The notes beneath the pieces are model-generated. The model did no database searches. It had not been told where the DNA came from and was given only the letters and a program-made list of their open reading frames with translations. DNA of 64,000 nucleotides from Clostridia bacterium (GTDB taxonomy: Bacteria; Bacillota; Clostridia; Lachnospirales; Lachnospiraceae): the NCBI GenBank assembly GCA_910574835.1, contig CAJTDE010000006.1, positions 1 to 64,000 of the forward strand. The letters are read 5' to 3'. Below, one piece after another: positions 1-64,000 of the stretch. Made by a program: the position numbers and the translations under genes. Numbering within the stretch: position 1 is the first letter of the stretch; each line of letters begins with the position of its first letter.

Positions 1-292
1 AGCAAGTAATATAAGCTTGCGATACCCGCCTTTCAGGCGAGCAGTAACAGAGCCCTTGGGGGCGTTTTTCAAACCCCCACTTGAAGTGGGGGTTGGTGAT
101 TACGGTTTTTTACCGCCGGAAAATGTTTTCGGCTGTCCGTATACTGAGAGGGGTATTACAAAATTGAAATCCGTATATCTCCAGGCAGCACCCAAAAGGA
201 TCTGCGGACGCATATATTTGCGGCCGGAAATTTATCTCTGATACCTGGGCGCCGCATGGGGAAATACGGAACTATAATATAGGAGAAACAAT
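1..292. other. Non-coding stretch upstream of der, possible insertion-sequence end
   Basis: No convincing gene is seen here. It holds a small hairpin (arms CGCC/GGCG near 27-41), a GCCC/GGGC hairpin followed by GTTTTTC (51-69) that could end an upstream transcript, and a strong palindrome at 72-94. The layout of a terminator-like hairpin followed by a compact GC-rich palindrome resembles the right end of IS200/IS605-type elements, but the upstream transposase would lie outside the window. The rest up to the der ribosome binding site shows nothing recognisable. Confidence 0.35.
72..94. repeat. Perfect short palindrome (11-nt arms)
   Basis: Arms AACCCCCACTT (72-82) and AAGTGGGGGTT (84-94) are exact inverse complements around one G. 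A compact GC-rich palindrome like this is typical of REP-like sequences and of the subterminal hairpins of IS200/IS605 elements. Which of these applies cannot be decided from the window. Confidence 0.6.
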
Positions 293-1615
293 ATGAGCAA
301 ACCAATCGTAGCCATTGTAGGGCGCCCCAACGTGGGAAAATCAACCCTGTTTAACGCCCTGGCAGGCGAGGAGATTTCCATTGTAAAGGATACGCCGGGT
401 GTAACCAGGGATCGCATCTATGCCGACGTTACCTGGCTTGACCGGGCATTTACCCTGATTGACACAGGCGGTATCGAGCCGGACAGCCGGGACGTGATTC
501 TCTCCCAGATGCGGGAGCAGGCACAGATCGCCATTGACACGGCTGACGTTATCGTATTTCTCACCGATGTGCGGCAGGGGCTGGTGGACGCGGATTCCAA
601 GGTGGCCGATATGCTCCGCCGTTCGGGAAAGCCGGTGGTTCTGGTAGTCAATAAGGTAGACAGCTTTGGGAAGCTGATGCCCGACGTCTACGAGTTCTAC
701 AATTTGGGCCTGGGCGATCCCATTCCCATTTCCTCCGCCTCCCGGCTGGGCCTGGGCGATATGCTGGACGAGGTGGCCGGCCATTTCGCGGATAATTCCG
801 AGGAAGAGGAGGAGGACGACCGCCCCAAGATTGCCATCGTAGGCAAGCCCAATGTGGGAAAATCCTCCATTATCAATAAGCTTACGGGAGAAAACCGTGT
901 TATCGTATCGGATATAGCCGGAACTACCCGGGACGCCATTGACACCAACGTGATGCATAACGATCAGGAGTATGTATTTATCGACACGGCCGGACTGCGG
1001 CGTAAAAGCAAGGTTAAGGAAGAACTGGAGCGTTACAGCATCATCCGCACCGTGACGGCGGTAGAGCGCGCCGATGTGGTGGTGCTGGTGATTGACGCAG
1101 TGGAGGGCGTTACGGAACAGGATGCCAAGATTGCGGGCATCGCCCATGACAGGGGCAAGGGCGTGATCATTGCGGTCAATAAGTGGGATGCCGTTGAGAA
1201 AAATGACAAAACCATCTATGAGTATACCAGCCGAATCCGCAATACGCTGTCCTACATGCCCTATGCGGAAATGATTTTCCTCTCGGCTCTGACAGGGCAG
1301 CGGCTTTCCAAGCTCTTTGATCTCATAGATCTGGTGATTCAGAATCAGAATCTGCGGATTGCCACCGGCGTCCTCAACGAGATTGTAACCGAGGCCGTGG
1401 CCTTACAGCAGCCGCCGTCGGACAAGGGAAAACGGCTGAAGATTTTCTATGTGACACAGGTGGCCGTGAAGCCGCCCACCTTTGTTATTTTTGTCAATGA
1501 CAAGGAGCTGATGCACTTTTCCTACACCCGGTATCTGGAAAATAAGATACGGGAGGCATTTGGCTTTAAGGGTACGGCGCTTAAATTTTTCATTCGGGAA
1601 AGGAAGGGGCAATAG
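293..1615 (+). CDS. der: Ribosome-associated GTPase Der (EngA)
   Basis: Double-GTPase protein needed for maturation of the 50S ribosomal subunit. The first G domain begins with GRPNVGKST at residues 10-18 and the second with GKPNVGKSS near residue 184. Both carry the DTxG motif (DTGG, DTAG) and an NKxD motif (NKVD, NKWD). An acidic linker (EEEEEDD) separates the two domains, and the C-terminal 100 residues fit the KH-like domain of the family. The length of 440 aa is normal. AGGAGA lies 7 nt before the ATG. The stop is 2 nt before plsY, so der, plsY and probably gpsA form a conserved housekeeping cluster. Confidence 0.97.
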
Positions 1616-1617
1616 CG

Positions 1618-2265
1618 ATGGAACGCCTTGTTTGTGTACTTATCGGATATGTGTTCGGTCTGTTTCAGACCAGTTACCTATACGGAAGAATGAAGGGAAT
1701 CGACATCCGGGAGCATGGAAGCGGCAACGCGGGAGCCACCAACGCCCTGCGGACACTGGGGAAGAAGGCCGGCGCCATTACCTTTTTCGGAGACTGTTTC
1801 AAATGCGTCTTTGCGGTGATTGCGGTAAGAGTCCTATTTCGGAATTACGGTGATCCCTCAGAGAACATAGGGGTCCTTCTGGGCATGTACGCTTCAATGG
1901 GTGTGATCCTGGGACATAATTTTCCTTTCTATCTGGGATTTAAGGGCGGCAAGGGCATTGCGGCCACAGCCGGACTGTTTGTGAGCCTGGATCCGGTGCT
2001 GATGGTAATAGCGGCCGTAAGCTTTGTGCTTTCCGTAGCCGTGACAAAGTATGTGTCCCTGGGATCGATTCTGGTGGTAATTGAACTGCTGGCCGGCGTA
2101 TTGATTTACGGTTTTCTTGGAAAATGGGGACTTACGCAGCCCCATTTGTATGAGCTGTACGCAATTACGGCCTTTCTGACGGGACTTGCCCTTTACCGGC
2201 ATAAAAAGAATATCAAAGGGCTTTTGAAGGGAACGGAGCGCAAGCTTGGGCAGAAGGCGGATTAA
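1618..2265 (+). CDS. plsY: Glycerol-3-phosphate acyltransferase PlsY
   Basis: Integral membrane enzyme that transfers the acyl group of acyl-phosphate to glycerol-3-phosphate, the first step of phospholipid synthesis in most Gram-positive bacteria. Typical PlsY motifs are present: GSGNAGATNALR near residues 35-46, GHNFPFYLGFKGGKGIA near 100-116, and several hydrophobic segments. The length of 215 aa fits the family. The gene starts 2 nt after the der stop, with AAGGAAGGGG upstream. It precedes gpsA, which makes its substrate, so the two enzymes form a short pathway. Confidence 0.95.
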   Translation: MERLVCVLIGYVFGLFQTSYLYGRMKGIDIREHGSGNAGATNALRTLGKKAGAITFFGDCFKCVFAVIAVRVLFRNYGDPSENIGVLLGMYASMGVILGHNFPFYLGFKGGKGIAATAGLFVSLDPVLMVIAAVSFVLSVAVTKYVSLGSILVVIELLAGVLIYGFLGKWGLTQPHLYELYAITAFLTGLALYRHKKNIKGLLKGTERKLGQKAD

Positions 2266-2442
2266 AAACGGCCGGGAAGCGGATTTAAAGCACATAGGAT
2301 AGAAGAAACGCCTTGTTTTGTTTACATAATACAACAGGACTAATAAGAATTGGTTTGAAAAAGTATTGGGGCAAAATAACACGGATTCACGGAGCTATAA
2401 ACGGTTATTGAAAATATGGAATTGAAAAAGGAGATGGATGCA

Positions 2443-3453
2443 ATGGCAAAGGTAAGTGTAATCGGAGCAGGAAGCTGGGGAACGGCTTTGTCCATATTGC
2501 TTCACAGCAACGGACATGAAGTAGCTCTCTGGTCTATTATGGAGGCGGAGGTGGCCATGCTGAACGAACAGCATGAGCACAAGGATAAGCTTCCCGGTGT
2601 AAAGCTGCCGGAGGATATGCATATTACGACGGACCTGGAGAGCAGCATCAAAGGCGCGGAACTGATGGTACTGGCAGTTCCTTCCCCCTTCACCAGAAGT
2701 ACGGCTCGCAGTATGGCGCCCTTTGTGGAGGATGGACAGATTATTGTAAATGTTGCCAAGGGTATTGAGGAATCCACCCTTATGACCCTGTCGGAGATTG
2801 TGGAACAGGAGATTCCGAACTGCCGTGCGGCCGTGCTTTCCGGCCCGAGCCATGCCGAGGAGGTGGGAAGGGGACTTCCCACTACCGTAGTAGCCGGAGC
2901 GCATGACAGAGAGACTGCCGAGTTTATTCAGAATATTTTTATGAATCAGGTATTTCGTGTGTACACCAGCCCTGATATGCTAGGGATTGAACTGGGCGGC
3001 GCTCTGAAAAATGTGATTGCGCTTGCGGCCGGTATTGCAGACGGTCTTGGGTACGGAGATAATACAAAGGCAGCCCTTATTACAAGAGGAATTGCTGAGA
3101 TGAGCCGAATCGGGCTTGCTATGGGAGGAAGGATTGAGTCATTCAGCGGACTTTCCGGCATTGGGGATCTCATTGTTACCTGTGCTTCCGTTCACAGCCG
3201 GAACCGGAAGGCCGGGTATCTGATGGGGCAGGGCAGGACGATGAAGGAGGCTATGGATGAGGTGAAAATGGTGGTGGAGGGCGTTTACTCCGCCAAGGCT
3301 GCTGTGGGGCTTGCCAGAAAATACGGAGTGGAGATTCCGATTATTGAGCAGGTCAATGCAGTGTTGTTTGAGGATAAACCGGCCAGAGAAGCGGTGAATG
3401 AGCTGATGCTTCGGGATAAGAAAATTGAGAATCCATTGATGCCCTGGGAGTAA
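2443..3453 (+). CDS. gpsA: NAD(P)H-dependent glycerol-3-phosphate dehydrogenase
   Basis: Reduces dihydroxyacetone phosphate to sn-glycerol-3-phosphate, the substrate of the upstream PlsY. The N-terminus reads MAKVSVIGAGSWGTAL, a Rossmann GxGxxG motif. Further on are the family signatures VLSGPSHAEE, GIELGGALKNVIALAAGIADGLGYGDNTKAALITRG with the catalytic Lys, and the C-terminal region. The reading frame is open from 2416, but AAAAAGGAG at 2425-2433 sits correctly before the ATG at 2443. That start gives the canonical 336-aa protein, so I prefer it. Confidence 0.95.
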   Translation: MAKVSVIGAGSWGTALSILLHSNGHEVALWSIMEAEVAMLNEQHEHKDKLPGVKLPEDMHITTDLESSIKGAELMVLAVPSPFTRSTARSMAPFVEDGQIIVNVAKGIEESTLMTLSEIVEQEIPNCRAAVLSGPSHAEEVGRGLPTTVVAGAHDRETAEFIQNIFMNQVFRVYTSPDMLGIELGGALKNVIALAAGIADGLGYGDNTKAALITRGIAEMSRIGLAMGGRIESFSGLSGIGDLIVTCASVHSRNRKAGYLMGQGRTMKEAMDEVKMVVEGVYSAKAAVGLARKYGVEIPIIEQVNAVLFEDKPAREAVNELMLRDKKIENPLMPWE

Positions 3454-3467
3454 GGGGAGCTTGTGTT

Positions 3468-3499
3468 CGCGGATGCCGCAAAATAAAGCGGCATCCGCG
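3468..3499 (+). terminator. Strong hairpin after gpsA
   Basis: Perfect 12-bp stem CGCGGATGCCGC / GCGGCATCCGCG with loop AAAATAAA, starting 15 nt after the gpsA stop. No T run follows, so it may be an imperfect terminator or a structure that stabilises the mRNA end. Confidence 0.55.
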
Positions 3500-3524
3500 T
3501 CGCTGCGTTATTGGGGAGAAATAC

Positions 3525-3576
3525 CTAGTAGTCCGTATCGGAAATCCTTGTGCATATTTCCGATACGGACTACTAG
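3525..3576. repeat. Inverted repeat with perfect 21-bp arms
   Basis: Arms at 3525-3545 and 3556-3576 are perfect inverse complements around a 10-nt loop. The core is GTCCGTATCGGAAAT. A related hairpin with the core TTTCCGATACGGGCTGCTGG lies at 54798-54862 upstream of hflK, so this may belong to a dispersed hairpin family. Confidence 0.7.
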
Positions 3577-3683
3577 ATAACGGAAAAGGGGCTGCGATTT
3601 GTATGGAATACGGGCATAATTGCAAGGTTTGATTGGTGGTGATTCTTTTGGGAAGCCCTTATAATAAAGATGCAAAGGCACAT

Positions 3684-3716
3684 CCCTTTAGTGCTGTTGC
3701 GCAGCAACTTAGAAGG
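3684..3716 (+). repeat. Copy 1 of a short repeat adjacent to a ribosome binding site
   Basis: CCCTTTAGTGCTGTTGCGCA (3684-3703) runs on into GCAACTT and then the AGAAGGAGG ribosome binding site of the next gene. It contains the small hairpin GTTGC-GCA-GCAAC. Near-identical copies precede the genes at 23701 and 58647; here the hairpin has GTTGC/GCAAC instead of GTCGC/GCGAC, a compensatory change on both arms. Confidence 0.6.
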
Positions 3717-3726
3717 AGGACAAATT

Positions 3727-4176
3727 ATGAGTTTGGGAAATCATTTGTTTGAAGCGCGGAAGAAGAGAGGCTTATCTCAGGAGGAGGTTGCGGGAAAGCT
3801 TGGAGTCAGCAGGCAGACGATCTCGAAATGGGAGACGGACGAGACATTGCCGGATATTCAGCAGTCGAAGCGGCTTGCGGTTTTGTACGGATTGTCACTG
3901 GATGAGCTGGTGGAGTTCGATATGGATGTGAAGGAGATTCAGGAGGCCATTGACAGGACCAGTGAGGATGTGACGAATAAGATTGACTGGACAAAGGCGT
4001 GGAGTAAGAAGTACCCGATTCTTGTGCAGTATCAGAAGGAGGTGGAGGTAGATTTTTACGCCTCTCAGCTTGACAGCCTGCTGCACGATCTGGAGAAAAA
4101 GTACGGGTATAATGAGCTGGATTCCTTTTTGGTGCTGAAGGATATTCTGGCGGTGGTTTGGAAGAGAGGGAAATAA
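3727..4176 (+). CDS. XRE-family helix-turn-helix regulator
   Basis: DNA-binding regulator of 149 aa. An N-terminal HTH_3 domain (about residues 5-60) reads LFEARKKRGLSQEEVAGKLGVSRQTISKWE, a textbook XRE helix-turn-helix. The C-terminal half is helical and charged, with no recognised sensor domain. The frame is open from 3670, but the AGAAGGAGG ribosome binding site points to the ATG at 3727, which also gives the usual HTH-proximal N-terminus. The target is unknown; the BlaI/BlaR1-like pair downstream has its own operator. Its leader carries one copy of the short repeat also found at 23657 and 58601. Confidence 0.85.
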   Translation: MSLGNHLFEARKKRGLSQEEVAGKLGVSRQTISKWETDETLPDIQQSKRLAVLYGLSLDELVEFDMDVKEIQEAIDRTSEDVTNKIDWTKAWSKKYPILVQYQKEVEVDFYASQLDSLLHDLEKKYGYNELDSFLVLKDILAVVWKRGK

Positions 4177-4206
4177 GAATTGCCGCACACTTTTTTCAAT
4201 CAACTC

Positions 4207-4253
4207 TTGACAAATACAGACTACTTATAGTAGTCTGTATTTGTAGACTACAA
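4207..4253 (+). promoter_or_regulatory. Promoter and BlaI-type operator of the blaI-blaR1 pair
   Basis: A -35-like TTGACA lies at 4207-4212. It overlaps a near-perfect inverted repeat with arms AAATACAGACTACT (4212-4225) and AGTAGTCTGTATTT (4229-4242). A second palindrome, TTGTAGACTACAA, follows at 4241-4253. GTAGNCTAC/TACANNNTGTA-type dyads are what BlaI/MecI repressors bind, so autoregulation is likely. The -10 element is not clear. Confidence 0.7.
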
Positions 4254-4279
4254 AGAGTAGTATGAAAGGTGAAAGAACA

Positions 4280-4645
4280 ATGACGGAAATACAATTAGGA
4301 GTAATTGAATCCCGGTTTGCAGATATGATTTGGGAGCAGGAGCCGGTTACCTCTTCGGAGCTTGTGAAGCTGGCGGCGGAAGCGTTTACCTGGAAGCGGA
4401 CCACCACCCACACAGTTTTAAAGCGGCTGTGCGAGAAAGGATTGTTCAAAAACCAGAAGGGAAATGTGACCAGTCTGCTTTCCCGTTCGCAGTTCTATTC
4501 CATGCAGAGCCGGAAGTTTGTAGAAGATGCGTTTGACGGTTCCCTCCCCGATTTCATAGCCGCCTTTACGAAAAACAGCAAGCTCACATCCGAGGAAGCG
4601 GAACGAATCAGGGAGATGATCGATAAGGCTGCGGAATCGGAATGA
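4280..4645 (+). CDS. BlaI/MecI/CopY-family repressor
   Basis: Winged-helix repressor of 121 aa. The DNA-binding part (about residues 1-75) includes the recognition helix region WKRTTTHTVLKRLCEKG; the C-terminal helices mediate dimerisation in this family. In BlaI proteins a protease linked to the BlaR1 partner inactivates the repressor. The frame extends to 4262, but AGGTGA at 4267-4272 fits the ATG at 4280. The gene sits 9 nt before a BlaR1-type gene and just after two BlaI-like dyads, which supports a repressor/sensor pair. The signal need not be a beta-lactam. Confidence 0.88.
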   Translation: MTEIQLGVIESRFADMIWEQEPVTSSELVKLAAEAFTWKRTTTHTVLKRLCEKGLFKNQKGNVTSLLSRSQFYSMQSRKFVEDAFDGSLPDFIAAFTKNSKLTSEEAERIREMIDKAAESE

Positions 4646-4654
4646 GGTGACGGA

Positions 4655-6715
4655 ATGGAAAAGATTTTCTTAAAATTACTAAACATGAGTATTGCCGCAG
4701 GATGGCTGGTTCTGGCAGTGATTCTCCTTCGCATACTTCTTAGGAAGGCCCCCAGATGGCTTTCCTGTATCTTATGGGGAATTGTGGCTGTCCGCTTGGT
4801 ATGCCCTGTTTCTTTAGAAAGCTCCTTAAGCCTTATTCCCAGCGCCGAAACCATCAATCCCACGGCGCTCACCCGGACACAGGAGCCGATTGTGAACAGT
4901 GGAATCCAGGCGTTTAACAGCACGGTAAATCCCTTGTTCCGGGATACCATCGGCACAGCCGTCCCCATATCCGGCGAAAGTCCTCTGCATATGGGGATGC
5001 ATTTTGCAGGCGTCCTGTGGGCTGTGGGTCTGCTCTTTTTGCTCCTGTACGCCTTTGCAGGCTTTTTGCGTCTGCGTATCCGGCTCCGGGAGGCAATTCC
5101 CCTAAAGGAAGCCGGGGAAACGATCTGGCTTTGCGACGCAGTAAACACTCCTTTTATTCTGGGAATCCTGCGTCCCCGGATCTATCTGCCCTCAAGCCTG
5201 GGACAGACAGAGATCAAATACGTCCTGGCCCATGAACAGGCACATTTAAAGCGAAAGGATCACTGGTGGAAGCTTCTGGCCTATGTGCTTCTGGCCGTAT
5301 ACTGGTTCCATCCCCTTATGTGGGCGGCTTATGTACTCTTTACCCGGGACACGGAGCTTGCCTGTGACGAGAAGGTAGTCGGCAGTATGGGCATGAACGA
5401 AAAGAAAGCGTATTCCCACGCCCTTGTCAATTGCAGCACGGAAAAAAAGATGATTTTGACCTGTCCCCTTGCCTTTGGCGAAATCGGAGTGAAGGCCCGG
5501 GTCAGGGCGGTCCTGAATTATCACAGACCTGCCTTCCGGGTGATTTTTATCTCTTTTCTCGCCTGTATCACAGTGGCCGTCTGCTTTCTGACCAATCCAA
5601 AGCAGGATGCCTATCAGGTGAAGATTGTGATTCCGGCAGGGAGCGGGCGCAGCGAGATAGCTTATTCGGAGGAGGAGATTTCTCCCTTAGGCAAAAAAAT
5701 TGTTCTGTCTGCCGGTGAAGGACTGGGAGATACGGAGGTTGTATTATTCCCCATAGAATGGGAAGAGGAGCGTACTTACGAGCCGGCCTATCTGACGCCC
5801 GGAATGTCGGTTAAAATGGACGCGGAAAAGGGCGCCTGGTTTCGGATCGGCATTTATGCCGAAAATCCAACGGATGAAGATAAGGTTGTTTACGTCCGGG
5901 CGGAGGGCGTGGATATCCGAATTGTGGATCGGACGGAATGGGCTGTCATCCCTATGGTTATGGTAAATGATAAATATTACTATGATACAAACCAGGTGAG
6001 CACAAAAACAGATCGAAGCCTTGATATGGACGGAGAAATCACCTCTGCGGTAAAAGGAACCGAAAAGCCCGCGGAAAACAATCAGTCCAATTTCGGTATA
6101 GGCTATGTCTACCAGTTTGGTGAACATGATACCATTGAAATTCTCATAGACGGGAAATGGATGATTTTTGAATGCCGCAGCAAAGACGGCAGTCAGATCC
6201 GCTACTGCGATCACTGGTACAATACGGGAGATTTGTCCGAGATGACCCTGGAATGGCTGGAGTGGTACAATAGCCTTTCAAAAGAGGAACAGCTCTCTAT
6301 AAGCTATGTACCCTGGGATTTACAGTCTGTAAAAGAGCCGGAAAATGGAACGCAGGATGCTGCAGAGCAGGATGCTGCAGATCTTGATATGGACGGAATC
6401 GTGGAGCAATTGCTGGCCGCCATATGCAGCAGCCCGGCCGCTTCCTCGAATCCAGGGGATTATGTGGAGGAACATTCCTTAGAGTACCGGGAGCTGACCT
6501 ACTATGGAGAATACACACTCCGCTATTGTCTGAATCGTTTCCGCAACGGGCAGGAAACGGGTCTGGAGGGGAAGATTATGGCCTTGGTCTGCGAGGAGCT
6601 TTTGCAGACCAAGGGAACCATTCCGGTGGATGCGGATACGGCTTCCACCGGACAGTTCTGGTATGATACGCTCTATGATCACGAAAGCAGCTTAGTAGAT
6701 CCGTATCTGGAATAA
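4655..6715 (+). CDS. BlaR1-type M56 membrane metallopeptidase
   Basis: Predicted membrane sensor protease that would relieve repression by the neighbouring BlaI protein. The N-terminal 330 residues have several transmembrane segments and the gluzincin zinc site H193-EQAH, followed by ELACDE with the third ligand Glu. After a last membrane segment (FRVIFISFLACITVAVCFL, about residue 300) there is a 370-residue outer domain. This domain lacks the SxxK/SxN/KTG motifs of the penicillin-binding sensor found in true BlaR1, so the signal is unknown. The protein is 686 aa. The pair resembles the many BlaR1-like systems of Clostridia that respond to unknown envelope signals. Confidence 0.85.
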   Translation: MEKIFLKLLNMSIAAGWLVLAVILLRILLRKAPRWLSCILWGIVAVRLVCPVSLESSLSLIPSAETINPTALTRTQEPIVNSGIQAFNSTVNPLFRDTIGTAVPISGESPLHMGMHFAGVLWAVGLLFLLLYAFAGFLRLRIRLREAIPLKEAGETIWLCDAVNTPFILGILRPRIYLPSSLGQTEIKYVLAHEQAHLKRKDHWWKLLAYVLLAVYWFHPLMWAAYVLFTRDTELACDEKVVGSMGMNEKKAYSHALVNCSTEKKMILTCPLAFGEIGVKARVRAVLNYHRPAFRVIFISFLACITVAVCFLTNPKQDAYQVKIVIPAGSGRSEIAYSEEEISPLGKKIVLSAGEGLGDTEVVLFPIEWEEERTYEPAYLTPGMSVKMDAEKGAWFRIGIYAENPTDEDKVVYVRAEGVDIRIVDRTEWAVIPMVMVNDKYYYDTNQVSTKTDRSLDMDGEITSAVKGTEKPAENNQSNFGIGYVYQFGEHDTIEILIDGKWMIFECRSKDGSQIRYCDHWYNTGDLSEMTLEWLEWYNSLSKEEQLSISYVPWDLQSVKEPENGTQDAAEQDAADLDMDGIVEQLLAAICSSPAASSNPGDYVEEHSLEYRELTYYGEYTLRYCLNRFRNGQETGLEGKIMALVCEELLQTKGTIPVDADTASTGQFWYDTLYDHESSLVDPYLE

Positions 6716-6726
6716 GCAGAATATCG

Positions 6727-6763
6727 TAAAAGCTTAAAGAGTTATTGCGGCAGCTTTTATTTA
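6727..6763. terminator. Weak hairpin between convergent genes
   Basis: TAAAAGCT (6727-6734) pairs with AGCTTTTA (6752-6759), followed by a T-rich stretch. It lies between the end of the BlaR1-like gene and the end of the minus-strand glyoxalase gene and could serve both. Confidence 0.4.
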
Positions 6764-7132
6764 TTTGGCCGGGATGATTTCGATCCAGTAGCCGTCCGGA
6801 TCTTCGATGAAGTAAATACCCATATCGGGATTTTCAAAGCAGATGCAGTCCATTTCCCGGTGCTTTTTGTGCGCCGCATCCATGTCGTCGGTGGTGAAGG
6901 CTAGGTGGATTTCATTGTCTCCCAAGTTGTAATGATCCGCTTCCCAGTCCCGCAGCCAGGTAAGCTCAAGCTGAAAGCCGGTCTTGCCGTCGGCGAGGTA
7001 GGAGAGAATAAAGCTGCCGTCCTCTGCCTCCTTCCGGCGGGCTTCCTTGAGTCCAAGGGCTTCCTCATAGAAACGCAGGGATTTCTCCAGATTGATTACA
7101 TTGTAATTGTAGTGCGCAAATTGAAAATTCAT
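6761..7132 (-). CDS. Glyoxalase I-like VOC-family protein
   Basis: Single-domain vicinal-oxygen-chelate protein of 123 aa, similar to lactoylglutathione lyase. The candidate metal ligands occur in the expected places: H7, E56, H76 and E118 in HYNYNV, FQLELTW, EIHLAF and YWIEIIP. The motif FYEEALGL and the closing EDPDGYWIEIIP are typical of GloA-type proteins. An AAGGAG ribosome binding site lies before the ATG on the minus strand. The gene follows the beta-lactamase-fold gene on the same strand with 63 nt between them, so the two are probably cotranscribed. The true substrate may be methylglyoxal-thiol or another adduct. Confidence 0.85.
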   Translation of the reverse strand: MNFQFAHYNYNVINLEKSLRFYEEALGLKEARRKEAEDGSFILSYLADGKTGFQLELTWLRDWEADHYNLGDNEIHLAFTTDDMDAAHKKHREMDCICFENPDMGIYFIEDPDGYWIEIIPAK

Positions 7133-7195
7133 TGTATTTTTCTCCTTTCTGCGATCCGCATATGCAGATGATTTTCATGTCATAAATAAAGTATT

Positions 7196-7903
7196 TTACT
7201 GCAAGAAACTCTGCCCGCGCGCTGTAATATGCATAATTCGTTCCCGTTCGGGGTGCTCAGGATGTTCCAGAAGCCACCGATCTATAATCTGATAATCCTC
7301 CCAGCAATGCATAGGATAAATCCGTTCAGAGGGATTGCCGCCGGCAGTCAGAGACAAGAAATAGTCAAGCCCCAGGCAGTAATAGTCCTCCTGTCTGGGG
7401 TCAAGAGGAACGAAAGCCGCATCTATATGCATATTTCGCAGCGGTTCAATATACTTATCAAAGTTTTCCTTCATCTGCCGGTTCCAGTTCTCCGGTTCAC
7501 CAGGCCAGCGCCAATCATTCAAGTCCCCCGCATGGTAAATACGTTTTCCCCCACACATGACTAGAAAAGCGACGCCCTCATCCGTTGATTTCAGGGTTTG
7601 AATCGTTATATTTTCAAGGGAACAGCGTTCGCTTGGCTTAAGACGTACTGCCCGGGCCTTAAGCTCCTTAGGAATCCGGCATTCCCAGATATCGCTTGAC
7701 AGAAGAAAAAAGATATCTTCCTTCTCCTCTGCCAGACGAAAAATCTCAGGATTAAAATGATCCGGATGGCGGTGGCTTGCGAAAACATAAAGCCTTTTGC
7801 TGCGGGGAAATTCCGGAAGTGCACCTTTGTAATAATCGAACAGCAGCAGAGCATTTTCCAGTTCCATATAAAATCCGCTGTGCCCAACGTATGTGATTTG
7901 CAT
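7196..7903 (-). CDS. Metallo-beta-lactamase-fold hydrolase
   Basis: MBL-fold metal-dependent hydrolase of 235 aa. The N-terminus MQITYVGHSGFYME is typical of the UlaG-like/YcbL branch. The metal motif appears as SHRHPDHF near residues 43-50 (HxHxDH), with HAGDLNDW near 124 and PMHCWED near 198 as the later ligands. The substrate is unknown. The gene is the first of a two-gene minus-strand unit with the glyoxalase-like gene. An MBL-fold protein beside a glyoxalase I homologue recalls the glyoxalase I/II pair, but this protein is not a clear GloB. Confidence 0.85.
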   Translation of the reverse strand: MQITYVGHSGFYMELENALLLFDYYKGALPEFPRSKRLYVFASHRHPDHFNPEIFRLAEEKEDIFFLLSSDIWECRIPKELKARAVRLKPSERCSLENITIQTLKSTDEGVAFLVMCGGKRIYHAGDLNDWRWPGEPENWNRQMKENFDKYIEPLRNMHIDAAFVPLDPRQEDYYCLGLDYFLSLTAGGNPSERIYPMHCWEDYQIIDRWLLEHPEHPERERIMHITARGQSFLQ

Positions 7904-7929
7904 AATCTTTCATTCCTTTCCTGCATCTT

Positions 7930-7958
7930 ACTATAGCCTTTTCCCGATGATTGTGCAA
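7930..7958 (-). promoter_or_regulatory. Sigma-A-type promoter for the minus-strand pair
   Basis: Read on the minus strand, TTGCAC (7958-7953) and TATAGT (7935-7930) are separated by 17 nt, 27 nt upstream of the hydrolase start. Confidence 0.6.
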
Positions 7959-7988
7959 GCTCAAAAATAATTTGTTTATTGCACAGGA

Positions 7989-8179
7989 AAGGAATGGTTA
8001 CTTTTCACACCCACGCCAATCACTCCGCTGATTGGCGTGGAGCCGATACAGTTATGGGGCCGAAGGGACTGCCCCTCGCCGAAGGCGACTTTAAATAGGC
8101 AGTCCCGGTTACAATTCGCACCCTTATCAAATAAAAACTTTTCAAAAACTGGCGTGGGTGTGAATTGCAACAAGGAATG
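7989..8179. mobile_element. 175-bp MITE-like element, copy B, with 8-bp flanking repeats
   Basis: The element spans 7997-8171. Its ends are imperfect inverted repeats of about 22 bp (GTTACTTTTCACACCCACGC on the left, GTTGCAATTCACACCCACGC read inward from the right). It is flanked by an exact 8-bp direct repeat AAGGAATG (7989-7996 and 8172-8179), as expected of a target-site duplication. An inverted, almost identical copy is at 23325-23499. Inside are three nested stem-loops: CCACGCCAATCA/TGATTGGCGTGG type, GGGACTGCC/GGCAGTCCC, and GTTACAATTC/GAATTGTAAC. No transposase is encoded. A 65-codon frame on the minus strand is probably a by-product. Confidence 0.85.
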
Positions 8180-8257
8180 AAAGACTGCAAATATAAAATT
8201 ATGTTTTGGTATAAATATTTCCGCTTTTATGGTAAGATGAAAACGGAGGAAAGAAGG

Positions 8258-9055
8258 ATGAAATGTTTAAACTGCGGTAAAAATTTTGATTATGAGAAGT
8301 ATTATGGAATCTGCCCCAAATGCGGAAGCTTTAACAAAGAGGAAACCCCACAGGAACAGCATCAGCGTTATCATAAAGAATATGATAACGGCTATCAGCA
8401 TACGGAGCAAACGTATACGGCTCCGCCTTTTGTAAGGGGAAACATGAAAAAAGGGAAAGGCGGGCATGGAAGCACTGTTTTTCTACTAATTTCCGTTGCA
8501 ATTTTTATGATTGTAACCTGCGGCTTTACGGCTTTTGGATTTTTGTACAGCAGAGGCCAGGAAAGAAAGCTCTTACAGGATGTGGCTGAGTCTCGGATGG
8601 AACAAGAGGACCATGCCGTAGGAGAAGCATTTACGCTTCAAGGCATGACGCTGACGGTGGAAGAGGCGTGGATTGTGGACGAAGGCCAGGGGACAAATCC
8701 AAATGCACCGGAAGGAAAGAGGCTGGCAGCCGTAAAGCTTCGGGGAGAGAGTGATGGAGAGTGGGCGGATAAGAACCGCCTGTCCACGGCTTATATCAAT
8801 TGCGGCGGCCTTTATTATGAGCAGATACCGTCCTACGAGATAGAAGAAAACAGAAAATACGGAGAAGCCTATGATGTTCCGACATTCGAATCCGTTTCTC
8901 TGTGCATGGACAAAGAAGCGGAAGGCTGTCTGATGTTCTGGGTGGATGCGGATGCGTCTGATTTTACACTCTGCCTGGAAGAGCGGGCGGATCAGGAGTC
9001 TGTTTTTATTCAGGCTATACATACCATAGACATTCATCCGGAAATCATTGATTAG
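8258..9055 (+). CDS. Zinc-ribbon membrane protein with extracytoplasmic domain
   Basis: Unknown function, 265 aa. The N-terminus MKCLNCGKNFDYEKYYGICPKCGSF is a four-cysteine zinc ribbon. A hydrophilic linker follows, then one transmembrane segment (STVFLLISVAIFMIVTCGFTAF, about residues 72-94), and an outer domain of about 165 residues resembling DUF4352/DUF5067-type beta-sandwich domains (EAFTLQGMTLTVEEAWIVDEG). The start at 8258 has AACGGAGG upstream; the frame runs further back to 8165 into the MITE-like repeat, which is unlikely to be translated. The next gene follows after 13 nt and has a similar architecture. Confidence 0.75.
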   Translation: MKCLNCGKNFDYEKYYGICPKCGSFNKEETPQEQHQRYHKEYDNGYQHTEQTYTAPPFVRGNMKKGKGGHGSTVFLLISVAIFMIVTCGFTAFGFLYSRGQERKLLQDVAESRMEQEDHAVGEAFTLQGMTLTVEEAWIVDEGQGTNPNAPEGKRLAAVKLRGESDGEWADKNRLSTAYINCGGLYYEQIPSYEIEENRKYGEAYDVPTFESVSLCMDKEAEGCLMFWVDADASDFTLCLEERADQESVFIQAIHTIDIHPEIID

Positions 9056-9068
9056 GGAGGACAGGAAA

Positions 9069-9593
9069 ATGGGTAAAGTGATTAAAATTGCGGTGGGCGT
9101 GATTCTGCTTGGTATTTCCGCGTTCTACCTCCTGGGCGTATACCTGATGATAACAGACGCCAGAGAGGATGCGGCTTACAAGCTGTCCTCCAGTGTCCGG
9201 GCAGAATATTTGGGCAGTGAATATCTGGGCGGCCGTATGGAGTTAGATGGAAATGAGGAACAGGCGGAAGAGGGTTACGGCTTCTATAAGCTGAAATTCC
9301 AATTGGAAAATGTAAGCAGTAAGGTCTGTTTCAGCGGCTTTGATTATCTGATCTCGATAGAAGGGGAGAGTTATGAGGAGGTAAAGCGTAAGCTGGTGCC
9401 TTCAAAATATTGTCCGCCGGATATTATTCCGGCAGGAGCCTATGGCGCCACAATTCCAATTTTGCCCGGAAAATCGCAGATGGAGCTGGTTTATTATGTT
9501 GAGGTGCAGGAGGGAGTGGACCAATTAACGGCAAGATATTATCCTTCTTGGAATGAGGATGAAGTGATTATGGAGCTTTTGCTGAAGGAATAA
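9069..9593 (+). CDS. Membrane-anchored protein of unknown function
   Basis: A 174-aa protein with one N-terminal transmembrane segment (KIAVGVILLGISAFYLLGVYL, residues 6-26) and a soluble outer domain of about 145 residues (KLKFQLENVSSKVCFSGFDYLISIEGESY). The domain looks like a beta-sandwich of the DUF4352 kind, but I cannot assign it firmly. AGGGAGG precedes the ATG at 9069; an earlier in-frame ATG at 9048 overlaps the stop of the upstream gene and has no ribosome binding site. It is probably cotranscribed with the zinc-ribbon membrane protein, and the pair may act together at the cell surface. Confidence 0.7.
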   Translation: MGKVIKIAVGVILLGISAFYLLGVYLMITDAREDAAYKLSSSVRAEYLGSEYLGGRMELDGNEEQAEEGYGFYKLKFQLENVSSKVCFSGFDYLISIEGESYEEVKRKLVPSKYCPPDIIPAGAYGATIPILPGKSQMELVYYVEVQEGVDQLTARYYPSWNEDEVIMELLLKE

Positions 9594-9750
9594 CCAGCGA
9601 AGACCAACAAATTCTAACGAAAAGAAACGTATTCTCAGCAGATAAAAGCCGTTTTCTGCCGTTTCCATGTTCTGCGTTTTGACTAAGACAAAGGAGAAAG
9701 TTTACAGGAGCTCCGGAAGGCGGAGAGTAAATGATTAGGAGGCGGGATAT

Positions 9751-10108
9751 ATGAATGGAAAAATGTTAAAGGAAAAGGCGGTGCCCACGGCGGCCGTCGC
9801 TCTAAGCCTTGTGGCAGCGTTCCTTTTTCCCGGCGTTTTAACCCGGAGGCTTTTTTTTAAATGAGAGGGAGCCGGTAACTCTTGAAGTGCTCCGGGAAAA
9901 TCCTTCGGCTTCTTATGCCGGAAGACTTCCGGGGCGGATGCAACATACACCCTTTATATGGTGGATGATGAATGGGATCAGGAACAGCATTTTACCATAT
10001 TTATTATCCGGTTCGGAGCTTTTGTTTTTTGTTCTGGCAGTAAGTCTGGTTCTTGTGGCTGAATTTGATGGAAATAAGTTCTTCAAATTAATAGTCGTAC
10101 CTATATAA
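9751..10108 (+). pseudogene. Frameshifted remnant of a small membrane protein gene
   Basis: AGGAGG at 9737-9742 precedes the ATG at 9751. The first frame encodes a basic N-terminus and a hydrophobic segment (KAVPTAAVALSLVAAFLFPG) but stops after 37 codons, just after a run of eight T. One frame over, the sequence continues as NEREPVTLEVLRENPSASYA. A further shift gives YMVDDEWDQEQHFTIFIIRF before another stop. This pattern suggests a decayed gene with one clear and one possible second frameshift. Loss by slippage in the T8 tract, phase variation, or a sequencing error cannot be told apart here. The family is not recognised. Confidence 0.5.
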
Positions 10109-10109
10109 A

Positions 10110-10160
10110 ACTGGAGCAAACCTGTATGATAGAAACAGATTTGCTCCAGTCTTATTATTT
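10110..10160. terminator. Hairpin with T-rich 3' side
   Basis: ACTGGAGCAAA (10110-10120) and TTTGCTCCAGT (10140-10150) form an 11-bp stem followed by CTTATTATTTC. It closes the decayed gene region and could work in both directions. Confidence 0.6.
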
Positions 10161-10358
10161 CATTTCATCTTTACCGAGCTTGAGGCAATTTGCAGGCAGG
10201 TTCGGCGACCAGGGGAGCATGTCATCCGGAAAATTTCGGCCAGTATCATCCAGATGTTTTGGGATCTCGGTAAGCAGATATTCTGATCTGTCTTTCAGGG
10301 ACATTTTTCGGCAGAAAGACATATGGAGCGTACCTTTTTGCAATTCTTCTTCAATCAT
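10155..10358 (-). CDS. Doubtful small minus-strand reading frame
   Basis: A 67-codon frame whose translation (LLTEIPKHLDDTGRNFPDDM in its centre) looks more protein-like than most chance frames. It has no clear ribosome binding site and no family I recognise. It may be a fragment of a lost gene in the decayed zone just before the SorC promoter. Confidence 0.2.
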   Translation of the reverse strand: MIEEELQKGTLHMSFCRKMSLKDRSEYLLTEIPKHLDDTGRNFPDDMLPWSPNLPANCLKLGKDEMK

Positions 10359-10368
10359 TGGTTAAACA

Positions 10369-10464
10369 GAAATTAATTTCAATACTGAAATATTGACACG
10401 CAATTACAAAACTACTACAATTGTCTTATCAGCTGAACAAAGTTTTATATCTGAAATTAATTTC
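10369..10464 (+). promoter_or_regulatory. SorC-operon promoter with two identical palindromic operators
   Basis: The promoter is TTGACA (10393-10398), 17 nt, TACAAT (10416-10421), an almost ideal sigma-A site. The 12-bp palindrome GAAATTAATTTC occurs twice, at 10369-10380 just upstream of the -35 and at 10453-10464 inside the leader. The centre-to-centre distance is 84 bp, which is eight helical turns. This looks like a pair of operators for the SorC-family regulator encoded immediately downstream, possibly with looping. Confidence 0.75.
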
Positions 10465-10480
10465 AAAGCAGGTGCCTGAG

Positions 10481-11425
10481 ATGAGTATTGTTGAAAATTT
10501 AAAATTTACGATGCGTGTTTGTGAAATGTTTTACAACGAAAATTTAACGCAAAAGGAGATAGCAGCATCTCTGAATATTTCACGTCCCCAGGTATGCCGT
10601 ATTCTTGCTCATGCCAGAGAGAGCGGCCTTGTATCAGTACATCTTAATTATCCGGATACGGAAGAAAGCTTTTTTGAACATAAGATCCGAGAGCTTTATG
10701 GCCTGACCGAGGTATATGTGTACGATATAGGAAGTGACGGGCTGCCAAATAGCCTGGAGCTGCTGGCGCAAAAATCGGTAGGACTATTTGATGCATGTAT
10801 CCGTGATAATAGCCGGGTAGGAGTGATGGCTGGCCGGAGTATTTTGGAATTTGCAAAGGCGTTGCCTCGTTGTAAGAACCGGGGATTGGAATTCGTTCCA
10901 CTATCAGGAGGAAATGCAGCAAGCGGATGTGAATGGTTTGCTAATTCCAATGCACAATTGTTTGCCAGTAAAACAGGTGGAAAACATTATGTATTAAATG
11001 CACCTGCATATTTAAGCTCTGTGGAAGTAAAGAATATCCTTGAGAACGAAGAAAGCATACGAGAGGTTACGGAGAAATGGGGAACATGTCAAACAGCTAT
11101 TATTGGAATTGGTACGGTGAATGTCAGCTCTTCTGCCGGCAGAGCAGGCGATTTAAGTGAGAAAGATATAGATTTATTGATATCTGACGGAGCGTCTGTG
11201 TCTATCTGCTGCTCATATCTGAATAAATCAGGTAAAGAAATTCATAATGCAGTAACGGAAAAATTTATAGGAGCTTCTATTTCTCAGCTTAAAAATACAT
11301 CTTCGATTGCCATTGCAATAGGAGCAGAGAAAGTACCAGCGATCTGTTCGGCCCTTATGGGAGATTGCATAGATGTATTGATTACTTCATTAGAAACAGC
11401 GCGTCTGATTGTTAATGAAAATTGA
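10481..11425 (+). CDS. SorC/DeoR-type sugar-responsive regulator
   Basis: A 314-aa transcriptional regulator. The N-terminal helix-turn-helix (about residues 7-50, YNENLTQKEIAASLNISRPQVCRILAHARESGLV) is followed by the SorC sugar-phosphate-binding domain (residues 55-314) with the SKTGGKHYVLNAPAYL-type motif. Regulators of this family bind a phosphorylated sugar intermediate and control the adjacent catabolic operon. The frame is open further upstream, but AGGTG before the ATG at 10481 marks the start. It is the first gene of a six-gene unit with an ABC importer, a TrpA-like protein and a kinase. Two identical palindromes at its promoter suggest autoregulation. Confidence 0.88.
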   Translation: MSIVENLKFTMRVCEMFYNENLTQKEIAASLNISRPQVCRILAHARESGLVSVHLNYPDTEESFFEHKIRELYGLTEVYVYDIGSDGLPNSLELLAQKSVGLFDACIRDNSRVGVMAGRSILEFAKALPRCKNRGLEFVPLSGGNAASGCEWFANSNAQLFASKTGGKHYVLNAPAYLSSVEVKNILENEESIREVTEKWGTCQTAIIGIGTVNVSSSAGRAGDLSEKDIDLLISDGASVSICCSYLNKSGKEIHNAVTEKFIGASISQLKNTSSIAIAIGAEKVPAICSALMGDCIDVLITSLETARLIVNEN

Positions 11426-11451
11426 TGGAAAAAGACGAAGGAGAAGAAGAA

Positions 11452-12429
11452 ATGAAAAAATTAATTACATGGGTGTTAACTTTAACTCTGTTTGTATCGT
11501 GTCTTATGGTACTTTCCGGATGTTCTGCAAAAGAAAATTCGAAGCAGGATCAGGAACCACAGAATACCGAAGGGGAGGCGCAGGCAGAAACTACGGACAA
11601 GAAAAATGTCTATATTATTACACCATATCTTTCTTCTGTGACAACAAAAGAAATGGTGAATTACATGCAGTCTAGCATTGAAGAGATTGATGGCAAGGTA
11701 ACAGTCATTGATACAGAGGGTGAGACAGCAACTTTGGCAAGCCGTGTTGAGGATGCGGTAACGGCAAAGGCAGATGCTATTGTGATTGTCAGTGTAGATC
11801 CCAGCTATTGTGAAGAACAGATTAAGGAAGCAAGTGATGCAGGTATTCCGGTCTTTGGCTGTGATGCGGGCTATTTGGATACCATGCAGATGAATGCAAC
11901 AAGTGATAATTATGAAATTGGAAAATTAATTACGGAATATCTTTTTGAGAAGATCAATCATACAGGTAATATTATTGTCTTGACAGATCGTACACATCCG
12001 GGAGTTGGAAAGCGTACGGCAGCGCTGGATGATGTATTGAAAGAAAATCCGGATATTAAGGTGATTGCAGAGGAGCATGTAGTTGTACCCGGTCCAATCG
12101 AAAGTGGGAAGAGTTCTATGGAAAGCTTGATTTTGGCAAATCCGGACCCGGATTCTATTACGGCGGTATGGTGCGGGTGGGATGAGCCGGGAATTGGCGC
12201 GGCACAAGCGCTTTCTGAGGCTGAGCGTGAAGGAATCGTTATTACCGGTGTGGATGCAAATGAGCAAGCAGTTGCTATGATTGAAGCAGGCGCTCCTAGC
12301 TTTATTGCAACGGTAAAGCAAGATTTCCCGGCAATGGCTAAAATGGTAGTAGATGAAATGACAAAGGTGTTCAATGGAGAAGCAGCTGACAAAGGTGAAT
12401 ATTATGCTGAAGCAACCATTATTGATTGA
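11452..12429 (+). CDS. Sugar ABC transporter substrate-binding lipoprotein
   Basis: A 325-aa lipoprotein with signal peptide and lipobox LSGC at about residues 20-23. The mature part is a periplasmic-binding-protein type I fold (Peripla_BP_4 group, as in ribose, rhamnose or autoinducer-2 binding proteins), starting with NVYIITPYLSSVTTKEMVNYMQ. AAGGAG at 11438-11443 supports the ATG at 11452 rather than 11422. It sits upstream of one ATPase with two domains and one permease, matching the RbsA/RbsC layout. The ligand is unknown. A 14-bp hairpin follows the gene and may allow more of this protein than of the other subunits. Confidence 0.88.
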   Translation: MKKLITWVLTLTLFVSCLMVLSGCSAKENSKQDQEPQNTEGEAQAETTDKKNVYIITPYLSSVTTKEMVNYMQSSIEEIDGKVTVIDTEGETATLASRVEDAVTAKADAIVIVSVDPSYCEEQIKEASDAGIPVFGCDAGYLDTMQMNATSDNYEIGKLITEYLFEKINHTGNIIVLTDRTHPGVGKRTAALDDVLKENPDIKVIAEEHVVVPGPIESGKSSMESLILANPDPDSITAVWCGWDEPGIGAAQALSEAEREGIVITGVDANEQAVAMIEAGAPSFIATVKQDFPAMAKMVVDEMTKVFNGEAADKGEYYAEATIID

Positions 12430-12473
12430 TGTAAAATTTAAGGAAAAAGGTTGTTTTTGAATATGTGGAACCT

Positions 12474-12505
12474 GAAATAATCGCATAGTTTTATGCGGTT
12501 ATTTC
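12474..12505 (+). terminator. Intercistronic hairpin after the binding-protein gene
   Basis: GAAATAATCGCATA and TATGCGGTTATTTC form a 14-bp stem (one G-T pair) with a four-nt loop. No T run follows, so it is more likely to protect the 3' end of the binding-protein mRNA than to stop transcription. Confidence 0.55.
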
Positions 12506-12519
12506 ATTAAGGAGAACAA

Positions 12520-14004
12520 ATGCTTGAAGTAAAAAATATATGTAAAAGGTTTGGCGACATGTATGCTTTGAATCACTTTAATTTGTCCATGGAAAAAGGA
12601 ACGGTACATGGACTGGTGGGAGAAAATGGTGCCGGAAAGTCTACCCTGATTAAAATTTTAACAGGTGTGTATCATTTGGATTCTGGGGAAATATTTATAG
12701 ACGGAAAAAAGGTGGAGATTCATGCACCTACACAAAGCCAGGCGCTTGGAATAAGTGTGATTCATCAAGACAGAAACCTGGTGCCGGCTTTTAATGGAGT
12801 AGAAAATGTATATCTTGGCAGGCGTGGATTGCATAGACTTGGTGTGGCAGTAGATTTTGCAGGCATGAAAAAGAAAATTCTTTCAAAAATGCAGGAGTAT
12901 GAGATTGAGGTACCTTTGGATAAGCTGGCACGGGAGTTGACACCGCCTCAAAAAACGCTTCTGGAGATTGTCAGAGCTATTATGATGGATTGTAAACTGT
13001 TGATTTTAGACGAGCCTACGGTTGCATTGACAGATAAAGAGACAGAAGTGCTTTTTCGCCTAATTGAAAAATTGCGGACAAAGGGCACTGCAATTCTTTA
13101 TGTATCACATAGGATGGATGAGATTTTTCAGTTGACTGATAAGATAACAGTCATGAAAAATGGAGAACTGGTAGGAACCGTTGAGACTGCATTAACAGAC
13201 AGAGATTCCATTATTGCAATGATGACAGATAATTGGAAAAGTATGGAAAGCGTTCGGAGAAAAAAAGAATTTGGAGATGCAGTGTTAGAGGTACAGCATA
13301 TAGCTACGAATGATGGAAGAGTAAAGAATGCAAGCTTTTGTGCACATAGAGGAGAAATTCTGGGTATTTTTGGATTAGGCGGAAGTGGGAGAACGGAATT
13401 ACTGGAAAGTATTTACGGACTACGGGGGATTAAACAGGGGACTATTCTCAGAGATGGAAAACCTTGTGAGAAATTTTCGCCGGAAATATCATTGAAAAAC
13501 GGAATGGTGATCATTAATGAGGATCGCCGAGGGATGGCGCTGGTTCCATCATTGAGCATACGGGAGAATATTGTGCTTTCCACTTTGCAAAATTACAAAG
13601 GAAAATTCTTGTATAATACAAAGCGTGAAATGGAAGATGTAGTTCAAAAGATAGAAGAACTTGGAATTAAAACTACAGGACCATCTCAAACAGTCAGTGA
13701 GCTGTCGGGAGGGAATCAGCAGAAGGTCGTGTTTGCAAAGGCGCTTATGTCAAATCCGCAAGTATTTTTATGTGATGAGCCGACTCAGGCGGTCGATGTG
13801 AAAACTCGTGCTGAAATACATGAAATGCTTAGAAAATATGCGGACGAGGGCAGCGCGGTAGTATTTGTGACTTCGGATCTGAAGGAAATGCTGGAAGTGG
13901 CGGATAATATTCTGATTATCTCAAATGGTTACACAAAAGAAATGCTTAAAAACAAAAATCTGAGTGCAGAGCAAGTATTAAAACATTGTTATGCAGAGAA
14001 TTGA
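12520..14004 (+). CDS. Sugar ABC transporter ATPase with two nucleotide-binding domains
   Basis: RbsA/MglA-type ATPase of 494 aa that energises the importer. Domain 1 has Walker A GENGAGKST at residues 34-42 and Walker B LLILDEPTVALT. Its signature reads LTPPQK instead of the usual LSxxQ, so it is degenerate. Domain 2 has a degenerate Walker A (GLGGSGRTE), as is normal for RbsA proteins, the signature LSGGNQQK and Walker B VFLCDEPTQAVD. The ribosome binding site AAGGAG is well placed. It is the third gene of the SorC-controlled unit and overlaps the open frame of the next gene. Confidence 0.9.
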   Translation: MLEVKNICKRFGDMYALNHFNLSMEKGTVHGLVGENGAGKSTLIKILTGVYHLDSGEIFIDGKKVEIHAPTQSQALGISVIHQDRNLVPAFNGVENVYLGRRGLHRLGVAVDFAGMKKKILSKMQEYEIEVPLDKLARELTPPQKTLLEIVRAIMMDCKLLILDEPTVALTDKETEVLFRLIEKLRTKGTAILYVSHRMDEIFQLTDKITVMKNGELVGTVETALTDRDSIIAMMTDNWKSMESVRRKKEFGDAVLEVQHIATNDGRVKNASFCAHRGEILGIFGLGGSGRTELLESIYGLRGIKQGTILRDGKPCEKFSPEISLKNGMVIINEDRRGMALVPSLSIRENIVLSTLQNYKGKFLYNTKREMEDVVQKIEELGIKTTGPSQTVSELSGGNQQKVVFAKALMSNPQVFLCDEPTQAVDVKTRAEIHEMLRKYADEGSAVVFVTSDLKEMLEVADNILIISNGYTKEMLKNKNLSAEQVLKHCYAEN

Positions 14005-14014
14005 GGAAAAATCT

Positions 14015-14977
14015 ATGAAGAAAGAATTTAATCAACACAAGATAAAAGAGTTTTTACGTTCATATGGAACATTTTTTGCACTGCTTGCAATTATCCTTGT
14101 TTTTTCAGCATTGCGGCCAAGTACGTTTGCCACACTTGGAAATTTTGTAAATATTACAAAGCAGATGTCTATTCTTGCTGTCTGTGCCCTTGGAGCAACA
14201 TTAATTATGTGTGTGGAAGAATTTGATTTGTCAATTGGAACAATTGCAAGCTTTGGAGGGATTCTGGCAGCAAAACTCGCCGTAGCCGGCTGTTCATTCA
14301 TTGTTTGTCTGTTAGCTGCGACTGCTGCATGTGCACTGCTTGGTTATATGAATGGATTTATTGTAACAAAATTTGGAGTGATGTCATTTATTATTACTCT
14401 GGCTTCCAGTACGATGATTTATGGGTTTTCTTACTGGCTCTCGGATGGAGCAACTATATTTAGCGGAATACCAAAGTCTTTTTCCGCGCTTGGTACAGGA
14501 AAAGCATTGGGAATACCATATTTGACAATGGTTATGGTTTTACTTGCGGTTGTTTTCTATTTTATGCTAAAGCGAACGGTTTTCGGACGCAGCCTCTACG
14601 CGATTGGCGGCAACACATCAGCTTCTGCGGTTTCAGGAATCAATGTAAAAAGGTGCAAGGCAATGGCCTTTATGCTGGGCGGGGCAATGGCTGGCGTGGC
14701 AGGAGTTTTGATGGCATCCAGGTTGGGGTCCGCTCATCCAACAGGTGCAGATAGCCTTTGTTTAAATGCATTTGCAGCAATTTTTATAGGAAAAACATTA
14801 TTTAAAGAAGGAGTGCCAAATGTTATTGGTACAATTGTAGGTGTGGCAGTATTTAGCGTATTGTCCAATGGTTTGACAATTTTGACAGTTCCTTCCTATA
14901 TTCAGAATATTATTACGGGACTTGTGATTATGTTAGCAGTTGTAGTTCAAAAAGTTACCAGTACACAGAGGATATGA
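14015..14977 (+). CDS. Sugar ABC transporter permease
   Basis: RbsC-type permease of the BPD_transp_2 family, 320 aa with eight to ten hydrophobic segments. The EFDLSIGTIASFGGILAA and GRSLYAIGGNTSASAVSGINVKR motifs, the latter being the cytoplasmic loop that contacts the ATPase, are typical of ribose-type permeases. The ribosome binding site GAGGA overlaps the stop codon of the ATPase gene and supports the ATG at 14015 over 13991. Only one permease gene is present, so the channel is probably a homodimer, as in RbsABC. Confidence 0.9.
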   Translation: MKKEFNQHKIKEFLRSYGTFFALLAIILVFSALRPSTFATLGNFVNITKQMSILAVCALGATLIMCVEEFDLSIGTIASFGGILAAKLAVAGCSFIVCLLAATAACALLGYMNGFIVTKFGVMSFIITLASSTMIYGFSYWLSDGATIFSGIPKSFSALGTGKALGIPYLTMVMVLLAVVFYFMLKRTVFGRSLYAIGGNTSASAVSGINVKRCKAMAFMLGGAMAGVAGVLMASRLGSAHPTGADSLCLNAFAAIFIGKTLFKEGVPNVIGTIVGVAVFSVLSNGLTILTVPSYIQNIITGLVIMLAVVVQKVTSTQRI

Positions 14978-14979
14978 TT

Positions 14980-15723
14980 ATGTATTCAGAACGAATGAAA
15001 AATCTTGTTAGAAAGGGACAGAAGATGTTTGTAGGTTATTTGTTGGCAGGTTATCCTACAAACGAAGAATTTTTAGAAGTACTGTCATTTTGTGATGAAA
15101 TTGATATTGTAGAGATTGGTTTTCCTTCCGCAAATCCTTATGCAGATGGGGAAGCGATACAAAATGCACACCGAAGTGTGCATAGGGAGTCTGTGTGTAA
15201 TTTAAACTATTGGAGGGAAATCAGAAACCGGATTTGTCAGCCAATTTGGATTATGGCTTACCAGGAGGATTTTATTACATCAGGCACCTGTTTGGAATTT
15301 GCCCGTAATCGTTTGATGGATGGAGTTGTAATTCCGGATGCAGACAATCAGGATGAGCTTTCAGAGATACTGCGGCCTTACGGTGTGGATGTAATTCCTA
15401 CGGTGAATCCAGGAATGTCCAAAGAAGAATTGGAAAAGACATTAAAGAAAACCTCGTTATTATATGAACAACTGTATGTGGGAAAAACTGGGGAAGTGAA
15501 TCCTCATGAAAGTTATATGGAAATGCTAAAATATACGATGCAATATCCGGATGTAATCAAGTTTGGAGGATTTGGAATTAACAGTCCAAAGAAGGTAGAT
15601 GAGGTTTTGAAGAATGGATTTGAGGGTGTTATTATAGGCTCTGAGTTAATTCGGAGGCTTTCGATTTCTAAAAAGGAATTAAAACAGTTTTTGAGAGATA
15701 TAGGTAAGGTTGTGAGACAATGA
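14980..15723 (+). CDS. TrpA-like TIM-barrel protein, putative sugar-phosphate lyase
   Basis: A 247-aa homologue of the tryptophan synthase alpha subunit. In TrpA the catalytic residues are Glu49 and Asp60; here both are kept in VEIGFPSANPYADG (about E45 and D56). The flexible-loop threonine is kept in VGKTGE (about T170). The phosphate-binding loops are kept as GGFGIN (about 196-201) and IIGSE (about 219-222). The fold and chemistry of a retro-aldol lyase releasing a triose phosphate therefore look intact. No trpB or other trp gene is nearby; the gene lies between a sugar importer and an FGGY kinase. I infer that it cleaves a phosphorylated substrate made by that kinase. The ATG at 14980 has better ribosome-binding-site spacing than 14974. 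Confidence 0.8.
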   Translation: MYSERMKNLVRKGQKMFVGYLLAGYPTNEEFLEVLSFCDEIDIVEIGFPSANPYADGEAIQNAHRSVHRESVCNLNYWREIRNRICQPIWIMAYQEDFITSGTCLEFARNRLMDGVVIPDADNQDELSEILRPYGVDVIPTVNPGMSKEELEKTLKKTSLLYEQLYVGKTGEVNPHESYMEMLKYTMQYPDVIKFGGFGINSPKKVDEVLKNGFEGVIIGSELIRRLSISKKELKQFLRDIGKVVRQ

Positions 15724-17192
15724 AATATACGGTGGTTTTTGATTTTGGGACGACGGCAGTAAAAGGAGCGTTAATTGCGGAAGATGGACAAATGTTCACA
15801 GAACAATCAGTGAATCTGAAACTTCTATTAAAGGATGGGTATATTGAGCAGGATCCCCAGAGTTGGGTAGAGGCATTCAAGAGTATATCAAATACATTCT
15901 TTAAACAAGTACCAAAGGAAATGGTTGCTAATATTATTATGAGTGGCCAGATGCAAGATGTGATTTTAGTTGATAAAGAGGTTCGGCCTTTGGGAAATGC
16001 AATTCTCTATTCAGATGGCCGTGCTGTGGAAGAATGTAAGAGATTACGAAAAGTGTTAGGAGAAAAATATCTAAATGAAACTTTAGGCAATGTATTGAAC
16101 GAAACCTTTGCAATTCCTAAAATCGCCTGGATAAAAGAACATGAGCAGGAGCGGTTTGAGAATACTTTTAAAGTTCTTTTTAGCCCAAAGGATCTGATTG
16201 TAGCCAGAATGACAGGAGCTTTTTACTGTGATACCACGACCAGTGCGACAACCGGTGGAATGAATTTGCAAAAACAGGCATGGGATGAAGAAATATTAGA
16301 TGTGCTTTCAATCCCTGGAGATAAATTGCCAAAGATTTACAGGCCGGATGAAGTGGCGGGCATGGTAACTGCTGAAGCAGAGGAGATTTTTGGGTATAAC
16401 AGAGGGACAAAGGTATATGTAGGAATTGGTGATGCGGGAGCTTCTTTTTTTGCTAGTGGCTTGATTAGTGAGGGACAATTTAATGTGACCTGGGGAACCA
16501 CAGGACAGATAGGCTTGATTTCTTCAAAAATTCTTCCGCCAACCGAGGGGTTATGGAATCTGCCTGCAATGACAGAAAAGAAATATATAAATGTAGTACC
16601 TATATTAAATGCAGGAAATGTGCACAAATGGATTGCCTCCTTTTTAGGCGCAGGAAAAACTGATTATGCTGTCGTATCAAAACTGCTGCAGGAGAATCAT
16701 AAGAAAAGTGGTTTATTGTGTTTACCTTATTTAACGGGAGAGAGATTTCCAATAGTGGATCCCTATGCATCCGGAAGCTTTGTGGGAGTTACGCCAAATA
16801 CAACACAGGCCGATTTTGTACGGGCATCTCTGGAAGGAATCTGCTTTTCTGTGCGGCAGGCAATAGAAGCTCTGGGTGTCAGCCCTGTTACAATTACTTT
16901 GATTGGAGGGGGAGCAAAAGAGAAAGCGTGGTGCCAGATGCTTGCGGATATCCTGGATTCTGAAATTACGGTGCTGGAACATGCGGAGCTTTTGCCGGCT
17001 GTAGCACTTGCAGGAGTAACTGAACGGGAACCAGAGGAGTATGATGCTTATATTATGGAAATTCAAGAGCATTATGGGAAACAGAAATTTTATCCTAAAA
17101 AGGAATTGCAGGATTACTATAACAGTTGTTATAAAAAGTATTTGAAGCTGTATCCGGCACTCCGAAATGTTTTTGAGACATTTCATGAATAA
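15720..17192 (+). CDS. FGGY-family carbohydrate kinase
   Basis: Kinase of 490 aa with the two-domain actin-like fold of xylulokinase-type enzymes. Seen are the phosphate-1 loop FDFGTTAVKG (residues 6-15), the catalytic-region SGQMQDV, the phosphate-2 loop WGTTGQIG, and the adenosine-site GGGAKEKAWCQMLAD. The ATG overlaps the stop codon of the TrpA-like gene by 4 nt (ATGA), so the two proteins are translationally coupled. The likely role is phosphorylation of the imported carbohydrate before cleavage by the TrpA-like protein. The substrate cannot be read from the sequence. Confidence 0.88.
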   Translation: MKYTVVFDFGTTAVKGALIAEDGQMFTEQSVNLKLLLKDGYIEQDPQSWVEAFKSISNTFFKQVPKEMVANIIMSGQMQDVILVDKEVRPLGNAILYSDGRAVEECKRLRKVLGEKYLNETLGNVLNETFAIPKIAWIKEHEQERFENTFKVLFSPKDLIVARMTGAFYCDTTTSATTGGMNLQKQAWDEEILDVLSIPGDKLPKIYRPDEVAGMVTAEAEEIFGYNRGTKVYVGIGDAGASFFASGLISEGQFNVTWGTTGQIGLISSKILPPTEGLWNLPAMTEKKYINVVPILNAGNVHKWIASFLGAGKTDYAVVSKLLQENHKKSGLLCLPYLTGERFPIVDPYASGSFVGVTPNTTQADFVRASLEGICFSVRQAIEALGVSPVTITLIGGGAKEKAWCQMLADILDSEITVLEHAELLPAVALAGVTEREPEEYDAYIMEIQEHYGKQKFYPKKELQDYYNSCYKKYLKLYPALRNVFETFHE

Positions 17193-17222
17193 AAAGAGTT
17201 GGGAGAAAAGGCAAATAAACGG

Positions 17223-17259
17223 CATCCATGTCTAAGGAGATTATCTTTAGACATGGATG
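17223..17259. terminator. Strong hairpin after the kinase gene
   Basis: CATCCATGTCTAA (17223-17235) pairs with TTAGACATGGATG (17247-17259). It ends the SorC operon and also lies at the end of the minus-strand PRD remnant. There is no clear T run. Confidence 0.6.
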
Positions 17260-17457
17260 TCATTCCGTGTGAAGAAATATTTCTGCCAAATATGCAATTT
17301 CGTCAGAAGGGATAGAAATAGCAAAAGTATCGGATACAATTGCCTGAGTGTACTCTCGCTGGAGATTGTCCAAAATGATGTTGAGAGAGTACATTAGAGT
17401 GTCAGTAGCTTTTTTAGGGTTTACATATAAAAGAATCAGGGAAAGGATATCATTCAC
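17260..17457 (-). pseudogene. Remnant of a PRD-type regulator
   Basis: A 65-codon minus-strand frame preceded directly by a stop codon. Its end reads AISIPSDEIAYLAEIFLHTE, which matches the conserved end of a PTS regulation domain (DExxYLxxH-like), as in BglG antiterminators or LevR regulators. RNA-binding and other domains are absent, so this is probably the C-terminal scrap of a lost regulator. Confidence 0.4.
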
Positions 17458-17492
17458 TAGATGATAAATAGAACACGAAAGGAGAGATATCT

Positions 17493-17762
17493 ATGGCTTT
17501 GGCAACCCTAACGGCAAGAGTAGATGAAAAAGATAAGGTCAGCTTTGACACTTTTTGTTTAAATGTGGGCTTGAATACCTCCACCTCAATCAACCCTTTT
17601 GTGAAAGCAGTTTTACGAGAAAACCGCATCCCATTTGAAATCACTCAGACCGCCGCCCCTTTTTTTTCCGAATCAAACTTGGCGTATACGAAGAAATCCC
17701 TCCAGGAGTTAAAAGAAGGGAAAGGGACTGCTCATGAACTAATTGAGGTGGATGATGAGTGA
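17493..17762 (+). CDS. RelB/DinJ-family antitoxin
   Basis: An 89-aa antitoxin. The N-terminus MALATLTARVDEKDKVSFDTFCLNVGLNTSTSINPFVKAVLRE is the ribbon-helix-helix DNA-binding part of RelB/DinJ proteins; the C-terminal acidic tail would wrap a toxin. GAAAGGAGAG lies before the ATG. The toxin that should follow is broken, so the antitoxin is probably orphaned. It could still repress its own promoter or neutralise a related toxin elsewhere. Confidence 0.85.
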   Translation: MALATLTARVDEKDKVSFDTFCLNVGLNTSTSINPFVKAVLRENRIPFEITQTAAPFFSESNLAYTKKSLQELKEGKGTAHELIEVDDE

Positions 17763-18022
17763 AAAAAATGGTCAGATGATGCATGGGAGGACTACCGCTA
17801 TTGGCAGGTGCAGGATAAAGGACTCTAAAGCGTGTTAATCAGCTTATTCGGGATATTGAATGAAATGGCTGTATGAAGGGAATCGGGAAACCGGAACTTC
17901 TTACTGGCGACCTGCAGGGTGAATATAGTCGCCGTATTAATGAAAAAGACCGTCTTGTTTATCATATGGAAAGCGGGCGGCTCTATATTGTTCATTGTCG
18001 AGGTCATTATGGAGATAAATGA
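17758..18022 (+). pseudogene. Broken YoeB/Txe-family toxin
   Basis: The translation in pieces reads KWSDDAWEDYRYWQVQDKG, then (shifted) KRVNQLIRDIE, a stop at 17861-17863, and then KGIGKPELLTGDLQGEY, SRRINEKDRLVYHMESGRLY and IVHCRGHYGDK. These are the YoeB signatures in order. Lesions are a lost start (extra A in a run of seven), a frameshift near 17820 and the in-frame TGA. The catalytic-type residues of YoeB (Glu in GEYSRR, the Arg, the C-terminal His-Tyr) are still spelled out, so inactivation looks recent. Confidence 0.85.
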
Positions 18023-18027
18023 TCCTT

Positions 18028-18067
18028 AAGCCAATCCTTGCCGGTACAGACGGGGATTGGCTTTTAC
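18028..18067 (+). terminator. Terminator after the toxin remnant
   Basis: AAGCCAATCC (18028-18037) and GGATTGGCTT (18054-18063) form a 10-bp stem that runs into TTACC. It isolates the toxin-antitoxin region from the ABC operon downstream. Confidence 0.65.
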
Positions 18068-18098
18068 CATAAAAAAATCAAAAAATAACTTGAAACGA

Positions 18099-18127
18099 TT
18101 GACAAATCTTTTTCTTTGTTATACAAT
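18099..18127 (+). promoter_or_regulatory. Sigma-A promoter of the TrpXYZ-type ABC operon
   Basis: TTGACA (18099-18104), 17 nt, TACAAT (18122-18127). A leader of about 190 nt follows before the lipoprotein gene. It contains the hairpin CGTCACA/TGTGGCG at 18154-18171. No T-box motif or known riboswitch core was recognised in it. Confidence 0.8.
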
Positions 18128-18324
18128 CACTAAGGTGGGTTAATACTTTAATGCGTCACAGCGTTGTGGCGAAAAAGTGAAACCTGCGGAAATCATAATA
18201 GGTAACAGCAATATCCTTACCATGTACAAATGAATTTACGGACACATGCTCCTGCAGCGGAAGTCTGTTTGGATTGAGGTATATGGAGAGCGGTATGGCT
18301 GAACTTAAATCAGGAGGAATAAGT

Positions 18325-19371
18325 ATGAAAAAGTTATTGGCAATGCTGCTTGTGCTGACGATGGCAGTATCTGTGACAGCATGCGGCGGTAAGGGTGATG
18401 AGAAGGCGGATGCTCCTTCCGAGACCCAGGAGGGCGCTTCCCAAGAAGAGGCAGGAGCAGAGGACGCAGCAGGGACAGAGGCTTCGGCTGACGGCGCGGA
18501 GTATGTGGTAGGCATCTGCCAGCTTGTACAGCACGACGCGCTGGATGCGGCAACTCAGGGCTTTAAGGATGCGCTGACGGAAGAACTTGGCGATAAGGTA
18601 ACCTTTAACGAGCAGAATGCTTCCGGCGATGTGCCGACCTGCTCTACCATTGTAAATCAGTTTGTATCGGATGAAGTAGATCTGATCCTGGCAAATGCAA
18701 CCCCGGCGCTTCAGGCAGCGCAGGCAGGAACCGGAACCATTCCGATTCTCGGAACATCCGTAACCGAGTACGGCGTAGCTTTGAATATCAGTGATTTTGA
18801 CGGAACCGTAGGAACCAATATCTCCGGAACTTCCGACCTGGCTCCTCTGGATCAGCAGGCACAGATTGTAAAAGAGCTGTTCCCTGATGCAAAGAACGTA
18901 GGATTGTTATACTGTTCCGCAGAGGCCAACTCCCAGTACCAGGTAGATACGGTTCAGGGATTCTTAGAAGACCTTGGATACACCTGCAAGCAGTACTCCT
19001 TCGCAGACTCCAATGACCTGTCGTCCGTAACCCAGACAGCCGTGGATGAAAATGACGTACTCTACATTCCGACGGACAATACGGCCGCAAACAACACAGA
19101 GGTTATCCGCAATATCTGCGAGCCGGCTAAAATGCCTGTAGTAGTAGGAGAGGAAGGCATCTGTGCAGGCTGCGGCGTGGCAACCTTGTCTATCAGCTAC
19201 TACGATCTGGGCGTTGCTACCGGCAAGATGGCGGCAAAGATCCTGAAAGGCGAAGCTGATATCTCTGCCATGCCCATTGAGTATGCGCCTCAGTTTACCA
19301 AGAAGTATAATGCGGAATTGTGCGACTCTCTTGGCATTACCATTCCGGAGGGCTACGAAGCGATTCAGTAA
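18325..19371 (+). CDS. ABC transporter substrate-binding lipoprotein, TrpX-like
   Basis: A 348-aa lipoprotein with signal peptide and lipobox VTAC (Cys about residue 20), then an Ala/Glu-rich linker of about 45 residues. The mature domain belongs to the ABC_sub_bind family (VGICQLVQHDALDAATQGFKDAL, then NVGLLYCSAEANSQYQVD), which includes the tryptophan/tyrosine-linked TrpX proteins. GGAGG precedes the ATG at 18325; the longer frame from 18274 lacks a ribosome binding site. The permease and ATPase follow after a strong terminator-like hairpin. Ligands of the family include aromatic amino acids, but this one is not proven. Confidence 0.85.
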   Translation: MKKLLAMLLVLTMAVSVTACGGKGDEKADAPSETQEGASQEEAGAEDAAGTEASADGAEYVVGICQLVQHDALDAATQGFKDALTEELGDKVTFNEQNASGDVPTCSTIVNQFVSDEVDLILANATPALQAAQAGTGTIPILGTSVTEYGVALNISDFDGTVGTNISGTSDLAPLDQQAQIVKELFPDAKNVGLLYCSAEANSQYQVDTVQGFLEDLGYTCKQYSFADSNDLSSVTQTAVDENDVLYIPTDNTAANNTEVIRNICEPAKMPVVVGEEGICAGCGVATLSISYYDLGVATGKMAAKILKGEADISAMPIEYAPQFTKKYNAELCDSLGITIPEGYEAIQ

Positions 19372-19433
19372 GCAGGGCGGCAGTGTCTGAGAAAGGCACT
19401 TAGAAATTTGGTTCTCCTTGAAAAAATTCATAG

Positions 19434-19472
19434 AAAGCGGCAAAAAAGTACTTTCCTTTTTTGCCGCTTTTT
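19434..19472 (+). terminator. Internal terminator between binding protein and permease
   Basis: AAAGCGGCAAAAAAG (19434-19448) and CTTTTTTGCCGCTTT (19456-19470) form a perfect 15-bp stem with a T-rich 3' arm. It would let most transcripts end after the lipoprotein gene, with partial read-through to the permease and ATPase. Confidence 0.8.
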
Positions 19473-19552
19473 GTTATACTTATGAAAGCTGTGTGCCTTT
19501 TGGGGATACACAGAACCGGGAATATTACGAACTGGAATAGAGGAGGTTTGTT

Positions 19553-20482
19553 ATGGAAATTGTGAAGCTTTTAAACGCGCTGCCGGGAGCCTGCGCCCAG
19601 GGCCTTATCTGGGGCATTATGGCGATTGGCGTCTATATTACCTATAAGGTTTTGGATCTGGCGGACCTGACGGTAGACGGAACGATGGCTACCGGAGGAG
19701 CGGTTTGTGTTATGCTGATGCTTAATGGGCACTCCGCAGGCTTTTCCCTGCTTGTGGCGGTAGGCGCCGGCATGCTTGCAGGTCTGGTAACGGGAATTTT
19801 ACATACGGTTATGGGAATCCCTGCGATTTTGGCGGGGATTCTGACACAGCTTGGCCTTTACTCCATTAATCTGCGGATTATGGGAGGAAGAGCGAACCAG
19901 TCAATCGGAGTGGATCAGTATGACCTGTGGGTTTCCCTGCGCTGGGTGAAGGATGTGCCGTTTTATAAAAATCCGATTTTCGTCGTAGGACTTTTCGTGA
20001 TTCTTTTGATTGCCGTTCTTTACTGGTTCTTCGGCACGGAGCTTGGCTGCTCCATCCGCGCCACCGGGTGCAATGCAAATATGTCCCGGGCGCAGGGAAT
20101 CAACACGGATATCAGCAAGATTCTGGGTCTGGTGATCTCCAACGGCATTGTAGCCTTTTCCAGCGGCCTGTATGCCCAGTACCAGGGCTTTGCGGACGTC
20201 AACGCAGGCCGGGGCGCTATTGTAATCGGGCTGGCGGCCGTGATCATCGGCCAGGTGGTATTTGGAAAGATACGCGGAAACTTTGCTTTTAAGCTTTTGT
20301 CCGTGGCCTTTGGAGCGATTATTTACTATCTGGTGCTTCAAATTGTGCTGAAGCTGGGACTGGAGCCGAATGATTTGAAGCTTTTGTCTGCGTTTGTGGT
20401 TGCCGTTTTTCTTTCAATTCCCTATTTGAAGGGCAAATATTTTGCAAAACCGGTGAAAAGGGGAGGTGCGTCCAATGCTTAG
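19553..20482 (+). CDS. ABC transporter permease, TrpY-like
   Basis: A 309-aa permease of the BPD_transp_2 family. It has about eight to ten membrane segments and the conserved DLADLTVDGTMATGGAVCVML near the start, as in the permeases that partner ABC_sub_bind lipoproteins. The loop LGCSIRATGCNANMSRAQGIN is the predicted ATPase contact. GAGGAGG is well placed before the ATG. The last codons overlap the start of the ATPase gene by 8 nt, so the two are translationally coupled. Confidence 0.88.
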   Translation: MEIVKLLNALPGACAQGLIWGIMAIGVYITYKVLDLADLTVDGTMATGGAVCVMLMLNGHSAGFSLLVAVGAGMLAGLVTGILHTVMGIPAILAGILTQLGLYSINLRIMGGRANQSIGVDQYDLWVSLRWVKDVPFYKNPIFVVGLFVILLIAVLYWFFGTELGCSIRATGCNANMSRAQGINTDISKILGLVISNGIVAFSSGLYAQYQGFADVNAGRGAIVIGLAAVIIGQVVFGKIRGNFAFKLLSVAFGAIIYYLVLQIVLKLGLEPNDLKLLSAFVVAVFLSIPYLKGKYFAKPVKRGGASNA

Positions 20483-21269
20483 GATTGAACATATCTGGAA
20501 GACCTTTAATGTGGGTACGGTAAATGAGAAGACGGCCCTTAAGGATCTGTCTCTGGAATTGAAGGAGGGAGATTTCGTAACGGTTATCGGCGGAAACGGA
20601 GCCGGAAAGTCTACCATGCTCAATGCGGTTGCCGGGGTGTGGCCGGTGGACGAAGGAAAGATTTTTATTGATGATATTGATGTAACGAGACTTCCGGAGC
20701 ATAAGCGGGCGGCTTATCTGGGACGGGTGTTCCAGGACCCTATGACGGGAACGGCGGCTAATATGCAGATTCAGGAGAATTTGGCTCTGGCTCTCCGAAG
20801 AGGGAATTTCCGGTTTTTAAAGTCCGGAATTACCAAGGCGGAGCGGGAGGATTATCAGGAGAAGCTTAAGGTTCTGGATCTGGGACTTGAGGAGCGGATG
20901 ACAAGTAAGGTGGGACTGCTCTCCGGCGGTCAGAGGCAGGCTTTGACGCTGTTGATGGCGACGCTTAAGAAGCCGAAGCTTTTGCTCCTTGATGAGCATA
21001 CGGCGGCGCTTGATCCGAAGACAGCGGCGAAGGTGCTGGATGCTACGGAGCGGATTGTGGGGCGGGATCATCTTACGACCCTGATGATTACCCACAATAT
21101 GAAGGATGCCATTGCACATGGGAACCGGCTTATAATGATGTATGAGGGGAATGTGATTTATGATGTTTCCGGGGAGGAGAAGAAGAGGCTGAAGGTTGCG
21201 GATCTGCTGGCGAAGTTTGAGCAGGCCAGCGGAGGGGAATTTGCGAATGATCGGATGATTTTGACTTAA
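20475..21269 (+). CDS. ABC transporter ATPase, TrpZ-like
   Basis: A 264-aa ATPase. Walker A is GGNGAGKST (about residues 40-48), the signature LLSGGQRQALTLLMA, and Walker B reads LLLLDEHTAALDP, with His in place of the usual Pro after the catalytic Glu. That variant is common in ATPases of this transporter type. The ATG at 20475 lies inside the end of the permease gene, with GGGAGG upstream. Together with the lipoprotein and permease it makes a complete importer, probably for an aromatic amino acid or similar small molecule. Confidence 0.88.
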   Translation: MLRIEHIWKTFNVGTVNEKTALKDLSLELKEGDFVTVIGGNGAGKSTMLNAVAGVWPVDEGKIFIDDIDVTRLPEHKRAAYLGRVFQDPMTGTAANMQIQENLALALRRGNFRFLKSGITKAEREDYQEKLKVLDLGLEERMTSKVGLLSGGQRQALTLLMATLKKPKLLLLDEHTAALDPKTAAKVLDATERIVGRDHLTTLMITHNMKDAIAHGNRLIMMYEGNVIYDVSGEEKKRLKVADLLAKFEQASGGEFANDRMILT

Positions 21270-21300
21270 GTATTAACCTGTGAACGCAAAGTTCTCGTGA

Positions 21301-21329
21301 TTGACAAGGGGTGGAGATCTTGTTAGAAT
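21301..21329 (+). promoter_or_regulatory. Sigma-A promoter of ilvN-ilvC
   Basis: TTGACA (21301-21306), 17 nt, TAGAAT (21324-21329). A leader of about 115 nt follows. I see no T-box motif in it, although branched-chain amino acid genes of this group often have one. Confidence 0.75.
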
Positions 21330-21452
21330 TGAGGGAGTGTTATGCGGCATTGGCTTTGAGGGGATATTGGTTCATTTGAACATCAGGCTTTGCGGTTTTA
21401 AAGGAATATGTTTGGCTGATGCAGGATTATGATTAGGAAGGTGAAATGTGGC

Positions 21453-21986
21453 ATGAGGAAAGTTGTTTTTTCGATGTTAGTGGACAATACATCCGGTGTT
21501 TTGAGCCGGATTGCGGGGCTGTTCAGCCGGCGCGGCTATAATATTGACAGTTTGACGGTCGGCGTGACGGCGGACCCCAGATATTCCCGGGCTACGGTGG
21601 TGGCTAAGGGGGATCGGACGATTCTGGAGCAGATTGAGAAGCAGCTTAGCAAGCTGGTGGATGTGATTGATATTAAGCGGCTGGAGCCGGAGAGTTCTAT
21701 CTGCCGGGAGCTGATTATGATTAAGCTTAAGGTGAATGAGGAGAACCGGCAGTCAATTATTTCGGTGGCAAATATTTTCCGGGCTAAGATTGTGGATGTA
21801 TCGAAGGAGTCTCTTCTCATTGAGCTTACGGGGAATCAATCTAAGATTGAGGCGTTCATTGATCTGCTGAACGGGTATGAGATTCTGGAGCTTGCCAGGA
21901 CGGGAATTACGGGACTGTCCCGGGGTGTCTTTGATGTGAAGATGTACGATGAGGAAGGACAGCTGATGGATTATGATTTCAGCTGA
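21453..21986 (+). CDS. ilvN: Acetolactate synthase small (regulatory) subunit
   Basis: Regulatory subunit of acetohydroxyacid synthase, which makes the first common precursors of valine, leucine and isoleucine. The 177-aa protein begins MRKVVFSMLVDNTSGVLSRIAGLFSRRGYNIDSLTVG, the typical N-terminal ACT domain that binds valine for feedback inhibition; the C-terminal half matches the ALS_ss_C domain. AGGAAGGTG fits the ATG at 21453 better than 21429. The catalytic subunit gene is not next to it, so it must be elsewhere. ilvC follows after 62 nt. Confidence 0.93.
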   Translation: MRKVVFSMLVDNTSGVLSRIAGLFSRRGYNIDSLTVGVTADPRYSRATVVAKGDRTILEQIEKQLSKLVDVIDIKRLEPESSICRELIMIKLKVNEENRQSIISVANIFRAKIVDVSKESLLIELTGNQSKIEAFIDLLNGYEILELARTGITGLSRGVFDVKMYDEEGQLMDYDFS

Positions 21987-22033
21987 TTTCATGTGATACT
22001 TTAGGCGATGAACCTTTAGATATAAAATAATGA

Positions 22034-23065
<1,032 letters not shown>

Positions 23066-23078
23066 GGTGTGTGTGAGG

Positions 23079-23298
23079 GGGTCTGTCACAAAATAAGACA
23101 GCAGACTTTTCCATATCCTGTGTTCGGACGGTTCTCGTACATGCTGTCTGCTCTTGTCGGACGAACGATTTTTGGTTTTTGTCAGGCTTCGCCTGTTGGA
23201 GACTTTGAACGTTTGTCCGCCAATATCAGACGTCATGTACGCGAACAGCCGGATACCGGATATTGGAAAAGCCTGCTGTCTTATTTTGTGACAGACCC
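23079..23298. mobile_element. 220-bp near-palindromic MITE-like element
   Basis: The two ends are long imperfect inverted repeats. The outer part GGGTCTGTCACAAAATAAGA continues as CAGCAGACTTTTCC on the left, and as CAGCAGGCTTTTCC when the right end is read inward. Similarity goes on through GTACATG into the interior for about 80 nt per arm, closing on the small hairpin CAGGC-TTC-GCCTG at 23183-23195. It encodes no transposase. No flanking target duplication is obvious. The long cruciform could also act as the transcription end of ilvC. It differs in sequence from the 175-bp element next to it. Confidence 0.75.
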
Positions 23299-23316
23299 AT
23301 TTACGCTGTGGGGGCG

Positions 23317-23507
23317 GAAGGGAGGTTACAATTCACACCCACGCCAGTTTTTGAAAAGTTTTTATTTGATAAGGGTGCGAATTGTAACAGGGACTGCCCA
23401 TTTAAAGTCGCCTTCAGCGAGGGGCAGTCCCTTCGGCCCCATAACTGTATCGGCTCCACGCCAATCAGCGGAGTGATTGGCGTGGGTGTGAAAAGTAACG
23501 AAAGGAG
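23317..23507. mobile_element. 175-bp MITE-like element, copy A, with 8-bp flanking near-repeats
   Basis: The element spans 23325-23499, in the opposite orientation to the copy at 7997-8171 and almost identical to it. Ends are GTTACAATTCACACCCACGC and, read inward from the right, GTTACTTTTCACACCCACGC. Flanks are GAAGGGAG (23317-23324) and GAAAGGAG (23500-23507), a 7/8 direct repeat consistent with an aged 8-bp target-site duplication. Both insertions lie in purine-rich sequence resembling ribosome binding sites. A frame crossing it encodes the same peptide as the other copy, most likely only because the DNA is the same. Confidence 0.85.
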
Positions 23508-23644
23508 TGCTGTATATGGCGGGCGGTGGGTGAAAATATGGAATTGTGTTGGGGACAAAAAGGGATTATAATGAAGTTATTAGAATGGGTGATAAGATGT
23601 ACGATGAGTTAGGGGCAGGCCCGTGAAAATTCGGAATGTGTGCC

Positions 23645-23694
23645 GAAGCGACTTTACCCTTTAGTGCTGTCGCGCAGCGACTTTAAATAGGAGA
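23645..23694 (+). repeat. Copy 2 of the short repeat adjacent to a ribosome binding site
   Basis: GAAGCGACTTTACCCTTTAG starts at 23645 and continues with the hairpin GTCGC-GCA-GCGAC, then ACTTTAAATAGGAG just before the ATG at 23701. Copy 3 at 58589-58637 is nearly identical over the whole stretch; copy 1 at 3684 shares the second half. Confidence 0.7.
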
Positions 23695-23700
23695 ATTTAT

Positions 23701-24822
23701 ATGGGATTGTTTGGAAAAAAGAAAACGGAAAAGCAAGAACAACTGGAGAAACAGGAAAAAACAGAAGAAAAGCAGCCGGAAATGAAGGAATACATCCGGG
23801 GAGCTGGAGGCACCATTGTGAGTAAATCCGTTCTAAATGGAACAGCGAAGCTGAAATGGCTGTTCCGGCAGGAGAGCGGGCACGGAAATGGCTGGATTGC
23901 TTTTGGGGATACGGACACTCAGGAATACGTCAACGATGTAAACAATATGGAAATTGTAGATTTTAACACCCTTGCAAATATTGAGCCAACGGTGGTGAAT
24001 GTATTCTACATGCCATATGGCAGCGATCTGGAATTTCGCGCCGACAAGACAGGGAGTTATTTTGTGGATACAGAAACCGGACAGGAGATCCGGGAGCCGG
24101 TGAAGCATCCGGCCCAGATTGCCTTTGAGCGGAATTTGAAATTTTTGAATCAGGAAACCTATCCAATGGAATTTTTTCGCACACTGTTTATGAAAAATGA
24201 CAGGATGGAGATTCAGACAGCAGGGGAAACGGATTTTCCAACCGGCGAGGTGGTGCTTGCAGATCCACTTGACTATCTCGGAACAAAATATGAGACGGTT
24301 CTGGACAGGAGAATTCTGTCAGGGAGTTATCCTGTGGAGCTGTCGGTCTGCCATTCTTCAATTGCAGGTCTGCGGATTGCGGCGGCAAGGCTTCGGTTCA
24401 GTGAGAAACCGGCTGTAAGCTATGAGCTTGCCATGCCAAAGGGGAAGAAGCCGGAGGAACTTGAAAAGCCCGGCGTATGGACATTTTTTGGCGTGGATAC
24501 GGGGCTTGCCTGCTTTGCAGACGCGGAAACAGCCAGGGAGGGAAGGGCCTTCTATGAGTCATGGCGGGCAAAGAATCCGGGAAAGAATCTGTATCTGGAT
24601 CATTTTGCGGCGCTTTTTCAGAAAAGTTATGAGACGTCCCCTGAATATCAGAATCAGGGCGGAAGTTTTCTTGAGTGGCATATGCCGGGCACGGGGCATA
24701 GAATGGTCTGGTTTTCCAGCGGAATGGGAGACGGCATTTACAGCGGCTATTGGGGACTGGATAAGGATGGCGAGGCGGTTTCCCTGGTGGTTCCCTTTCT
24801 GAATCCGGAGTATTTTCTTTAA
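23701..24822 (+). CDS. DUF2185 plus DUF4241 protein, possible immunity protein
   Basis: A 373-aa soluble protein with a highly charged N-terminus (KKKTEKQEQLEKQEKTEEKQ). The next part (about residues 37-115, GGTIVSKSVLNGTAKLKWLF through FGDTDTQEYVND) looks like a DUF2185 (Imm33-type) domain. The C-terminal 220 residues, with YPVELSVCHSSIAGLRIAAARL, look like DUF4241. Both domains are known from immunity-like proteins of toxin systems and from standalone proteins of unknown function. An ADP-ribosylglycohydrolase follows. No toxin gene is visible nearby. AGGAG precedes the ATG, and the leader contains the short repeat. Confidence 0.7.
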   Translation: MGLFGKKKTEKQEQLEKQEKTEEKQPEMKEYIRGAGGTIVSKSVLNGTAKLKWLFRQESGHGNGWIAFGDTDTQEYVNDVNNMEIVDFNTLANIEPTVVNVFYMPYGSDLEFRADKTGSYFVDTETGQEIREPVKHPAQIAFERNLKFLNQETYPMEFFRTLFMKNDRMEIQTAGETDFPTGEVVLADPLDYLGTKYETVLDRRILSGSYPVELSVCHSSIAGLRIAAARLRFSEKPAVSYELAMPKGKKPEELEKPGVWTFFGVDTGLACFADAETAREGRAFYESWRAKNPGKNLYLDHFAALFQKSYETSPEYQNQGGSFLEWHMPGTGHRMVWFSSGMGDGIYSGYWGLDKDGEAVSLVVPFLNPEYFL

Positions 24823-25124
24823 GAGCAGGTTTCGTTTTACAGACGGGACGTCGTAAAAATAAAGGATACTTTTTATATGGAACCTTTCCTATTCAAATAA
24901 ATCAAAGCAGCAAGGGCTCCAAACGAGCCGCAGGAAGACAAATTGGAGCAGCCTTCCCCGAACGCCATGCGGGGGCACCATGAGCTGAGCCTTATACAGT
25001 TTAAAAAGGGGATTCCCCAAATCATTTACGATGAACTGGAGACGGTGAAGGAGGCGAAACCGCTTCAGATGGGAAATAAATGTATTTGCTTATATTCTGA
25101 AGCCGGCAGCGAACTGCAGAAATG
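24823..25124 (+). other. Gap with a possible C-terminal gene remnant
   Basis: A frame open from 24901 to 25125 encodes PNAMRGHHELSLIQFKKGIP, then QIIYDELETVKEAKPLQMGN and CICLYSEAGSELQK. It has no ATG start, only TTG at 24943, and no ribosome binding site, yet the translation looks protein-like. It may be the tail of a lost gene related to the DUF4241 neighbourhood. Nothing else is recognised in this gap. Confidence 0.35.
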
Positions 25125-25139
25125 AAAGGCAGGTTCAAC

Positions 25140-26081
25140 ATGAAAGATCGAGACAAAATCGCAGGCGGACTGTATGGCCTGCTCATAGGTGACGCACTGG
25201 GAGTACCCTATGAATTTTACAAGCCGGAGGCTTTGCCGTCCTATGATCAGATAGAAATGACGCCGCCCCCGGGCTTTCGGAAAACATACCCCCAGGTAGA
25301 GGCGGGAACCTGGTCGGACGACGGAGCGCAGGCGCTCTGCCTGCTTGACAGCCTTTTGGCACAGGATGCATTTTCCCTGGAGCATTTCTCTGACCTGCTC
25401 TTGTCCTGGTATGAGAAGGGGCTATGGGCGGTAGAAAATAAAGTCTTTGACGTAGGTGTTCAGACTGGCCGGGCGCTTCACGCCTATAAAAACGGCCTGC
25501 CTCCTGAAAAGTGTGGTCTTTTAAACCCGGAGGGCAAGGGAAACGGAGCCCTTATGCGGGTTCTTCCTCTTGCTCTCTGGCATCATGATGCGAAGAGCCT
25601 GGTTCTGGATGCGCACCGTCAATGCCTTATTACCCACGGCCATCCTTGCAATCAAGTCTGCTGTGCCCTGTACTGCCTTACGGCCAAAGCCTTATTGGAA
25701 GATGCGCCGGCTTCGGAGGCCATAAAAAGGAGCATTGCGGAGCTTCGTGAAATATACCGGGATATGCCGGAGCACGAACGGGAACTGGAATGGAGCATAC
25801 GCCCGGATCAGCCCTGGGAGGGACAAGGCAGCGGATATGTAGCAGACAGCCTGCGAAGCGCCTTTATGCTACTTTTACAGACTTCCGGTTTTGAAGACTC
25901 CGTAAAACGCGCCGTTCTCTTGGGAAATGACACCGACACAACGGCCTGCATCACAGGCGGCCTCACCGGAATCCGTTACGGTCTTTCAGGAATCCCAAAG
26001 AGATGGCTTAGGAAGCTGAAAGAAAGAGAAAAAGCGCAGGAGCTTCTGGAAATGCTCTTAACTAGTACAATGCTGTACTAG
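25140..26081 (+). CDS. ADP-ribosylglycohydrolase-family protein
   Basis: A 313-aa member of the DraG/ARH family, enzymes that remove ADP-ribose from proteins or small molecules using a dinuclear metal site. The N-terminal GGLYGLLIGDALGVPYEF, the metal motif GTWSDDGAQALCLLDSL (TWTDDT-like, with Ser and Gly-Ala changes) and the C-terminal LLGNDTDTTACITGGLTGIRYG are the expected signatures. The ATG at 25140 follows GGCAGG; the frame extends 6 codons further back without a ribosome binding site. The neighbourhood with a DUF2185/DUF4241 protein suggests a role in countering ADP-ribosylating toxins, but a housekeeping role is equally possible. Confidence 0.88.
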   Translation: MKDRDKIAGGLYGLLIGDALGVPYEFYKPEALPSYDQIEMTPPPGFRKTYPQVEAGTWSDDGAQALCLLDSLLAQDAFSLEHFSDLLLSWYEKGLWAVENKVFDVGVQTGRALHAYKNGLPPEKCGLLNPEGKGNGALMRVLPLALWHHDAKSLVLDAHRQCLITHGHPCNQVCCALYCLTAKALLEDAPASEAIKRSIAELREIYRDMPEHERELEWSIRPDQPWEGQGSGYVADSLRSAFMLLLQTSGFEDSVKRAVLLGNDTDTTACITGGLTGIRYGLSGIPKRWLRKLKEREKAQELLEMLLTSTMLY

Positions 26082-26109
26082 GCAGGAGAATGTTTAAAAG
26101 GAGAATATC

Positions 26110-27741
26110 ATGTACAAATGCCCTAATTGCGCCGGAAGCCTTACCTTTGACATAGCCAGTCAGATGCTGCACTGCATTTATTGCGAAACCAGGATAGATC
26201 CATACGGCTACAGCAGGGAAAAAGATGCGGAAGAAAAGGAATCCCCGTCGGGCGAGTACGAGGCGACGATTTTCACCTGCCCCCAGTGCGGCGCCGAACT
26301 TATCAGCGAGGACACCACAGCGGCTACCTTCTGCAGCTTCTGCGGCGCGTCCACCATATTAGACAGCCGTGTGAGCAGGGAGCGCCGTCCCGGTTCCATC
26401 ATTCCGTTTACCAAGACAAAGGAGGATTGCCGGGCCGCCTATGGAAAAATGCTGCGCCGGGCCTGGTTCGCCCCAAAAGAATTGAAGGATGAAGCCCTTA
26501 TTGAAAAGTTCAGAGGCATCTACATGCCTTACTGGGTCTATTCCTTTGAAAAGAAGGAGCATATTATATTCCCGGGAAGGCGGACTCACCGGAAAGGAGA
26601 TTACCGTATCACGGATCACTACCAATTGAATTGCCAGATAGATGCCGAGTACGGCGGCCTGGCCTATGACGCCTCCTCTGCCTTCTCCGACGATTTGAGC
26701 GGCGCTATTGCTCCCTTTGATCTGAAACAGAAAAAGGTATTTACCCCTTCCTTTTTGAGCGGCTTCTATGCCGACACCAGTGATGTGGAGGAAGAGGTCT
26801 ATCTAAGTGACGCAGAGGAGTTTGTTCTTAAGGATGCATGTGATACATTGGCCAGGGAATCGGTATGCAGAGATTGCGGCGCAGGCCGCAAAGAGACGGA
26901 GGATGCTCTTAAAAATGCCCTGCGTCCCTCACAGAGCAGCGCCGAGCTTGCCATGCTGCCGGTCTGGTTTTTGTCTTACCGAAACGGCGGCAGGGTCAGC
27001 TATGCGGTGGTAAACGGCCAGACGGGAAAGGCGGCGGCCGATTTGCCCGTAGATAAAAAGCGGTATCTGTTCGGCTCCCTGCTTCTGGCCGTTCCGCTGT
27101 TTTTCTGGCTGAATCTCAATTTTACCATAATCCCGGGAAGGCTTCTGCTGATGTCGATTGCCCTGGCCCTTTTCTGTGTGTACATTTCCAATCTTCAGCT
27201 TACCTATATTTTGGAAAGGGAGTCGGGGGAGAATGACAAGGGATTGGCCTTCAAAAACCAGGCAGGGAAAAGGCCGCTTCCGGAATGGGCACAAAAGAGA
27301 CGCAAAAAGAACTTCTGGCAGTCCTTTCCGGGATCAGGCTTGTATGTGGTACTGGGCTTGCTTGTTTTGCAATTGTTGGGCATTGTTGGAGCCGCCATAT
27401 GGGAGGAGCTTATCATGCTTATCATATTTGGTATGCTTGCTGACGGGATTTTGGGTGTGATAAGGGGAACTTCTCAAAGAAAACGGCAGAAGAAAAAGGT
27501 CTTTACAGGAGAGCATTTCAGGGAAAAATGGCCTACGCTTATCAAGCCCCTGTCCGGCATCCTGTTTGCCGTTGTAATACTGGTACTGAATCCGGTGTCC
27601 GACTGGTTTTACTACATAGGAGCCTTCGTGTGTATGGGAACGGTGCTCTGGGCGATTATGGATATCATCAGGCAGCATAATCTTCTGACTACCCGTAAGC
27701 TTATACAGCTTGGCAGACGGGGAGGTGATGAGGTTGGATAG
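26110..27741 (+). CDS. Zinc-ribbon multi-pass membrane protein
   Basis: Unknown function, 543 aa. It starts with two zinc ribbons, YKCPNCAGSLTFD with LHCIYCE, and FTCPQCGAEL with TFCSFCGAST. A central soluble region follows (to about residue 325) that has a further CxxC (VCRDCG) and the KFRGIYMPYWVYSF motif. The C-terminal part has about six transmembrane segments from residue 323 on. Proteins of this type commonly sit beside TPM-domain proteins, as here, and the two are probably cotranscribed: the stop lies within the ribosome-binding region of the next gene. A membrane-protein quality-control or assembly role is only a guess. Confidence 0.75.
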   Translation: MYKCPNCAGSLTFDIASQMLHCIYCETRIDPYGYSREKDAEEKESPSGEYEATIFTCPQCGAELISEDTTAATFCSFCGASTILDSRVSRERRPGSIIPFTKTKEDCRAAYGKMLRRAWFAPKELKDEALIEKFRGIYMPYWVYSFEKKEHIIFPGRRTHRKGDYRITDHYQLNCQIDAEYGGLAYDASSAFSDDLSGAIAPFDLKQKKVFTPSFLSGFYADTSDVEEEVYLSDAEEFVLKDACDTLARESVCRDCGAGRKETEDALKNALRPSQSSAELAMLPVWFLSYRNGGRVSYAVVNGQTGKAAADLPVDKKRYLFGSLLLAVPLFFWLNLNFTIIPGRLLLMSIALALFCVYISNLQLTYILERESGENDKGLAFKNQAGKRPLPEWAQKRRKKNFWQSFPGSGLYVVLGLLVLQLLGIVGAAIWEELIMLIIFGMLADGILGVIRGTSQRKRQKKKVFTGEHFREKWPTLIKPLSGILFAVVILVLNPVSDWFYYIGAFVCMGTVLWAIMDIIRQHNLLTTRKLIQLGRRGGDEVG

Positions 27742-28576
27742 GAAGTTTGGCAAAAAGAAAAGGAAAGGAAGATTTTTTACGCTGCGTATATTTGCGGGCC
27801 TCCTTGTGTTCTTGGGCGGAATTTTGCTTATTGGTATGCCAAAATGCTATGGTAAGGAGCATCAAGATTTTGAGGAAGGGCTGCCAAATGTTTACGAAAA
27901 TCCCGATACGGGCTACCGGGCTTTGATAGAAGATCAGGCAGAGCTTCTTACGGAAGGAGACTGTCAGAGCCTTTTGGAATCCATGAAAAAAATCACAGCC
28001 TATGGGAACACGGCATTTCTTACTACGAACACAAACAGCGGTTCCACCGAGAAGTTTGCCAGAGACAATTACCGAAGACTGTTCGGCACTGACAGCGGCA
28101 CCGTATTTGTCATTGATATGGATAACCGCAATATCTGGATTTTCAGCGACGGTGCGGTTTATAAAGTCATTACAAAAGCCTATGCCAATACCATAACGGA
28201 CAATGTATACCGCTACGCCTCCAAGGAAGACTATTACTACTGTGCGGCGGAAGCATTTTATGAAATCAATAAATTGCTTGAGGGCCAGAAGATAGGCCGG
28301 CCTATGAAATACATCAGCAACGCTCTTTTGGCTATGATCCTGTCCCTGCTTGCCAATTTCGGCCTTATTATTGTCTTTACCAGACTGAGAAAACCGAGGG
28401 AGGACGTCATTCTCGCCCATATTCACAGAAAGCTTGTGTATTCTAATATCGTCGGGACTTATTCTTATCAGACAAAGATTTATGACCCGGTATCTCACGG
28501 AAGCAGCGGAGGCGGCGGTGGCGGTGGGAGAAGCGGAGGCGGAAGCAGCGGCGGCGGTGGGGGACACAGCTTTTAA
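27728..28576 (+). CDS. TPM-domain membrane protein
   Basis: A 282-aa protein. After a basic start and one membrane segment (FAGLLVFLGGILLIG), residues 60-180 look like a TPM (TLP18.3/Psb32/MOLO-1) phosphatase-like domain, with LIEDQAELLTEGDCQSLLESMKKI and GTDSGTVFVIDMDNRNIWIFSDG. A second membrane segment is near residue 205. The tail is rich in Gly and Ser, ending in GGGGGHSF, as often in this family. GGAGG lies at 27721-27725; the ATG at 27728 is close to it, and a TTG at 27734 with better spacing is an alternative start. It overlaps the end of the zinc-ribbon gene. Confidence 0.8.
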   Translation: MRLDRKFGKKKRKGRFFTLRIFAGLLVFLGGILLIGMPKCYGKEHQDFEEGLPNVYENPDTGYRALIEDQAELLTEGDCQSLLESMKKITAYGNTAFLTTNTNSGSTEKFARDNYRRLFGTDSGTVFVIDMDNRNIWIFSDGAVYKVITKAYANTITDNVYRYASKEDYYYCAAEAFYEINKLLEGQKIGRPMKYISNALLAMILSLLANFGLIIVFTRLRKPREDVILAHIHRKLVYSNIVGTYSYQTKIYDPVSHGSSGGGGGGGRSGGGSSGGGGGHSF

Positions 28577-28804
28577 AAGCCTGGCAGCCAAAGAAATTAA
28601 TCACTGTACGGAAACGATACTGCCTGCCATAACCGCAAGAGAATCCGCGCAAGACATGGTTTTGAAAATGATAAAAAGACGGCGGGACTATTTTAGCAGT
28701 AAGCCTTCTTATAAGAAAATGAATAAGGCAGATTTTTTGTTTTCTTAGTGTATTGTCTGACTAGTAAAATCAAGATGGAATAAGGTTTCTACGGAGGAAC
28801 GACA

Positions 28805-29290
28805 TTGGTATACAAACGTTATACGGACAGAAGTAAGCTGATCGACTGCAGCCATCTGAAATTTTCCGGCGAATCGCAGATACGAATCTATGACGGAGAC
28901 GACTGGTTCGGAGAAGTTACGGTTTATCTGAACAGGGCAAGGGAAGCTTTGGAGGAATCAAAGAAAAGGATTGCATTTGCAGCAGAAAATCTCTGGAAAA
29001 TGGATTATACCATACAAAAATATGATGAATCTAAGAATGGCGGCAGCCATTTTGCGGACAGCTATGAGGCGGCATACTTATGCTTTGAGGGGCAGGACAG
29101 AATAACTCTGACATACTATGGCATTACGGAAAATACGGAGTTTGATGCGGTTTTTTGCTATGCGGAGGGAAGGCTTGTCCTTAAAAGTCTGGGACTGGAA
29201 AAACAGATTGCGTATGAGCTTGATTTGCCTGGCTTTGACGTTTGGATCATAGAAAAAAATGACGGTTTGCAGTACAATTCTAATAAATGA
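28805..29290 (+). CDS. Hypothetical protein with TTG start
   Basis: A 161-aa soluble, acidic protein that I do not recognise. GGAGG at 28795-28799 is well placed before a TTG at 28805 and no ATG is available near it, so the TTG start is likely. The sequence is rich in aromatic and charged residues (DCSHLKFSGESQIRIYDGDD) and has no signal peptide or membrane segment. Its composition is that of a small single-domain cytoplasmic protein. It precedes a lipoprotein gene by 30 nt on the same strand. Confidence 0.6.
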   Translation: MVYKRYTDRSKLIDCSHLKFSGESQIRIYDGDDWFGEVTVYLNRAREALEESKKRIAFAAENLWKMDYTIQKYDESKNGGSHFADSYEAAYLCFEGQDRITLTYYGITENTEFDAVFCYAEGRLVLKSLGLEKQIAYELDLPGFDVWIIEKNDGLQYNSNK

Positions 29291-29320
29291 CGAACACGTA
29301 TCACAATAAGGAGGGCCGAA

Positions 29321-30040
29321 ATGAAAATAAAGCTTTTATTTTCCATCCTTACCCTATCCCTGTGCCTCACTTTAACGGCCGGCTGCCGGCATGGGAAGAG
29401 CTATCCTTATTACCAGATAGAAGAACTTTCCGATGATGGGAGGCTTATCACCATTGACGGCATACAATACCGGCGGAAGGATTTTAATGAAAATGAACCT
29501 GTCATGTATTATAACGGCGGCGATGTCTGGACTCTGGTTGACGGGCTGGGAGAGCAGATTGGCGTCGGCGGAAGCGGCGAGGATTCGGAGATTCAATATG
29601 ACATTTATGAGGCGGCAGGAGATGCGGAACGCACGGTGTTCTACCTGACTCCTCATCATTTCTATTTTGGAGGCAGGGACCCTCGGCTCTGGCTGCGGGA
29701 GGATGTGTCCATAGAACTGCCCACAGCAGAAACGGTTTCCCGGATTGATGTTCTTTTGGAGGAAGAAGACGAGGATCGGATGTGGACGGAGGACAGCGCA
29801 TTGATTGCTGACTTACTGGATGCTTACAAGAGAAGCAGCGGACAGTCCGTGAAGCTTTCCCAATACGGCGGGGAAAGGATGAGATGCTCATTGATTCTGT
29901 ATCATGCGGAATATCCCGTTTTCAGTTATAAAATTGAATGTTGCTATATTAAGGAGCAGGAAGCTGCCTTTTGCCGGAATGATGCGTTGGAATGGTTCCT
30001 TTTGTCAGAGGAGTGGGCAAAATTGCTGGGCAAGGTGTAA
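29321..30040 (+). CDS. Small lipoprotein of unknown function
   Basis: A 239-aa lipoprotein with signal peptide and lipobox LTAGC (Cys about residue 22). The mature part is acidic with several Tyr/Trp residues (YYQIEELSDDGRLITIDGIQ) and no family I recognise. AAGGAGGG lies before the ATG. It probably forms a unit with the hypothetical protein upstream and the YjbR-like gene downstream. Confidence 0.7.
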   Translation: MKIKLLFSILTLSLCLTLTAGCRHGKSYPYYQIEELSDDGRLITIDGIQYRRKDFNENEPVMYYNGGDVWTLVDGLGEQIGVGGSGEDSEIQYDIYEAAGDAERTVFYLTPHHFYFGGRDPRLWLREDVSIELPTAETVSRIDVLLEEEDEDRMWTEDSALIADLLDAYKRSSGQSVKLSQYGGERMRCSLILYHAEYPVFSYKIECCYIKEQEAAFCRNDALEWFLLSEEWAKLLGKV

Positions 30041-30063
30041 GCTGTGAAAGGAATTTATGTTTT

Positions 30064-30390
30064 ATGACCGATAGAAAAGAAGCAATTGCATACTGCCTGA
30101 CCTTGAAGGATACCTACGAGGATTACCCTTTTCACGATCCCAACTGGTGTGTTATCCGGCACAAAAAGAACCGCCGTGTATTTGCCTGGATCTTTGACCG
30201 GGAGGACCATGTTTGGATTAATGTAAAATGTGATCCACAGTGGAGGGACTTCTGGCGGCAGACTTACCCTTCGGTGCTTCCGGCCTATCATCTGAATAAG
30301 GAGCATTGGAACTCTATTATTCTGGACGAAACTGTGCCGGAGGAGGAGATCCGGAGGATGATCTCGGAAAGCTATGATTTAACTCTTTAG
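30064..30390 (+). CDS. MmcQ/YjbR-family protein
   Basis: A 108-aa member of the MmcQ/YjbR family, compact proteins with a double-wing fold that are annotated as DNA-binding. Typical segments are MTDRKEAIAYCLTLKDTYED, VIRHKKNRRVFAWIFDRED and LPAYHLNKEHWNSIILDETV with the final EEIRRMISESYDL. The ATG at 30064 gives the usual family N-terminus. The longer frame from 29992 is inside the upstream gene. The ribosome binding site AAGGAA is rather far (14 nt) from the ATG, so expression may be low. Confidence 0.8.
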   Translation: MTDRKEAIAYCLTLKDTYEDYPFHDPNWCVIRHKKNRRVFAWIFDREDHVWINVKCDPQWRDFWRQTYPSVLPAYHLNKEHWNSIILDETVPEEEIRRMISESYDLTL

Positions 30391-30411
30391 ATGAACTTTC
30401 ACATTTTAAGG

Positions 30412-30440
30412 TTGACAGCCTCTTTGTCCTGTGATAGAAT
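30412..30440 (+). promoter_or_regulatory. Sigma-A promoter of the amino-acid ABC operon
   Basis: TTGACA (30412-30417), 17 nt, TAGAAT (30435-30440). The 145-nt leader holds a 9-bp stem CTTTACCAA (30451-30459)/TTGGTAGAG (30474-30482). The sequence around it, GGCCAATTGGTAGAG, looks like a tRNA D-arm, but no complete tRNA can be folded. Confidence 0.75.
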
Positions 30441-30590
30441 ACAACGGTAACTTTACCAAGGTACAGTGGCCAATTGGTAGAGAAAAAAAGTATAGAAACC
30501 TGTAGGGATATTGAAGAGCGGTATTCTGCGAGAATGGCGGAAGAATGTTCAAATATGCTTTATATTCTATAACAGGGACGGGAGGAAACT

Positions 30591-31487
30591 ATGAAAAAAA
30601 GAGTATTGAGTTTATTACTGTGCGGACTGATGACGGCATCTCTGCTGGCAGGCTGCGGTTCCAAGGAAAAGCCGGAGGCAGAAGCGCCGGCAGAGACAGA
30701 GGCACCGTCTGAGAGCGGGGACGACGCAGAGGCTCCGGAGGTGGAGGGCGCAGACGGAACAGACGGAAGCGATATGGAGTATGTGAAGTCCAAGGGAACA
30801 CTGGTAGTAGGTATCACGGATTTTGAGCCGATGGATTATAAAGATGCCTCCGGCGAGTGGATTGGCTTTGACGCGGATATGGCAAAAGCTTTTGCCGAGA
30901 CCCTCGGTGTTGAGGTGGAGTTCGTGGAAATTGACTGGGATAACAAGGCTCTGGAGCTTGACAGCAAAACCATCGACTGTGTGTGGAACGGTATGACCCT
31001 CACGGACGAGGTAAAGAGTGCGATGGAGTGCTCCAATGCGTACTGCAACAACGCGCAGATTGTAATTGTTCCGGCAGATAAGGCGGATCAGTACCAGGAT
31101 ACGGACAGCTTAAAGGATCTGAACTTTGCGGTTGAGGCAGGCAGCGCCGGAGAAGCGGAGGTAACGGCTCTTGGCTTAAACTGTACGCCGGTAAAGGCTC
31201 AGTCCGATGCGCTTCTTGAGGTGGCTTCCGGTACTTCCGATGCGGCGGTTATCGATTCTCTGATGGCAGCGGCTATGGTAGGAGAGGGCACCGGTTATGC
31301 GGATCTGACCTACACGGTTCAGCTTAACAGCGAGGAGTACGGCGTGGGCTTCCGCAAGGGTTCCGATTTGGCGGCGGCTTTGAATGATTTCTTTTTGGCG
31401 AGCTACGCGGACGGAAGCATAGCGGCATGTGCCGAGACCTACAATATACAGGCAGCCTTGATTGACGTGGATCTGGTTGAGGAATAA
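30591..31487 (+). CDS. Polar amino-acid ABC transporter binding lipoprotein
   Basis: A 298-aa lipoprotein with signal peptide and lipobox LAGC (Cys about residue 21), followed by a 40-residue linker rich in Glu, Ala and Pro. The mature domain is a type II periplasmic-binding fold of the SBP_bac_3 family: GTLVVGITDFEPMDYKDASG, EWIGFDADMAKAFAETLGVE, and DSLKDLNFAVEAGSAGE. It forms an importer with the permease and ATPase downstream. The exact amino acid is not readable from the sequence. Confidence 0.88.
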   Translation: MKKRVLSLLLCGLMTASLLAGCGSKEKPEAEAPAETEAPSESGDDAEAPEVEGADGTDGSDMEYVKSKGTLVVGITDFEPMDYKDASGEWIGFDADMAKAFAETLGVEVEFVEIDWDNKALELDSKTIDCVWNGMTLTDEVKSAMECSNAYCNNAQIVIVPADKADQYQDTDSLKDLNFAVEAGSAGEAEVTALGLNCTPVKAQSDALLEVASGTSDAAVIDSLMAAAMVGEGTGYADLTYTVQLNSEEYGVGFRKGSDLAAALNDFFLASYADGSIAACAETYNIQAALIDVDLVEE

Positions 31488-31519
31488 GAGTGTACGGAGT
31501 TACGATTGTATAAGGAGCT

Positions 31520-31554
31520 TGCGGAAAGGGAAACAAAACCTTTCCGCATCTTTT
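31520..31554 (+). terminator. Internal terminator after the binding-protein gene
   Basis: TGCGGAAAGG (31520-31529) and CCTTTCCGCA (31539-31548) form a 10-bp stem followed by TCTTTTG. As in the operon at 18325, it would favour high levels of the binding protein relative to the membrane subunits. Confidence 0.75.
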
Positions 31555-31642
31555 GCTGTAAACCGGCCGGAGACGGAAGCGATGGATTCGGATACGGCCC
31601 GGCAGTTTGAATTTTTATTACACAGGAAAGCAGGATACATAC

Positions 31643-32329
31643 ATGGAGCAGTTTTTGGAGCAGTTTCCGATTGTAGTTCAATCGCTGAATGTTGGCTTTT
31701 TACAGACGTTAAAATTGTTTACGGTTACACTTTTGGGCGCGGTTCCCCTGGGGCTTGTGATTGCTTTTGGCTCCATGTCCCGTTTTCGTCCCTTAAGCTA
31801 TTTTACGAAAATTGTGGTCTGGATTATCAGGGGAACGCCTCTGATGATTCAGCTTTTGATTATTTTTTATTTTCCGGGGCTGGTGCTTGGAAAGCAGATC
31901 TGGGGCGGCGGAGAGGCCGCACGGTTCCTGGCTTCCGCCGTGGCGTTTATTTTTAACTATGCCTGCTATTTTTCGGAGATTTACCGGGGCGGGATTCAGA
32001 GCGTTCCGGTGGGGCAGGAGGAGGCCGGACTGGTGCTTGGTATGACCAGGAGGCAGATTTTCTTCAAGGTTACGCTGCTTCAGATGATCAAGCGTATTGT
32101 TCCGCCGATATCCAATGAGATTATTACGTTGGTGAAGGATACTTCTCTGGCGCGTATTATTGCCCTTCAGGAAATTATCTGGGCAGGGCAGGCGTTTATG
32201 AAAGGGTCCCAGGGAATTTCCGGTCAGATCTGGCCGCTGTTTTTCACGGCGGTTTATTATCTGATTTTCAGCGGTTTGCTGACGGTGCTGCTGGGACGGC
32301 TGGAGAAAAAGCTGGATTATTTTAGGTAA
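31643..32329 (+). CDS. Polar amino-acid ABC transporter permease
   Basis: A 228-aa permease of the HisM/GlnP family with about five membrane segments. The conserved stretches are [40 protein letters not shown] and the EAA loop [20 protein letters not shown]. The ATG at 31643 follows AGCAGGA; the frame extends to a TTG at 31607. A single permease gene suggests a homodimer. It is followed by its ATPase gene after 8 nt. Confidence 0.88.
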
Positions 32330-32337
32330 GGGGGCGC

Positions 32338-33126
32338 ATGAAAATGGCGATGTTGGAGGTAGAACACTTAAGCAAGACCTTTGAGCGCACGGAGGTGCTT
32401 AAGGATATTAATTTTTCTTTGGAAAAGGGGCAGGTGGTTTCGCTGATTGGATCATCGGGAAGCGGGAAAACCACTTGTCTGCGCTGTTTGAATTTTCTGG
32501 AGCGGCCGGATACGGGAATTATCCGGGTAAATGGGGAGACGCTTTTTGATGCCAATGATCCGGTGACGACCCAGGAAGAGGCGATTCGGAAGAAGCGGCT
32601 GCATTTTGGATTGGTGTTCCAGTCTTTTAATTTGTTTCCGCAGTATACGGCCCTTGGAAATGTGATGATTGCCAGTGAGCTTTTGGCGAAGGAGCGGCCG
32701 GATTATAAGGAGAATAAGAAGGCGATTCATGAGGAGATTGAACATAAGGCGCGGGTGCTTCTTGAGCAGATGGGGCTTGGAGATCGGATGAAGAATTATC
32801 CGCATCAGCTTTCCGGGGGTCAGTGTCAGCGGGTGGCGATTGCACGGGCGCTTGCTTTGCAGCCGGATATTCTTTGCTTTGATGAGCCGACGTCGGCCCT
32901 GGACCCGGAGCTGACCGGGGAGGTGTTAAGGGTGATTCGGGAGTTGGCGGATCAGAGGACTACGATGATTATTGTGACTCATGAGATGGCTTTTGCGAGG
33001 GATGTGTCGAATCATGTGATTTTTATGGATGACGGGCGGATTTTGGAGGAAGGGACGCCAGAGGAGGTGTTTGGGAATCCGAGAGAGGTTCGGACACAGC
33101 AGTTTTTGGGGCATTTTGTGCAATAA
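32338..33126 (+). CDS. Polar amino-acid ABC transporter ATPase
   Basis: A 262-aa ATPase of the GlnQ/HisP type. Walker A is GSSGSGKTT (about residues 39-47), the Q-loop [17 protein letters not shown], the signature [19 protein letters not shown], and Walker [20 protein letters not shown]-type insertion and the H-loop THEMAFARD are present. AAGGGGG lies before the ATG at 32338; a second in-frame ATG six nt later is possible. It completes the importer begun at 30591. Confidence 0.92.
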
Positions 33127-33158
33127 GAGGGGATTTTGTAAAATTTCGTTTTGGATGG

Positions 33159-33187
33159 TTGAAATTTGGAGTAGTTGCAGTTATACT
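33159..33187 (+). promoter_or_regulatory. Sigma-A promoter of purC-purB
   Basis: TTGAAA (33159-33164), 17 nt, TATACT (33182-33187), 34 nt before the purC ATG. No guanine riboswitch or PurR box is visible in the short leader. Confidence 0.65.
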
Positions 33188-33220
33188 TATAGGATGATTA
33201 AGAAAGGGCAGGGTTGTTTT

Positions 33221-33925
33221 ATGGAAAAGAAAGAGTTGTTGTATGAAGGGAAGGCTAAGAAGGTTTTTACGACTGAGGACCCGGATGTTTTGATTGTGGA
33301 TTATAAGGATGATGCTACGGCATTTAATGGGCTGAAGAAGGGGACGATTCAGGGGAAGGGTGTTGTGAATAACCGGATGAGTAACCGGGTGTTTCAGCTT
33401 TTGGAGAAGGAAGGGGTTCCGACGCATTATATTGAGGAGCTGAGTGACCGGGAGACGGCTGTGAAGAAGGTGGAGATTGTTCCGCTGGAGGTGATTATCC
33501 GGAATGTGGCGGCGGGAAGCTTTTCGAAGCGGCTCGGCGTTGAGGAGGGGACCAGGTTTGCGGCTCCTACTCTGGAGTTTAGTTATAAGAATGATGAGTT
33601 GGGCGATCCGCTGATTAATGATTATTTTGCGATTGCTCTGGGATTGGCTACCAGGGAAGAGATTGATACGATTACGGAGTATGCGTTTAAGATTAATGAG
33701 GTGTATAAGGCTTATTTTGCCAATGCGGGGATTGAGCTGATTGATTTTAAGATTGAGTTTGGGCGTTATAAGGGGCAGATTATTCTGGCGGATGAGACTT
33801 CTCCGGATACCTGCCGGCTGTGGGATATCAATACGCATGAAAAGCTGGACAAGGACCGCTTCCGCAGGGATCTGGGGAATGTGGAAGAGGCTTATAATGA
33901 GGTGTTTAAGCGGCTGGGACTGTAG
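33221..33925 (+). CDS. purC: Phosphoribosylaminoimidazole-succinocarboxamide synthase
   Basis: Joins CAIR and aspartate with ATP to give SAICAR in purine synthesis. The 234-aa protein begins [20 protein letters not shown] and has the SAICAR synthetase signatures [20 protein letters not shown] and [10 protein letters not shown] followed by [15 protein letters not shown]. The frame is open from 33029 inside the preceding gene, but the ATG at 33221 gives the canonical N-terminus and lies just behind a promoter. It is followed by purB, the enzyme that acts on its product. Confidence 0.96.
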
Positions 33926-33975
33926 GCTAGGTGTATTGTGAGGGAGATTACGGTACTGGAATAGGAGATTGAGTT

Positions 33976-35409
33976 ATGAGCACAGATAGATATGTAAGCC
34001 CGTTATCCGAACGCTATGCGAGTAAGGAGATGCAGTACATTTTTTCTCCGGACAAGAAGTTTCGGACCTGGAGGCGGCTCTGGATTGCTTTGGCGGAGAC
34101 GGAGAAGGAGCTGGGGCTGAATATTACCCAGGAGCAGATTGATGAGCTGAAGGCGCATCAGGATGATATTAATTATGATGTGGCGAAAGCGCGGGAGAAG
34201 GAAGTGCGCCATGATGTGATGTCTCATGTTTATGCCTATGGGCAGCAGTGTCCCAAGGCTAAAGGGATTATTCATCTGGGGGCTACCTCCTGCTATGTGG
34301 GGGATAATACGGATATTATTGTGATGACGGAGGCTTTGAAGCTGGTCCGCAAAAAGCTGGTGAATGTGATTCGGGAGCTGGCCGGGTTTGCAGACGAGTA
34401 TAAGGCTCTGCCGACGCTGGCGTTTACGCATTTTCAGCCGGCTCAGCCCACTACGGTAGGGAAGCGTGCCACCCTTTGGATGCAGGAGTTCTGTCTGGAT
34501 CTGGAGGATTTGAATCATGTGATTTCGACGATGAAGCTTCTTGGTTCTAAGGGGACGACCGGGACGCAGGCGAGCTTTTTGGAGCTTTTTGACGGGGATC
34601 AGGAGACGATTGATAAGATTGATCCTATGATTGCACGGAAAATGGGCTTTGAAGAGTGTTATCCGGTGTCGGGGCAGACGTATTCCCGGAAGGTGGATAC
34701 CAGGGTGCTGAATGTTCTGGCGGGGATTGCGGCCAGTGCGCATAAGATGTCCAATGATATCCGGCTTTTGCAGCATTTGAAGGAAGTGGAGGAGCCGTTT
34801 GAGAAGTCCCAGATTGGTTCTTCCGCTATGGCTTATAAGCGCAACCCCATGCGGAGTGAGCGGATTGCGTCCCTGTCCCGTTATGTGATGGTGGATGCTC
34901 TGAATCCGGCGATTACCTCGGCGACACAGTGGTTTGAGAGAACTTTGGATGATTCGGCCAATAAGCGTCTGAGTGTTCCGGAGGGATTTTTGGCTGTGGA
35001 CGGGATTCTGGATCTGTGCCTCAATGTGGTGGACGGACTGGTGGTTTATCCCAAGGTAATTGAGAAGAGGCTTAAGTCGGAGCTGCCCTTTATGGCTACG
35101 GAGAATATTATGATGGATGCGGTGAAGGCAGGCGGAGACCGGCAGGAGCTGCATGAGCGGATTCGGGAGCTTTCTATGGAGGCCGGAAAGAATGTGAAGG
35201 TGAACGGCGGCGAGAATAATCTGCTGGAGCTGATCGCGGCGGACCCGGCATTTAATCTGTCTTTGGAGGACTTGAAGAAGACAATGGAGCCTTCCCGCTA
35301 TGTGGGACGCGCCAGGGAGCAGGTGGAGACATTCTTAGGCCGGGTGGTGAATCCGATTCTGGAGGAATATAAGGAGCTGCTTGGCGTGAAAGCGGAGATT
35401 AATGTGTAA
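33976..35409 (+). CDS. purB: Adenylosuccinate lyase
   Basis: Cleaves SAICAR to AICAR and adenylosuccinate to AMP, releasing fumarate. The 477-aa protein has the fumarase/aspartase superfamily signature GSSAMAYKRNP at residues 281-291, with the catalytic Ser, plus TFTHFQPAQPTT-like (LAFTHFQPAQPTTVGKR) and HLGATSCYVGDN upstream. The length matches the longer clade of PurB found in Clostridia and eukaryotes. The gene follows purC by 50 nt, with TAGGAG before the ATG. Confidence 0.95.
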   Translation: MSTDRYVSPLSERYASKEMQYIFSPDKKFRTWRRLWIALAETEKELGLNITQEQIDELKAHQDDINYDVAKAREKEVRHDVMSHVYAYGQQCPKAKGIIHLGATSCYVGDNTDIIVMTEALKLVRKKLVNVIRELAGFADEYKALPTLAFTHFQPAQPTTVGKRATLWMQEFCLDLEDLNHVISTMKLLGSKGTTGTQASFLELFDGDQETIDKIDPMIARKMGFEECYPVSGQTYSRKVDTRVLNVLAGIAASAHKMSNDIRLLQHLKEVEEPFEKSQIGSSAMAYKRNPMRSERIASLSRYVMVDALNPAITSATQWFERTLDDSANKRLSVPEGFLAVDGILDLCLNVVDGLVVYPKVIEKRLKSELPFMATENIMMDAVKAGGDRQELHERIRELSMEAGKNVKVNGGENNLLELIAADPAFNLSLEDLKKTMEPSRYVGRAREQVETFLGRVVNPILEEYKELLGVKAEINV

Positions 35410-35467
35410 GGTCCCTCTACCCCATAGGGGTATACATTCACAGGGGGAGAGTATAAAGACGAAAAAA

Positions 35468-35513
35468 ACAGGAAAGACTTTTACAGAGAATCTTTGTTAA
35501 AAGTCTTTTCTGT
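35468..35513 (+). terminator. Hairpin after purB
   Basis: ACAGGAAAGACTTTTA (35468-35483) pairs with TAAAAGTCTTTTCTGT (35498-35513), 16 bp with one G-T pair. A smaller hairpin, TACCCC-ATA-GGGGTA, lies at 35419-35433. One or both probably end the purCB transcript. Confidence 0.6.
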
Positions 35514-35572
35514 ATGCAGAATACCATATACCGGCGATATGCCGTGGGACAAAACGAGTTTGGGAACCGCAA

Positions 35573-35628
35573 GTGTACTGCCTGTCCGGCAATTAGATGA
35601 ATCACGATGAAACGTGCAGACAGTACAC
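35573..35628 (+). promoter_or_regulatory. Structured leader of the cation exchanger gene
   Basis: GTGTACTG (35573-35580) and CAGTACAC (35621-35628) form an 8-bp stem closing a 40-nt loop, 31 nt before the exchanger ATG. It does not match a riboswitch class I know. Confidence 0.35.
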
Positions 35629-35659
35629 CGGGGCAATCCGGCCGGAAGAGGAGAAACAG

Positions 35660-36604
35660 ATGATTTTGTCGGTTGTCATTTTGATCATTGGCTTTGTACT
35701 GTTGGTAAAGGGAGCGGATTTTTTTGTGGAAGGCGCTTCGGATATTGCAAGGAAGCTTGGGATTCCTTCCATAGTGATCGGGCTTACGATTGTGGCTTTG
35801 GGAACCTCCCTGCCGGAGCTGGCGGTGAGCGTAACGGCGGCATTGAAGGAGAGTAATGATATTGCCCTGGGAAATGTAACGGGGTCCAATATTATGAATC
35901 TTCTGGTTGTGGTGGGGCTGGCTGCCGTGATCCGCCCTATGACAGTGAAGCGTTCCGTGTTAAAACGTGATTATGTTATGTCATTTCTGATGGCTCTTCT
36001 GATGCTGGGGAGCGCTGTGGATATCTTTTGGAATGAAGGCGGCGCAGCGATTTCCGGTTTGGACGGAGCGGTTTTGCTGGCGGTTACCGCCGGCTATATG
36101 TATTGCCTGATTCGTATGGCGGTCCGAAATCGGGTGGCGGAGCAGTTTGGTATTACGCGTCCGCTTCCCGTCAGCCTGTTGTTTTGCATCGGAGGAGCGA
36201 TAGCTATCATCGGCGGCGGTCAGATGGTAGTCAATTCCGCTACGGAGCTGGCCTATCGGGTGGGAATGAGCGAAACCCTGGTGGGACTGACGATTGTAGC
36301 CGTGGGAACTTCTCTGCCGGAGCTGGTCACTTCCGTGGTGGCGGCCAGAAAAGGAGAGAGCGAGATTGCCCTTGGAAATGTATTAGGCTCTAACATTTTA
36401 AATATTGGTTTTATCCTGGGAACCTCCGGAGTAATTCACCCCATTGCGGTGAAAATGGAAAATGTATATGATATGGTGATTCTGCTTGTGCTGACACTTG
36501 TGTTTTTTGTCCCTTTGTGGTGCAGGGAGCGGGTGAGCAGGATTACCGGCGCCGCTATGCTTGGCTGCTATGGGGTTTACATGGGCTATATTATAGTGCG
36601 ATAA
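35660..36604 (+). CDS. Na+/Ca2+ exchanger family protein
   Basis: CaCA-family antiporter of 314 aa, related to YrbG. The two inverted-topology halves each carry the ion-binding alpha repeat: VALGTSLPELAVSVTAALKE with GNVTGSNIMN near residues 43-80, and VAVGTSLPELVTSVVAARKG with GNVLGSNILN near 210-250. About ten membrane segments are seen. GAGGAG precedes the ATG at 35660; the frame is open 21 codons further back with no ribosome binding site. The ions exchanged are probably Na+ and Ca2+ but could differ. Confidence 0.9.
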   Translation: MILSVVILIIGFVLLVKGADFFVEGASDIARKLGIPSIVIGLTIVALGTSLPELAVSVTAALKESNDIALGNVTGSNIMNLLVVVGLAAVIRPMTVKRSVLKRDYVMSFLMALLMLGSAVDIFWNEGGAAISGLDGAVLLAVTAGYMYCLIRMAVRNRVAEQFGITRPLPVSLLFCIGGAIAIIGGGQMVVNSATELAYRVGMSETLVGLTIVAVGTSLPELVTSVVAARKGESEIALGNVLGSNILNIGFILGTSGVIHPIAVKMENVYDMVILLVLTLVFFVPLWCRERVSRITGAAMLGCYGVYMGYIIVR

Positions 36605-36612
36605 AAAAGCGC

Positions 36613-36640
36613 TTGCATTTTACGGAAAATGTGTTATAAT
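36613..36640 (+). promoter_or_regulatory. Promoter of the rimP-nusA-infB operon
   Basis: TTGCAT (36613-36618), 16 nt, TATAAT (36635-36640). The transcript would begin about 20 nt before a terminator-like hairpin in the leader. Confidence 0.75.
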
Positions 36641-36665
36641 TAGATAGATTAAATAAGGCGGCCGA

Positions 36666-36697
36666 AAAGAGTGAACGAAAGTTCACTCTTTGTTTTT
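36666..36697 (+). terminator. Terminator-like hairpin in the rimP-nusA leader
   Basis: AAAGAGTGAAC (36666-36676) and GTTCACTCTTT (36681-36691) form an 11-bp stem with a GAAA tetraloop, followed by GTTTTTG. It lies between the promoter and rimP, so it can only be an attenuator. NusA-dependent termination in the nusA leader is known from other bacteria, and a similar feedback loop is plausible here. Confidence 0.75.
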
Positions 36698-36765
36698 GAG
36701 AAACAGCAGGGCTTGGCACAAGAGCAAAAACAGGAATCTATGGCCCCGGACGGGAAAGGAAGTCT

Positions 36766-37233
36766 ATGACAAAAAGAGAGAGTTACGAACAAAAGACAGA
36801 AGAGCTGGTGATGCCCATCATAGAAGCCAATCACTTTGAACTGGTGGATGTGGAGTATGTAAAAGAGGGCGGTACCTGGTACTTAAGGGCTTACATTGAT
36901 AAGCCGGGAGGAATCACCGTGGATGACTGTGAGATTGTGAACCGGGCCTTAAGCGATCTTCTTGACGAGAAGGATTTTATGGAAGATTCCTACATTCTGG
37001 AGGTAAGCTCTCCGGGGCTTGGCCGTCCGCTGAAAAAGGAACGGGATTTTGAGCGAAGTCTGGGGGAGGAAGTGGAGATCCGCACCTACCGCATGATAGA
37101 GAAGCAGAAGGAATTTCGAGGGATTTTAAAGGCATACAATAGGGATACGGTAACGATTGTAACAGAAGAGGAAGAGGAGCAAGTATTCCAAAGGGATAAC
37201 ATTGCCCTGATTCGATTAGCTTTTGATTTTTAA
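36766..37233 (+). CDS. rimP: Ribosome maturation factor RimP
   Basis: Assembly factor for the 30S subunit, 155 aa. The N-terminal domain includes the conserved ELVDVEYVKEGGTWYLRAYID and the VDDCEIVNRALSDLLDE helix; the LEVSSPGLGRPLK motif leads into the Sm-like C-terminal domain. The gene opens the conserved rimP-nusA-ylxR-L7Ae-infB-rbfA operon. A GGAAAGGAAG ribosome binding site lies before the ATG. Confidence 0.95.
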   Translation: MTKRESYEQKTEELVMPIIEANHFELVDVEYVKEGGTWYLRAYIDKPGGITVDDCEIVNRALSDLLDEKDFMEDSYILEVSSPGLGRPLKKERDFERSLGEEVEIRTYRMIEKQKEFRGILKAYNRDTVTIVTEEEEEQVFQRDNIALIRLAFDF

Positions 37234-37320
37234 GGTTGGTCGTGCAAGCGATTTCGGAGAAGCCTTATATCAGGGGAGCTTCGGAAGTACGCTTTTTTAG
37301 AACGAGGAGGAAAGAGAACA

Positions 37321-38550
37321 ATGAACACAGAATTGCTGGAAGCTTTGGAAATTTTGGAAAAGGAAAAGGATATCAGCAAGGAAACCTTGCTGGAAGCCAT
37401 TGAGAATTCCCTGCTTACGGCCTGCAAGAACCATTTTGGAAAGGCGGATAATGTAAAAGTCAACATCGATCCCAAGACCTGTCAGTTCTCCGTTTTTGCG
37501 GAGAAAACCGTAGTGGAAGAGGTAGAGGATCCGGTGATGGAGATCAGCCTGGCAAATGCGAAGATGGTAGATTCCAAATATGAGGTGGGAGATATCGTCA
37601 ATGTGGAGATTAAGTCCAAGGAATTTGGCCGCATTGCCACCCAGAATGCCAAGAACGTGATTCTTCAGAAGATTCGCGAGGAAGAGAGAAAGGTTCTGTT
37701 TAACCAGTACTACGGAAAGGAAAAAGATGTGGTTACCGGCGTGGTACAGCGTTATCTGGGCAGGAATGTAAGCATCAACTTAGGCAAGGTGGATGCCATC
37801 CTGAATGAGAATGAGATGGTAAAAGGAGAGGTATTCAAGCCTACGGAGCGTATCAAGGTCTACATTCTGGAGGTGAAGGACACCACAAAGGGACCGCGTA
37901 TTGCAGTATCCAGAACCCATCCGGAGCTGGTAAAGCGTTTGTTTGAATCGGAAGTAACGGAGGTGCGGGACGGCACGGTGGAGATCAAATGCATTGCAAG
38001 AGAGGCAGGCTCCAGAACGAAGATTGCCGTATGGTCCAATGACCCGGATGTGGATCCCGTGGGCGCCTGTGTAGGTATGAACGGAGCTCGTGTGAATGCC
38101 ATTGTAAGCGAGCTGCGGGGAGAGAAGATTGACATTATCAATTGGAATGAAAATCCGGCTCTTCTGATTGAGAATGCCTTAAGTCCGGCCAAGGTGGTAG
38201 CCGTTTTGGCAGACCCGGAGGATAAGACGGCCAAAGTAGTGGTTCCGGATTATCAGCTGTCTCTGGCTATCGGAAAGGAAGGACAGAATGCCCGTCTGGC
38301 CGCAAGGCTGACCGGGTTTCGGATTGACATCAAGAGCGAGACGCAGGCCAAGGAGATCGAAGGCTGGCTGGATGTAGACGAAGAATACGAAGAGTATGAG
38401 GACTTCGAGGATTATCAGGAGGAGCAGGCGGCTTTAGCGGCTTATGGGGACGAATATCCGGAGGAAACGGATTATTCTTATCCTGAGTATGCATATGAAG
38501 AGGAGTATACGGAAGAGCCGGCATATACGGAAGAGATTCCGGAGGAATAA
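37321..38550 (+). CDS. nusA: Transcription termination/antitermination factor NusA
   Basis: RNA polymerase-binding factor of 409 aa that controls pausing, termination and antitermination. Domains in order: N-terminal polymerase-binding domain (1-125), S1 (about 130-200, [20 protein letters not shown]), and two KH domains (200-345) with [20 protein letters not shown] and [19 protein letters not shown]. The last 50 residues are strongly acidic and rich in Tyr and Glu ([20 protein letters not shown]). Such a tail is not part of the NusA core and may be lineage-specific. The leader upstream of rimP has a candidate attenuator for NusA feedback. Confidence 0.96.
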
Positions 38551-38622
38551 AAAGTTACTGCTCACGGGTGAACAGTAACAATAAAGAAGCCTGTCATATG
38601 ACAGAGGTCAGGATGTGATAGA

Positions 38623-38901
38623 TTGAGTACAAACAGAAAGGTGCCTATGCGCCAGTGCGTCGGCTGTCAGGAAATGAAAAGTAAAAAAGAAATGCTGCGC
38701 GTTCTTAAGACGGTGGAGGACGAGGTTGTCTTAGATACCACAGGACGGAAGAACGGACGGGGCGCGTATCTTTGCTTTTCATTGGAATGTTTGAAAAAGG
38801 CAAGAAAGAACCGGGGACTGGAGCGTTCTTTGAAGATGAGTATTCCCCCGGAGGTTTATGACAGTCTGGAAAAGGAGCTGGAGCAAATTGGCATGGAATA
38901 A
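38623..38901 (+). CDS. ylxR: YlxR-family RNA-binding protein
   Basis: A 92-aa DUF448 protein. The core MRQCVGCQEMKSKKEMLRVL with the two Cys residues, followed by GRKNGRGAYLC, is the YlxR signature. YlxR proteins are small basic nucleic-acid-binding or nucleoid-associated proteins. The start is probably TTG at 38623, which keeps the conserved STNRKVPMRQC and follows CAGGATGTG; ATG at 38647 would cut into the domain. The gene overlaps the L7Ae-like gene. Confidence 0.88.
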   Translation: MSTNRKVPMRQCVGCQEMKSKKEMLRVLKTVEDEVVLDTTGRKNGRGAYLCFSLECLKKARKNRGLERSLKMSIPPEVYDSLEKELEQIGME

Positions 38902-39196
38902 AGCATACGGGATGATAGGTATGGCTATGAAGGCCGGCAAGCTGGTAAGCGGAGAATTTGCTACGGAAAAGGCAGTGAAATCCGGCAAAGCCGCCCTTGT
39001 AATAGTGTCGGAGTCCGCATCGGAGAATACAAAGAAAAAGTTTCGGAATATGTGTGACTACTATCAGGTGCCCATCTGTTTCTTTGGAGAAAAGGAAGAA
39101 CTGGGTCATGCCATAGGAAAACAATTTCGGGCTTCATTGGCGGTAACGGACGAGGGATTGGCAAAGGCCATCAAAAAGAATTTGATTCATGAATAA
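38888..39196 (+). CDS. L7Ae/L30e-family RNA-binding protein (YlxQ-like)
   Basis: A 102-aa protein of the ribosomal L7Ae/L30e/S12e fold that binds kink-turn RNA. Typical are the N-terminal YGMIGMAMKAGKLVSGEFAT and the LVIVSESASENTKKKFRNMC segment. No good ATG exists; TTG at 38888 with AAGGAG ten nt upstream yields the family N-terminus, overlapping the end of ylxR by 14 nt. The open frame continues back to 38858. It sits in its conserved place between ylxR and infB. Confidence 0.85.
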   Translation: MAWNKAYGMIGMAMKAGKLVSGEFATEKAVKSGKAALVIVSESASENTKKKFRNMCDYYQVPICFFGEKEELGHAIGKQFRASLAVTDEGLAKAIKKNLIHE

Positions 39197-39235
39197 GAAT
39201 GCCCGTGGAATACAAACTGAATAACGGAGGTAAGT

Positions 39236-42200
39236 ATGTCGAAAAGAGTACATGAACTTGCGAAAGAATTAGATAAAACAAACAAAGAGATTCTCGCATT
39301 TTTAAGCGAGAAAAATATAGAGGTGAAAAGCCATATGAGTATGCTGTCAGAGGAACAGGAGGGCATGGTAAAAAAGGCATTTGCGCCAAAACCGGCAGAA
39401 GCAAGGCCGGCGGCGCCGAAGACGGCTCCCGCTGAAAAGGAGACAGGGGAAAAGGCGGCCACACCGCCCCCCCAGAAAAAGAAAAAGATTATAGCGGTAT
39501 ACAATACCCACAACAGCCAGACCGGAATCAAGGACCCGAGAGCGGAGCGCCGTGCAAACCAGGCCCGTACCGCCGGAGCACGTCCCGGGGCGCCGGGACA
39601 GGGCCGTCCGGCAGCACCCGCAGGAAGCCGCCCCGCAGCGCCGGGACAAGGGCGTCCGGCAGCGCCCGCAGGAACACGTTCTGCGGCACCGGGACAGGGA
39701 AGACCCGTAACGGCGGCAGGCAGCCGTCCGGCAGCGGAGCAGGGAAAACCTGCTGCGGCAGCCGGCCAGAATCGCGGGATGACAGGAGCACAGGAAAAGC
39801 CGTCCAATGGGGAACAGACCGCAGCCGCGGCAAAACCGGCTGCAGCGGAGCAGGTAAAGCCGGCAGGAAAGCCGGCTGCAGCTTCCGAGGAGACGGCAGC
39901 ACAGGCAAGACAGACAACTGCCCGCCCGGAGCGGCAGCCTCAGATGAGCACATCACAGGCCGGTTCCAGACCTGTTCAGAGCCGTGACGGCCAAAGGGCG
40001 TCGGGCGGCCAGGGAAGAGACGGACGCGACAACCGGGGAGGCCAGAGCCGTGATAACCGCGGAAGCCAGGGCCGAGACGGTCAAAGAAGAGATAACCGTG
40101 ATAACCGGGGAGGCCAGAGTCGTGACGGTCAGAGAAGCTTCGGAGGTCAGGGAAGAGACGGCAGAGACAACCGTGATAACCGGGGAGGCCAGGGAAGAGA
40201 CGGTCAGAGAAGCTTCGGGGGCCAGGGAAGAGACGGTAGAGACAGCCGTGATAACCGGGGAGGCCAGAGCCGAGACGGTCAGAGGAGCTTCGGAGGTCAG
40301 GGAAGAGACGGCAGAGACAGCCGGGGAGGCCAGGGCAGAGATAACCGCCGTTCTATGGATATCCCGGCAGCTCCCGTGGTAGAGCTTCGCAAGACAGAAA
40401 ACCGCAGAGCGGAGAATAAGAATCGAAATGATGACAGTAAAAAAGATAAAAACAGCAAATTCAATGACAGCTGGAGCGGTAGGCCCGGTCAGGGAGGCCG
40501 CCGGCCGAATCAGGGCGGCAATCGCCCGAACCAGAAAAACGGCCGCGGCGGCAAAGGCTCTGCACCGGTGCGTCCGACGCCTCCGGCGCCAAAGAAGGAA
40601 GATCTTACGCCAAAGGTAATCGAGATTCCGGAGCTTATCAGTATTCACGATCTGGCAGAGCGCATGAAGATACAGCCCTCCGTCATTATCAAGAAGCTTT
40701 TCCTGGCAGGGAAGATGGTAACGGTCAATTCCGAGCTGGATTTTGACGCGGCCGGAGAGCTTGCTATGGAGATGAACTTCGATCCCGTTCCAGAGGAAAA
40801 AGAGGATGTGATCGGCAAGATGCTTGAGGATGTGGAGGACGCAGCGGACAGTCTCGTTGCCCGTCCGCCGGTAGTCTGTGTAATGGGTCATGTAGACCAC
40901 GGCAAAACCTCCCTTCTGGACGCCATCCGCGACACCCATGTGATTGACCGGGAGGCAGGCGGAATCACGCAGCACATCGGCGCTTATGTGGTAACCATCG
41001 ACGGTCAGAAGATTACCTTCCTGGATACGCCGGGACACGAGGCATTTACGGCTATGCGTATGCGCGGCGCCAATTCTACGGATATTGCGATTCTGGTGGT
41101 GGCAGCCGATGACGGCGTGATGCCCCAGACCGTAGAGGCCATCAACCATGCAAAGGCCGCAGGCATTGAGATCATTGTAGCAATTAATAAAGTAGATAAG
41201 CCAAGCGCCAACATTGAGCGCGTAAAGCAGGAATTAGTAGAGCATGAGCTGATTCCGGAGGACTGGGGCGGAAGCACCATCTTCGTACCCGTATCGGCCC
41301 ACACCCATGAGGGATTGGATCAGCTTCTGGAAATGATCCTTCTGACGGCCGAGGTATTGGAGCTGAAATCCAACCCCAACCGCCGGGCAAGAGGACTTGT
41401 GATTGAGGCGGAGCTTGACAAGGGCAAGGGACCGGTTGCAACGGTTCTGGTTCAGAAGGGAACCCTTCATGTGGGCGATCACATCGCGGTAGGCGCCTGC
41501 CACGGCAAGGTCCGGGCCATGATGGACGACAACGGACGCCGCGTAAAGGAGGCAGGTCCCTCCAAGCCGGTTGAGATTCTCGGTCTGAACGATGTGCCGG
41601 GAGCAGGCGAGATCTTCGTATCGCCGGAGACGGATAAGGAGGCAAGGACCTTTGCGGAAACTTATGTAAAAGAGAGCCGTGAGAAGCTTCTGGAGGATAC
41701 GAAGCTTAAGATGTCCCTGGACGATCTGTATTCCCAGATTCAGTCCGGCAATTTGAAGGAATTGAATATCATCGTGAAGGCGGATGTACAGGGCTCCGTG
41801 GAGGCCGTAAAGCAAAGTCTCTTAAAGCTTTCCAACGAGGAGGTTGTGGTGAAGATCATCCACGGCGGCGTGGGAGCTGTCAACGAGTCCGACGTAAGCC
41901 TGGCCTCCGCATCCAATGCCATTATCATCGGCTTCAATGTCAGACCGGACGCCACGGCAAAGGAGACGGCGGAGCGCGAGAAGGTGGATCTGCGCCTGTA
42001 CCGCGTGATTTACGACGCCATCAACGATGTGGAAACTGCCATGAAGGGTATGCTGGATCCCATATTCGAGGAAAAAGTACTGGGCCACGCGGAGGTGCGT
42101 CAGATCTTCAAGGCGTCCGGCGTGGGCAATATTGCCGGTTCCTACGTATTGGACGGCGTATTCCAGAGAGGCTGCAAGTGCCGGATTACGAGAGAGGGCG

Positions 42201-42361
42201 AGCAGATCTTCGACGGCGCACTGGCTTCCCTGAAGCGGTTTAAGGATGATGTGAAGGAAGTAAAGGCCGGCTATGAATGCGGTCTGGTATTTGAGAAGTT
42301 TAACGATATCCAGGAGCTGGATATTGTGGAAGCCTATACAATGGTAGAGGTTCCGCGATAA
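39236..42361 (+). CDS. infB: Translation initiation factor IF-2
   Basis: GTPase that brings initiator tRNA to the 30S subunit. The 1041-aa protein is long because of an N-terminal extension of about 540 residues. After the first IF2_N domain (1-50) comes an Ala/Pro-rich linker and then an Arg/Asp/Gly-rich region (about 255-375) made of 25-residue tandem repeats such as [21 protein letters not shown] second IF2_N domain follows near 465-515. The G domain starts with GHVDHGKTS at about residue 551, with DTPGHEAF and NKVDKP downstream, then the C1 and C2 domains. The repeat region is probably disordered and may bind RNA. Confidence 0.96.
40090..40345 (+). repeat. 75-bp tandem repeats inside infB
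   Basis: A 75-bp unit recurs with its AG(A/G)AGCTTCGG(A/G)GG landmark at 40133, 40208 and 40283, exactly 75 bp apart. Each unit encodes 25 residues of [19 protein letters not shown] type. The reading frame is kept, so copy number can change without breaking infB. Partial units extend the region on both sides. Confidence 0.85.
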
Positions 42362-42429
42362 GGTTTTTCAGGGCAGAGACAATTTAAATCTGCCCGAATG
42401 ACGCGCGAATGTGTCAGAAAGAGGAAAGA

Positions 42430-42819
42430 ATGAAAAAAAACAGCATTAAAAATACAAGAATCAACGGAGAGGTCAGGCGGGAGCTGAGCAATATCATCCG
42501 GGGAGAGATCAAAGACCCCCGGATTCATCCCATGACAACAGTGGTGGAGGTGGAGGTTGCTCCCGATTTGAAGAGCGCCAGGGCTTACATCAGCGTTTTG
42601 GGAGATGAGAAGTCACAGCAGGATACCCTGGCAGGCTTAAAGAGCGCAGAGGGTTATATCCGCCGTGCCCTGGCCAAATCCATCAATCTGCGCAATACAC
42701 CGGAGATCCGTTTTATCCTGGATCAATCCATTGAATACGGTGTAAATATGTCCAAATTTATTGACGATGTAAACCGGAAAGAAGATGAGGATGATGAGAA
42801 TGATCAAACTGGCGAATGA
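42430..42819 (+). CDS. rbfA: Ribosome-binding factor A
   Basis: Cold-shock-type 30S maturation factor of 129 aa with a KH-like fold. Recognised by RINGEVRRELSNIIRGEIKDPRI, VTTVEVAPDLKSA-like (TTVVEVEVAPDLKSARAYIS) and the closing INLRNTPEIRFILDQSIEYG. AGAGGAAAG lies before the ATG at 42430; the in-frame ATG at 42409 has no ribosome binding site. Its acidic tail overlaps the start of the DHH phosphoesterase gene. Confidence 0.94.
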   Translation: MKKNSIKNTRINGEVRRELSNIIRGEIKDPRIHPMTTVVEVEVAPDLKSARAYISVLGDEKSQQDTLAGLKSAEGYIRRALAKSINLRNTPEIRFILDQSIEYGVNMSKFIDDVNRKEDEDDENDQTGE

Positions 42820-43765
42820 GCTTAAGCAGGTAAAAAGTGTTGCAATTGCAGGCCATGTAAGACCGGACGGGGACTGTACGGGTTCCTGTCTGGCCGTGTA
42901 CGGCTATATCCGGGAGCATTTTCCCGATGTGGATGCGGACGTATATCTGGAGACGGTAAATCCGGCCTTTGACTGTTTACGGGGAATCGAAGATATCAAG
43001 ACGGACTACTTTGCAGACAGGCAGTACGATCTTTTTCTGTCCCTGGACGTGAGCGATAAGGAACGTCTGGGAGAGGCTCTGAAATATTTTGAGACGGCAG
43101 GTCGGACGGTCTGCATAGACCATCATATTACAAACAAGGGATTTGCGGAAGAAAACTGGGTGGAGCCGGAGGCAAGCTCTACCTCGGAGCTGGTATTCGA
43201 AGCTATGGAAGAAGAGCTGATTTCCAAAGAGACGGCCGAGGCTCTCTATATGGGCATTGTTCATGATACGGGCATTTTCCAGTATTCCAATACCTCGCCG
43301 AGAACGATGGAGATTGCCGGAAGGCTGATAGCGAAGGGAATCGAGTTTAACCGAATTATTGACGAGACCTTTTATCAGAAAACCTATGTACAGAATCAGG
43401 TGCTGGGCCGTGCGCTGATGGAGAGCATCCTTCTTCTGGACGGGAAAATTATAATGGGAAGAATGCGCCAGAAGGATATGGAATTTTACGGCGTGACCCA
43501 CAAGGATCTGGAGGGCATTGTCAATCAGCTTCGGGTGACAAAGGGCGTGGAGGTGGCTATATTCCTTCATGAGATAGGCAATCAGGAGTACAAAGCGAGC
43601 CTGCGATCCAACGGAAGGGTGGATGTAAGCGCCGTCTGCGCGTACTTCGGCGGGGGCGGACATGTGAAGGCGGCCGGCTGTACCATGCACGGAACCCTTC
43701 ATGATGTGGTCAACAATTTAACCTTACATATTGAACAGCAGCTATTGCAGGAAGAGCAGGCATAA
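42785..43765 (+). CDS. nrnA: DHH/DHHA1 phosphoesterase, NrnA-like
   Basis: Predicted oligoribonuclease and pAp phosphatase of 326 aa, usual after rbfA. The DHH domain has GHVRPDGDCTGS (DGDxxGS), SLDVSD, the name-giving DHH in CIDHHITNKG, and GIVHDTGIFQYSNTS. The DHHA1 domain ends with GGGGHVKAAG. It degrades short RNA fragments or cyclic-dinucleotide breakdown products in related Firmicutes. Three in-frame ATGs lie at 42785, 42794 and 42800; the last, with GAGGATGATGAGA upstream, is also plausible. The gene overlaps the end of rbfA by about 20-35 nt. Confidence 0.9.
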   Translation: MRMMRMIKLANELKQVKSVAIAGHVRPDGDCTGSCLAVYGYIREHFPDVDADVYLETVNPAFDCLRGIEDIKTDYFADRQYDLFLSLDVSDKERLGEALKYFETAGRTVCIDHHITNKGFAEENWVEPEASSTSELVFEAMEEELISKETAEALYMGIVHDTGIFQYSNTSPRTMEIAGRLIAKGIEFNRIIDETFYQKTYVQNQVLGRALMESILLLDGKIIMGRMRQKDMEFYGVTHKDLEGIVNQLRVTKGVEVAIFLHEIGNQEYKASLRSNGRVDVSAVCAYFGGGGHVKAAGCTMHGTLHDVVNNLTLHIEQQLLQEEQA

Positions 43766-43786
43766 AAGAGACAGGAAGGATTCGGA

Positions 43787-44680
43787 ATGAACGGGATTCT
43801 GAACATTTACAAGGAAGCGGGCTTTACCTCCCACGATGTGGTGGCAAAGCTCCGCGGAATTTTAAAACAGAAAAAAATCGGACATACAGGAACTCTCGAT
43901 CCCGATGCGGAGGGAGTTCTTCCTGTATGTATCGGAAATGCCACAAAGCTTTGCGGACTTCTCACGGAAAAGGAGAAAACCTACGAGGCCGTTCTCCTTC
44001 TGGGGCAGGAGACGGACACCCAGGATATTTCCGGAAAAATCTTAAGAATAGCCGAGATAACCGTAAGCCCGGAGGCTGTGAGGGAGGTTATCGGGAGCTT
44101 CCGGGGAAGCTATGAGCAGGTGCCGCCCATGTATTCCGCTTTGAAGGTAAACGGAAAAAAGCTTTATGAGCTGGCAAGAGAGGGAAAAGAGGTGGAGCGG
44201 AAGGCGAGAACCGTGTTTCTGCGGGAAATATCCGTTTCGGATATTCGGCTGCCGGAAGTCTCATTTGCCGTGACCTGCTCCAGCGGGACGTATATTCGGA
44301 CACTGTGCCGGGATATCGGGGAAAAGCTTGGCTGCGGAGGCTGTATGAAAAAGCTTCTGCGTACAAGGGTAGATCGGTTTGATATCAAGGGCAGTCTGCG
44401 TCTCTCACAGATAGAGGAAAAAATGGCAGCGGGCCGGATCGGAGACTGCCTGATTCCGGTGGACAGCATATTTGAGCAGTATCTTGAAGTGCGGATGAAA
44501 GAGGAAGGGGATCGGTTTGTTTACAACGGCAACTCTTTTACAGAAGGCTTAACCTGCCGTGGCAAAAAGACAGAAACAGCTAAGGGAGATCCGATTCGGG
44601 TATATGATTCCAAAGGCGGCTTTGTGGGGCTTTACAGGTATGAACGGGGGATGTTCCGGCCGGTGAAGATGTTTTTGTAA
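43787..44680 (+). CDS. truB: tRNA pseudouridine-55 synthase
   Basis: Makes pseudouridine 55 in the T loop of tRNAs. The 297-aa protein begins MNGILNIYKEAGFTSHDVV and has the catalytic Asp in GHTGTLDPDAEGVLPVCIG, then YEAVLLLGQETDTQD, QVPPMYSALKVNGKKLYELA and SSGTYIRTLCRDIGEKLG. The C-terminal part fits a PUA-like domain. ribF follows, as in most Firmicutes. Confidence 0.95.
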   Translation: MNGILNIYKEAGFTSHDVVAKLRGILKQKKIGHTGTLDPDAEGVLPVCIGNATKLCGLLTEKEKTYEAVLLLGQETDTQDISGKILRIAEITVSPEAVREVIGSFRGSYEQVPPMYSALKVNGKKLYELAREGKEVERKARTVFLREISVSDIRLPEVSFAVTCSSGTYIRTLCRDIGEKLGCGGCMKKLLRTRVDRFDIKGSLRLSQIEEKMAAGRIGDCLIPVDSIFEQYLEVRMKEEGDRFVYNGNSFTEGLTCRGKKTETAKGDPIRVYDSKGGFVGLYRYERGMFRPVKMFL

Positions 44681-44807
44681 GCATATGCCGTTTTGGAGTC
44701 TGCGCCGCTCTGAAAAATAGCGGGATGGAAAATGAAATCCGGAAGCTTGAATTTGTGTCTGAAAGGAATATGTGGACACGGCCGCTTAGGATATCAGGAG
44801 TCAATAT

Positions 44808-45707
44808 ATGAAGATAATAAAACATACAACAGAGTTTCAGACGGCGGAGGAAACGGCCGTTTCACTTGGCAAATTCGACGGTCTCCACCAAGGACACCGT
44901 CTTTTGGTAGATCGCATTTTAGATAAGAAGCAGGAAGGGCTTGCTTCTCTGATTTTCACCTTTGATTTTGGCGAGCGGCCTGCGCTGACTCTGCCTGAAG
45001 AGCGCAGAGAACTGCTGCGCCGCGCTCATGTGGATTACCTGGTGGAATGTCCCTTCGTTCCGGCGCTCTCCCACATGGAGCCGGAGGACTTTGTGCGGAA
45101 GATTTTGCTCGAACGCCTTCATGCAAAATATCTGGCCGTGGGGACGGATTTTCGTTTCGGTTATCAGCGAAGGGGGGATTACCATCTGCTGCAGGAGATG
45201 AGCAAAGCCGGCGGTTTTCAGGTAGATGTGGTGGAAAAAGCCTGCTGGCAGGGACGGGAAATCAGCAGTACCTATATCAGGGAAGAGCTGGAGCAGGGCC
45301 ATATGGAGCAGGTGAATCAGCTTTTGGGCTATGCTTACTCCGTAACGGGAGAGGTTCTCCACGGCCGGCAGATCGGGAGGACCTTGGGACTGCCCACGAC
45401 CAATCTGCTTCCCAAAGAACAGAAACTTCTGCCTCCGAACGGCGTCTATGCCACCCGGAGCGTGATTGCGGGAGAGGTTTTTGAGGGAATCACAAACATC
45501 GGCTATAAGCCGACCGTAGGCGGCGAAACCAGGAAGGGTGTGGAAACCTATCTCTTTGACTTGGATCGGAATCTGTATGGTGAAATTATTCAGGTACAAT
45601 TCTACGGCTACGAGCGCCCGGAGCGCAGGTTTTCCGGCCTGGAAGCCTTAAAAGCACAGATAGAATCCGACGTGGCCTGGGGGCGGGAATTTTTTTCCTT
45701 TTCATGA
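44808..45707 (+). CDS. ribF: Bifunctional riboflavin kinase/FAD synthetase
   Basis: Converts riboflavin to FMN and FMN to FAD. The N-terminal adenylyltransferase domain has SLGKFDGLHQGHRLLVDRIL and VGTDFRFGYQRRGDYHLL, then ISSTYIREELEQGHMEQVNQ. The C-terminal kinase domain has GEVLHGRQIGRTLGLPTTNL with PNGVYATR and ITNIGYKPTVGG. The length of 299 aa is normal. The gene starts 127 nt after truB; the ribosome binding site is weak (ATCAGGAG at 44797-44804). Confidence 0.94.
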   Translation: MKIIKHTTEFQTAEETAVSLGKFDGLHQGHRLLVDRILDKKQEGLASLIFTFDFGERPALTLPEERRELLRRAHVDYLVECPFVPALSHMEPEDFVRKILLERLHAKYLAVGTDFRFGYQRRGDYHLLQEMSKAGGFQVDVVEKACWQGREISSTYIREELEQGHMEQVNQLLGYAYSVTGEVLHGRQIGRTLGLPTTNLLPKEQKLLPPNGVYATRSVIAGEVFEGITNIGYKPTVGGETRKGVETYLFDLDRNLYGEIIQVQFYGYERPERRFSGLEALKAQIESDVAWGREFFSFS

Positions 45708-45717
45708 GAAACATATG

Positions 45718-45746
45718 TAGACAGGTAAGATGGTACATGCTATACT
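45718..45746 (+). promoter_or_regulatory. Promoter of the coiled-coil repeat gene
   Basis: TAGACA (45718-45723), 17 nt, TATACT (45741-45746), 43 nt before the ATG at 45790. Confidence 0.55.
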
Positions 45747-45789
45747 TGTTTTACCTTACATAAGGAATCATGGAGAAAGGAGGAGCATA

Positions 45790-46320
45790 ATGTCGGATAG
45801 TAAGAAATTGGATCTGATTTTGGCTGAGCTGCGGGGTGTGAAAGGCGACGTAGAGGGTCTAAAAGGTGACATGCAGGACATGAAGAGCGAAATGCAGGTT
45901 ATGAAGAGTGACATGCAGGACATGAAGAGCGAGATGCAGGTTATGAAGAGTGACATGCAGGACATGAAGAGCGAAATGCAGGTTATGAAGAGTGACATGC
46001 AGGACATGAAGAGCGAAATGCAGGTTATGAAGGGTGACATGCAGGACATGAAGAGCGAAATGCAGGACATGAAGAGTGACATAAAAGTCTTGAAGAATGA
46101 TGTGAAAAGGCTGGACGATAAGATTGCAGGAATAAATGTGCATCTTGAGACTGTAACGGACAGAAATATCACTTTTATAGCCGAAGGCCACTTGGATCTG
46201 AGCCGGAAGCTTGATGAAGCCTTAAAGTCTGAGCAGCTAAAGGAACTGTATTTCATTCGTACAAACATGATTGACGATGAAGTCCGCAAAATCAAAGAGC
46301 GCCTTGCCGAGACAGCATAA
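45790..46320 (+). CDS. Coiled-coil protein with 14-residue tandem repeats
   Basis: A 176-aa protein that is almost entirely helical. Residues 25-95 consist of five repeats of the 14-mer SDMQDMKSEMQVMK (two heptads each), preceded by DLILAELRGVKGDVEGLK. After the repeats come DIKVLKNDVKRLDDKIAGIN and a conserved tail (ETVTDRNITFIAEGHLDLSR). The heptads place Met and Leu at the core positions, so a long parallel coiled coil is likely. AGGAGG precedes the ATG. The tail resembles those of other short coiled-coil proteins annotated only as hypothetical. Confidence 0.75.
   Translation: MSDSKKLDLILAELRGVKGDVEGLKGDMQDMKSEMQVMKSDMQDMKSEMQVMKSDMQDMKSEMQVMKSDMQDMKSEMQVMKGDMQDMKSEMQDMKSDIKVLKNDVKRLDDKIAGINVHLETVTDRNITFIAEGHLDLSRKLDEALKSEQLKELYFIRTNMIDDEVRKIKERLAETA
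45866..46075 (+). repeat. 42-bp tandem repeats, five copies
   Basis: The unit starts with GTGACATGCAGGACATGAAG at 45866, 45908, 45950, 45992 and 46034, exactly 42 bp apart. A sixth start at 46076 diverges at once. The copies differ by only a few bases, so expansion is recent or maintained by recombination. Confidence 0.9.
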
Positions 46321-46369
46321 CAGCAGTGGGCGATATTACATATAGATAAAAGTTGAAGAAAACTGTGAG

Positions 46370-46403
46370 AAATCTCCTTGTGGAAATGCAGGGGGATTTT
46401 TTA
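46370..46403 (+). terminator. Terminator after the coiled-coil gene
   Basis: AAATCTCCTTG (46370-46380) pairs with CAGGGGGATTT (46389-46399) using two G-T pairs, followed by TTTATT. Confidence 0.65.
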
Positions 46404-46436
46404 TTCCTGTCAGGCGGAAGCTATTTCTCAAAACAC

Positions 46437-46465
46437 TTGACATATCTTAGGCTGACATATCTTAG
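46437..46465 (+). promoter_or_regulatory. Direct repeat upstream of the phosphate transporter gene
   Basis: TGACATATCTTAG occurs twice, at 46438-46450 and 46453-46465, 15 bp apart. The first copy overlaps a TTGACA (46437-46442). Such spaced direct repeats can be response-regulator sites; a phosphate-regulon role is a guess from the gene downstream. Confidence 0.45.
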
Positions 46466-46582
46466 CCGTACTTTCGGCAGAATCTACTTGCAGTATTTAT
46501 GAATTTATATTAAAGTATATATGAAGAAATTATGAAAATATTATGTATATGAAAAAATAAGAGGGATACAAAGGAGAAAGTG

Positions 46583-48202
46583 ATGGATTATTCAATCATT
46601 CTGGGACTGATTGGGGGCTTGGGCCTGTTTCTTTATGGAATGAAGCTGATGAGCGACGGTCTGGAAAAGGCGGCCGGCGCAAAGCTGAGGGGAATATTGG
46701 AGTTTTTTACTAAAAACCGTTTTGTCGGAATGTTAGTGGGTATTGTATTCTGTGCGGTGATCCAGTCCTCAAGCGCCACAACCGTAATGGTTGTCAGCTT
46801 TGTAAACTCCGGCCTGATGACTCTGTACCAGGCAGCCGGCGTGATCATGGGCGCCAACATCGGTACAACCATCACTTCGCAGCTCGTAGCCTTTAATCTC
46901 TCTGAGGTTGCCCCGGTATTCCTGATGGCCGGTGTGATCATGGTTATGTTCTGCAAAAAGCCCATGATCAAAAAGATTGGCGAGGTGGTTTTGGGGTTTG
47001 GCGTGCTGTTTATGGGACTGAGCGGAATGTCCGGCAGCATGTCCTCCCTTCATGATTCTCCGCTGATCGTGGACGCACTTGGCTCTCTGTCCAATCCCCT
47101 TTTGGCGGTTCTGATGGGATTTATTGTGACAGCCGTGGTTCAAAGCTCTTCCGTAACCGTCAGCATTGTTCTTTTGATGGCGCAGCAGGGCTTACTGGAG
47201 CTTGGCATCTGCTTCTATATCATCTTAGGCTGTAATATCGGCGCTTGTACCTCCGCGCTTCTGGCCGGCTTAAGCGGCAAGAAGGATGCAAAGAGGGCAT
47301 CGCTTATTCATTTCCTGTTTAATGTATTCGGAACTGTTTTGATGGTGATTGTCCTGGCCTTTGCCTCCGGATGGATGGAAGGCTTCTTTATGCAGATTTC
47401 CGGCGGAAATATCGGGCGCGCCGTGGCCAACGCCCATACCATTTTCAAGATCTTCCAGGTAATTGTGCTCTTCCCGCTGGCCGGCGTGATAGTGAAGCTG
47501 ACGTATCTGCTTGTGCCCGGCAACGAGAGCGACGACGAGAAGGACTTCGAGCTTGTCTACATCGGAGCCAAGAATGTATTTTCCCCGGCTACGGCAGTGG
47601 TAGAGGTGACAAAAGAGCTGGAGCGCATGGGACAGCTTGCCTATAACAATCTGAATCGAGCCATGAATGCCCTGATTACCCTGGACGAAGAGGATATTGA
47701 GGAGGTGTACCATGTGGAGGAAAATATCAACTTCCTCAATCATGCCATCACCGATTATCTTGTAAAAATCAATCAGTCCACGCTGCCGGTGGATGATGCC
47801 AAGAGCATCGGCGGACTCTTTCATGTGGTAAACGATATCGAGCGTATCGGCGATCATGCGGAAAACGTAGCCGATTCCGCCAAGCAGCGTATTGAGAAGA
47901 ACGTAGGCTTCAGCAAGGAGGCGCAGCATGAGCTGGGTGAGATGATGGAGCTTGTTAATAAGATTTTGCAGTACTCTCTGGATACATTTTCCCACAATAA
48001 CCGGGAACATGTGGAGGAGATCAGCCAGATTGAGAATCAGGTGGATGTTCTGGAGAAGCAGCTTCAGCAGTCGCATGTGGATCGTCTGACGAAAAATGAG
48101 TGTACGCCGGCGGCCGGTATGATTTTCTCGGATATCTGTTCCGGGTTGGAGCGTGTGGCGGACCATGCTACGAATATTGCATTTGCCATATTGGATGAAT
48201 AA
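46583..48202 (+). CDS. Na+/phosphate cotransporter with PhoU-like domain
   Basis: NptA/YjbB-type protein of 539 aa. The N-terminal half has two Na/Pi cotransporter II repeats with the paired motifs VIQSSSATTVMVVSFVNSGL and VVQSSSVTVSIVLLMAQQGL, plus GANIGTTITS and GCNIGACTSA, in about eight membrane segments. From residue 340 on there is a soluble PhoU-like helical domain (INFLNHAITDYLVKINQ, DIERIGDHAENVADSAK). It probably moves phosphate with sodium, and the PhoU part may sense phosphate state. AAGGAG fits the ATG at 46583 better than the GTG at 46580. Confidence 0.92.
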   Translation: MDYSIILGLIGGLGLFLYGMKLMSDGLEKAAGAKLRGILEFFTKNRFVGMLVGIVFCAVIQSSSATTVMVVSFVNSGLMTLYQAAGVIMGANIGTTITSQLVAFNLSEVAPVFLMAGVIMVMFCKKPMIKKIGEVVLGFGVLFMGLSGMSGSMSSLHDSPLIVDALGSLSNPLLAVLMGFIVTAVVQSSSVTVSIVLLMAQQGLLELGICFYIILGCNIGACTSALLAGLSGKKDAKRASLIHFLFNVFGTVLMVIVLAFASGWMEGFFMQISGGNIGRAVANAHTIFKIFQVIVLFPLAGVIVKLTYLLVPGNESDDEKDFELVYIGAKNVFSPATAVVEVTKELERMGQLAYNNLNRAMNALITLDEEDIEEVYHVEENINFLNHAITDYLVKINQSTLPVDDAKSIGGLFHVVNDIERIGDHAENVADSAKQRIEKNVGFSKEAQHELGEMMELVNKILQYSLDTFSHNNREHVEEISQIENQVDVLEKQLQQSHVDRLTKNECTPAAGMIFSDICSGLERVADHATNIAFAILDE

Positions 48203-48289
48203 GTGTGTTTAGCTTTTTACATATTTGATTATTATATCCTTGGAGGGTGTCTGAAAATCGTTTTTATGAAATTTTGAGGCACAAGCCGG

Positions 48290-48319
48290 GAAAGGAGCTG
48301 TTAAGGCTCCTTTCTTTTT
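48290..48319 (+). terminator. Terminator between the phosphate transporter and nuclease genes
   Basis: GAAAGGAGC (48290-48298) and GCTCCTTTC (48306-48314) form a 9-bp stem followed by TTTTT. It lies about 20 nt before the next start codon, so the nuclease gene must have a promoter that overlaps it or depend on read-through. Confidence 0.75.
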
Positions 48320-48340
48320 GGAAAGAGGAGAGGGATATTT

Positions 48341-48847
48341 ATGTTTTTGAGGCTTTTTTACTATTTGATTGCGGCGCCGCTGCTGTTGCTGCTGCGGATT
48401 TTCTTTTGGCCTTTTAAGATGCTTTTTCGCATTTTGAGATGGATTTTTCGGAAAACAGGGGAGTATCGTCGTTTTCGGAAAGCTGATTTTGATCGGATGG
48501 ATGGCTGGGAGTTTGAGGAGTATGTGGCGGAGCTTCTGGCCCGGAACGGTTTTGTTCATGTGGAGGTGACCCGGGGGAGCGGGGATCAGGGGGTGGATAT
48601 TCTGGCTCAGAGGGACGGGGTATCCTATGCGGTTCAGTGCAAGCATTATACCTCCAAAATTTCCAATAAGGCGGTTCAGGAGGCTTATGCAGGGGCCGAA
48701 TTTTACGGCTGCGAGGTTCCGGTGGTTCTCACTAACAGTTATTTTTTTCCCTCAGCGCTGGAGCTTGGGGACGAGATTGGGGTGGAACTATGGGATAGGG
48801 ATGAATTGAAACGCCTTGTCCGGGTGGCCGGAAAGAAGAAGCGGTGA
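48341..48847 (+). CDS. Membrane-anchored Mrr-like restriction endonuclease-fold protein
   Basis: A 168-aa protein. Residues 2-36 are hydrophobic and basic (LFYYLIAAPLLLLLRIFFWP), a membrane anchor. Residues 50-165 are an Mrr_cat nuclease domain with WEFEEYVAELLARNGF, the catalytic Asp in GDQGVDILAQ (about D86) and the Q-x-K of YAVQCKHY (about Q99, K101). Standalone, membrane-tethered Mrr-like proteins are known in many bacteria without a defined role. GAGGAGAGGG precedes the ATG. It could act on foreign or damaged DNA near the membrane. Confidence 0.8.
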   Translation: MFLRLFYYLIAAPLLLLLRIFFWPFKMLFRILRWIFRKTGEYRRFRKADFDRMDGWEFEEYVAELLARNGFVHVEVTRGSGDQGVDILAQRDGVSYAVQCKHYTSKISNKAVQEAYAGAEFYGCEVPVVLTNSYFFPSALELGDEIGVELWDRDELKRLVRVAGKKKR

Positions 48848-48884
48848 AGAAATGGAGCATACATAAATTCTGGCAAAAACGGGC

Positions 48885-48913
48885 TTGACAAATTTCGATA
48901 ATTTCGATATCAT
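48885..48913 (+). promoter_or_regulatory. Promoter of the NlpC/P60 gene
   Basis: TTGACA (48885-48890), 17 nt, TATCAT (48908-48913), 76 nt before the preferred ATG. Confidence 0.65.
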
Positions 48914-48988
48914 GTAATAGAAATTTAACAAATTTGTAATAAATCAAATAAGTAATATAAAAAAACCGGAACCGGGATGGAGGCATTT

Positions 48989-50017
48989 ATGTATAGAAGA
49001 GGAAAAGCGGCAGGAATGATATTGGGAGCGGTGCTGATGGCAGCTACCGGTATTCGTGCACAAGCCGCAGGTCTGGGAGAAAGCTTTAACGAAGGAATCG
49101 CAGCGAATTTTGATCAGACGAGCAATACGGAGGAGGAGACAAAGGCAACGGCGGAAGTAGTCTGGACAGGCACACCCCTGGAAGGCTATGTGAATATCGG
49201 AATTGCCAATGTGGAAGATAACCTGAATATCCGCTCTGAGGCGAATACGGAGAGCAAGCTCGTGGGAAAGCTTCGCAAGGATTCGGCCTGTGAAATCCTG
49301 GGAACGGAAGGGGAGTGGGCGCATATCACATCCGGTGAGGTGGAAGGCTATGTGAAGGCGGAATACCTGTATACCGGAGAGGAAGCTGTGAATCTGGCAT
49401 TTCAGCTGGGACAGACCGTAGCAAAGGTAGATGCGGATGCACTCTATGTTCGGATGGAGCCGAGTACGGAGGCGGACTTCTGGACGATGGTTCCTAAGGG
49501 CGAGGAATTGGCTGTTATAGAGGAGCAGGGCGAGTGGATTAAGGTGGATATTGACGGCGAGGAAGGCTATGTGGCTTCGGAGTTTGTGAATGTGACCAGC
49601 GAGCTTAACACGGCGCTTACGATTACGGAGGCTCTCTATGGCGAGGGCGTTACGGATGTGCGGATTTCCATTTGTGAGTTTGCAAAGCAGTATGTGGGGA
49701 ACCGTTATGTCTGGGGCGGTACCAGCTTGACGAAGGGGGCGGACTGTTCCGGGTTTACGATGGCTGTTTATCGGAACTTTGGAATTTCGCTGCCTCATTC
49801 TTCCAGGGCACAGGCCGGGTGTGGGACGAAGATTAGCGTGAGCGAGGCGAAGCCCGGGGATTTGATCTTCTATGGAAACGGACGGAGGATTAATCATGTG
49901 GCTATGTGCATCGGCAATGGACAGGTGGTGCATGCCAGCAATTCGCGGACGGGTATTATTATTTCGAATATGTATTACAGAAGTCCGGTGAGTGCGGCGC
50001 GGATTATTAATGATTAG
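48989..50017 (+). CDS. SH3-domain NlpC/P60 cell-wall hydrolase
   Basis: Secreted peptidoglycan endopeptidase of 342 aa. A signal peptide (GMILGAVLMAATGIRAQA) is followed by two bacterial SH3 domains (about 60-130, NLNIRSEANTESKLVGKLRK, and 140-205, ALYVRMEPSTEADFWTMVPK). The NlpC/P60 domain (about 225-342) has the catalytic Cys in GADCSGFTMAVYRNFG (C253) and the His in RRINHVAMCIGNGQVVHASN. The start at 48989 has GGAGG five nt upstream; an earlier ATG at 48977 contains that ribosome binding site. It would cut stem-peptide bonds in the cell wall. Confidence 0.92.
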   Translation: MYRRGKAAGMILGAVLMAATGIRAQAAGLGESFNEGIAANFDQTSNTEEETKATAEVVWTGTPLEGYVNIGIANVEDNLNIRSEANTESKLVGKLRKDSACEILGTEGEWAHITSGEVEGYVKAEYLYTGEEAVNLAFQLGQTVAKVDADALYVRMEPSTEADFWTMVPKGEELAVIEEQGEWIKVDIDGEEGYVASEFVNVTSELNTALTITEALYGEGVTDVRISICEFAKQYVGNRYVWGGTSLTKGADCSGFTMAVYRNFGISLPHSSRAQAGCGTKISVSEAKPGDLIFYGNGRRINHVAMCIGNGQVVHASNSRTGIIISNMYYRSPVSAARIIND

Positions 50018-50149
50018 GGTTTGGGAAGTAGAATATAGGGAAGAGCTGTACTTGGTAAGAGTATGGCTTTTCTTTTTGGCGTTGGGGAAAGTGCACAATT
50101 AGGGGAAAATAATTTGTGGTATTTGCATATAGATATAATTGATAAGGTA

Positions 50150-50158
50150 TGTTATAAT
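50150..50158 (+). promoter_or_regulatory. Extended -10 element before the antiterminator gene
   Basis: TGTTATAAT at 50150-50158 is an extended -10 box without a good -35. The 110-nt leader contains GGGGTATTTTTTTGCCC. A LicT-type antiterminator would be expected to act on a leader terminator, but no clear RAT sequence is recognised. Confidence 0.4.
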
Positions 50159-50271
50159 CTGTTACAGTCAAGGCGATATTCCTCGGAAGCGATACTTGCA
50201 TTTCAGTGTTAGAATGTATGTGCGCATATCCGGGGTATTTTTTTGCCCATTTTTCGGAAGGGAGATTTGCT

Positions 50272-51099
50272 TTGAACGTTTTTAAGAAGATTAATACGGG
50301 CGCTGCGTTTGCAGTGGATTCTAAAGGTAGAGAAGTGATTATTGTCGGGAAGGGGATTGGCTTTCCGAAGGTTCCTTACGAATTGACGGATCTTTCTTGC
50401 ATTGAACGAACTTTCTATGATGTGGATTCTAAGTATATTGCGCTGATTAGTGAACTGCCGCAGGAGATTCTTATGGCGAGTGCGGAGATTGTGGAGGAAG
50501 CGGAGGTGGAGTTGGGGTGCACATTGAATCCGAATCTGCCTTTTACGCTGGCGGATCATTTGAATTTTGCCATTGAGAGATTAAAAAATGGAATGGATTT
50601 GCTGAATCCCATTGCGTATGATGTTCGCCATTTGTATCCGAAAGAGGCAAAGATTGGTGATTATGCCCTGGAGATCCTGGAAAAGACCGCGAATGTAAAG
50701 CTGTCGGAGAGTGAAGCTGTTAATATCGCTCTGCATTTGATTAATGCGGAGGCGAATGTCGGGGATCTGCAGTTTGCTATGCGGATTATCAGGATTGCGG
50801 ATGAGGTTGTTAAAATTGTGGAGAGGCATCTTGATGTTGTTTTGGATAAAGAGAGCTACAATTATACGAGGTTTAATCTGCATTTGCGGTATCTGATTCA
50901 GCGGTTGTCGACGTCTGTGGAAGTAGAGGAGAGGGGTGTGGATTTATTAAGGAGTCTGGCCAAGGAGCATCCGGATGTTTATACATGTGCATTGAAAATA
51001 GCCCGTTACTTTGAGGGAACTTGGAAATGGATATGTAATGAGGAGGAGATCTTATATTTGATGCTTCATATTTTCCGTTTGCTTGAGAGAACAGAATAA
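50272..51099 (+). CDS. BglG/LicT-family transcription antiterminator
   Basis: A 275-aa RNA-binding antiterminator that allows expression of PTS genes. It has an N-terminal CAT RNA-binding domain (1-55, NVFKKINTGAAFAVDSKGRE), PRD1 (about 65-170) with DHLNFAIERL and RHLYPKEAKIGDYALEILEK, and PRD2 (about 170-275) with NLHLRYLIQRL and MLHIFRLLE, whose histidines are targets of PTS phosphorylation. The start is probably TTG at 50272 behind AAGGGAG; the frame runs back to 50206. The PTS permease gene follows after 18 nt and is the likely target. Confidence 0.9.
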   Translation: MNVFKKINTGAAFAVDSKGREVIIVGKGIGFPKVPYELTDLSCIERTFYDVDSKYIALISELPQEILMASAEIVEEAEVELGCTLNPNLPFTLADHLNFAIERLKNGMDLLNPIAYDVRHLYPKEAKIGDYALEILEKTANVKLSESEAVNIALHLINAEANVGDLQFAMRIIRIADEVVKIVERHLDVVLDKESYNYTRFNLHLRYLIQRLSTSVEVEERGVDLLRSLAKEHPDVYTCALKIARYFEGTWKWICNEEEILYLMLHIFRLLERTE

Positions 51100-51117
51100 A
51101 AGAAAGGGGTTGTCGGG

Positions 51118-52740
51118 GTGAACCAGGAGCAGTTTATAAATATGCTGGAGCCGTATATTGGCGGACGGGATAATGTGACGAGGGCGATTTTTCGTGATAA
51201 TATCTGCTATATTACTGTGAAGGATGAGGGGATGATAGATCCGGATGCTCTGCAGAGCATGGAGGAGATTCAGAATGTCAGTCTGACGCAGGGGAAATTG
51301 AAAATGGAAGTAAAGGGATTGGACAGAAAGGAGAGAAGCGCTGTGGGAAAGTATAATGAATTAGTTGGCCAAATTTTGGAGCATGTTGGCGGAAAAGAGA
51401 ATATTTCTTTTGTTACCCATTGTATGACGCGTTTGCGTATGAATTTTAAGGATGAATCTAAGATTGATGCGGAGGGGATAAAAAGGATTAAGGGCGTGCT
51501 TGGAAGCCAGTTTTCCGGGGGCCAGTTTCAAATTATTATTGGGCAACATGTCGGGGAAGTTTATAATGATATGATTAAGTTGACCGGGCTTGCAGAGGAG
51601 GCTCCGATTGCTGAAGACCTGGACGGACTAAGGGGAAAGGCGGGCTGGAAGAGTATTCCGGGAAAGGTGATGGATACGATTTCGGGATGTATTACGCCGC
51701 TGCTGTCGGCGATGACTGCGGCGGGAATTTTTAAATTGCTGGCAGGCGTACTGGGATCACAGATGCTTGGCGTATTGCCGGATGATTCCGCTTTTATTGT
51801 GTTATGTACTTTTGTGGGTGATACGTTCTTCTATTTTATGCCGGTGCTGATAGCATGGGCGGCTTCTAAGAAGTTTAAAACTTCTACCCCTATGGCATTG
51901 GTGCTGGGATTGGTACTGTTACATCCTACTTTTGTGGAAATGGTGGGAGCAGGGGCAAGCTTTACGGTTTACGGAATCCCTGTTACGATGGTCAGCTATG
52001 GTTCTCAGTTTTTGCCGAGTATTTTGATTGTTTGGGTGTTGTCCTATGTCTATCGGTTTTTTGATAATATTTCACCAAATTCCATCCGCATTTTATTTGT
52101 GCCGGTTTGTACGATGTTTGTTATGCTGCCCCTGGCTTTTTGTGTATTAGGGCCGGCCGGTTATTTTCTGGGTCAGGGGCTTGCTGCCGTAATCACCTGG
52201 CTGTATGAGGCGGCGGGACCGCTTGCAGGCGGGTTGGTAGGAGGACTTTGGTTCTTCCTGATTGCAACGGGCATGCACCAGCCGCTGATAGCAATAGCTA
52301 TTGCAAATATTGCGATGCTCGGCTTTGACAATGCAATTCTTCCGGAATCCATTGCAGGCACATGGGCGATGTACGGGATGGCTCTGGCTTATTTGCTCCG
52401 CTGCGGCAAAGAGAATAAGGCGATTGCCGGAACGAATACGGTTACCTTTATTGTAGGCGGTATCAGCGAGCCAACAATCTTTACAACACTGCTGCAGTAT
52501 AAGCAGGCTATGATTTCCTATTTTATCGGCGGATTTGCCGGAGGTATGCTGATAGCAATCTTAGATGTAAAATTGTATTTCAGCGCTGCAAATAACTGTC
52601 TGTCCTTTTTGGGTATGGGAGTTGACGCAGTGCGGGGCTTGATCTGCTGTATCGTATCTCTGGTTCTGTCATTTGCAGTCGCGATGTTCCTTGGATTTAA
52701 GGAAAAGGAAAAAAAGAAGGAAAAAGCTGCGGTTGCATAA
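51118..52740 (+). CDS. PTS permease with two EIIB-like domains and EIIC, glucoside type
   Basis: A 540-aa phosphotransferase permease of the glucose/beta-glucoside superfamily. Residues 1-65 look like a degenerate EIIB domain (LEPYIGGRDNVTRAIFRDNI) in which the phosphorylated Cys motif is missing. Residues 75-150 are a normal EIIB with the active Cys in FVTHCMTRLRMNF (C102). The EIIC part (175-530) has about ten membrane segments and the GMHQPLIAIAIANIAMLGFD and GGISEPTIFTTLL motifs. No EIIA domain is present, so another protein must donate phosphate. The GTG start follows GAAAGGGG. An esterase gene follows. Confidence 0.9.
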   Translation: MNQEQFINMLEPYIGGRDNVTRAIFRDNICYITVKDEGMIDPDALQSMEEIQNVSLTQGKLKMEVKGLDRKERSAVGKYNELVGQILEHVGGKENISFVTHCMTRLRMNFKDESKIDAEGIKRIKGVLGSQFSGGQFQIIIGQHVGEVYNDMIKLTGLAEEAPIAEDLDGLRGKAGWKSIPGKVMDTISGCITPLLSAMTAAGIFKLLAGVLGSQMLGVLPDDSAFIVLCTFVGDTFFYFMPVLIAWAASKKFKTSTPMALVLGLVLLHPTFVEMVGAGASFTVYGIPVTMVSYGSQFLPSILIVWVLSYVYRFFDNISPNSIRILFVPVCTMFVMLPLAFCVLGPAGYFLGQGLAAVITWLYEAAGPLAGGLVGGLWFFLIATGMHQPLIAIAIANIAMLGFDNAILPESIAGTWAMYGMALAYLLRCGKENKAIAGTNTVTFIVGGISEPTIFTTLLQYKQAMISYFIGGFAGGMLIAILDVKLYFSAANNCLSFLGMGVDAVRGLICCIVSLVLSFAVAMFLGFKEKEKKKEKAAVA

Positions 52741-52792
52741 TGTTTATAAAATAGGTACAATGCAAGAAGATAAAAGAAACGGAGGAGATACT

Positions 52793-53695
52793 ATGAATTG
52801 CCAAAATATCAAATTATCGTCCACAGCTTCCCTGGATACTTATTTCTTACATAATTCCGAAGAGTATAATGTGGAAAAGAAAAGACCTGTTGTGCTTGTA
52901 CTGCCGGGAGGCGGCTATGCCTTCACTTCGGACAGAGAGGCGGAGCCAATAGCCTTGAAGTTCAATTCCATCGGACTGCATGCCGCCATATTGTGGTATA
53001 CGGTTTGTGATCAGGTGAAGGATGTGCCGGAACATTCCTTTCAGGAAGCCATGAAAGCCGTTTTGTGGATACGCCGGCATGCGAAGGAGTATCTCATCGA
53101 TCCGGATCGGGTGATTGTCTGCGGATTTTCCGCAGGAGGCCATCTGTGCGTCCAGTGTGCTGTCCGATGGCAGGAGGAGGAGATAGCGAAAAGCCTTGGA
53201 TGTACCAGCGGGGATCTCAAGATAAATTTGGCAATAGCCGGATATCCGGTCGTGCGCCTTCCAAAAGCACCCAAAGGCGACCTGGGCTTTGGCGCGGAGT
53301 GCTGCCCGCATCCAAACACCACGAATGAGCGCTATTTTGGAACAGATGATCCGGATGATGCGGATGTAGAGGATAAAAACCTTCTGAACAAGGTAGGGAT
53401 TCATACGCCGCCGATGTTTATCTGGCATACTTATGAGGATCAGCTTGTTCCGGTTATGGATGCGGTGGAACTGGCGGCTAAGATGAAAGAACACAACAGG
53501 CCCTTTGAGCTTCATATTTTTGAAAAGGGCGAGCACGGCTTGGCGCTTGGCGATAGGACTACGGCGCGGAAGTGGAGCCATATGAATTTCCACATAGGTC
53601 ATTGGTTCGAGCTGTGTGAGGAATGGATGCGGGACTATATTGACGTACCGGAGGACATGTTCGGCAAATATCCAAAAGGGCGCAATGCAAAATAA
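52793..53695 (+). CDS. Alpha/beta hydrolase, acetyl-esterase type
   Basis: A 300-aa esterase of the alpha/beta-hydrolase fold related to BD-FAE/acetyl-xylan esterases. The oxyanion region is PVVLVLPGGGYAF, the nucleophile elbow is GFSAGGH with Ser at about residue 113, the acid is in YEDQLVPVMDA, and the His is in EKGEHGLALG. No signal peptide is seen, so it works inside the cell, likely removing acetyl groups from a sugar imported by the PTS. GGAGGAG fits the ATG at 52793; the open frame back to 52673 lies within the upstream gene. Confidence 0.85.
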   Translation: MNCQNIKLSSTASLDTYFLHNSEEYNVEKKRPVVLVLPGGGYAFTSDREAEPIALKFNSIGLHAAILWYTVCDQVKDVPEHSFQEAMKAVLWIRRHAKEYLIDPDRVIVCGFSAGGHLCVQCAVRWQEEEIAKSLGCTSGDLKINLAIAGYPVVRLPKAPKGDLGFGAECCPHPNTTNERYFGTDDPDDADVEDKNLLNKVGIHTPPMFIWHTYEDQLVPVMDAVELAAKMKEHNRPFELHIFEKGEHGLALGDRTTARKWSHMNFHIGHWFELCEEWMRDYIDVPEDMFGKYPKGRNAK

Positions 53696-53752
53696 GTTTA
53701 TGCAGGACCAAATATAATCGGGCGAAATAATCGGACAAAATCGAAAAATCCC

Positions 53753-53783
53753 TTGACTCCCCCCTTGGGGGGCGGCTTATGAT
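53753..53783 (+). promoter_or_regulatory. MerR-type promoter with 19-bp spacer
   Basis: TTGACT (53753-53758) and TATGAT (53778-53783) are separated by 19 bp, the overlong spacing typical of MerR-activated promoters. The spacer holds a dyad, CCCCCC-TT-GGGGGG (53759-53772). The regulator gene starts 47 nt after the -10, so it most likely controls its own transcription. Confidence 0.75.
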
Positions 53784-53829
53784 AGAAGCAAAAGCAGTAC
53801 ACGGCAAAACAAAAAATGAGGTGACAAAT

Positions 53830-54708
53830 ATGTTGATTCAAGAAGTGAGCAAAGCTGCGGGGCTGACGAAAAAAGCTGTTGAGTATTATACGGAAAAAGG
53901 GATGGTAACTCCGGCAGTACAGGAAAACGGGTATCGGGATTATGGAGAGAAGGATGCACAGACGCTAAAGAAGATTGGCATTTTGCGCAAGCTTGGCCTT
54001 GGCATGGAGGATATTCGTGATATTCTGCAGGACGGCACAGACGAGGCGTTGGAAAAGGCAGCCGTTCGAAAAGAGCTGGAGACTCGTAAGAATGTCAGAA
54101 GAAACGCTCTTATCCGCAAATTGGGAGACGGCAGGACTTATGCGGAGGTAGAGACAGAGCTTCGGACACTGGAGATGGAGGAGACCATAGGAGAGAGGTT
54201 GCTCATTGCCTTTCCGGGTTTTTTCGGCCGTTTTGTGTGTATACATTTTTCCGGATTTTTGAATGAACCGGTGGAAACGGAGGACCAGCGGGAGGCATAT
54301 GAGACGATTCTGTCCTTTTTGGATCATATGTCGACCGTTCACATACCGGAGGATGTGGAGGCGGCTATGAAAGAGGAGATGAAAGCTCTTGATACGGAGC
54401 AAATGGGGAAGCTTCTGGAAGGAGTGAAGCAGTCCATCCGGGAACCGGAGGCATTTTTGGCAGAGAATCAGGAAGTGATCGAATGGTATCTGGGATACAG
54501 GCGGTCAAAGGAATATCAAAGCTCCGCTGCCGGAAAATGGATGGAGTATATGAGAGAGTTTCAGAATACAAGCGGTTATACGGATATTTTTTTACCGGCT
54601 ATGAGGCGTTTGAGTCCTTCTTATGAGGAGTATTGCAGTCAGATGGATAAGGCTAACGAACAGCTCCTGGGACGGTATCCGGAGGCAGAAAAATTGTTAA
54701 AACTATAA
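53830..54708 (+). CDS. MerR-family regulator with large effector domain
   Basis: A 292-aa regulator. The N-terminal MerR winged helix (about 1-70) reads LIQEVSKAAGLTKKAVEYYTEKGMVTP and YGEKDAQTLKKIGILRKLGL. A short coiled coil follows, then a helical domain of about 170 residues with aromatic-rich stretches (LLIAFPGFFGRFVCIHFSGF). The domain is not a typical drug-binding or metal-binding MerR tail, and I do not recognise it. GAGGTGA lies before the ATG at 53830; the frame extends back to 53779, inside the promoter. The MerR-type promoter just upstream suggests autoregulation. Confidence 0.88.
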   Translation: MLIQEVSKAAGLTKKAVEYYTEKGMVTPAVQENGYRDYGEKDAQTLKKIGILRKLGLGMEDIRDILQDGTDEALEKAAVRKELETRKNVRRNALIRKLGDGRTYAEVETELRTLEMEETIGERLLIAFPGFFGRFVCIHFSGFLNEPVETEDQREAYETILSFLDHMSTVHIPEDVEAAMKEEMKALDTEQMGKLLEGVKQSIREPEAFLAENQEVIEWYLGYRRSKEYQSSAAGKWMEYMREFQNTSGYTDIFLPAMRRLSPSYEEYCSQMDKANEQLLGRYPEAEKLLKL

Positions 54709-54731
54709 AGCAGAGACTGCGGCAGAAATAT

Positions 54732-54759
54732 TTGACTTATTAACTACAGTCAGTATATA
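54732..54759 (+). promoter_or_regulatory. Promoter of hflK-hflC
   Basis: TTGACT (54732-54737), 16 nt, TATATA (54754-54759). Confidence 0.55.
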
Positions 54760-54797
54760 CAAATCACCAAAAATTTGTTATAATCTTCACTATTATA

Positions 54798-54862
54798 CCG
54801 GCAGCCCGTACAGAAAAATTTTATCTATATTTCCGGTCCGTGTTTCCGATACGGGCTGCTGG
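54798..54862. repeat. Hairpin related to the inverted repeat at 3525
   Basis: CCGGCAGCCCGTA (54798-54810) pairs with TACGGGCTGCTGG (54850-54862) around a 39-nt loop. Its right part TTTCCGATACGGGCTGCTGG is close to the right arm of the repeat at 3556-3576. It lies in the leader of hflK. Confidence 0.6.
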
Positions 54863-54904
54863 TGCGGCATTACACAAATGTTGTACCGGAAAGGAAGGAA
54901 AAGC

Positions 54905-55939
54905 ATGTTTCAATTCAAAAAGAACTTTCGGGAGGTAGATTCCGAGACCGGGAAGGTCCGGGGAGGGTTAAAACCAGATTTGAAGAAGGCCAGGCGTGTA
55001 TTCACTGCGATTGTAGTAATAGCTCTGGCATTGGTGATTGCAAATTTCTGTTGGTTTACGATTCAGGAAGAGCAGCAGGCAGTGGTTTGTACCTTTGGAC
55101 AGCCTAAAGCGGTGACAGAGCCGGGGCTTCATTTTAAGATACCTTTTATTCAGACCGTGACCAAGGTAAATACGACGATCCAGGGTCTGTCCGTAGGGTA
55201 TGATGAGGAGGAGAATTATACGGATGATGCTATGATGATAACTTCGGACTACAATTTTATCCGGGTAGATTTTTATGCGGAGTATCGAATCTCAGATCCG
55301 GTGAAGGCTCTTTACGCTTCCGAGGACCCTGTGGCTATTTTGGATAACATTGCCCAGAACTGCATCCGCACGACCATCGGTTCCTATGGAGTAGATTCCG
55401 TGCTGACCACAGGAAAAAATGAAATCCAGGCCAATATCAAGCAGATGATTATGGATAAGCTGGAGATCTACGACATTGGAATCCAGCTTGTGAATATCAG
55501 TATTCAGGATGCACAGCCGCCTACGACAGAGGTTGTCACGGCATTTAAAGAAGTAGAGACGGCGAAGCAGGGAAAAGAGACGGCTCTTAATAATGCTAAC
55601 AAGTACCGCAATGAGCAGATTCCCGAGGCCAAAGCAGAGGCTGATAAGATTGTGCAGGATGCCCAGGCCCAGAAGGAAAGCCGTATCAATGAGGCGGAAG
55701 GTCAGGTAGCGCGTTTTAATTCCATGTATGAGGAATACATTAAGTATCCAACCATCACAAAGCAGCGAATGTTCTATGAGACGATGGAAGATGTGATGCC
55801 GGATATGAAGATTATTATTCAGGGCGGCGAGGGCGGTCAGATTCAGCAGCTTCTTCCGCTGGAACCCTTCGGCACAGGCACTGACACCGGAAGCAGTCAG
55901 AGCGTTGTTCAGGGAGAGGAGGGGAACGGCAATGAGTAA
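54905..55939 (+). CDS. hflK: HflK-like SPFH membrane protein
   Basis: A 344-aa SPFH (stomatin/prohibitin) protein. One N-terminal membrane segment (VFTAIVVIALALVIANFCWF) is followed by the SPFH domain (EEQQAVVCTFGQPKAVTEPG) and a long coiled coil rich in Ala and Glu (AKAEADKIVQDAQAQKESRI). HflK and HflC form a large complex at the membrane that in E. coli holds and modulates the FtsH protease. GAAAGGAAGG fits the ATG at 54905. Its last codons overlap the start of hflC by 8 nt. Confidence 0.9.
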   Translation: MFQFKKNFREVDSETGKVRGGLKPDLKKARRVFTAIVVIALALVIANFCWFTIQEEQQAVVCTFGQPKAVTEPGLHFKIPFIQTVTKVNTTIQGLSVGYDEEENYTDDAMMITSDYNFIRVDFYAEYRISDPVKALYASEDPVAILDNIAQNCIRTTIGSYGVDSVLTTGKNEIQANIKQMIMDKLEIYDIGIQLVNISIQDAQPPTTEVVTAFKEVETAKQGKETALNNANKYRNEQIPEAKAEADKIVQDAQAQKESRINEAEGQVARFNSMYEEYIKYPTITKQRMFYETMEDVMPDMKIIIQGGEGGQIQQLLPLEPFGTGTDTGSSQSVVQGEEGNGNE

Positions 55940-56903
55940 GCTGAAAAAAGCAAAAAGCATATGGAAATACATACTGGTTCTTGCAGCGCTCCTGCTTCTG
56001 GGCAACAGCATTGTAATCTGCCGGGAAAATGAGTATAAGCTGATACGGCAGTTTGGAAAGGTACAGCGGGTGGTATCTGCCTCCGGGCTGACCTTTAAAG
56101 CGCCGTTTATTCAGTCTGTGGACACTGTTCCGAAGGAGATTTTGATTTATGATCTCCCTGCTTCGGACGTCATTACTTCCGATAAGAAGTCTATGATTGT
56201 GGACAGCTATGTACTGTGGAGAGTAGAGGACCCTCTGAAGTTTACGCAGACCTTGGCAAATTCTATCTACAATGCGGAGAACCGTATCAACGCCATTGTT
56301 TACAATGCCACCAAGAATACCGTATCCAATATGACGCAGGATGAGATCATCAAAAGCCGGGACGGAAAAATGACCATCACAGCGGCTGACGCAGGAGAAG
56401 AGTTAGAATCCAATGATTTGATTCTGGAGGAGAAAACCGAGGTGGTGGAGATCAAATCCTTAACCGAAGAGATTATGGACAGCATTGGGGATAATTATCA
56501 GCAGTACGGCATCAGTATTCTGGCAGTAGAAGTGAAAAAACTGGATCTGCCTGACGACAACAAGCAGGCCGTCTATACCCGAATGATTTCGGAGCGTGAG
56601 AATATCGCGGCGCAGTATACGGCAGAAGGCGCTTCCCAGGCACAGATGATCCGGAACACCACGGATAAAGAGATTTCTATTATGCTTTCGGAGGCCCATG
56701 CTCAGGCGGAGCAGCTGATAGCAGAGGGTGAAGCGGAATATATGAGGATTCTGTCAGACGCCTATGCAGATGAAACACGAAGCGATTTTTACGCTTTTGT
56801 GCGAAGCCTGGATGCGGCTAAGGAGAGCCTAAAGGGGAGTAACGAAAAAATGCTGATTCTTCCGGCGGATTCCCCTATTGCGCGGATTTTTGCGGGACAG
56901 TAA
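55932..56903 (+). CDS. hflC: HflC-like SPFH membrane protein
   Basis: A 323-aa partner of HflK with the same layout: membrane segment (YILVLAALLLLGNSIVI), SPFH domain (CRENEYKLIRQFGKVQRVVS) and coiled coil (EAHAQAEQLIAEGEAEYMRI) with the final SDFYAFVRSLDAAKESLKGS. An insert of about 45 residues (KMTITAADAGEELESNDLIL) is present in the SPFH domain, as in many HflC proteins. GAGGAGGGG supports the ATG at 55932. The overlap with hflK implies translational coupling. Confidence 0.9.
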   Translation: MSKLKKAKSIWKYILVLAALLLLGNSIVICRENEYKLIRQFGKVQRVVSASGLTFKAPFIQSVDTVPKEILIYDLPASDVITSDKKSMIVDSYVLWRVEDPLKFTQTLANSIYNAENRINAIVYNATKNTVSNMTQDEIIKSRDGKMTITAADAGEELESNDLILEEKTEVVEIKSLTEEIMDSIGDNYQQYGISILAVEVKKLDLPDDNKQAVYTRMISERENIAAQYTAEGASQAQMIRNTTDKEISIMLSEAHAQAEQLIAEGEAEYMRILSDAYADETRSDFYAFVRSLDAAKESLKGSNEKMLILPADSPIARIFAGQ

Positions 56904-56929
56904 TGAAAAGAATATAAGTATAAAATGAG

Positions 56930-56979
56930 GACCGGGATTTTTCTGTATACGGAATATGGAAGAATCTCGGTCGCTTTTT
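56930..56979 (+). terminator. Terminator after hflC
   Basis: GACCGGGATT (56930-56939) pairs with AATCTCGGTC (56963-56972) with one G-T pair, followed by GCTTTTTG. Confidence 0.65.
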
Positions 56980-57260
56980 GCGCCGCTGTTTATGGAGTGA
57001 ACAATAGTATCGGTTACGAAAAAGAACGGCCGCCTGCAAAAAGATAAGGATTTTCTAAAAAACAATAAATACGAATAAGGAATTAATAGAACAAAATTTC
57101 GTATAAGAAAAAAGTATGAAAAACACTTAAAAACACAAAAGTACAGGGCGTTTTGGCTTTTAAAATGTTATATGCTTGTTGTATATAATAAAAATAGTAT
57201 AAAAATCTACAATATATAGTAGAAAATATCTAAAAAAGTAAAAATAATGTATAAAATCTA

Positions 57261-57289
57261 TTGACAATACCTACAAGATTGGATATGAT
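57261..57289 (+). promoter_or_regulatory. Sigma-A promoter of the NagB-like/kinase unit
   Basis: TTGACA (57261-57266), 17 nt, TATGAT (57284-57289). The start codon is about 245 nt downstream, so the leader is unusually long. Confidence 0.7.
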
Positions 57290-57534
57290 GCGATTAAATA
57301 CAAAAAAAGAAAAAATATAAGCTTTAAATTTCTGAATATAATAAAAATAGAATCGATAAATGTTAAAAAAGTAAAAAATAGAGGTAAATGGAGAGCCTGT
57401 GATAGCAATTATAAACGCAGTGTTAATTATGCTGGAGCATTTGGTTTAGATTGCCGTAGGAAAGAGAGCGGATCTGTTGGTTGCTGACCATAATATCACG
57501 ATAAAACCATAATCTTGAAAGGAGAAATGCAGAG

Positions 57535-58494
57535 ATGAAAAACATTATTTTTGATCCTCCCACAAAATTTGATTTTAAATGCGGCGATTACGTACCATTT
57601 AAGGATCGGGAGGTATGCGAAAGGCTAAGGAAGATAAGCGGAAAAGAGCTGGAGAAACATTCCAATCCGGATTTCAGCATTAAGGTTATTATGAACCCTC
57701 ATCCAATCCTGATCGCCACACTGTTTTCCCGTTTGAAAGCGGCCTCGGAGGAGGGAAAGAAGTATACGATGATCTTGGGCAATCCGGAGCCGGAGACTTA
57801 TATTCCTCTGGCGCAGCTTATCAATTATTTTCAGGTAGACTGCAGAAACCTTCATATTTTTGCGATGGACGAGTGGGCGGATGATATGGGGAATATCGCC
57901 CCGGAGACTTATGAGGCGGGCTTTGCACATTCGATGCTGAAGTATTTTGTATATCAGATTGATCCGAAGCTTCGGATGCCCTTGGAGAATGTTCATTATC
58001 CAACCAATCGGAATATTGCGGATTACTCCAGGATGATTACTGATGTGGGAGAGGGCGGTGCGGATATCTGTTCTTCTTCACCAGGATGGACAGGCCATAT
58101 GGCATTTATTGATCCGGTTTCGGAATTTATGACAGAGGACATTGAGGAATGGCTGAACATGGAGGCGCGTATTGTGACGCTCCATCCTCTGACGGTGGCG
58201 CAAAATTCCCTTCACGGCGTCTTTGGGCAGTCCGGATACATTGCAAGCGTACCGCCCCGGGCAGCTACCATCGGGCCGGTGGATGTAAAGAATGCAAGAG
58301 AGCGTATAGAGGTGCATGCACTTTTGACAAACAATACATTTTCTTCCTGGCAGAGAATGACCTCCCGTCTTGTTCTTCACGGACCGGTAACACCGCTGAT
58401 TCCGAGCTCTATGCTGCAGCTGATGAAGACCCAGGTCTATGTCAGCGAGGAGATTGCGGCGCCCTTTGAGTGCTGGGAGAAGGTTGGATATTAG
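57535..58494 (+). CDS. Divergent NagB-like (glucosamine-6-phosphate deaminase fold) protein
   Basis: A 319-aa protein of the NagB/RpiA/PGL fold, longer than true NagB (about 265 aa). MILGNPEPETYIPLAQLINY matches the phosphate-binding region and FAMDEWADD the general-base segment (D112 for Asp72 of E. coli NagB). The active-site stretch reads PGWTGHMAFIDP, where NagB has GxDGHIAFNEP. The His is kept (H188), but Asp141 is replaced by Thr186 and Glu148 by Asp193. The chemistry is therefore probably not plain glucosamine-6-phosphate deamination. It is followed by an FGGY kinase, so it may isomerise or deaminate another sugar phosphate. Confidence 0.8.
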   Translation: MKNIIFDPPTKFDFKCGDYVPFKDREVCERLRKISGKELEKHSNPDFSIKVIMNPHPILIATLFSRLKAASEEGKKYTMILGNPEPETYIPLAQLINYFQVDCRNLHIFAMDEWADDMGNIAPETYEAGFAHSMLKYFVYQIDPKLRMPLENVHYPTNRNIADYSRMITDVGEGGADICSSSPGWTGHMAFIDPVSEFMTEDIEEWLNMEARIVTLHPLTVAQNSLHGVFGQSGYIASVPPRAATIGPVDVKNARERIEVHALLTNNTFSSWQRMTSRLVLHGPVTPLIPSSMLQLMKTQVYVSEEIAAPFECWEKVGY

Positions 58495-58509
58495 AAAAGT
58501 CTGCCGGAT

Positions 58510-58637
58510 GGTAAAGTCGCAAAGGCGCACGAGAGGAACTTTTATGAGTGCCCTTTCGAATAAAAGTTTCTCTCATTACAGGTGCGTCGAAGCGACTTTA
58601 CCCTTTAGTGCCGTCGCGCAGCGACTTTTATAGGAGG
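58510..58637 (+). repeat. Palindromic element with copy 3 of the ribosome-binding-site repeat
   Basis: Outer arms GGTAAAGTCGC (58510-58520) and GCGACTTTACC (58592-58602) enclose an inner stem GAGAGGAACTTTTAT (58531-58545)/ATAAAAGTTTCTCTC (58560-58574). The right part, GAAGCGACTTTACCCTTTAG (from 58589), hairpin GTCGC-GCA-GCGAC and TAGGAGG, is the third copy of the repeat seen at 3684 and 23645. It ends in the ribosome binding site of the kinase gene. Confidence 0.7.
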
Positions 58638-58646
58638 TAACGGGAA

Positions 58647-60134
58647 ATGAGGCTGTATATAGGAATAGACCTGGGGAGTACTAATGTGAAGGCAGGAGCT
58701 TACGACGGACACTTCCGCTGTGTGGCCAGCGTATCTGAGGCGGTTTCCTATGATAGAAAAAACGGAGTGGAGATTGAACTTTCCGGGTTTTGGGAATTGT
58801 TCACTTCTCTGATGAGAAGGCTGACGCAGACGAAGGCGGTAAAAGAAGGACAGATAGCGGGAATCGGATTTACGGGCCAGGCAGAAACACTGGTGGTTTT
58901 GGATAAGGAGGGGAAACCTTTGATGAACGCCATTTCCTGGATGGATGAGCGTTCCAAGAATGAGTGCGGAGAGCTTGAAGCTCTTTTGCCCCCTGATGAG
59001 TGTAAGAGAGTAACAGGTCAAAAAGCAGTACTTGCCACCTGGCCTGCTACGAAGATATTGTGGCTGAAACGAAATCATAAGGAGTTGTTTGAGAATGCGG
59101 CTTATTATATGCTCTTAAAGGATTACCTGGTTTACCGTCTCACAGGACGGATGCTGGCAGATTGTTCGATAGCAACCTTTTCCTTTTATTTTGACATCTA
59201 TAATAAATGTTATTGGGATAAGATGCTGGATATCCTGGAGATTACAAAAGATCAGCTTCCGCCTCTGGCAGAACCGTGCACGAAGGTAGGAACCTTGACA
59301 GAGGAGGCTTCAGAATTGACAGGGCTTCCGCAGGACGCAGTGGTAAATCTGGGAACGCTGGATCATTTTGCAGGAATGATTGGTATGGGCAATACGGAGC
59401 CGGGAATTATCAGCCTTTCTACAGGAACGGTTATGGCATTGGCGGCGCTGGCATCCGGTGCTGAGGCAGGCAGGAGAAGCGGGATTGCCATGCATTATGG
59501 TTTTATACCGGATACGTATGTGATGCTTCCGGTGGCGGAAAGCGGCGGAATCAGTCTGGAATGGTTTAAGAATACCTGTATGACGCAGATGGATTATGAT
59601 ACTCTGAACCGGGAGCTGGAGGGAAGAGAGGGACTTGGAGAGATTGTCTTTCTGCCTTATCTTGTGGGAACAAATGCGCCGGAATTTGATACGAATACGA
59701 AAGGCATTTTCTATGGACTTCGCTCAGAACATGATGCGGTTGATATGGCGAAGGCAGTGATGGAAGGCGTTGCTTTTGTGCTGAGGAAGAATTGCGATGC
59801 AATTCGGGAGGCGGGAATCCCTATCCGTTTTATTTACGCAACGGGCGGAGCGGCGCGCAGCAAGGTGTGGTGCCAGCTGCAGGCTGATATTACAGGGCTT
59901 CCCATTGTGGTGCTGCAAGAAAAGGAGGCAGCTTGTCTAGGGGCTGCGATTGCGGCGGCCGTGGCGATGGGGGACTGCGAATCTTATCAGAAAGCAGCAG
60001 AAATGGCCCGCATTGAAGGCGGCCGGTATGAGCCGAAGAAGTCGGAAAGGCTAGAAGTAAATTACAGAAAATTTTGTGCATTGTATCAGTTTATGACTGA
60101 AATGGAGGATGGATTGGCGGCCGCAGATTATTGA
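58647..60134 (+). CDS. FGGY-family carbohydrate kinase
   Basis: A 495-aa xylulokinase-like enzyme. N-terminal phosphate loop GIDLGSTNVKAGAYD, catalytic-region GFTGQAETLVVLDKEG, WMDERS, phosphate-2 loop SLSTGTVMALAAL and the adenosine-site ATGGAARSKVWCQLQADITG. TAGGAGG, which ends the short repeat, is its ribosome binding site. It lies between a divergent NagB-like gene and a minus-strand TIM-like gene, and shares only family membership with the kinase at 15720. The substrate may be a four- or five-carbon ketose, to judge from the TIM-like neighbour; this is an inference. Confidence 0.88.
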   Translation: MRLYIGIDLGSTNVKAGAYDGHFRCVASVSEAVSYDRKNGVEIELSGFWELFTSLMRRLTQTKAVKEGQIAGIGFTGQAETLVVLDKEGKPLMNAISWMDERSKNECGELEALLPPDECKRVTGQKAVLATWPATKILWLKRNHKELFENAAYYMLLKDYLVYRLTGRMLADCSIATFSFYFDIYNKCYWDKMLDILEITKDQLPPLAEPCTKVGTLTEEASELTGLPQDAVVNLGTLDHFAGMIGMGNTEPGIISLSTGTVMALAALASGAEAGRRSGIAMHYGFIPDTYVMLPVAESGGISLEWFKNTCMTQMDYDTLNRELEGREGLGEIVFLPYLVGTNAPEFDTNTKGIFYGLRSEHDAVDMAKAVMEGVAFVLRKNCDAIREAGIPIRFIYATGGAARSKVWCQLQADITGLPIVVLQEKEAACLGAAIAAAVAMGDCESYQKAAEMARIEGGRYEPKKSERLEVNYRKFCALYQFMTEMEDGLAAADY

Positions 60135-60199
60135 TACAGGAAAACTAGAGCCGGATCTATCAGATGACTCCGGAAAGTACGGAGAAAAGAAGTCATAAT

Positions 60200-60280
60200 A
60201 AAGCCATCCGGCTTTCCGAATCGTCCGAGTAGAAGCTTGTCAGAGAGTATACAAGGATTGGAAACGCCGGATGGCTTTTT
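60200..60280. terminator. Bidirectional terminator between convergent genes
   Basis: AAAGCCATCCGGC (60200-60212) and GCCGGATGGCTTT (60266-60278) are perfect inverse repeats with T or A runs outside, so the structure reads as a terminator from both sides, although the loop is long. Confidence 0.7.
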
Positions 60281-60307
60281 AGAAGATGTCCCAAAAGCGG
60301 ACTGATA

Positions 60308-61012
60308 TTAATTGGTATGGCGCTCGTCCCATGCTCTGCGGACAGCCCTAATCATTTCATCCACCATAGCAGCGCGATCGGCAGCCTTTACGACTCCGGA
60401 GGAGGAGCCGGTTGCCTCCGCACCGGCGGAAATGGTCTGGTATACATCCTCGCCGTTGGAAATTCCGGCGCCTTGAAGAACCATAATATCGGGATTTACA
60501 TCCTTTACAGCCTTCATGGAGGCTTCGACGTACTCGGGACCGCTGGTGATGCCGGTTCCGATGAGTTCGGAAGGCTCGGCGACAATGATATTGGGATTCA
60601 GGCGGGCGATCATACTGGCCTCCGCAATGGAATCCGCACAGACAATGGTGGTCAGGCCAAGTTCATCCGCACGCAGAATTGTCTCCCGGAGAACGGAGAT
60701 CGAGAGAGGCTTTTCCGCGTGATTCAGCATCACGCCTTCCGCGCCGGCTGCGATCAGGGATTCGGGCAGGGTGTCTGCCAAGCCGCGTCCCGGGCGCAGA
60801 GGGTCCATGTGGGGAGCAAAAACATGCAGCCGCTTTGTGGCAGCCTTTACACGCGCGATCTCCACAAGAGGAGTTGTGAAAATAATATCTACATCATATT
60901 TCTCAGAAGCAATATCAGCCGCTCTGGCAAGTTCAATCACATCATTTCCATATAAATAGGATTTGGGTCCGATTTCAAAAAAGGGCGCCCGGATAGTACA
61001 ATTGGGATTCAT
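60308..61012 (-). CDS. Triosephosphate isomerase-like protein
   Basis: A 234-aa TIM-barrel protein of the short, archaeal-like TIM type. Candidate catalytic residues are K17 in FFEIGPKSYLYG, H98 in MLNHAEKP and E146 in VAEPSELIGTG, matching Lys, His and Glu of TIM. The phosphate loop is near GISNGEDV and ATGSSSG. The sequence lacks the usual NxK start. A second TIM paralogue beside a sugar kinase and DeoR regulator suggests an isomerase for another phosphorylated ketose, as known for the erythrulose-phosphate isomerases. AAGGAG lies 11 nt before the ATG on the minus strand. Confidence 0.82.
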   Translation of the reverse strand: MNPNCTIRAPFFEIGPKSYLYGNDVIELARAADIASEKYDVDIIFTTPLVEIARVKAATKRLHVFAPHMDPLRPGRGLADTLPESLIAAGAEGVMLNHAEKPLSISVLRETILRADELGLTTIVCADSIAEASMIARLNPNIIVAEPSELIGTGITSGPEYVEASMKAVKDVNPDIMVLQGAGISNGEDVYQTISAGAEATGSSSGVVKAADRAAMVDEMIRAVRRAWDERHTN

Positions 61013-61050
61013 AAGCTTACATACTCCTTTCTGCTGGTTTTCTATCTGTT

Positions 61051-61079
61051 ATTATACAAAAGGGAAAAAATAAAGTCAA
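61051..61079 (-). promoter_or_regulatory. Promoter of the TIM-like gene
   Basis: On the minus strand, TTGACT (61079-61074), 17 nt, TATAAT (61056-61051). It is divergent from the DeoR promoter 84 nt away. Confidence 0.75.
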
Positions 61080-61162
61080 CGATATTTTTCTATTCGATGA
61101 TATAATTTTTTATATGGTAAAAAATCAAAAGAAAAACGATGCATTTTTTATTTAAAAACAGA

Positions 61163-61191
61163 TTGACTTTCCAAAAGGAAAATGATATTTT
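61163..61191 (+). promoter_or_regulatory. Promoter and possible operator of the DeoR gene
   Basis: TTGACT (61163-61168), 17 nt, TATTTT (61186-61191). The spacer contains the dyad TTTCCAAAAGGAAA (61168-61181), a good candidate for the operator of the DeoR-type regulator. Confidence 0.6.
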
Positions 61192-61228
61192 CTTTTTATA
61201 AACCAAGAAAGAAGGATATGGAGACTTT

Positions 61229-61378
61229 ATGAAGAAAAGACAGGGAGAGGTTCGGACGGGCCGTCTGGTGATGCTTGCGTCTGCGCTGATGTTTTTTTAC
61301 GGTTTTATATTAATTTGCAAAAATCTACGGAAAAAGCGGCCGGATATTTTGAGAATCTTTTATTTTCTTTTCATTTGA
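61229..61378 (+). CDS. Small membrane protein in the DeoR leader
   Basis: A 49-codon frame starting with ATG behind a purine-rich GGAG (61219-61222), reading KRQGEVRTGRLVMLASALMF and then FYGFILICKNLRKKRPDI. It has one hydrophobic segment flanked by basic residues, as expected of a small single-pass membrane protein. It could be a true small protein or a leader peptide for the regulator gene. No family is recognised. Confidence 0.4.
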   Translation: MKKRQGEVRTGRLVMLASALMFFYGFILICKNLRKKRPDILRIFYFLFI

Positions 61379-61616
61379 AACGTGAGGAGTTGTGAGCCGT
61401 CGCAATCTCCGCTTATTGGGCGGGAATGGCGTCAAGCCGGTTTTTGTGCGGAATAAAAAATATCATCCGGAAAAAATGCTGCTGACTTGCTTTTGGGCAT
61501 CTGCAATTCTGTTTGCAGGTCTGTCTGTTACGGCACTGGCAGGTTTTTTGATTTGCTGCGGGCGGTTGCAATGCAAAATGCGAAAAGATTGGGAAACAAT
61601 AAGGAGTGAAGAGGAT

Positions 61617-62384
61617 ATGGCGGACAGTAAGCTTAAGATTGACATTCGAAGGAATAAGATATTGGAACGGCTGCGTGCGGAAGGTGTGGTTCGGGTATCG
61701 GAGCTTAGCAAGGAGCTGGGGGTTACGTCTGTGACGGTAAGAACGGACTTGGACAGCTTGGAGCGGGACGGATACTTGGAACGTATGCAGGGAGGGGCGG
61801 TTGTTAAGGCCCGCGGCGTTGAGCAGGCGGAGCCTGCGGCAGAAAAGGAAAAAGAAAAGCTCTTAATCGCCCGGGAGGCTGCAAGGCATATTAAAGATGG
61901 CAGTACGCTTTTTATCAATTCCGGAACAACAACACGCTATCTGGCGGCGGCGCTGAAAGCCCATAAAAGTCTTAATATTGTGACAAACTCGATTGCGGTA
62001 GCAATGGAGCTGGGCGATGTACCGGCAATTCATGTGATCCTCCTTGGCGGTGAGATCAATACACAGTATGCCTATACGTTTGGCGAAAATGCCAGCGAGC
62101 AGCTTTGCCGTTATCAGGCAGATTGGGCGATTTTATCGGTTGACGGAGTTAGCACGCAGGCCGGCGTCACTACCTTTCATGCGGATGAGGCGGCGATAAA
62201 CCGCATTATGATGGAGCGGGCTAAGGATACGCTGATTGTTGCGGATTATTCCAAGATTGGCCGGGTGGGGTTTACGCAGCTTCACACGATTGATTCCTCT
62301 CTGCAGCTTATCACGGATGATAAATGCGACAGAAGTAAGGCGGCTGAGCTGGAAGCTCTTGGACTGCGCATTATATGTGTTTAG
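61617..62384 (+). CDS. DeoR-family sugar regulator
   Basis: A 255-aa repressor. The N-terminal DeoR helix-turn-helix reads RRNKILERLRAEGVVRVSEL and VTSVTVRTDLDSLERDGYLE; the sensor domain has INSGTTTRYLAAAL, IVTNSIAVAMEL and the DKCDRSKAAELEALGLRI end. AAGGAGTGAAGAGG before the ATG at 61617 marks the start. The frame stays open for 75 codons upstream, including a hydrophobic stretch, so a longer membrane-tethered form cannot be excluded. It likely controls the divergent TIM-like gene, its own gene, and perhaps the kinase unit. Confidence 0.88.
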   Translation: MADSKLKIDIRRNKILERLRAEGVVRVSELSKELGVTSVTVRTDLDSLERDGYLERMQGGAVVKARGVEQAEPAAEKEKEKLLIAREAARHIKDGSTLFINSGTTTRYLAAALKAHKSLNIVTNSIAVAMELGDVPAIHVILLGGEINTQYAYTFGENASEQLCRYQADWAILSVDGVSTQAGVTTFHADEAAINRIMMERAKDTLIVADYSKIGRVGFTQLHTIDSSLQLITDDKCDRSKAAELEALGLRIICV

Positions 62385-62478
62385 TACATCATTCACTGGT
62401 ATTTGTGCAATGCTGCCGGCTGTTCACTCTCTGACCGGTACCCTCAGTGGACAAGGTTGTTTTAAAGATTACTGATTA

Positions 62479-62507
62479 TTGACAAGGGATCAAATTCTAT
62501 TTATAAT
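62479..62507 (+). promoter_or_regulatory. Sigma-A promoter of alaS
   Basis: TTGACA (62479-62484), 17 nt, TATAAT (62502-62507), a consensus promoter 57 nt before the ATG. A small dyad ATAATCT/AGATTAT (62504-62522) overlaps the -10. The leader is too short for a T-box. Confidence 0.8.
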
Positions 62508-62564
62508 CTATAGAAGATTATACAGCCCAAGGATTTTCCACAACCGGGCCTCAGGAGGGAACAA

Positions 62565-64000
62565 ATGAAACCATATGGAGTAAACGAGCTTCGAAAGATG
62601 TTTTTGGAGTTTTTTGAAAGTAAGGGCCATCTGGCCATGAAGAGCTTTTCGCTGATTCCGCATAATGACAAGAGCCTGCTGCTGATCAATTCCGGCATGG
62701 CTCCGCTGAAACCGTATTTTACAGGGGCGGAGATTCCGCCCAGAAAAAGGGTGACCACCTGCCAGAAGTGCATCCGCACCGGCGATATCGAGAATGTGGG
62801 CAAAACTGCCCGCCACGGCACCTTTTTTGAGATGCTAGGCAATTTCTCCTTCGGAGATTATTTTAAGCGGGAGGCCATTTCCTGGACCTGGGAATTTCTC
62901 ACCGAAGTGGTGGGGCTTGATCCCAACCGCCTGTATCCGTCCGTTTATCTGGAGGACGACGAGGCATTTGATATCTGGAATAAAGAAATCGGGATTCCGG
63001 CGGAGCGTATTTTCCGCTTTGGCAAGGAGGACAACTTCTGGGAGCACGGCGCAGGACCCTGCGGCCCCTGTTCCGAGGTTTACTATGACCGCGGGGAAAA
63101 ATACGGCTGCGGTAAGCCGGATTGTACCGTAGGCTGCGACTGCGACCGGTATATGGAGATCTGGAACGACGTATTTACCCAGTTTGACAATGACGGCAAC
63201 AATCACTACACAGAGCTGGAGCAGAAGAACATTGACACCGGCATGGGCCTAGAGCGTCTGGCTTCCGTAGTCCAGGACGTGGACTCCATCTTTGATGTGG
63301 ATACGGTTCGCGCCCTTCGGGACAAGGTCTGCGAGTTTGCCCATGCGGAGTATAAGAAGGATGACAATAAGGACGTATCCATCCGCCTTATTACGGACCA
63401 TATCCGTTCCGCTACCTTTATGATCTCCGACGGCATTATGCCCACCAATGAGGGCCGCGGCTATGTGCTGCGCCGTCTGATTCGCCGTGCGGCCCGCCAC
63501 GGACGCCTTCTGGGAATTGAAGGGAAGTTCCTGGCCCGCTTAAGCGAGACGGTGATTGAAGGCTCCAGGGACGGCTATCCGGAGCTGGAGGAGAAAAAGA
63601 ACTTTATTTTCAAGGTGCTGACCCAGGAGGAAGAGAAGTTTAACAAGACCATTGATCAGGGCTTAAGTATTCTTGCGGATCTGGAAGCGCAGATGCAGAA
63701 GGAGGGGACAAAGGTTCTTTCCGGCGAAAATACCTTCAAGCTGTACGATACCTATGGCTTCCCGGTGGATTTGACCAGGGAGATTCTGGAGGAAAAGGGC
63801 TTTTCCATAGACGAGGAGGGCTTCAAGGCGGCTATGGAGGAGCAGAGGGTGAAGGCGAGAAAGGCCCGTGCGGTAACGAATTACATGGGAGCCGACGCCA
63901 CGGTTTACGATGAAATTGATGCAAATGTAACCACGGAATTTGTCGGTTATGATTGTTTGAGCTATGAGTCAAAGATTACGGTTCTTGCCACGGAAAATGA
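62565..64000 (+). CDS. alaS: Alanine-tRNA ligase, 5' part
   Basis: Charges tRNA-Ala with alanine. The 478 codons in the window start [20 protein letters not shown] and contain the class II catalytic core: [74 protein letters not shown] and [25 protein letters not shown] and [13 protein letters not shown] follow, then the tRNA-recognition domain. The editing and C-Ala domains lie beyond the window edge. AGGAGG is seven nt before the ATG. A Cys-rich insert ([13 protein letters not shown]) sits in the catalytic domain, as in many bacterial AlaRS. Confidence 0.96.

Follow-up and report, generated by a model that had tools for sequence, protein, structure and literature searches.

A conserved six-gene cassette joining a TrpA-like protein to a sugar-type importer and an FGGY-family kinase

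TrpA is a textbook anabolic enzyme, which converts X-CHOH-CHOH-CH2-OP to X-H and glyceraldehyde-3-phosphate (G3P). In the window, i.e., the whole stretch of 64,000 nucleotides of a Lachnospiraceae contig that was analysed, a gene encoding a TrpA-like protein (TrpA') lies between the genes of a sugar-type importer and that of an FGGY-family kinase. The six open reading frames of the original prediction were confirmed in place and order by ORF positions and Pfam families, and are listed here with the putative control sites upstream.

10369..10380, no strand assigned: operator-like palindrome, copy 1, GAAATTAATTTC (exact site)
10393..10421, + strand: sigma-70-like promoter TTGACA-17-TACAAT, between both palindromes (consensus scan, 11/12 matches)
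10453..10464, no strand assigned: operator-like palindrome, copy 2, GAAATTAATTTC (exact site)
10481..11425, + strand: SorC-family regulator (PF04198, Sugar-bind, 3.8e-48)
11452..12429, + strand: CUT2-type substrate-binding lipoprotein, SBP (PF13407, Peripla_BP_4, 6e-42)
12520..14004, + strand: ABC ATPase with two ATP-binding domains, RbsA/XylG type (PF00005, ABC_tran, two stretches)
13991..14977, + strand: CUT2-type permease (PF02653, BPD_transp_2, 2e-36)
14974..15723, + strand: TrpA-like protein (TrpA'), proposed stand-alone lyase (Trp_syntA PF00290, 1.9e-29, 102.9 bits)
15720..17192, + strand: FGGY-family kinase, xylulokinase-like (Pfam FGGY_N and FGGY_C)

According to Pfam, the Peripla_BP_4 protein, the double-domain ATPase, and the BPD_transp_2 permease together have the composition of a CUT2 sugar importer. 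ATG 10481, the likely start codon of the SorC regulator, falls within an ORF beginning at TTG 10421, while the SBP start at 11452 was picked by eye in an ORF that opens at 11422. The stop of the TrpA' gene and the start of the kinase gene share 4 nt (15720-15723), the overlap that had been reported from the sequence. None of the six proteins reached a curated NCBIfam cut-off among the families listed, which for the ATPase were 25 of 190; the best matches of the regulator, DeoR and LsrR, were both far under cut-off, and the kinase scored 331.8 bits against the xylulokinase equivalog TIGR01312 (cut-off 380.25). The Asp at XylB position 233, which we take to be catalytic in FGGY kinases, is found in 20/20 kinases, and the SBP shares 44-55% identity with 20 cassette homologues. 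No Rfam element was called in the window at gathering threshold.

The cassette is conserved far beyond the window, as the original prediction had asked to be checked. Relatives of TrpA' are rare at E 1e-49 or better, a threshold clearly above the level of genuine TrpA: with its own genome counted, they occur in 2/16 genus, 1/299 family, 3/392 order, and 2/398 phylum genomes. Scanning genome contigs gave 30 loci. Of these, 22 (L139-L160) are TrpA' relatives that match the window protein at 126-212 bits, including three contigs already obtained in the genome searches (L139, L144, L147); the other eight (L161-L168; 30-72 bits) each carry TrpB. Of the 22 related loci, 21 have the kinase, permease, and ATPase next to TrpA', 20 the SBP, and 19 the SorC regulator, an arrangement that exceeds chance. 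The cassettes of L154 and L157 are cut by contig ends, and SorC is reduced to a remnant in L146. A variant is seen in L156, in which TrpA' and SorC lie beside a permease and a partial ATPase whose best matches, under cut-off, are to importers of 2-aminoethylphosphonate, with no FGGY or CUT2 gene within its 10.4 kb; this weakly supports a role of the kinase as the maker of the phosphate. The hosts include Lachnospiraceae, Anaerovoracaceae, Oscillospiraceae, Peptococcaceae, Bacillaceae, and Anaerolineaceae (Chloroflexota). When distances between loci are compared pair by pair, those of TrpA' track those of each of the five remaining proteins (r 0.73-0.91; permutation p 0.001 in every case), although host kinship alone could produce such correlations. 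SBP profile matches at E<=1e-55 were obtained in 2/226 genomes, both with TrpA' cassettes (nine candidates scored per genome). Clustering of flanking proteins over the 22 loci gave no unrelated family common to at least three of them, and hence no substrate clue from the flanks. Among viral contigs, 34 stretches matched a pattern and none was confirmed; 14 plasmid records matched at no more than 32.4% identity, and eight of them bear the annotation trpA or tryptophan synthase alpha.

The upstream palindrome follows the cassette. Exact copies of GAAATTAATTTC precede it in 15/22 related loci, with one mismatch in L145, and paired copies recur in L147 (80 bp apart) and L153 (78 bp apart), whereas the other short loci (L001-L067 and L076-L133; 447,537 bases) contain none. 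The sole exact copy outside cassettes in the loci examined is in L176, 3' of a trp operon. This placement and distribution fit a SorC repressor that would bind the palindrome and control its own operon, possibly by looping. The promoter between the two copies was called by consensus only, in a scan of 8.2 kb that returned 35 promoter-like sites against 22.3 expected. A role of the palindrome in trpBA control was also considered and is unsupported, since among the trpB loci L169-L197, taken with flanks of 1.5 kb, exact copies occur only in L175 (the cassette locus L153) and in L176, where the copy is 3'.

The TrpA-like motifs noted earlier are present, and E47 and D58 of TrpA' align with E. coli TrpA E49 and D60 (E. 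coli numbering is used below for alignment positions). TrpA' belongs to PF00290 (102.9 bits, gathering cut-off 27) and stays below the TrpA equivalog TIGR00262 (92.7 bits against 102.35). In the tree, a check that had been proposed for this protein, TrpA' and its relatives form a single clade separate from genuine TrpA. E49, D60, Y102, Y175, G184, F212, G213, and G234 are retained in 23/23 TrpA' members, and position 235 is S or T in the 23; all members thus carry the catalytic Glu and Asp and the phosphate-site glycines expected of a stand-alone IGP lyase of the BX1/IGL type, and none of the catalytic residues that a lyase releasing G3P would need is missing. In contrast, S55, D56, and N104, which we take to be the TrpB contacts of TrpA, are each kept in 53/53 genuine TrpA rows, and the window protein has A, N, and E there; S55 is kept in 2/23 members, D56 in 10/23, and N104 in none of 23. 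Five residues absent or rare in genuine TrpA are near-invariant in TrpA', namely W98 (23/23), Y179 (23/23), E62 (22/23), Q177 (22/23), and H68 (21/23), and F153 is found in 20/23; W98 and F153 are bulky and could shrink an indole pocket. In the fold search, BX1, a stand-alone IGP lyase, ranked first in a tie with TrpA.

In the host genome, an assembly of 133 contigs and 5.0 Mb with 95.99% completeness and 4.63% contamination, no partner for an ordinary TrpA was found. Searching it with PF00290 matched TrpA' alone, with no second TrpA; no IGP synthase (IGPS) was found by PF00218, and no TrpB by TIGR00263 (best 27.7 bits against a cut-off of 392.45), loss in the part missing from the assembly being possible. 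Within the limits of this assembly, the host therefore lacks tryptophan synthesis, and the earlier view that this is an unlikely role of TrpA' here is borne out. The accompanying statement that no trp gene is near stood in part: tblastn detected no trpB inside the window, but for the family it does not hold, because genuine trpB(A) adjoins the cassette in 4/22 related loci (L146, L153, L154, and L148/L179, one of them across a contig break).

This linkage makes tryptophan or indole metabolism possible again as a downstream step. In L153 and L146, genuine trpB-trpA lies on the same strand directly upstream of the SBP gene. In L154, a trpB starts after the kinase at the contig end, and another contig of the same genome carries the remainder of a trpB with trpA behind it; in L148, the contig ends within the kinase, and another contig of that genome opens with the missing kinase part followed by trpB-trpA, so that we infer continuity from the match between the ends. 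While L148 and L154 are closely related, L146 and L153 are separate in both the TrpA' part and the TrpA part of the tree, which gives at least three lineages with linkage. The chance of three such linkages in 22 is 8e-7 by a rough binomial that assumes a random order of ~2500 genes, and hot spots of horizontal transfer would weaken it. The trpBA genes are neighbours of the cassette, which does not imply membership in the SorC unit, and they seem to be served by a separate promoter or T-box; Rfam called a T-box before trpB in L146 and in the unlinked pair L172 (2/10 sources). By eye, the trpBA leaders of L153 and L154 are also T-box-like, under the Rfam threshold. Genuine TrpA is present alongside TrpA' in L146 and L153. 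The idea that genuine TrpA had lost its lyase activity in trpBA-linked hosts, raised by a Glu at position 60, was dropped because this Glu also occurs in the IGPS hosts L169 and L170 and in 31/53 genuine TrpA rows.

Gene content also bears on the fate of indole. In the 23 cassette genomes (the window genome and 22 others), TrpB was over cut-off in 13, TrpB2-like only (~150 bits) in five, and neither in five; the latter, the host included, had no TrpB-family match above 100 bits. IGPS was over cut-off in 4/23, all within the 13 TrpB-positive genomes. TrpB-positive genomes lacking IGPS therefore make up 9/13, against 20/202 in a phylum sample (299 genomes at least 90% complete, 202 with TrpB over cut-off; Fisher p 2e-6, or 6e-5 after dropping two related genomes), a comparison in which the completeness of the 22 genomes is not given, two loci are from Chloroflexota, many genomes are MAGs, and lifestyle may confound. 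TrpB of any kind is not enriched (18/23 cassette genomes against 229/299 in the sample). In the nine TrpB-positive genomes lacking IGPS, trpB stands alone or with trpA in the flanks seen, contig ends closing in upstream in L178 and L181.

Taken together, we consider it probable that the cassette encodes an import-kinase-lyase route to G3P, whatever the aglycone. The six genes would form one SorC-controlled unit to import and break down, or salvage, one compound: the CUT2 importer would take it in, the FGGY kinase would phosphorylate its terminal hydroxyl, and TrpA', acting without TrpB, would use Glu47 and Asp58 in TrpA-type acid/base chemistry to cut the bond between the aglycone and the first carbon of the glycerol-phosphate side chain, with G3P and the aglycone as products. 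The phosphorylated compound would probably serve as inducer through SorC. The steps, their order, and the substrate are all inferred; a kinase making the phosphate from an imported alcohol and a TrpA-type cleavage after it would suffice, provided that X-H is excreted or consumed elsewhere, and this agrees with a unit of six genes without any other partner.

Indole is the leading, if tentative, candidate for the aglycone, favoured by the trpB(A) linkage, the excess of TrpB without IGPS, the fold rank of BX1, and the kept aromatic residues. The imported compound might then be indole-3-glycerol or a close C-linked indole relative, which would be phosphorylated to IGP or its relative and split, the G3P serving as an energy source and the indole as substrate of TrpB, where the host has TrpB, so that bacteria lacking the early pathway could make tryptophan from a secreted intermediate; in TrpB-less hosts, it would be a carbon source only. 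We regard this salvage route as possible rather than probable. The new invariant residues of TrpA' and the TrpB-less hosts, that of the window included, argue against plain IGP; the five cassette genomes without TrpB would make no tryptophan from indole, and the four with IGPS have no need of salvage. The SBP retains RbsB D89, R141, D215, and Q235 (each 21/21), presumably the ribose-binding residues of RbsB, which points to a polyol or sugar and against indole. No established natural supply of indole-3-glycerol was found in open-licence literature.

The same scheme could instead act on a non-aromatic sugar or polyol, in which a ketose-like compound would be phosphorylated and TrpA' would be an aldolase without metal or Schiff base, yielding G3P and a small carbonyl, with the trpB(A) linkage incidental. 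The CUT2 importer, the xylulokinase-like kinase, and the RbsB-like polar residues of the SBP agree with such a substrate, as do the smaller, more polar pocket suggested by W98, F153, and Q177 and the lack of TrpB in the host and four other cassette genomes. However, it explains neither why trpB(A) is linked in at least three lineages nor why TrpB without IGPS is in excess, and the aromatic Y102, Y175, and F212 are kept in 23/23 members, so that we rate it as somewhat unlikely. TIM barrels switch reaction easily, and the five new near-invariant residues might mean that TrpA' is an isomerase, epimerase, or other TIM-barrel enzyme working on the kinase product, with no lyase activity; against this, E49, D60, and the TrpA phosphate site are retained in 23/23, which makes such a switch distinctly improbable.

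The remaining alternatives are weaker. A variant of the Lsr system, which takes up and processes autoinducer-2 (AI-2), in which TrpA' replaces LsrF would account for a regulator, an importer, and a kinase of like kinds standing together, but the kinase scores 100.3 bits against an AI-2 kinase cut-off of 528 and the regulator 99.4 bits against an LsrR cut-off of 486, a single permease replaces the two of E. coli (lsrC, lsrD), and the thiolase chemistry of LsrF differs from that of TrpA; it is very improbable. An ordinary TrpA in tryptophan synthesis, to which the Trp_syntA family and the TrpA fold might point, is rejected, being contradicted by a host genome in which TrpB and IGPS were not found, by the separate clade, by the genuine TrpA co-occurring in L146 and L153, and by the unconserved positions 55, 56, and 104; its probability is close to nil.

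No description of a TrpA-FGGY operon or of an indole-glycerol kinase was found in the listed titles and abstract openings of open-licence literature, and the word "tryptophan" is absent from the main text of an FGGY survey (PMC3245297). A conserved, regulated operon in which a TrpA relative independent of TrpB follows a sugar-type kinase would put the TrpA fold to a new metabolic use in bacteria. If indole is released, it would imply cross-feeding on a tryptophan intermediate and an indole source besides tryptophanase.

Compared with TrpA, TrpA' is alike in its PF00290 membership, catalytic Glu and Asp, and phosphate-site glycines, and unlike in its separate clade, its score under the TIGR00262 cut-off, the loss or variability of the presumed TrpB contacts, and a host without detected TrpB. 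The E. coli Lsr system resembles the cassette in its SorC-type regulator, CUT2 importer, and FGGY kinase, and includes a TIM-barrel carbon-carbon cleaving enzyme; the cassette differs in having one permease, no LsrF- or LsrG-type domain in the six proteins by Pfam, and a kinase and regulator far under the Lsr cut-offs. Indole salvage by TrpB is known from trpBA of Chlamydia. TrpB-based salvage has also been described for Bifidobacterium and for Thermococcus TrpB1/TrpB2 (PMC11085991). If the aglycone is indole, the likeness is that TrpB uses indole not made by the cell's own early pathway; in those systems the indole is free, whereas here its source would be a conjugate that is imported and then phosphorylated. 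The plant IGP lyases BX1/IGL, like TrpA', have the TrpA fold and catalytic residues, and PMC12727527 describes them as stand-alone enzymes acting without TrpB, an independence that TrpA' would share. BX1 has Lys at the position of TrpA Asn104, and TrpA' likewise lacks this Asn in the alignment. At positions 62, 98, 177, and 179, BX1 is TrpA-like (Pro, Val, Val, Val), whereas TrpA' has E62, W98, Q177, and Y179; and while BX1/IGL are plant enzymes, TrpA' is bacterial and stands beside an importer and a kinase.

Directly 3' of the stop codon of the FGGY-family kinase lies a strong hairpin, recognized by eye, and an ABC importer is located 1.1 kb downstream of the kinase.

Window 17193-17300, strong hairpin
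Window 18274-21269, ABC importer

The hairpin, which was not called by the terminator scan, perhaps represents the end of the transcription unit. The importer could supply tryptophan; the top match of its binding protein was TrpX (tryptophan binding; 229.9 bits, under the cut-off of 390). The Rfam search of the window returned no match at the gathering threshold.

In other genomes, Rfam identified a glycine riboswitch aptamer downstream of trpBA, and TrpA-like genes were found in further settings.

L179:469-568, glycine riboswitch aptamer
L137:7454-8179, divergent TrpA-like protein (80.8 bits)
L074:6864-8437, TrpA-like gene immediately adjoining a BtpA-like gene (same-genus genome)
L069:8799-9512 and L072:8114-8833, TrpA-like genes of a second clade (examples)

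An acetamidase/formamidase-family gene and PTS genes adjoin the divergent gene, and a mannose-type PTS also adjoins the L074 gene; the PTS identities in both loci were judged from the look of the sequence.

The second clade comprises five loci of same-family genomes (L069-L073), all of which share an ABC importer, a PfkB-type kinase, a BtpA-type TIM barrel and an Fe-alcohol-dehydrogenase-type gene adjoining the TrpA-like gene, the Pfam domain calls for these neighbours being from single examples only. Phosphorylase-superfamily and glyoxalase-type genes are each also present in three of the five. This gene set is a candidate for a further catabolic use of TrpA.
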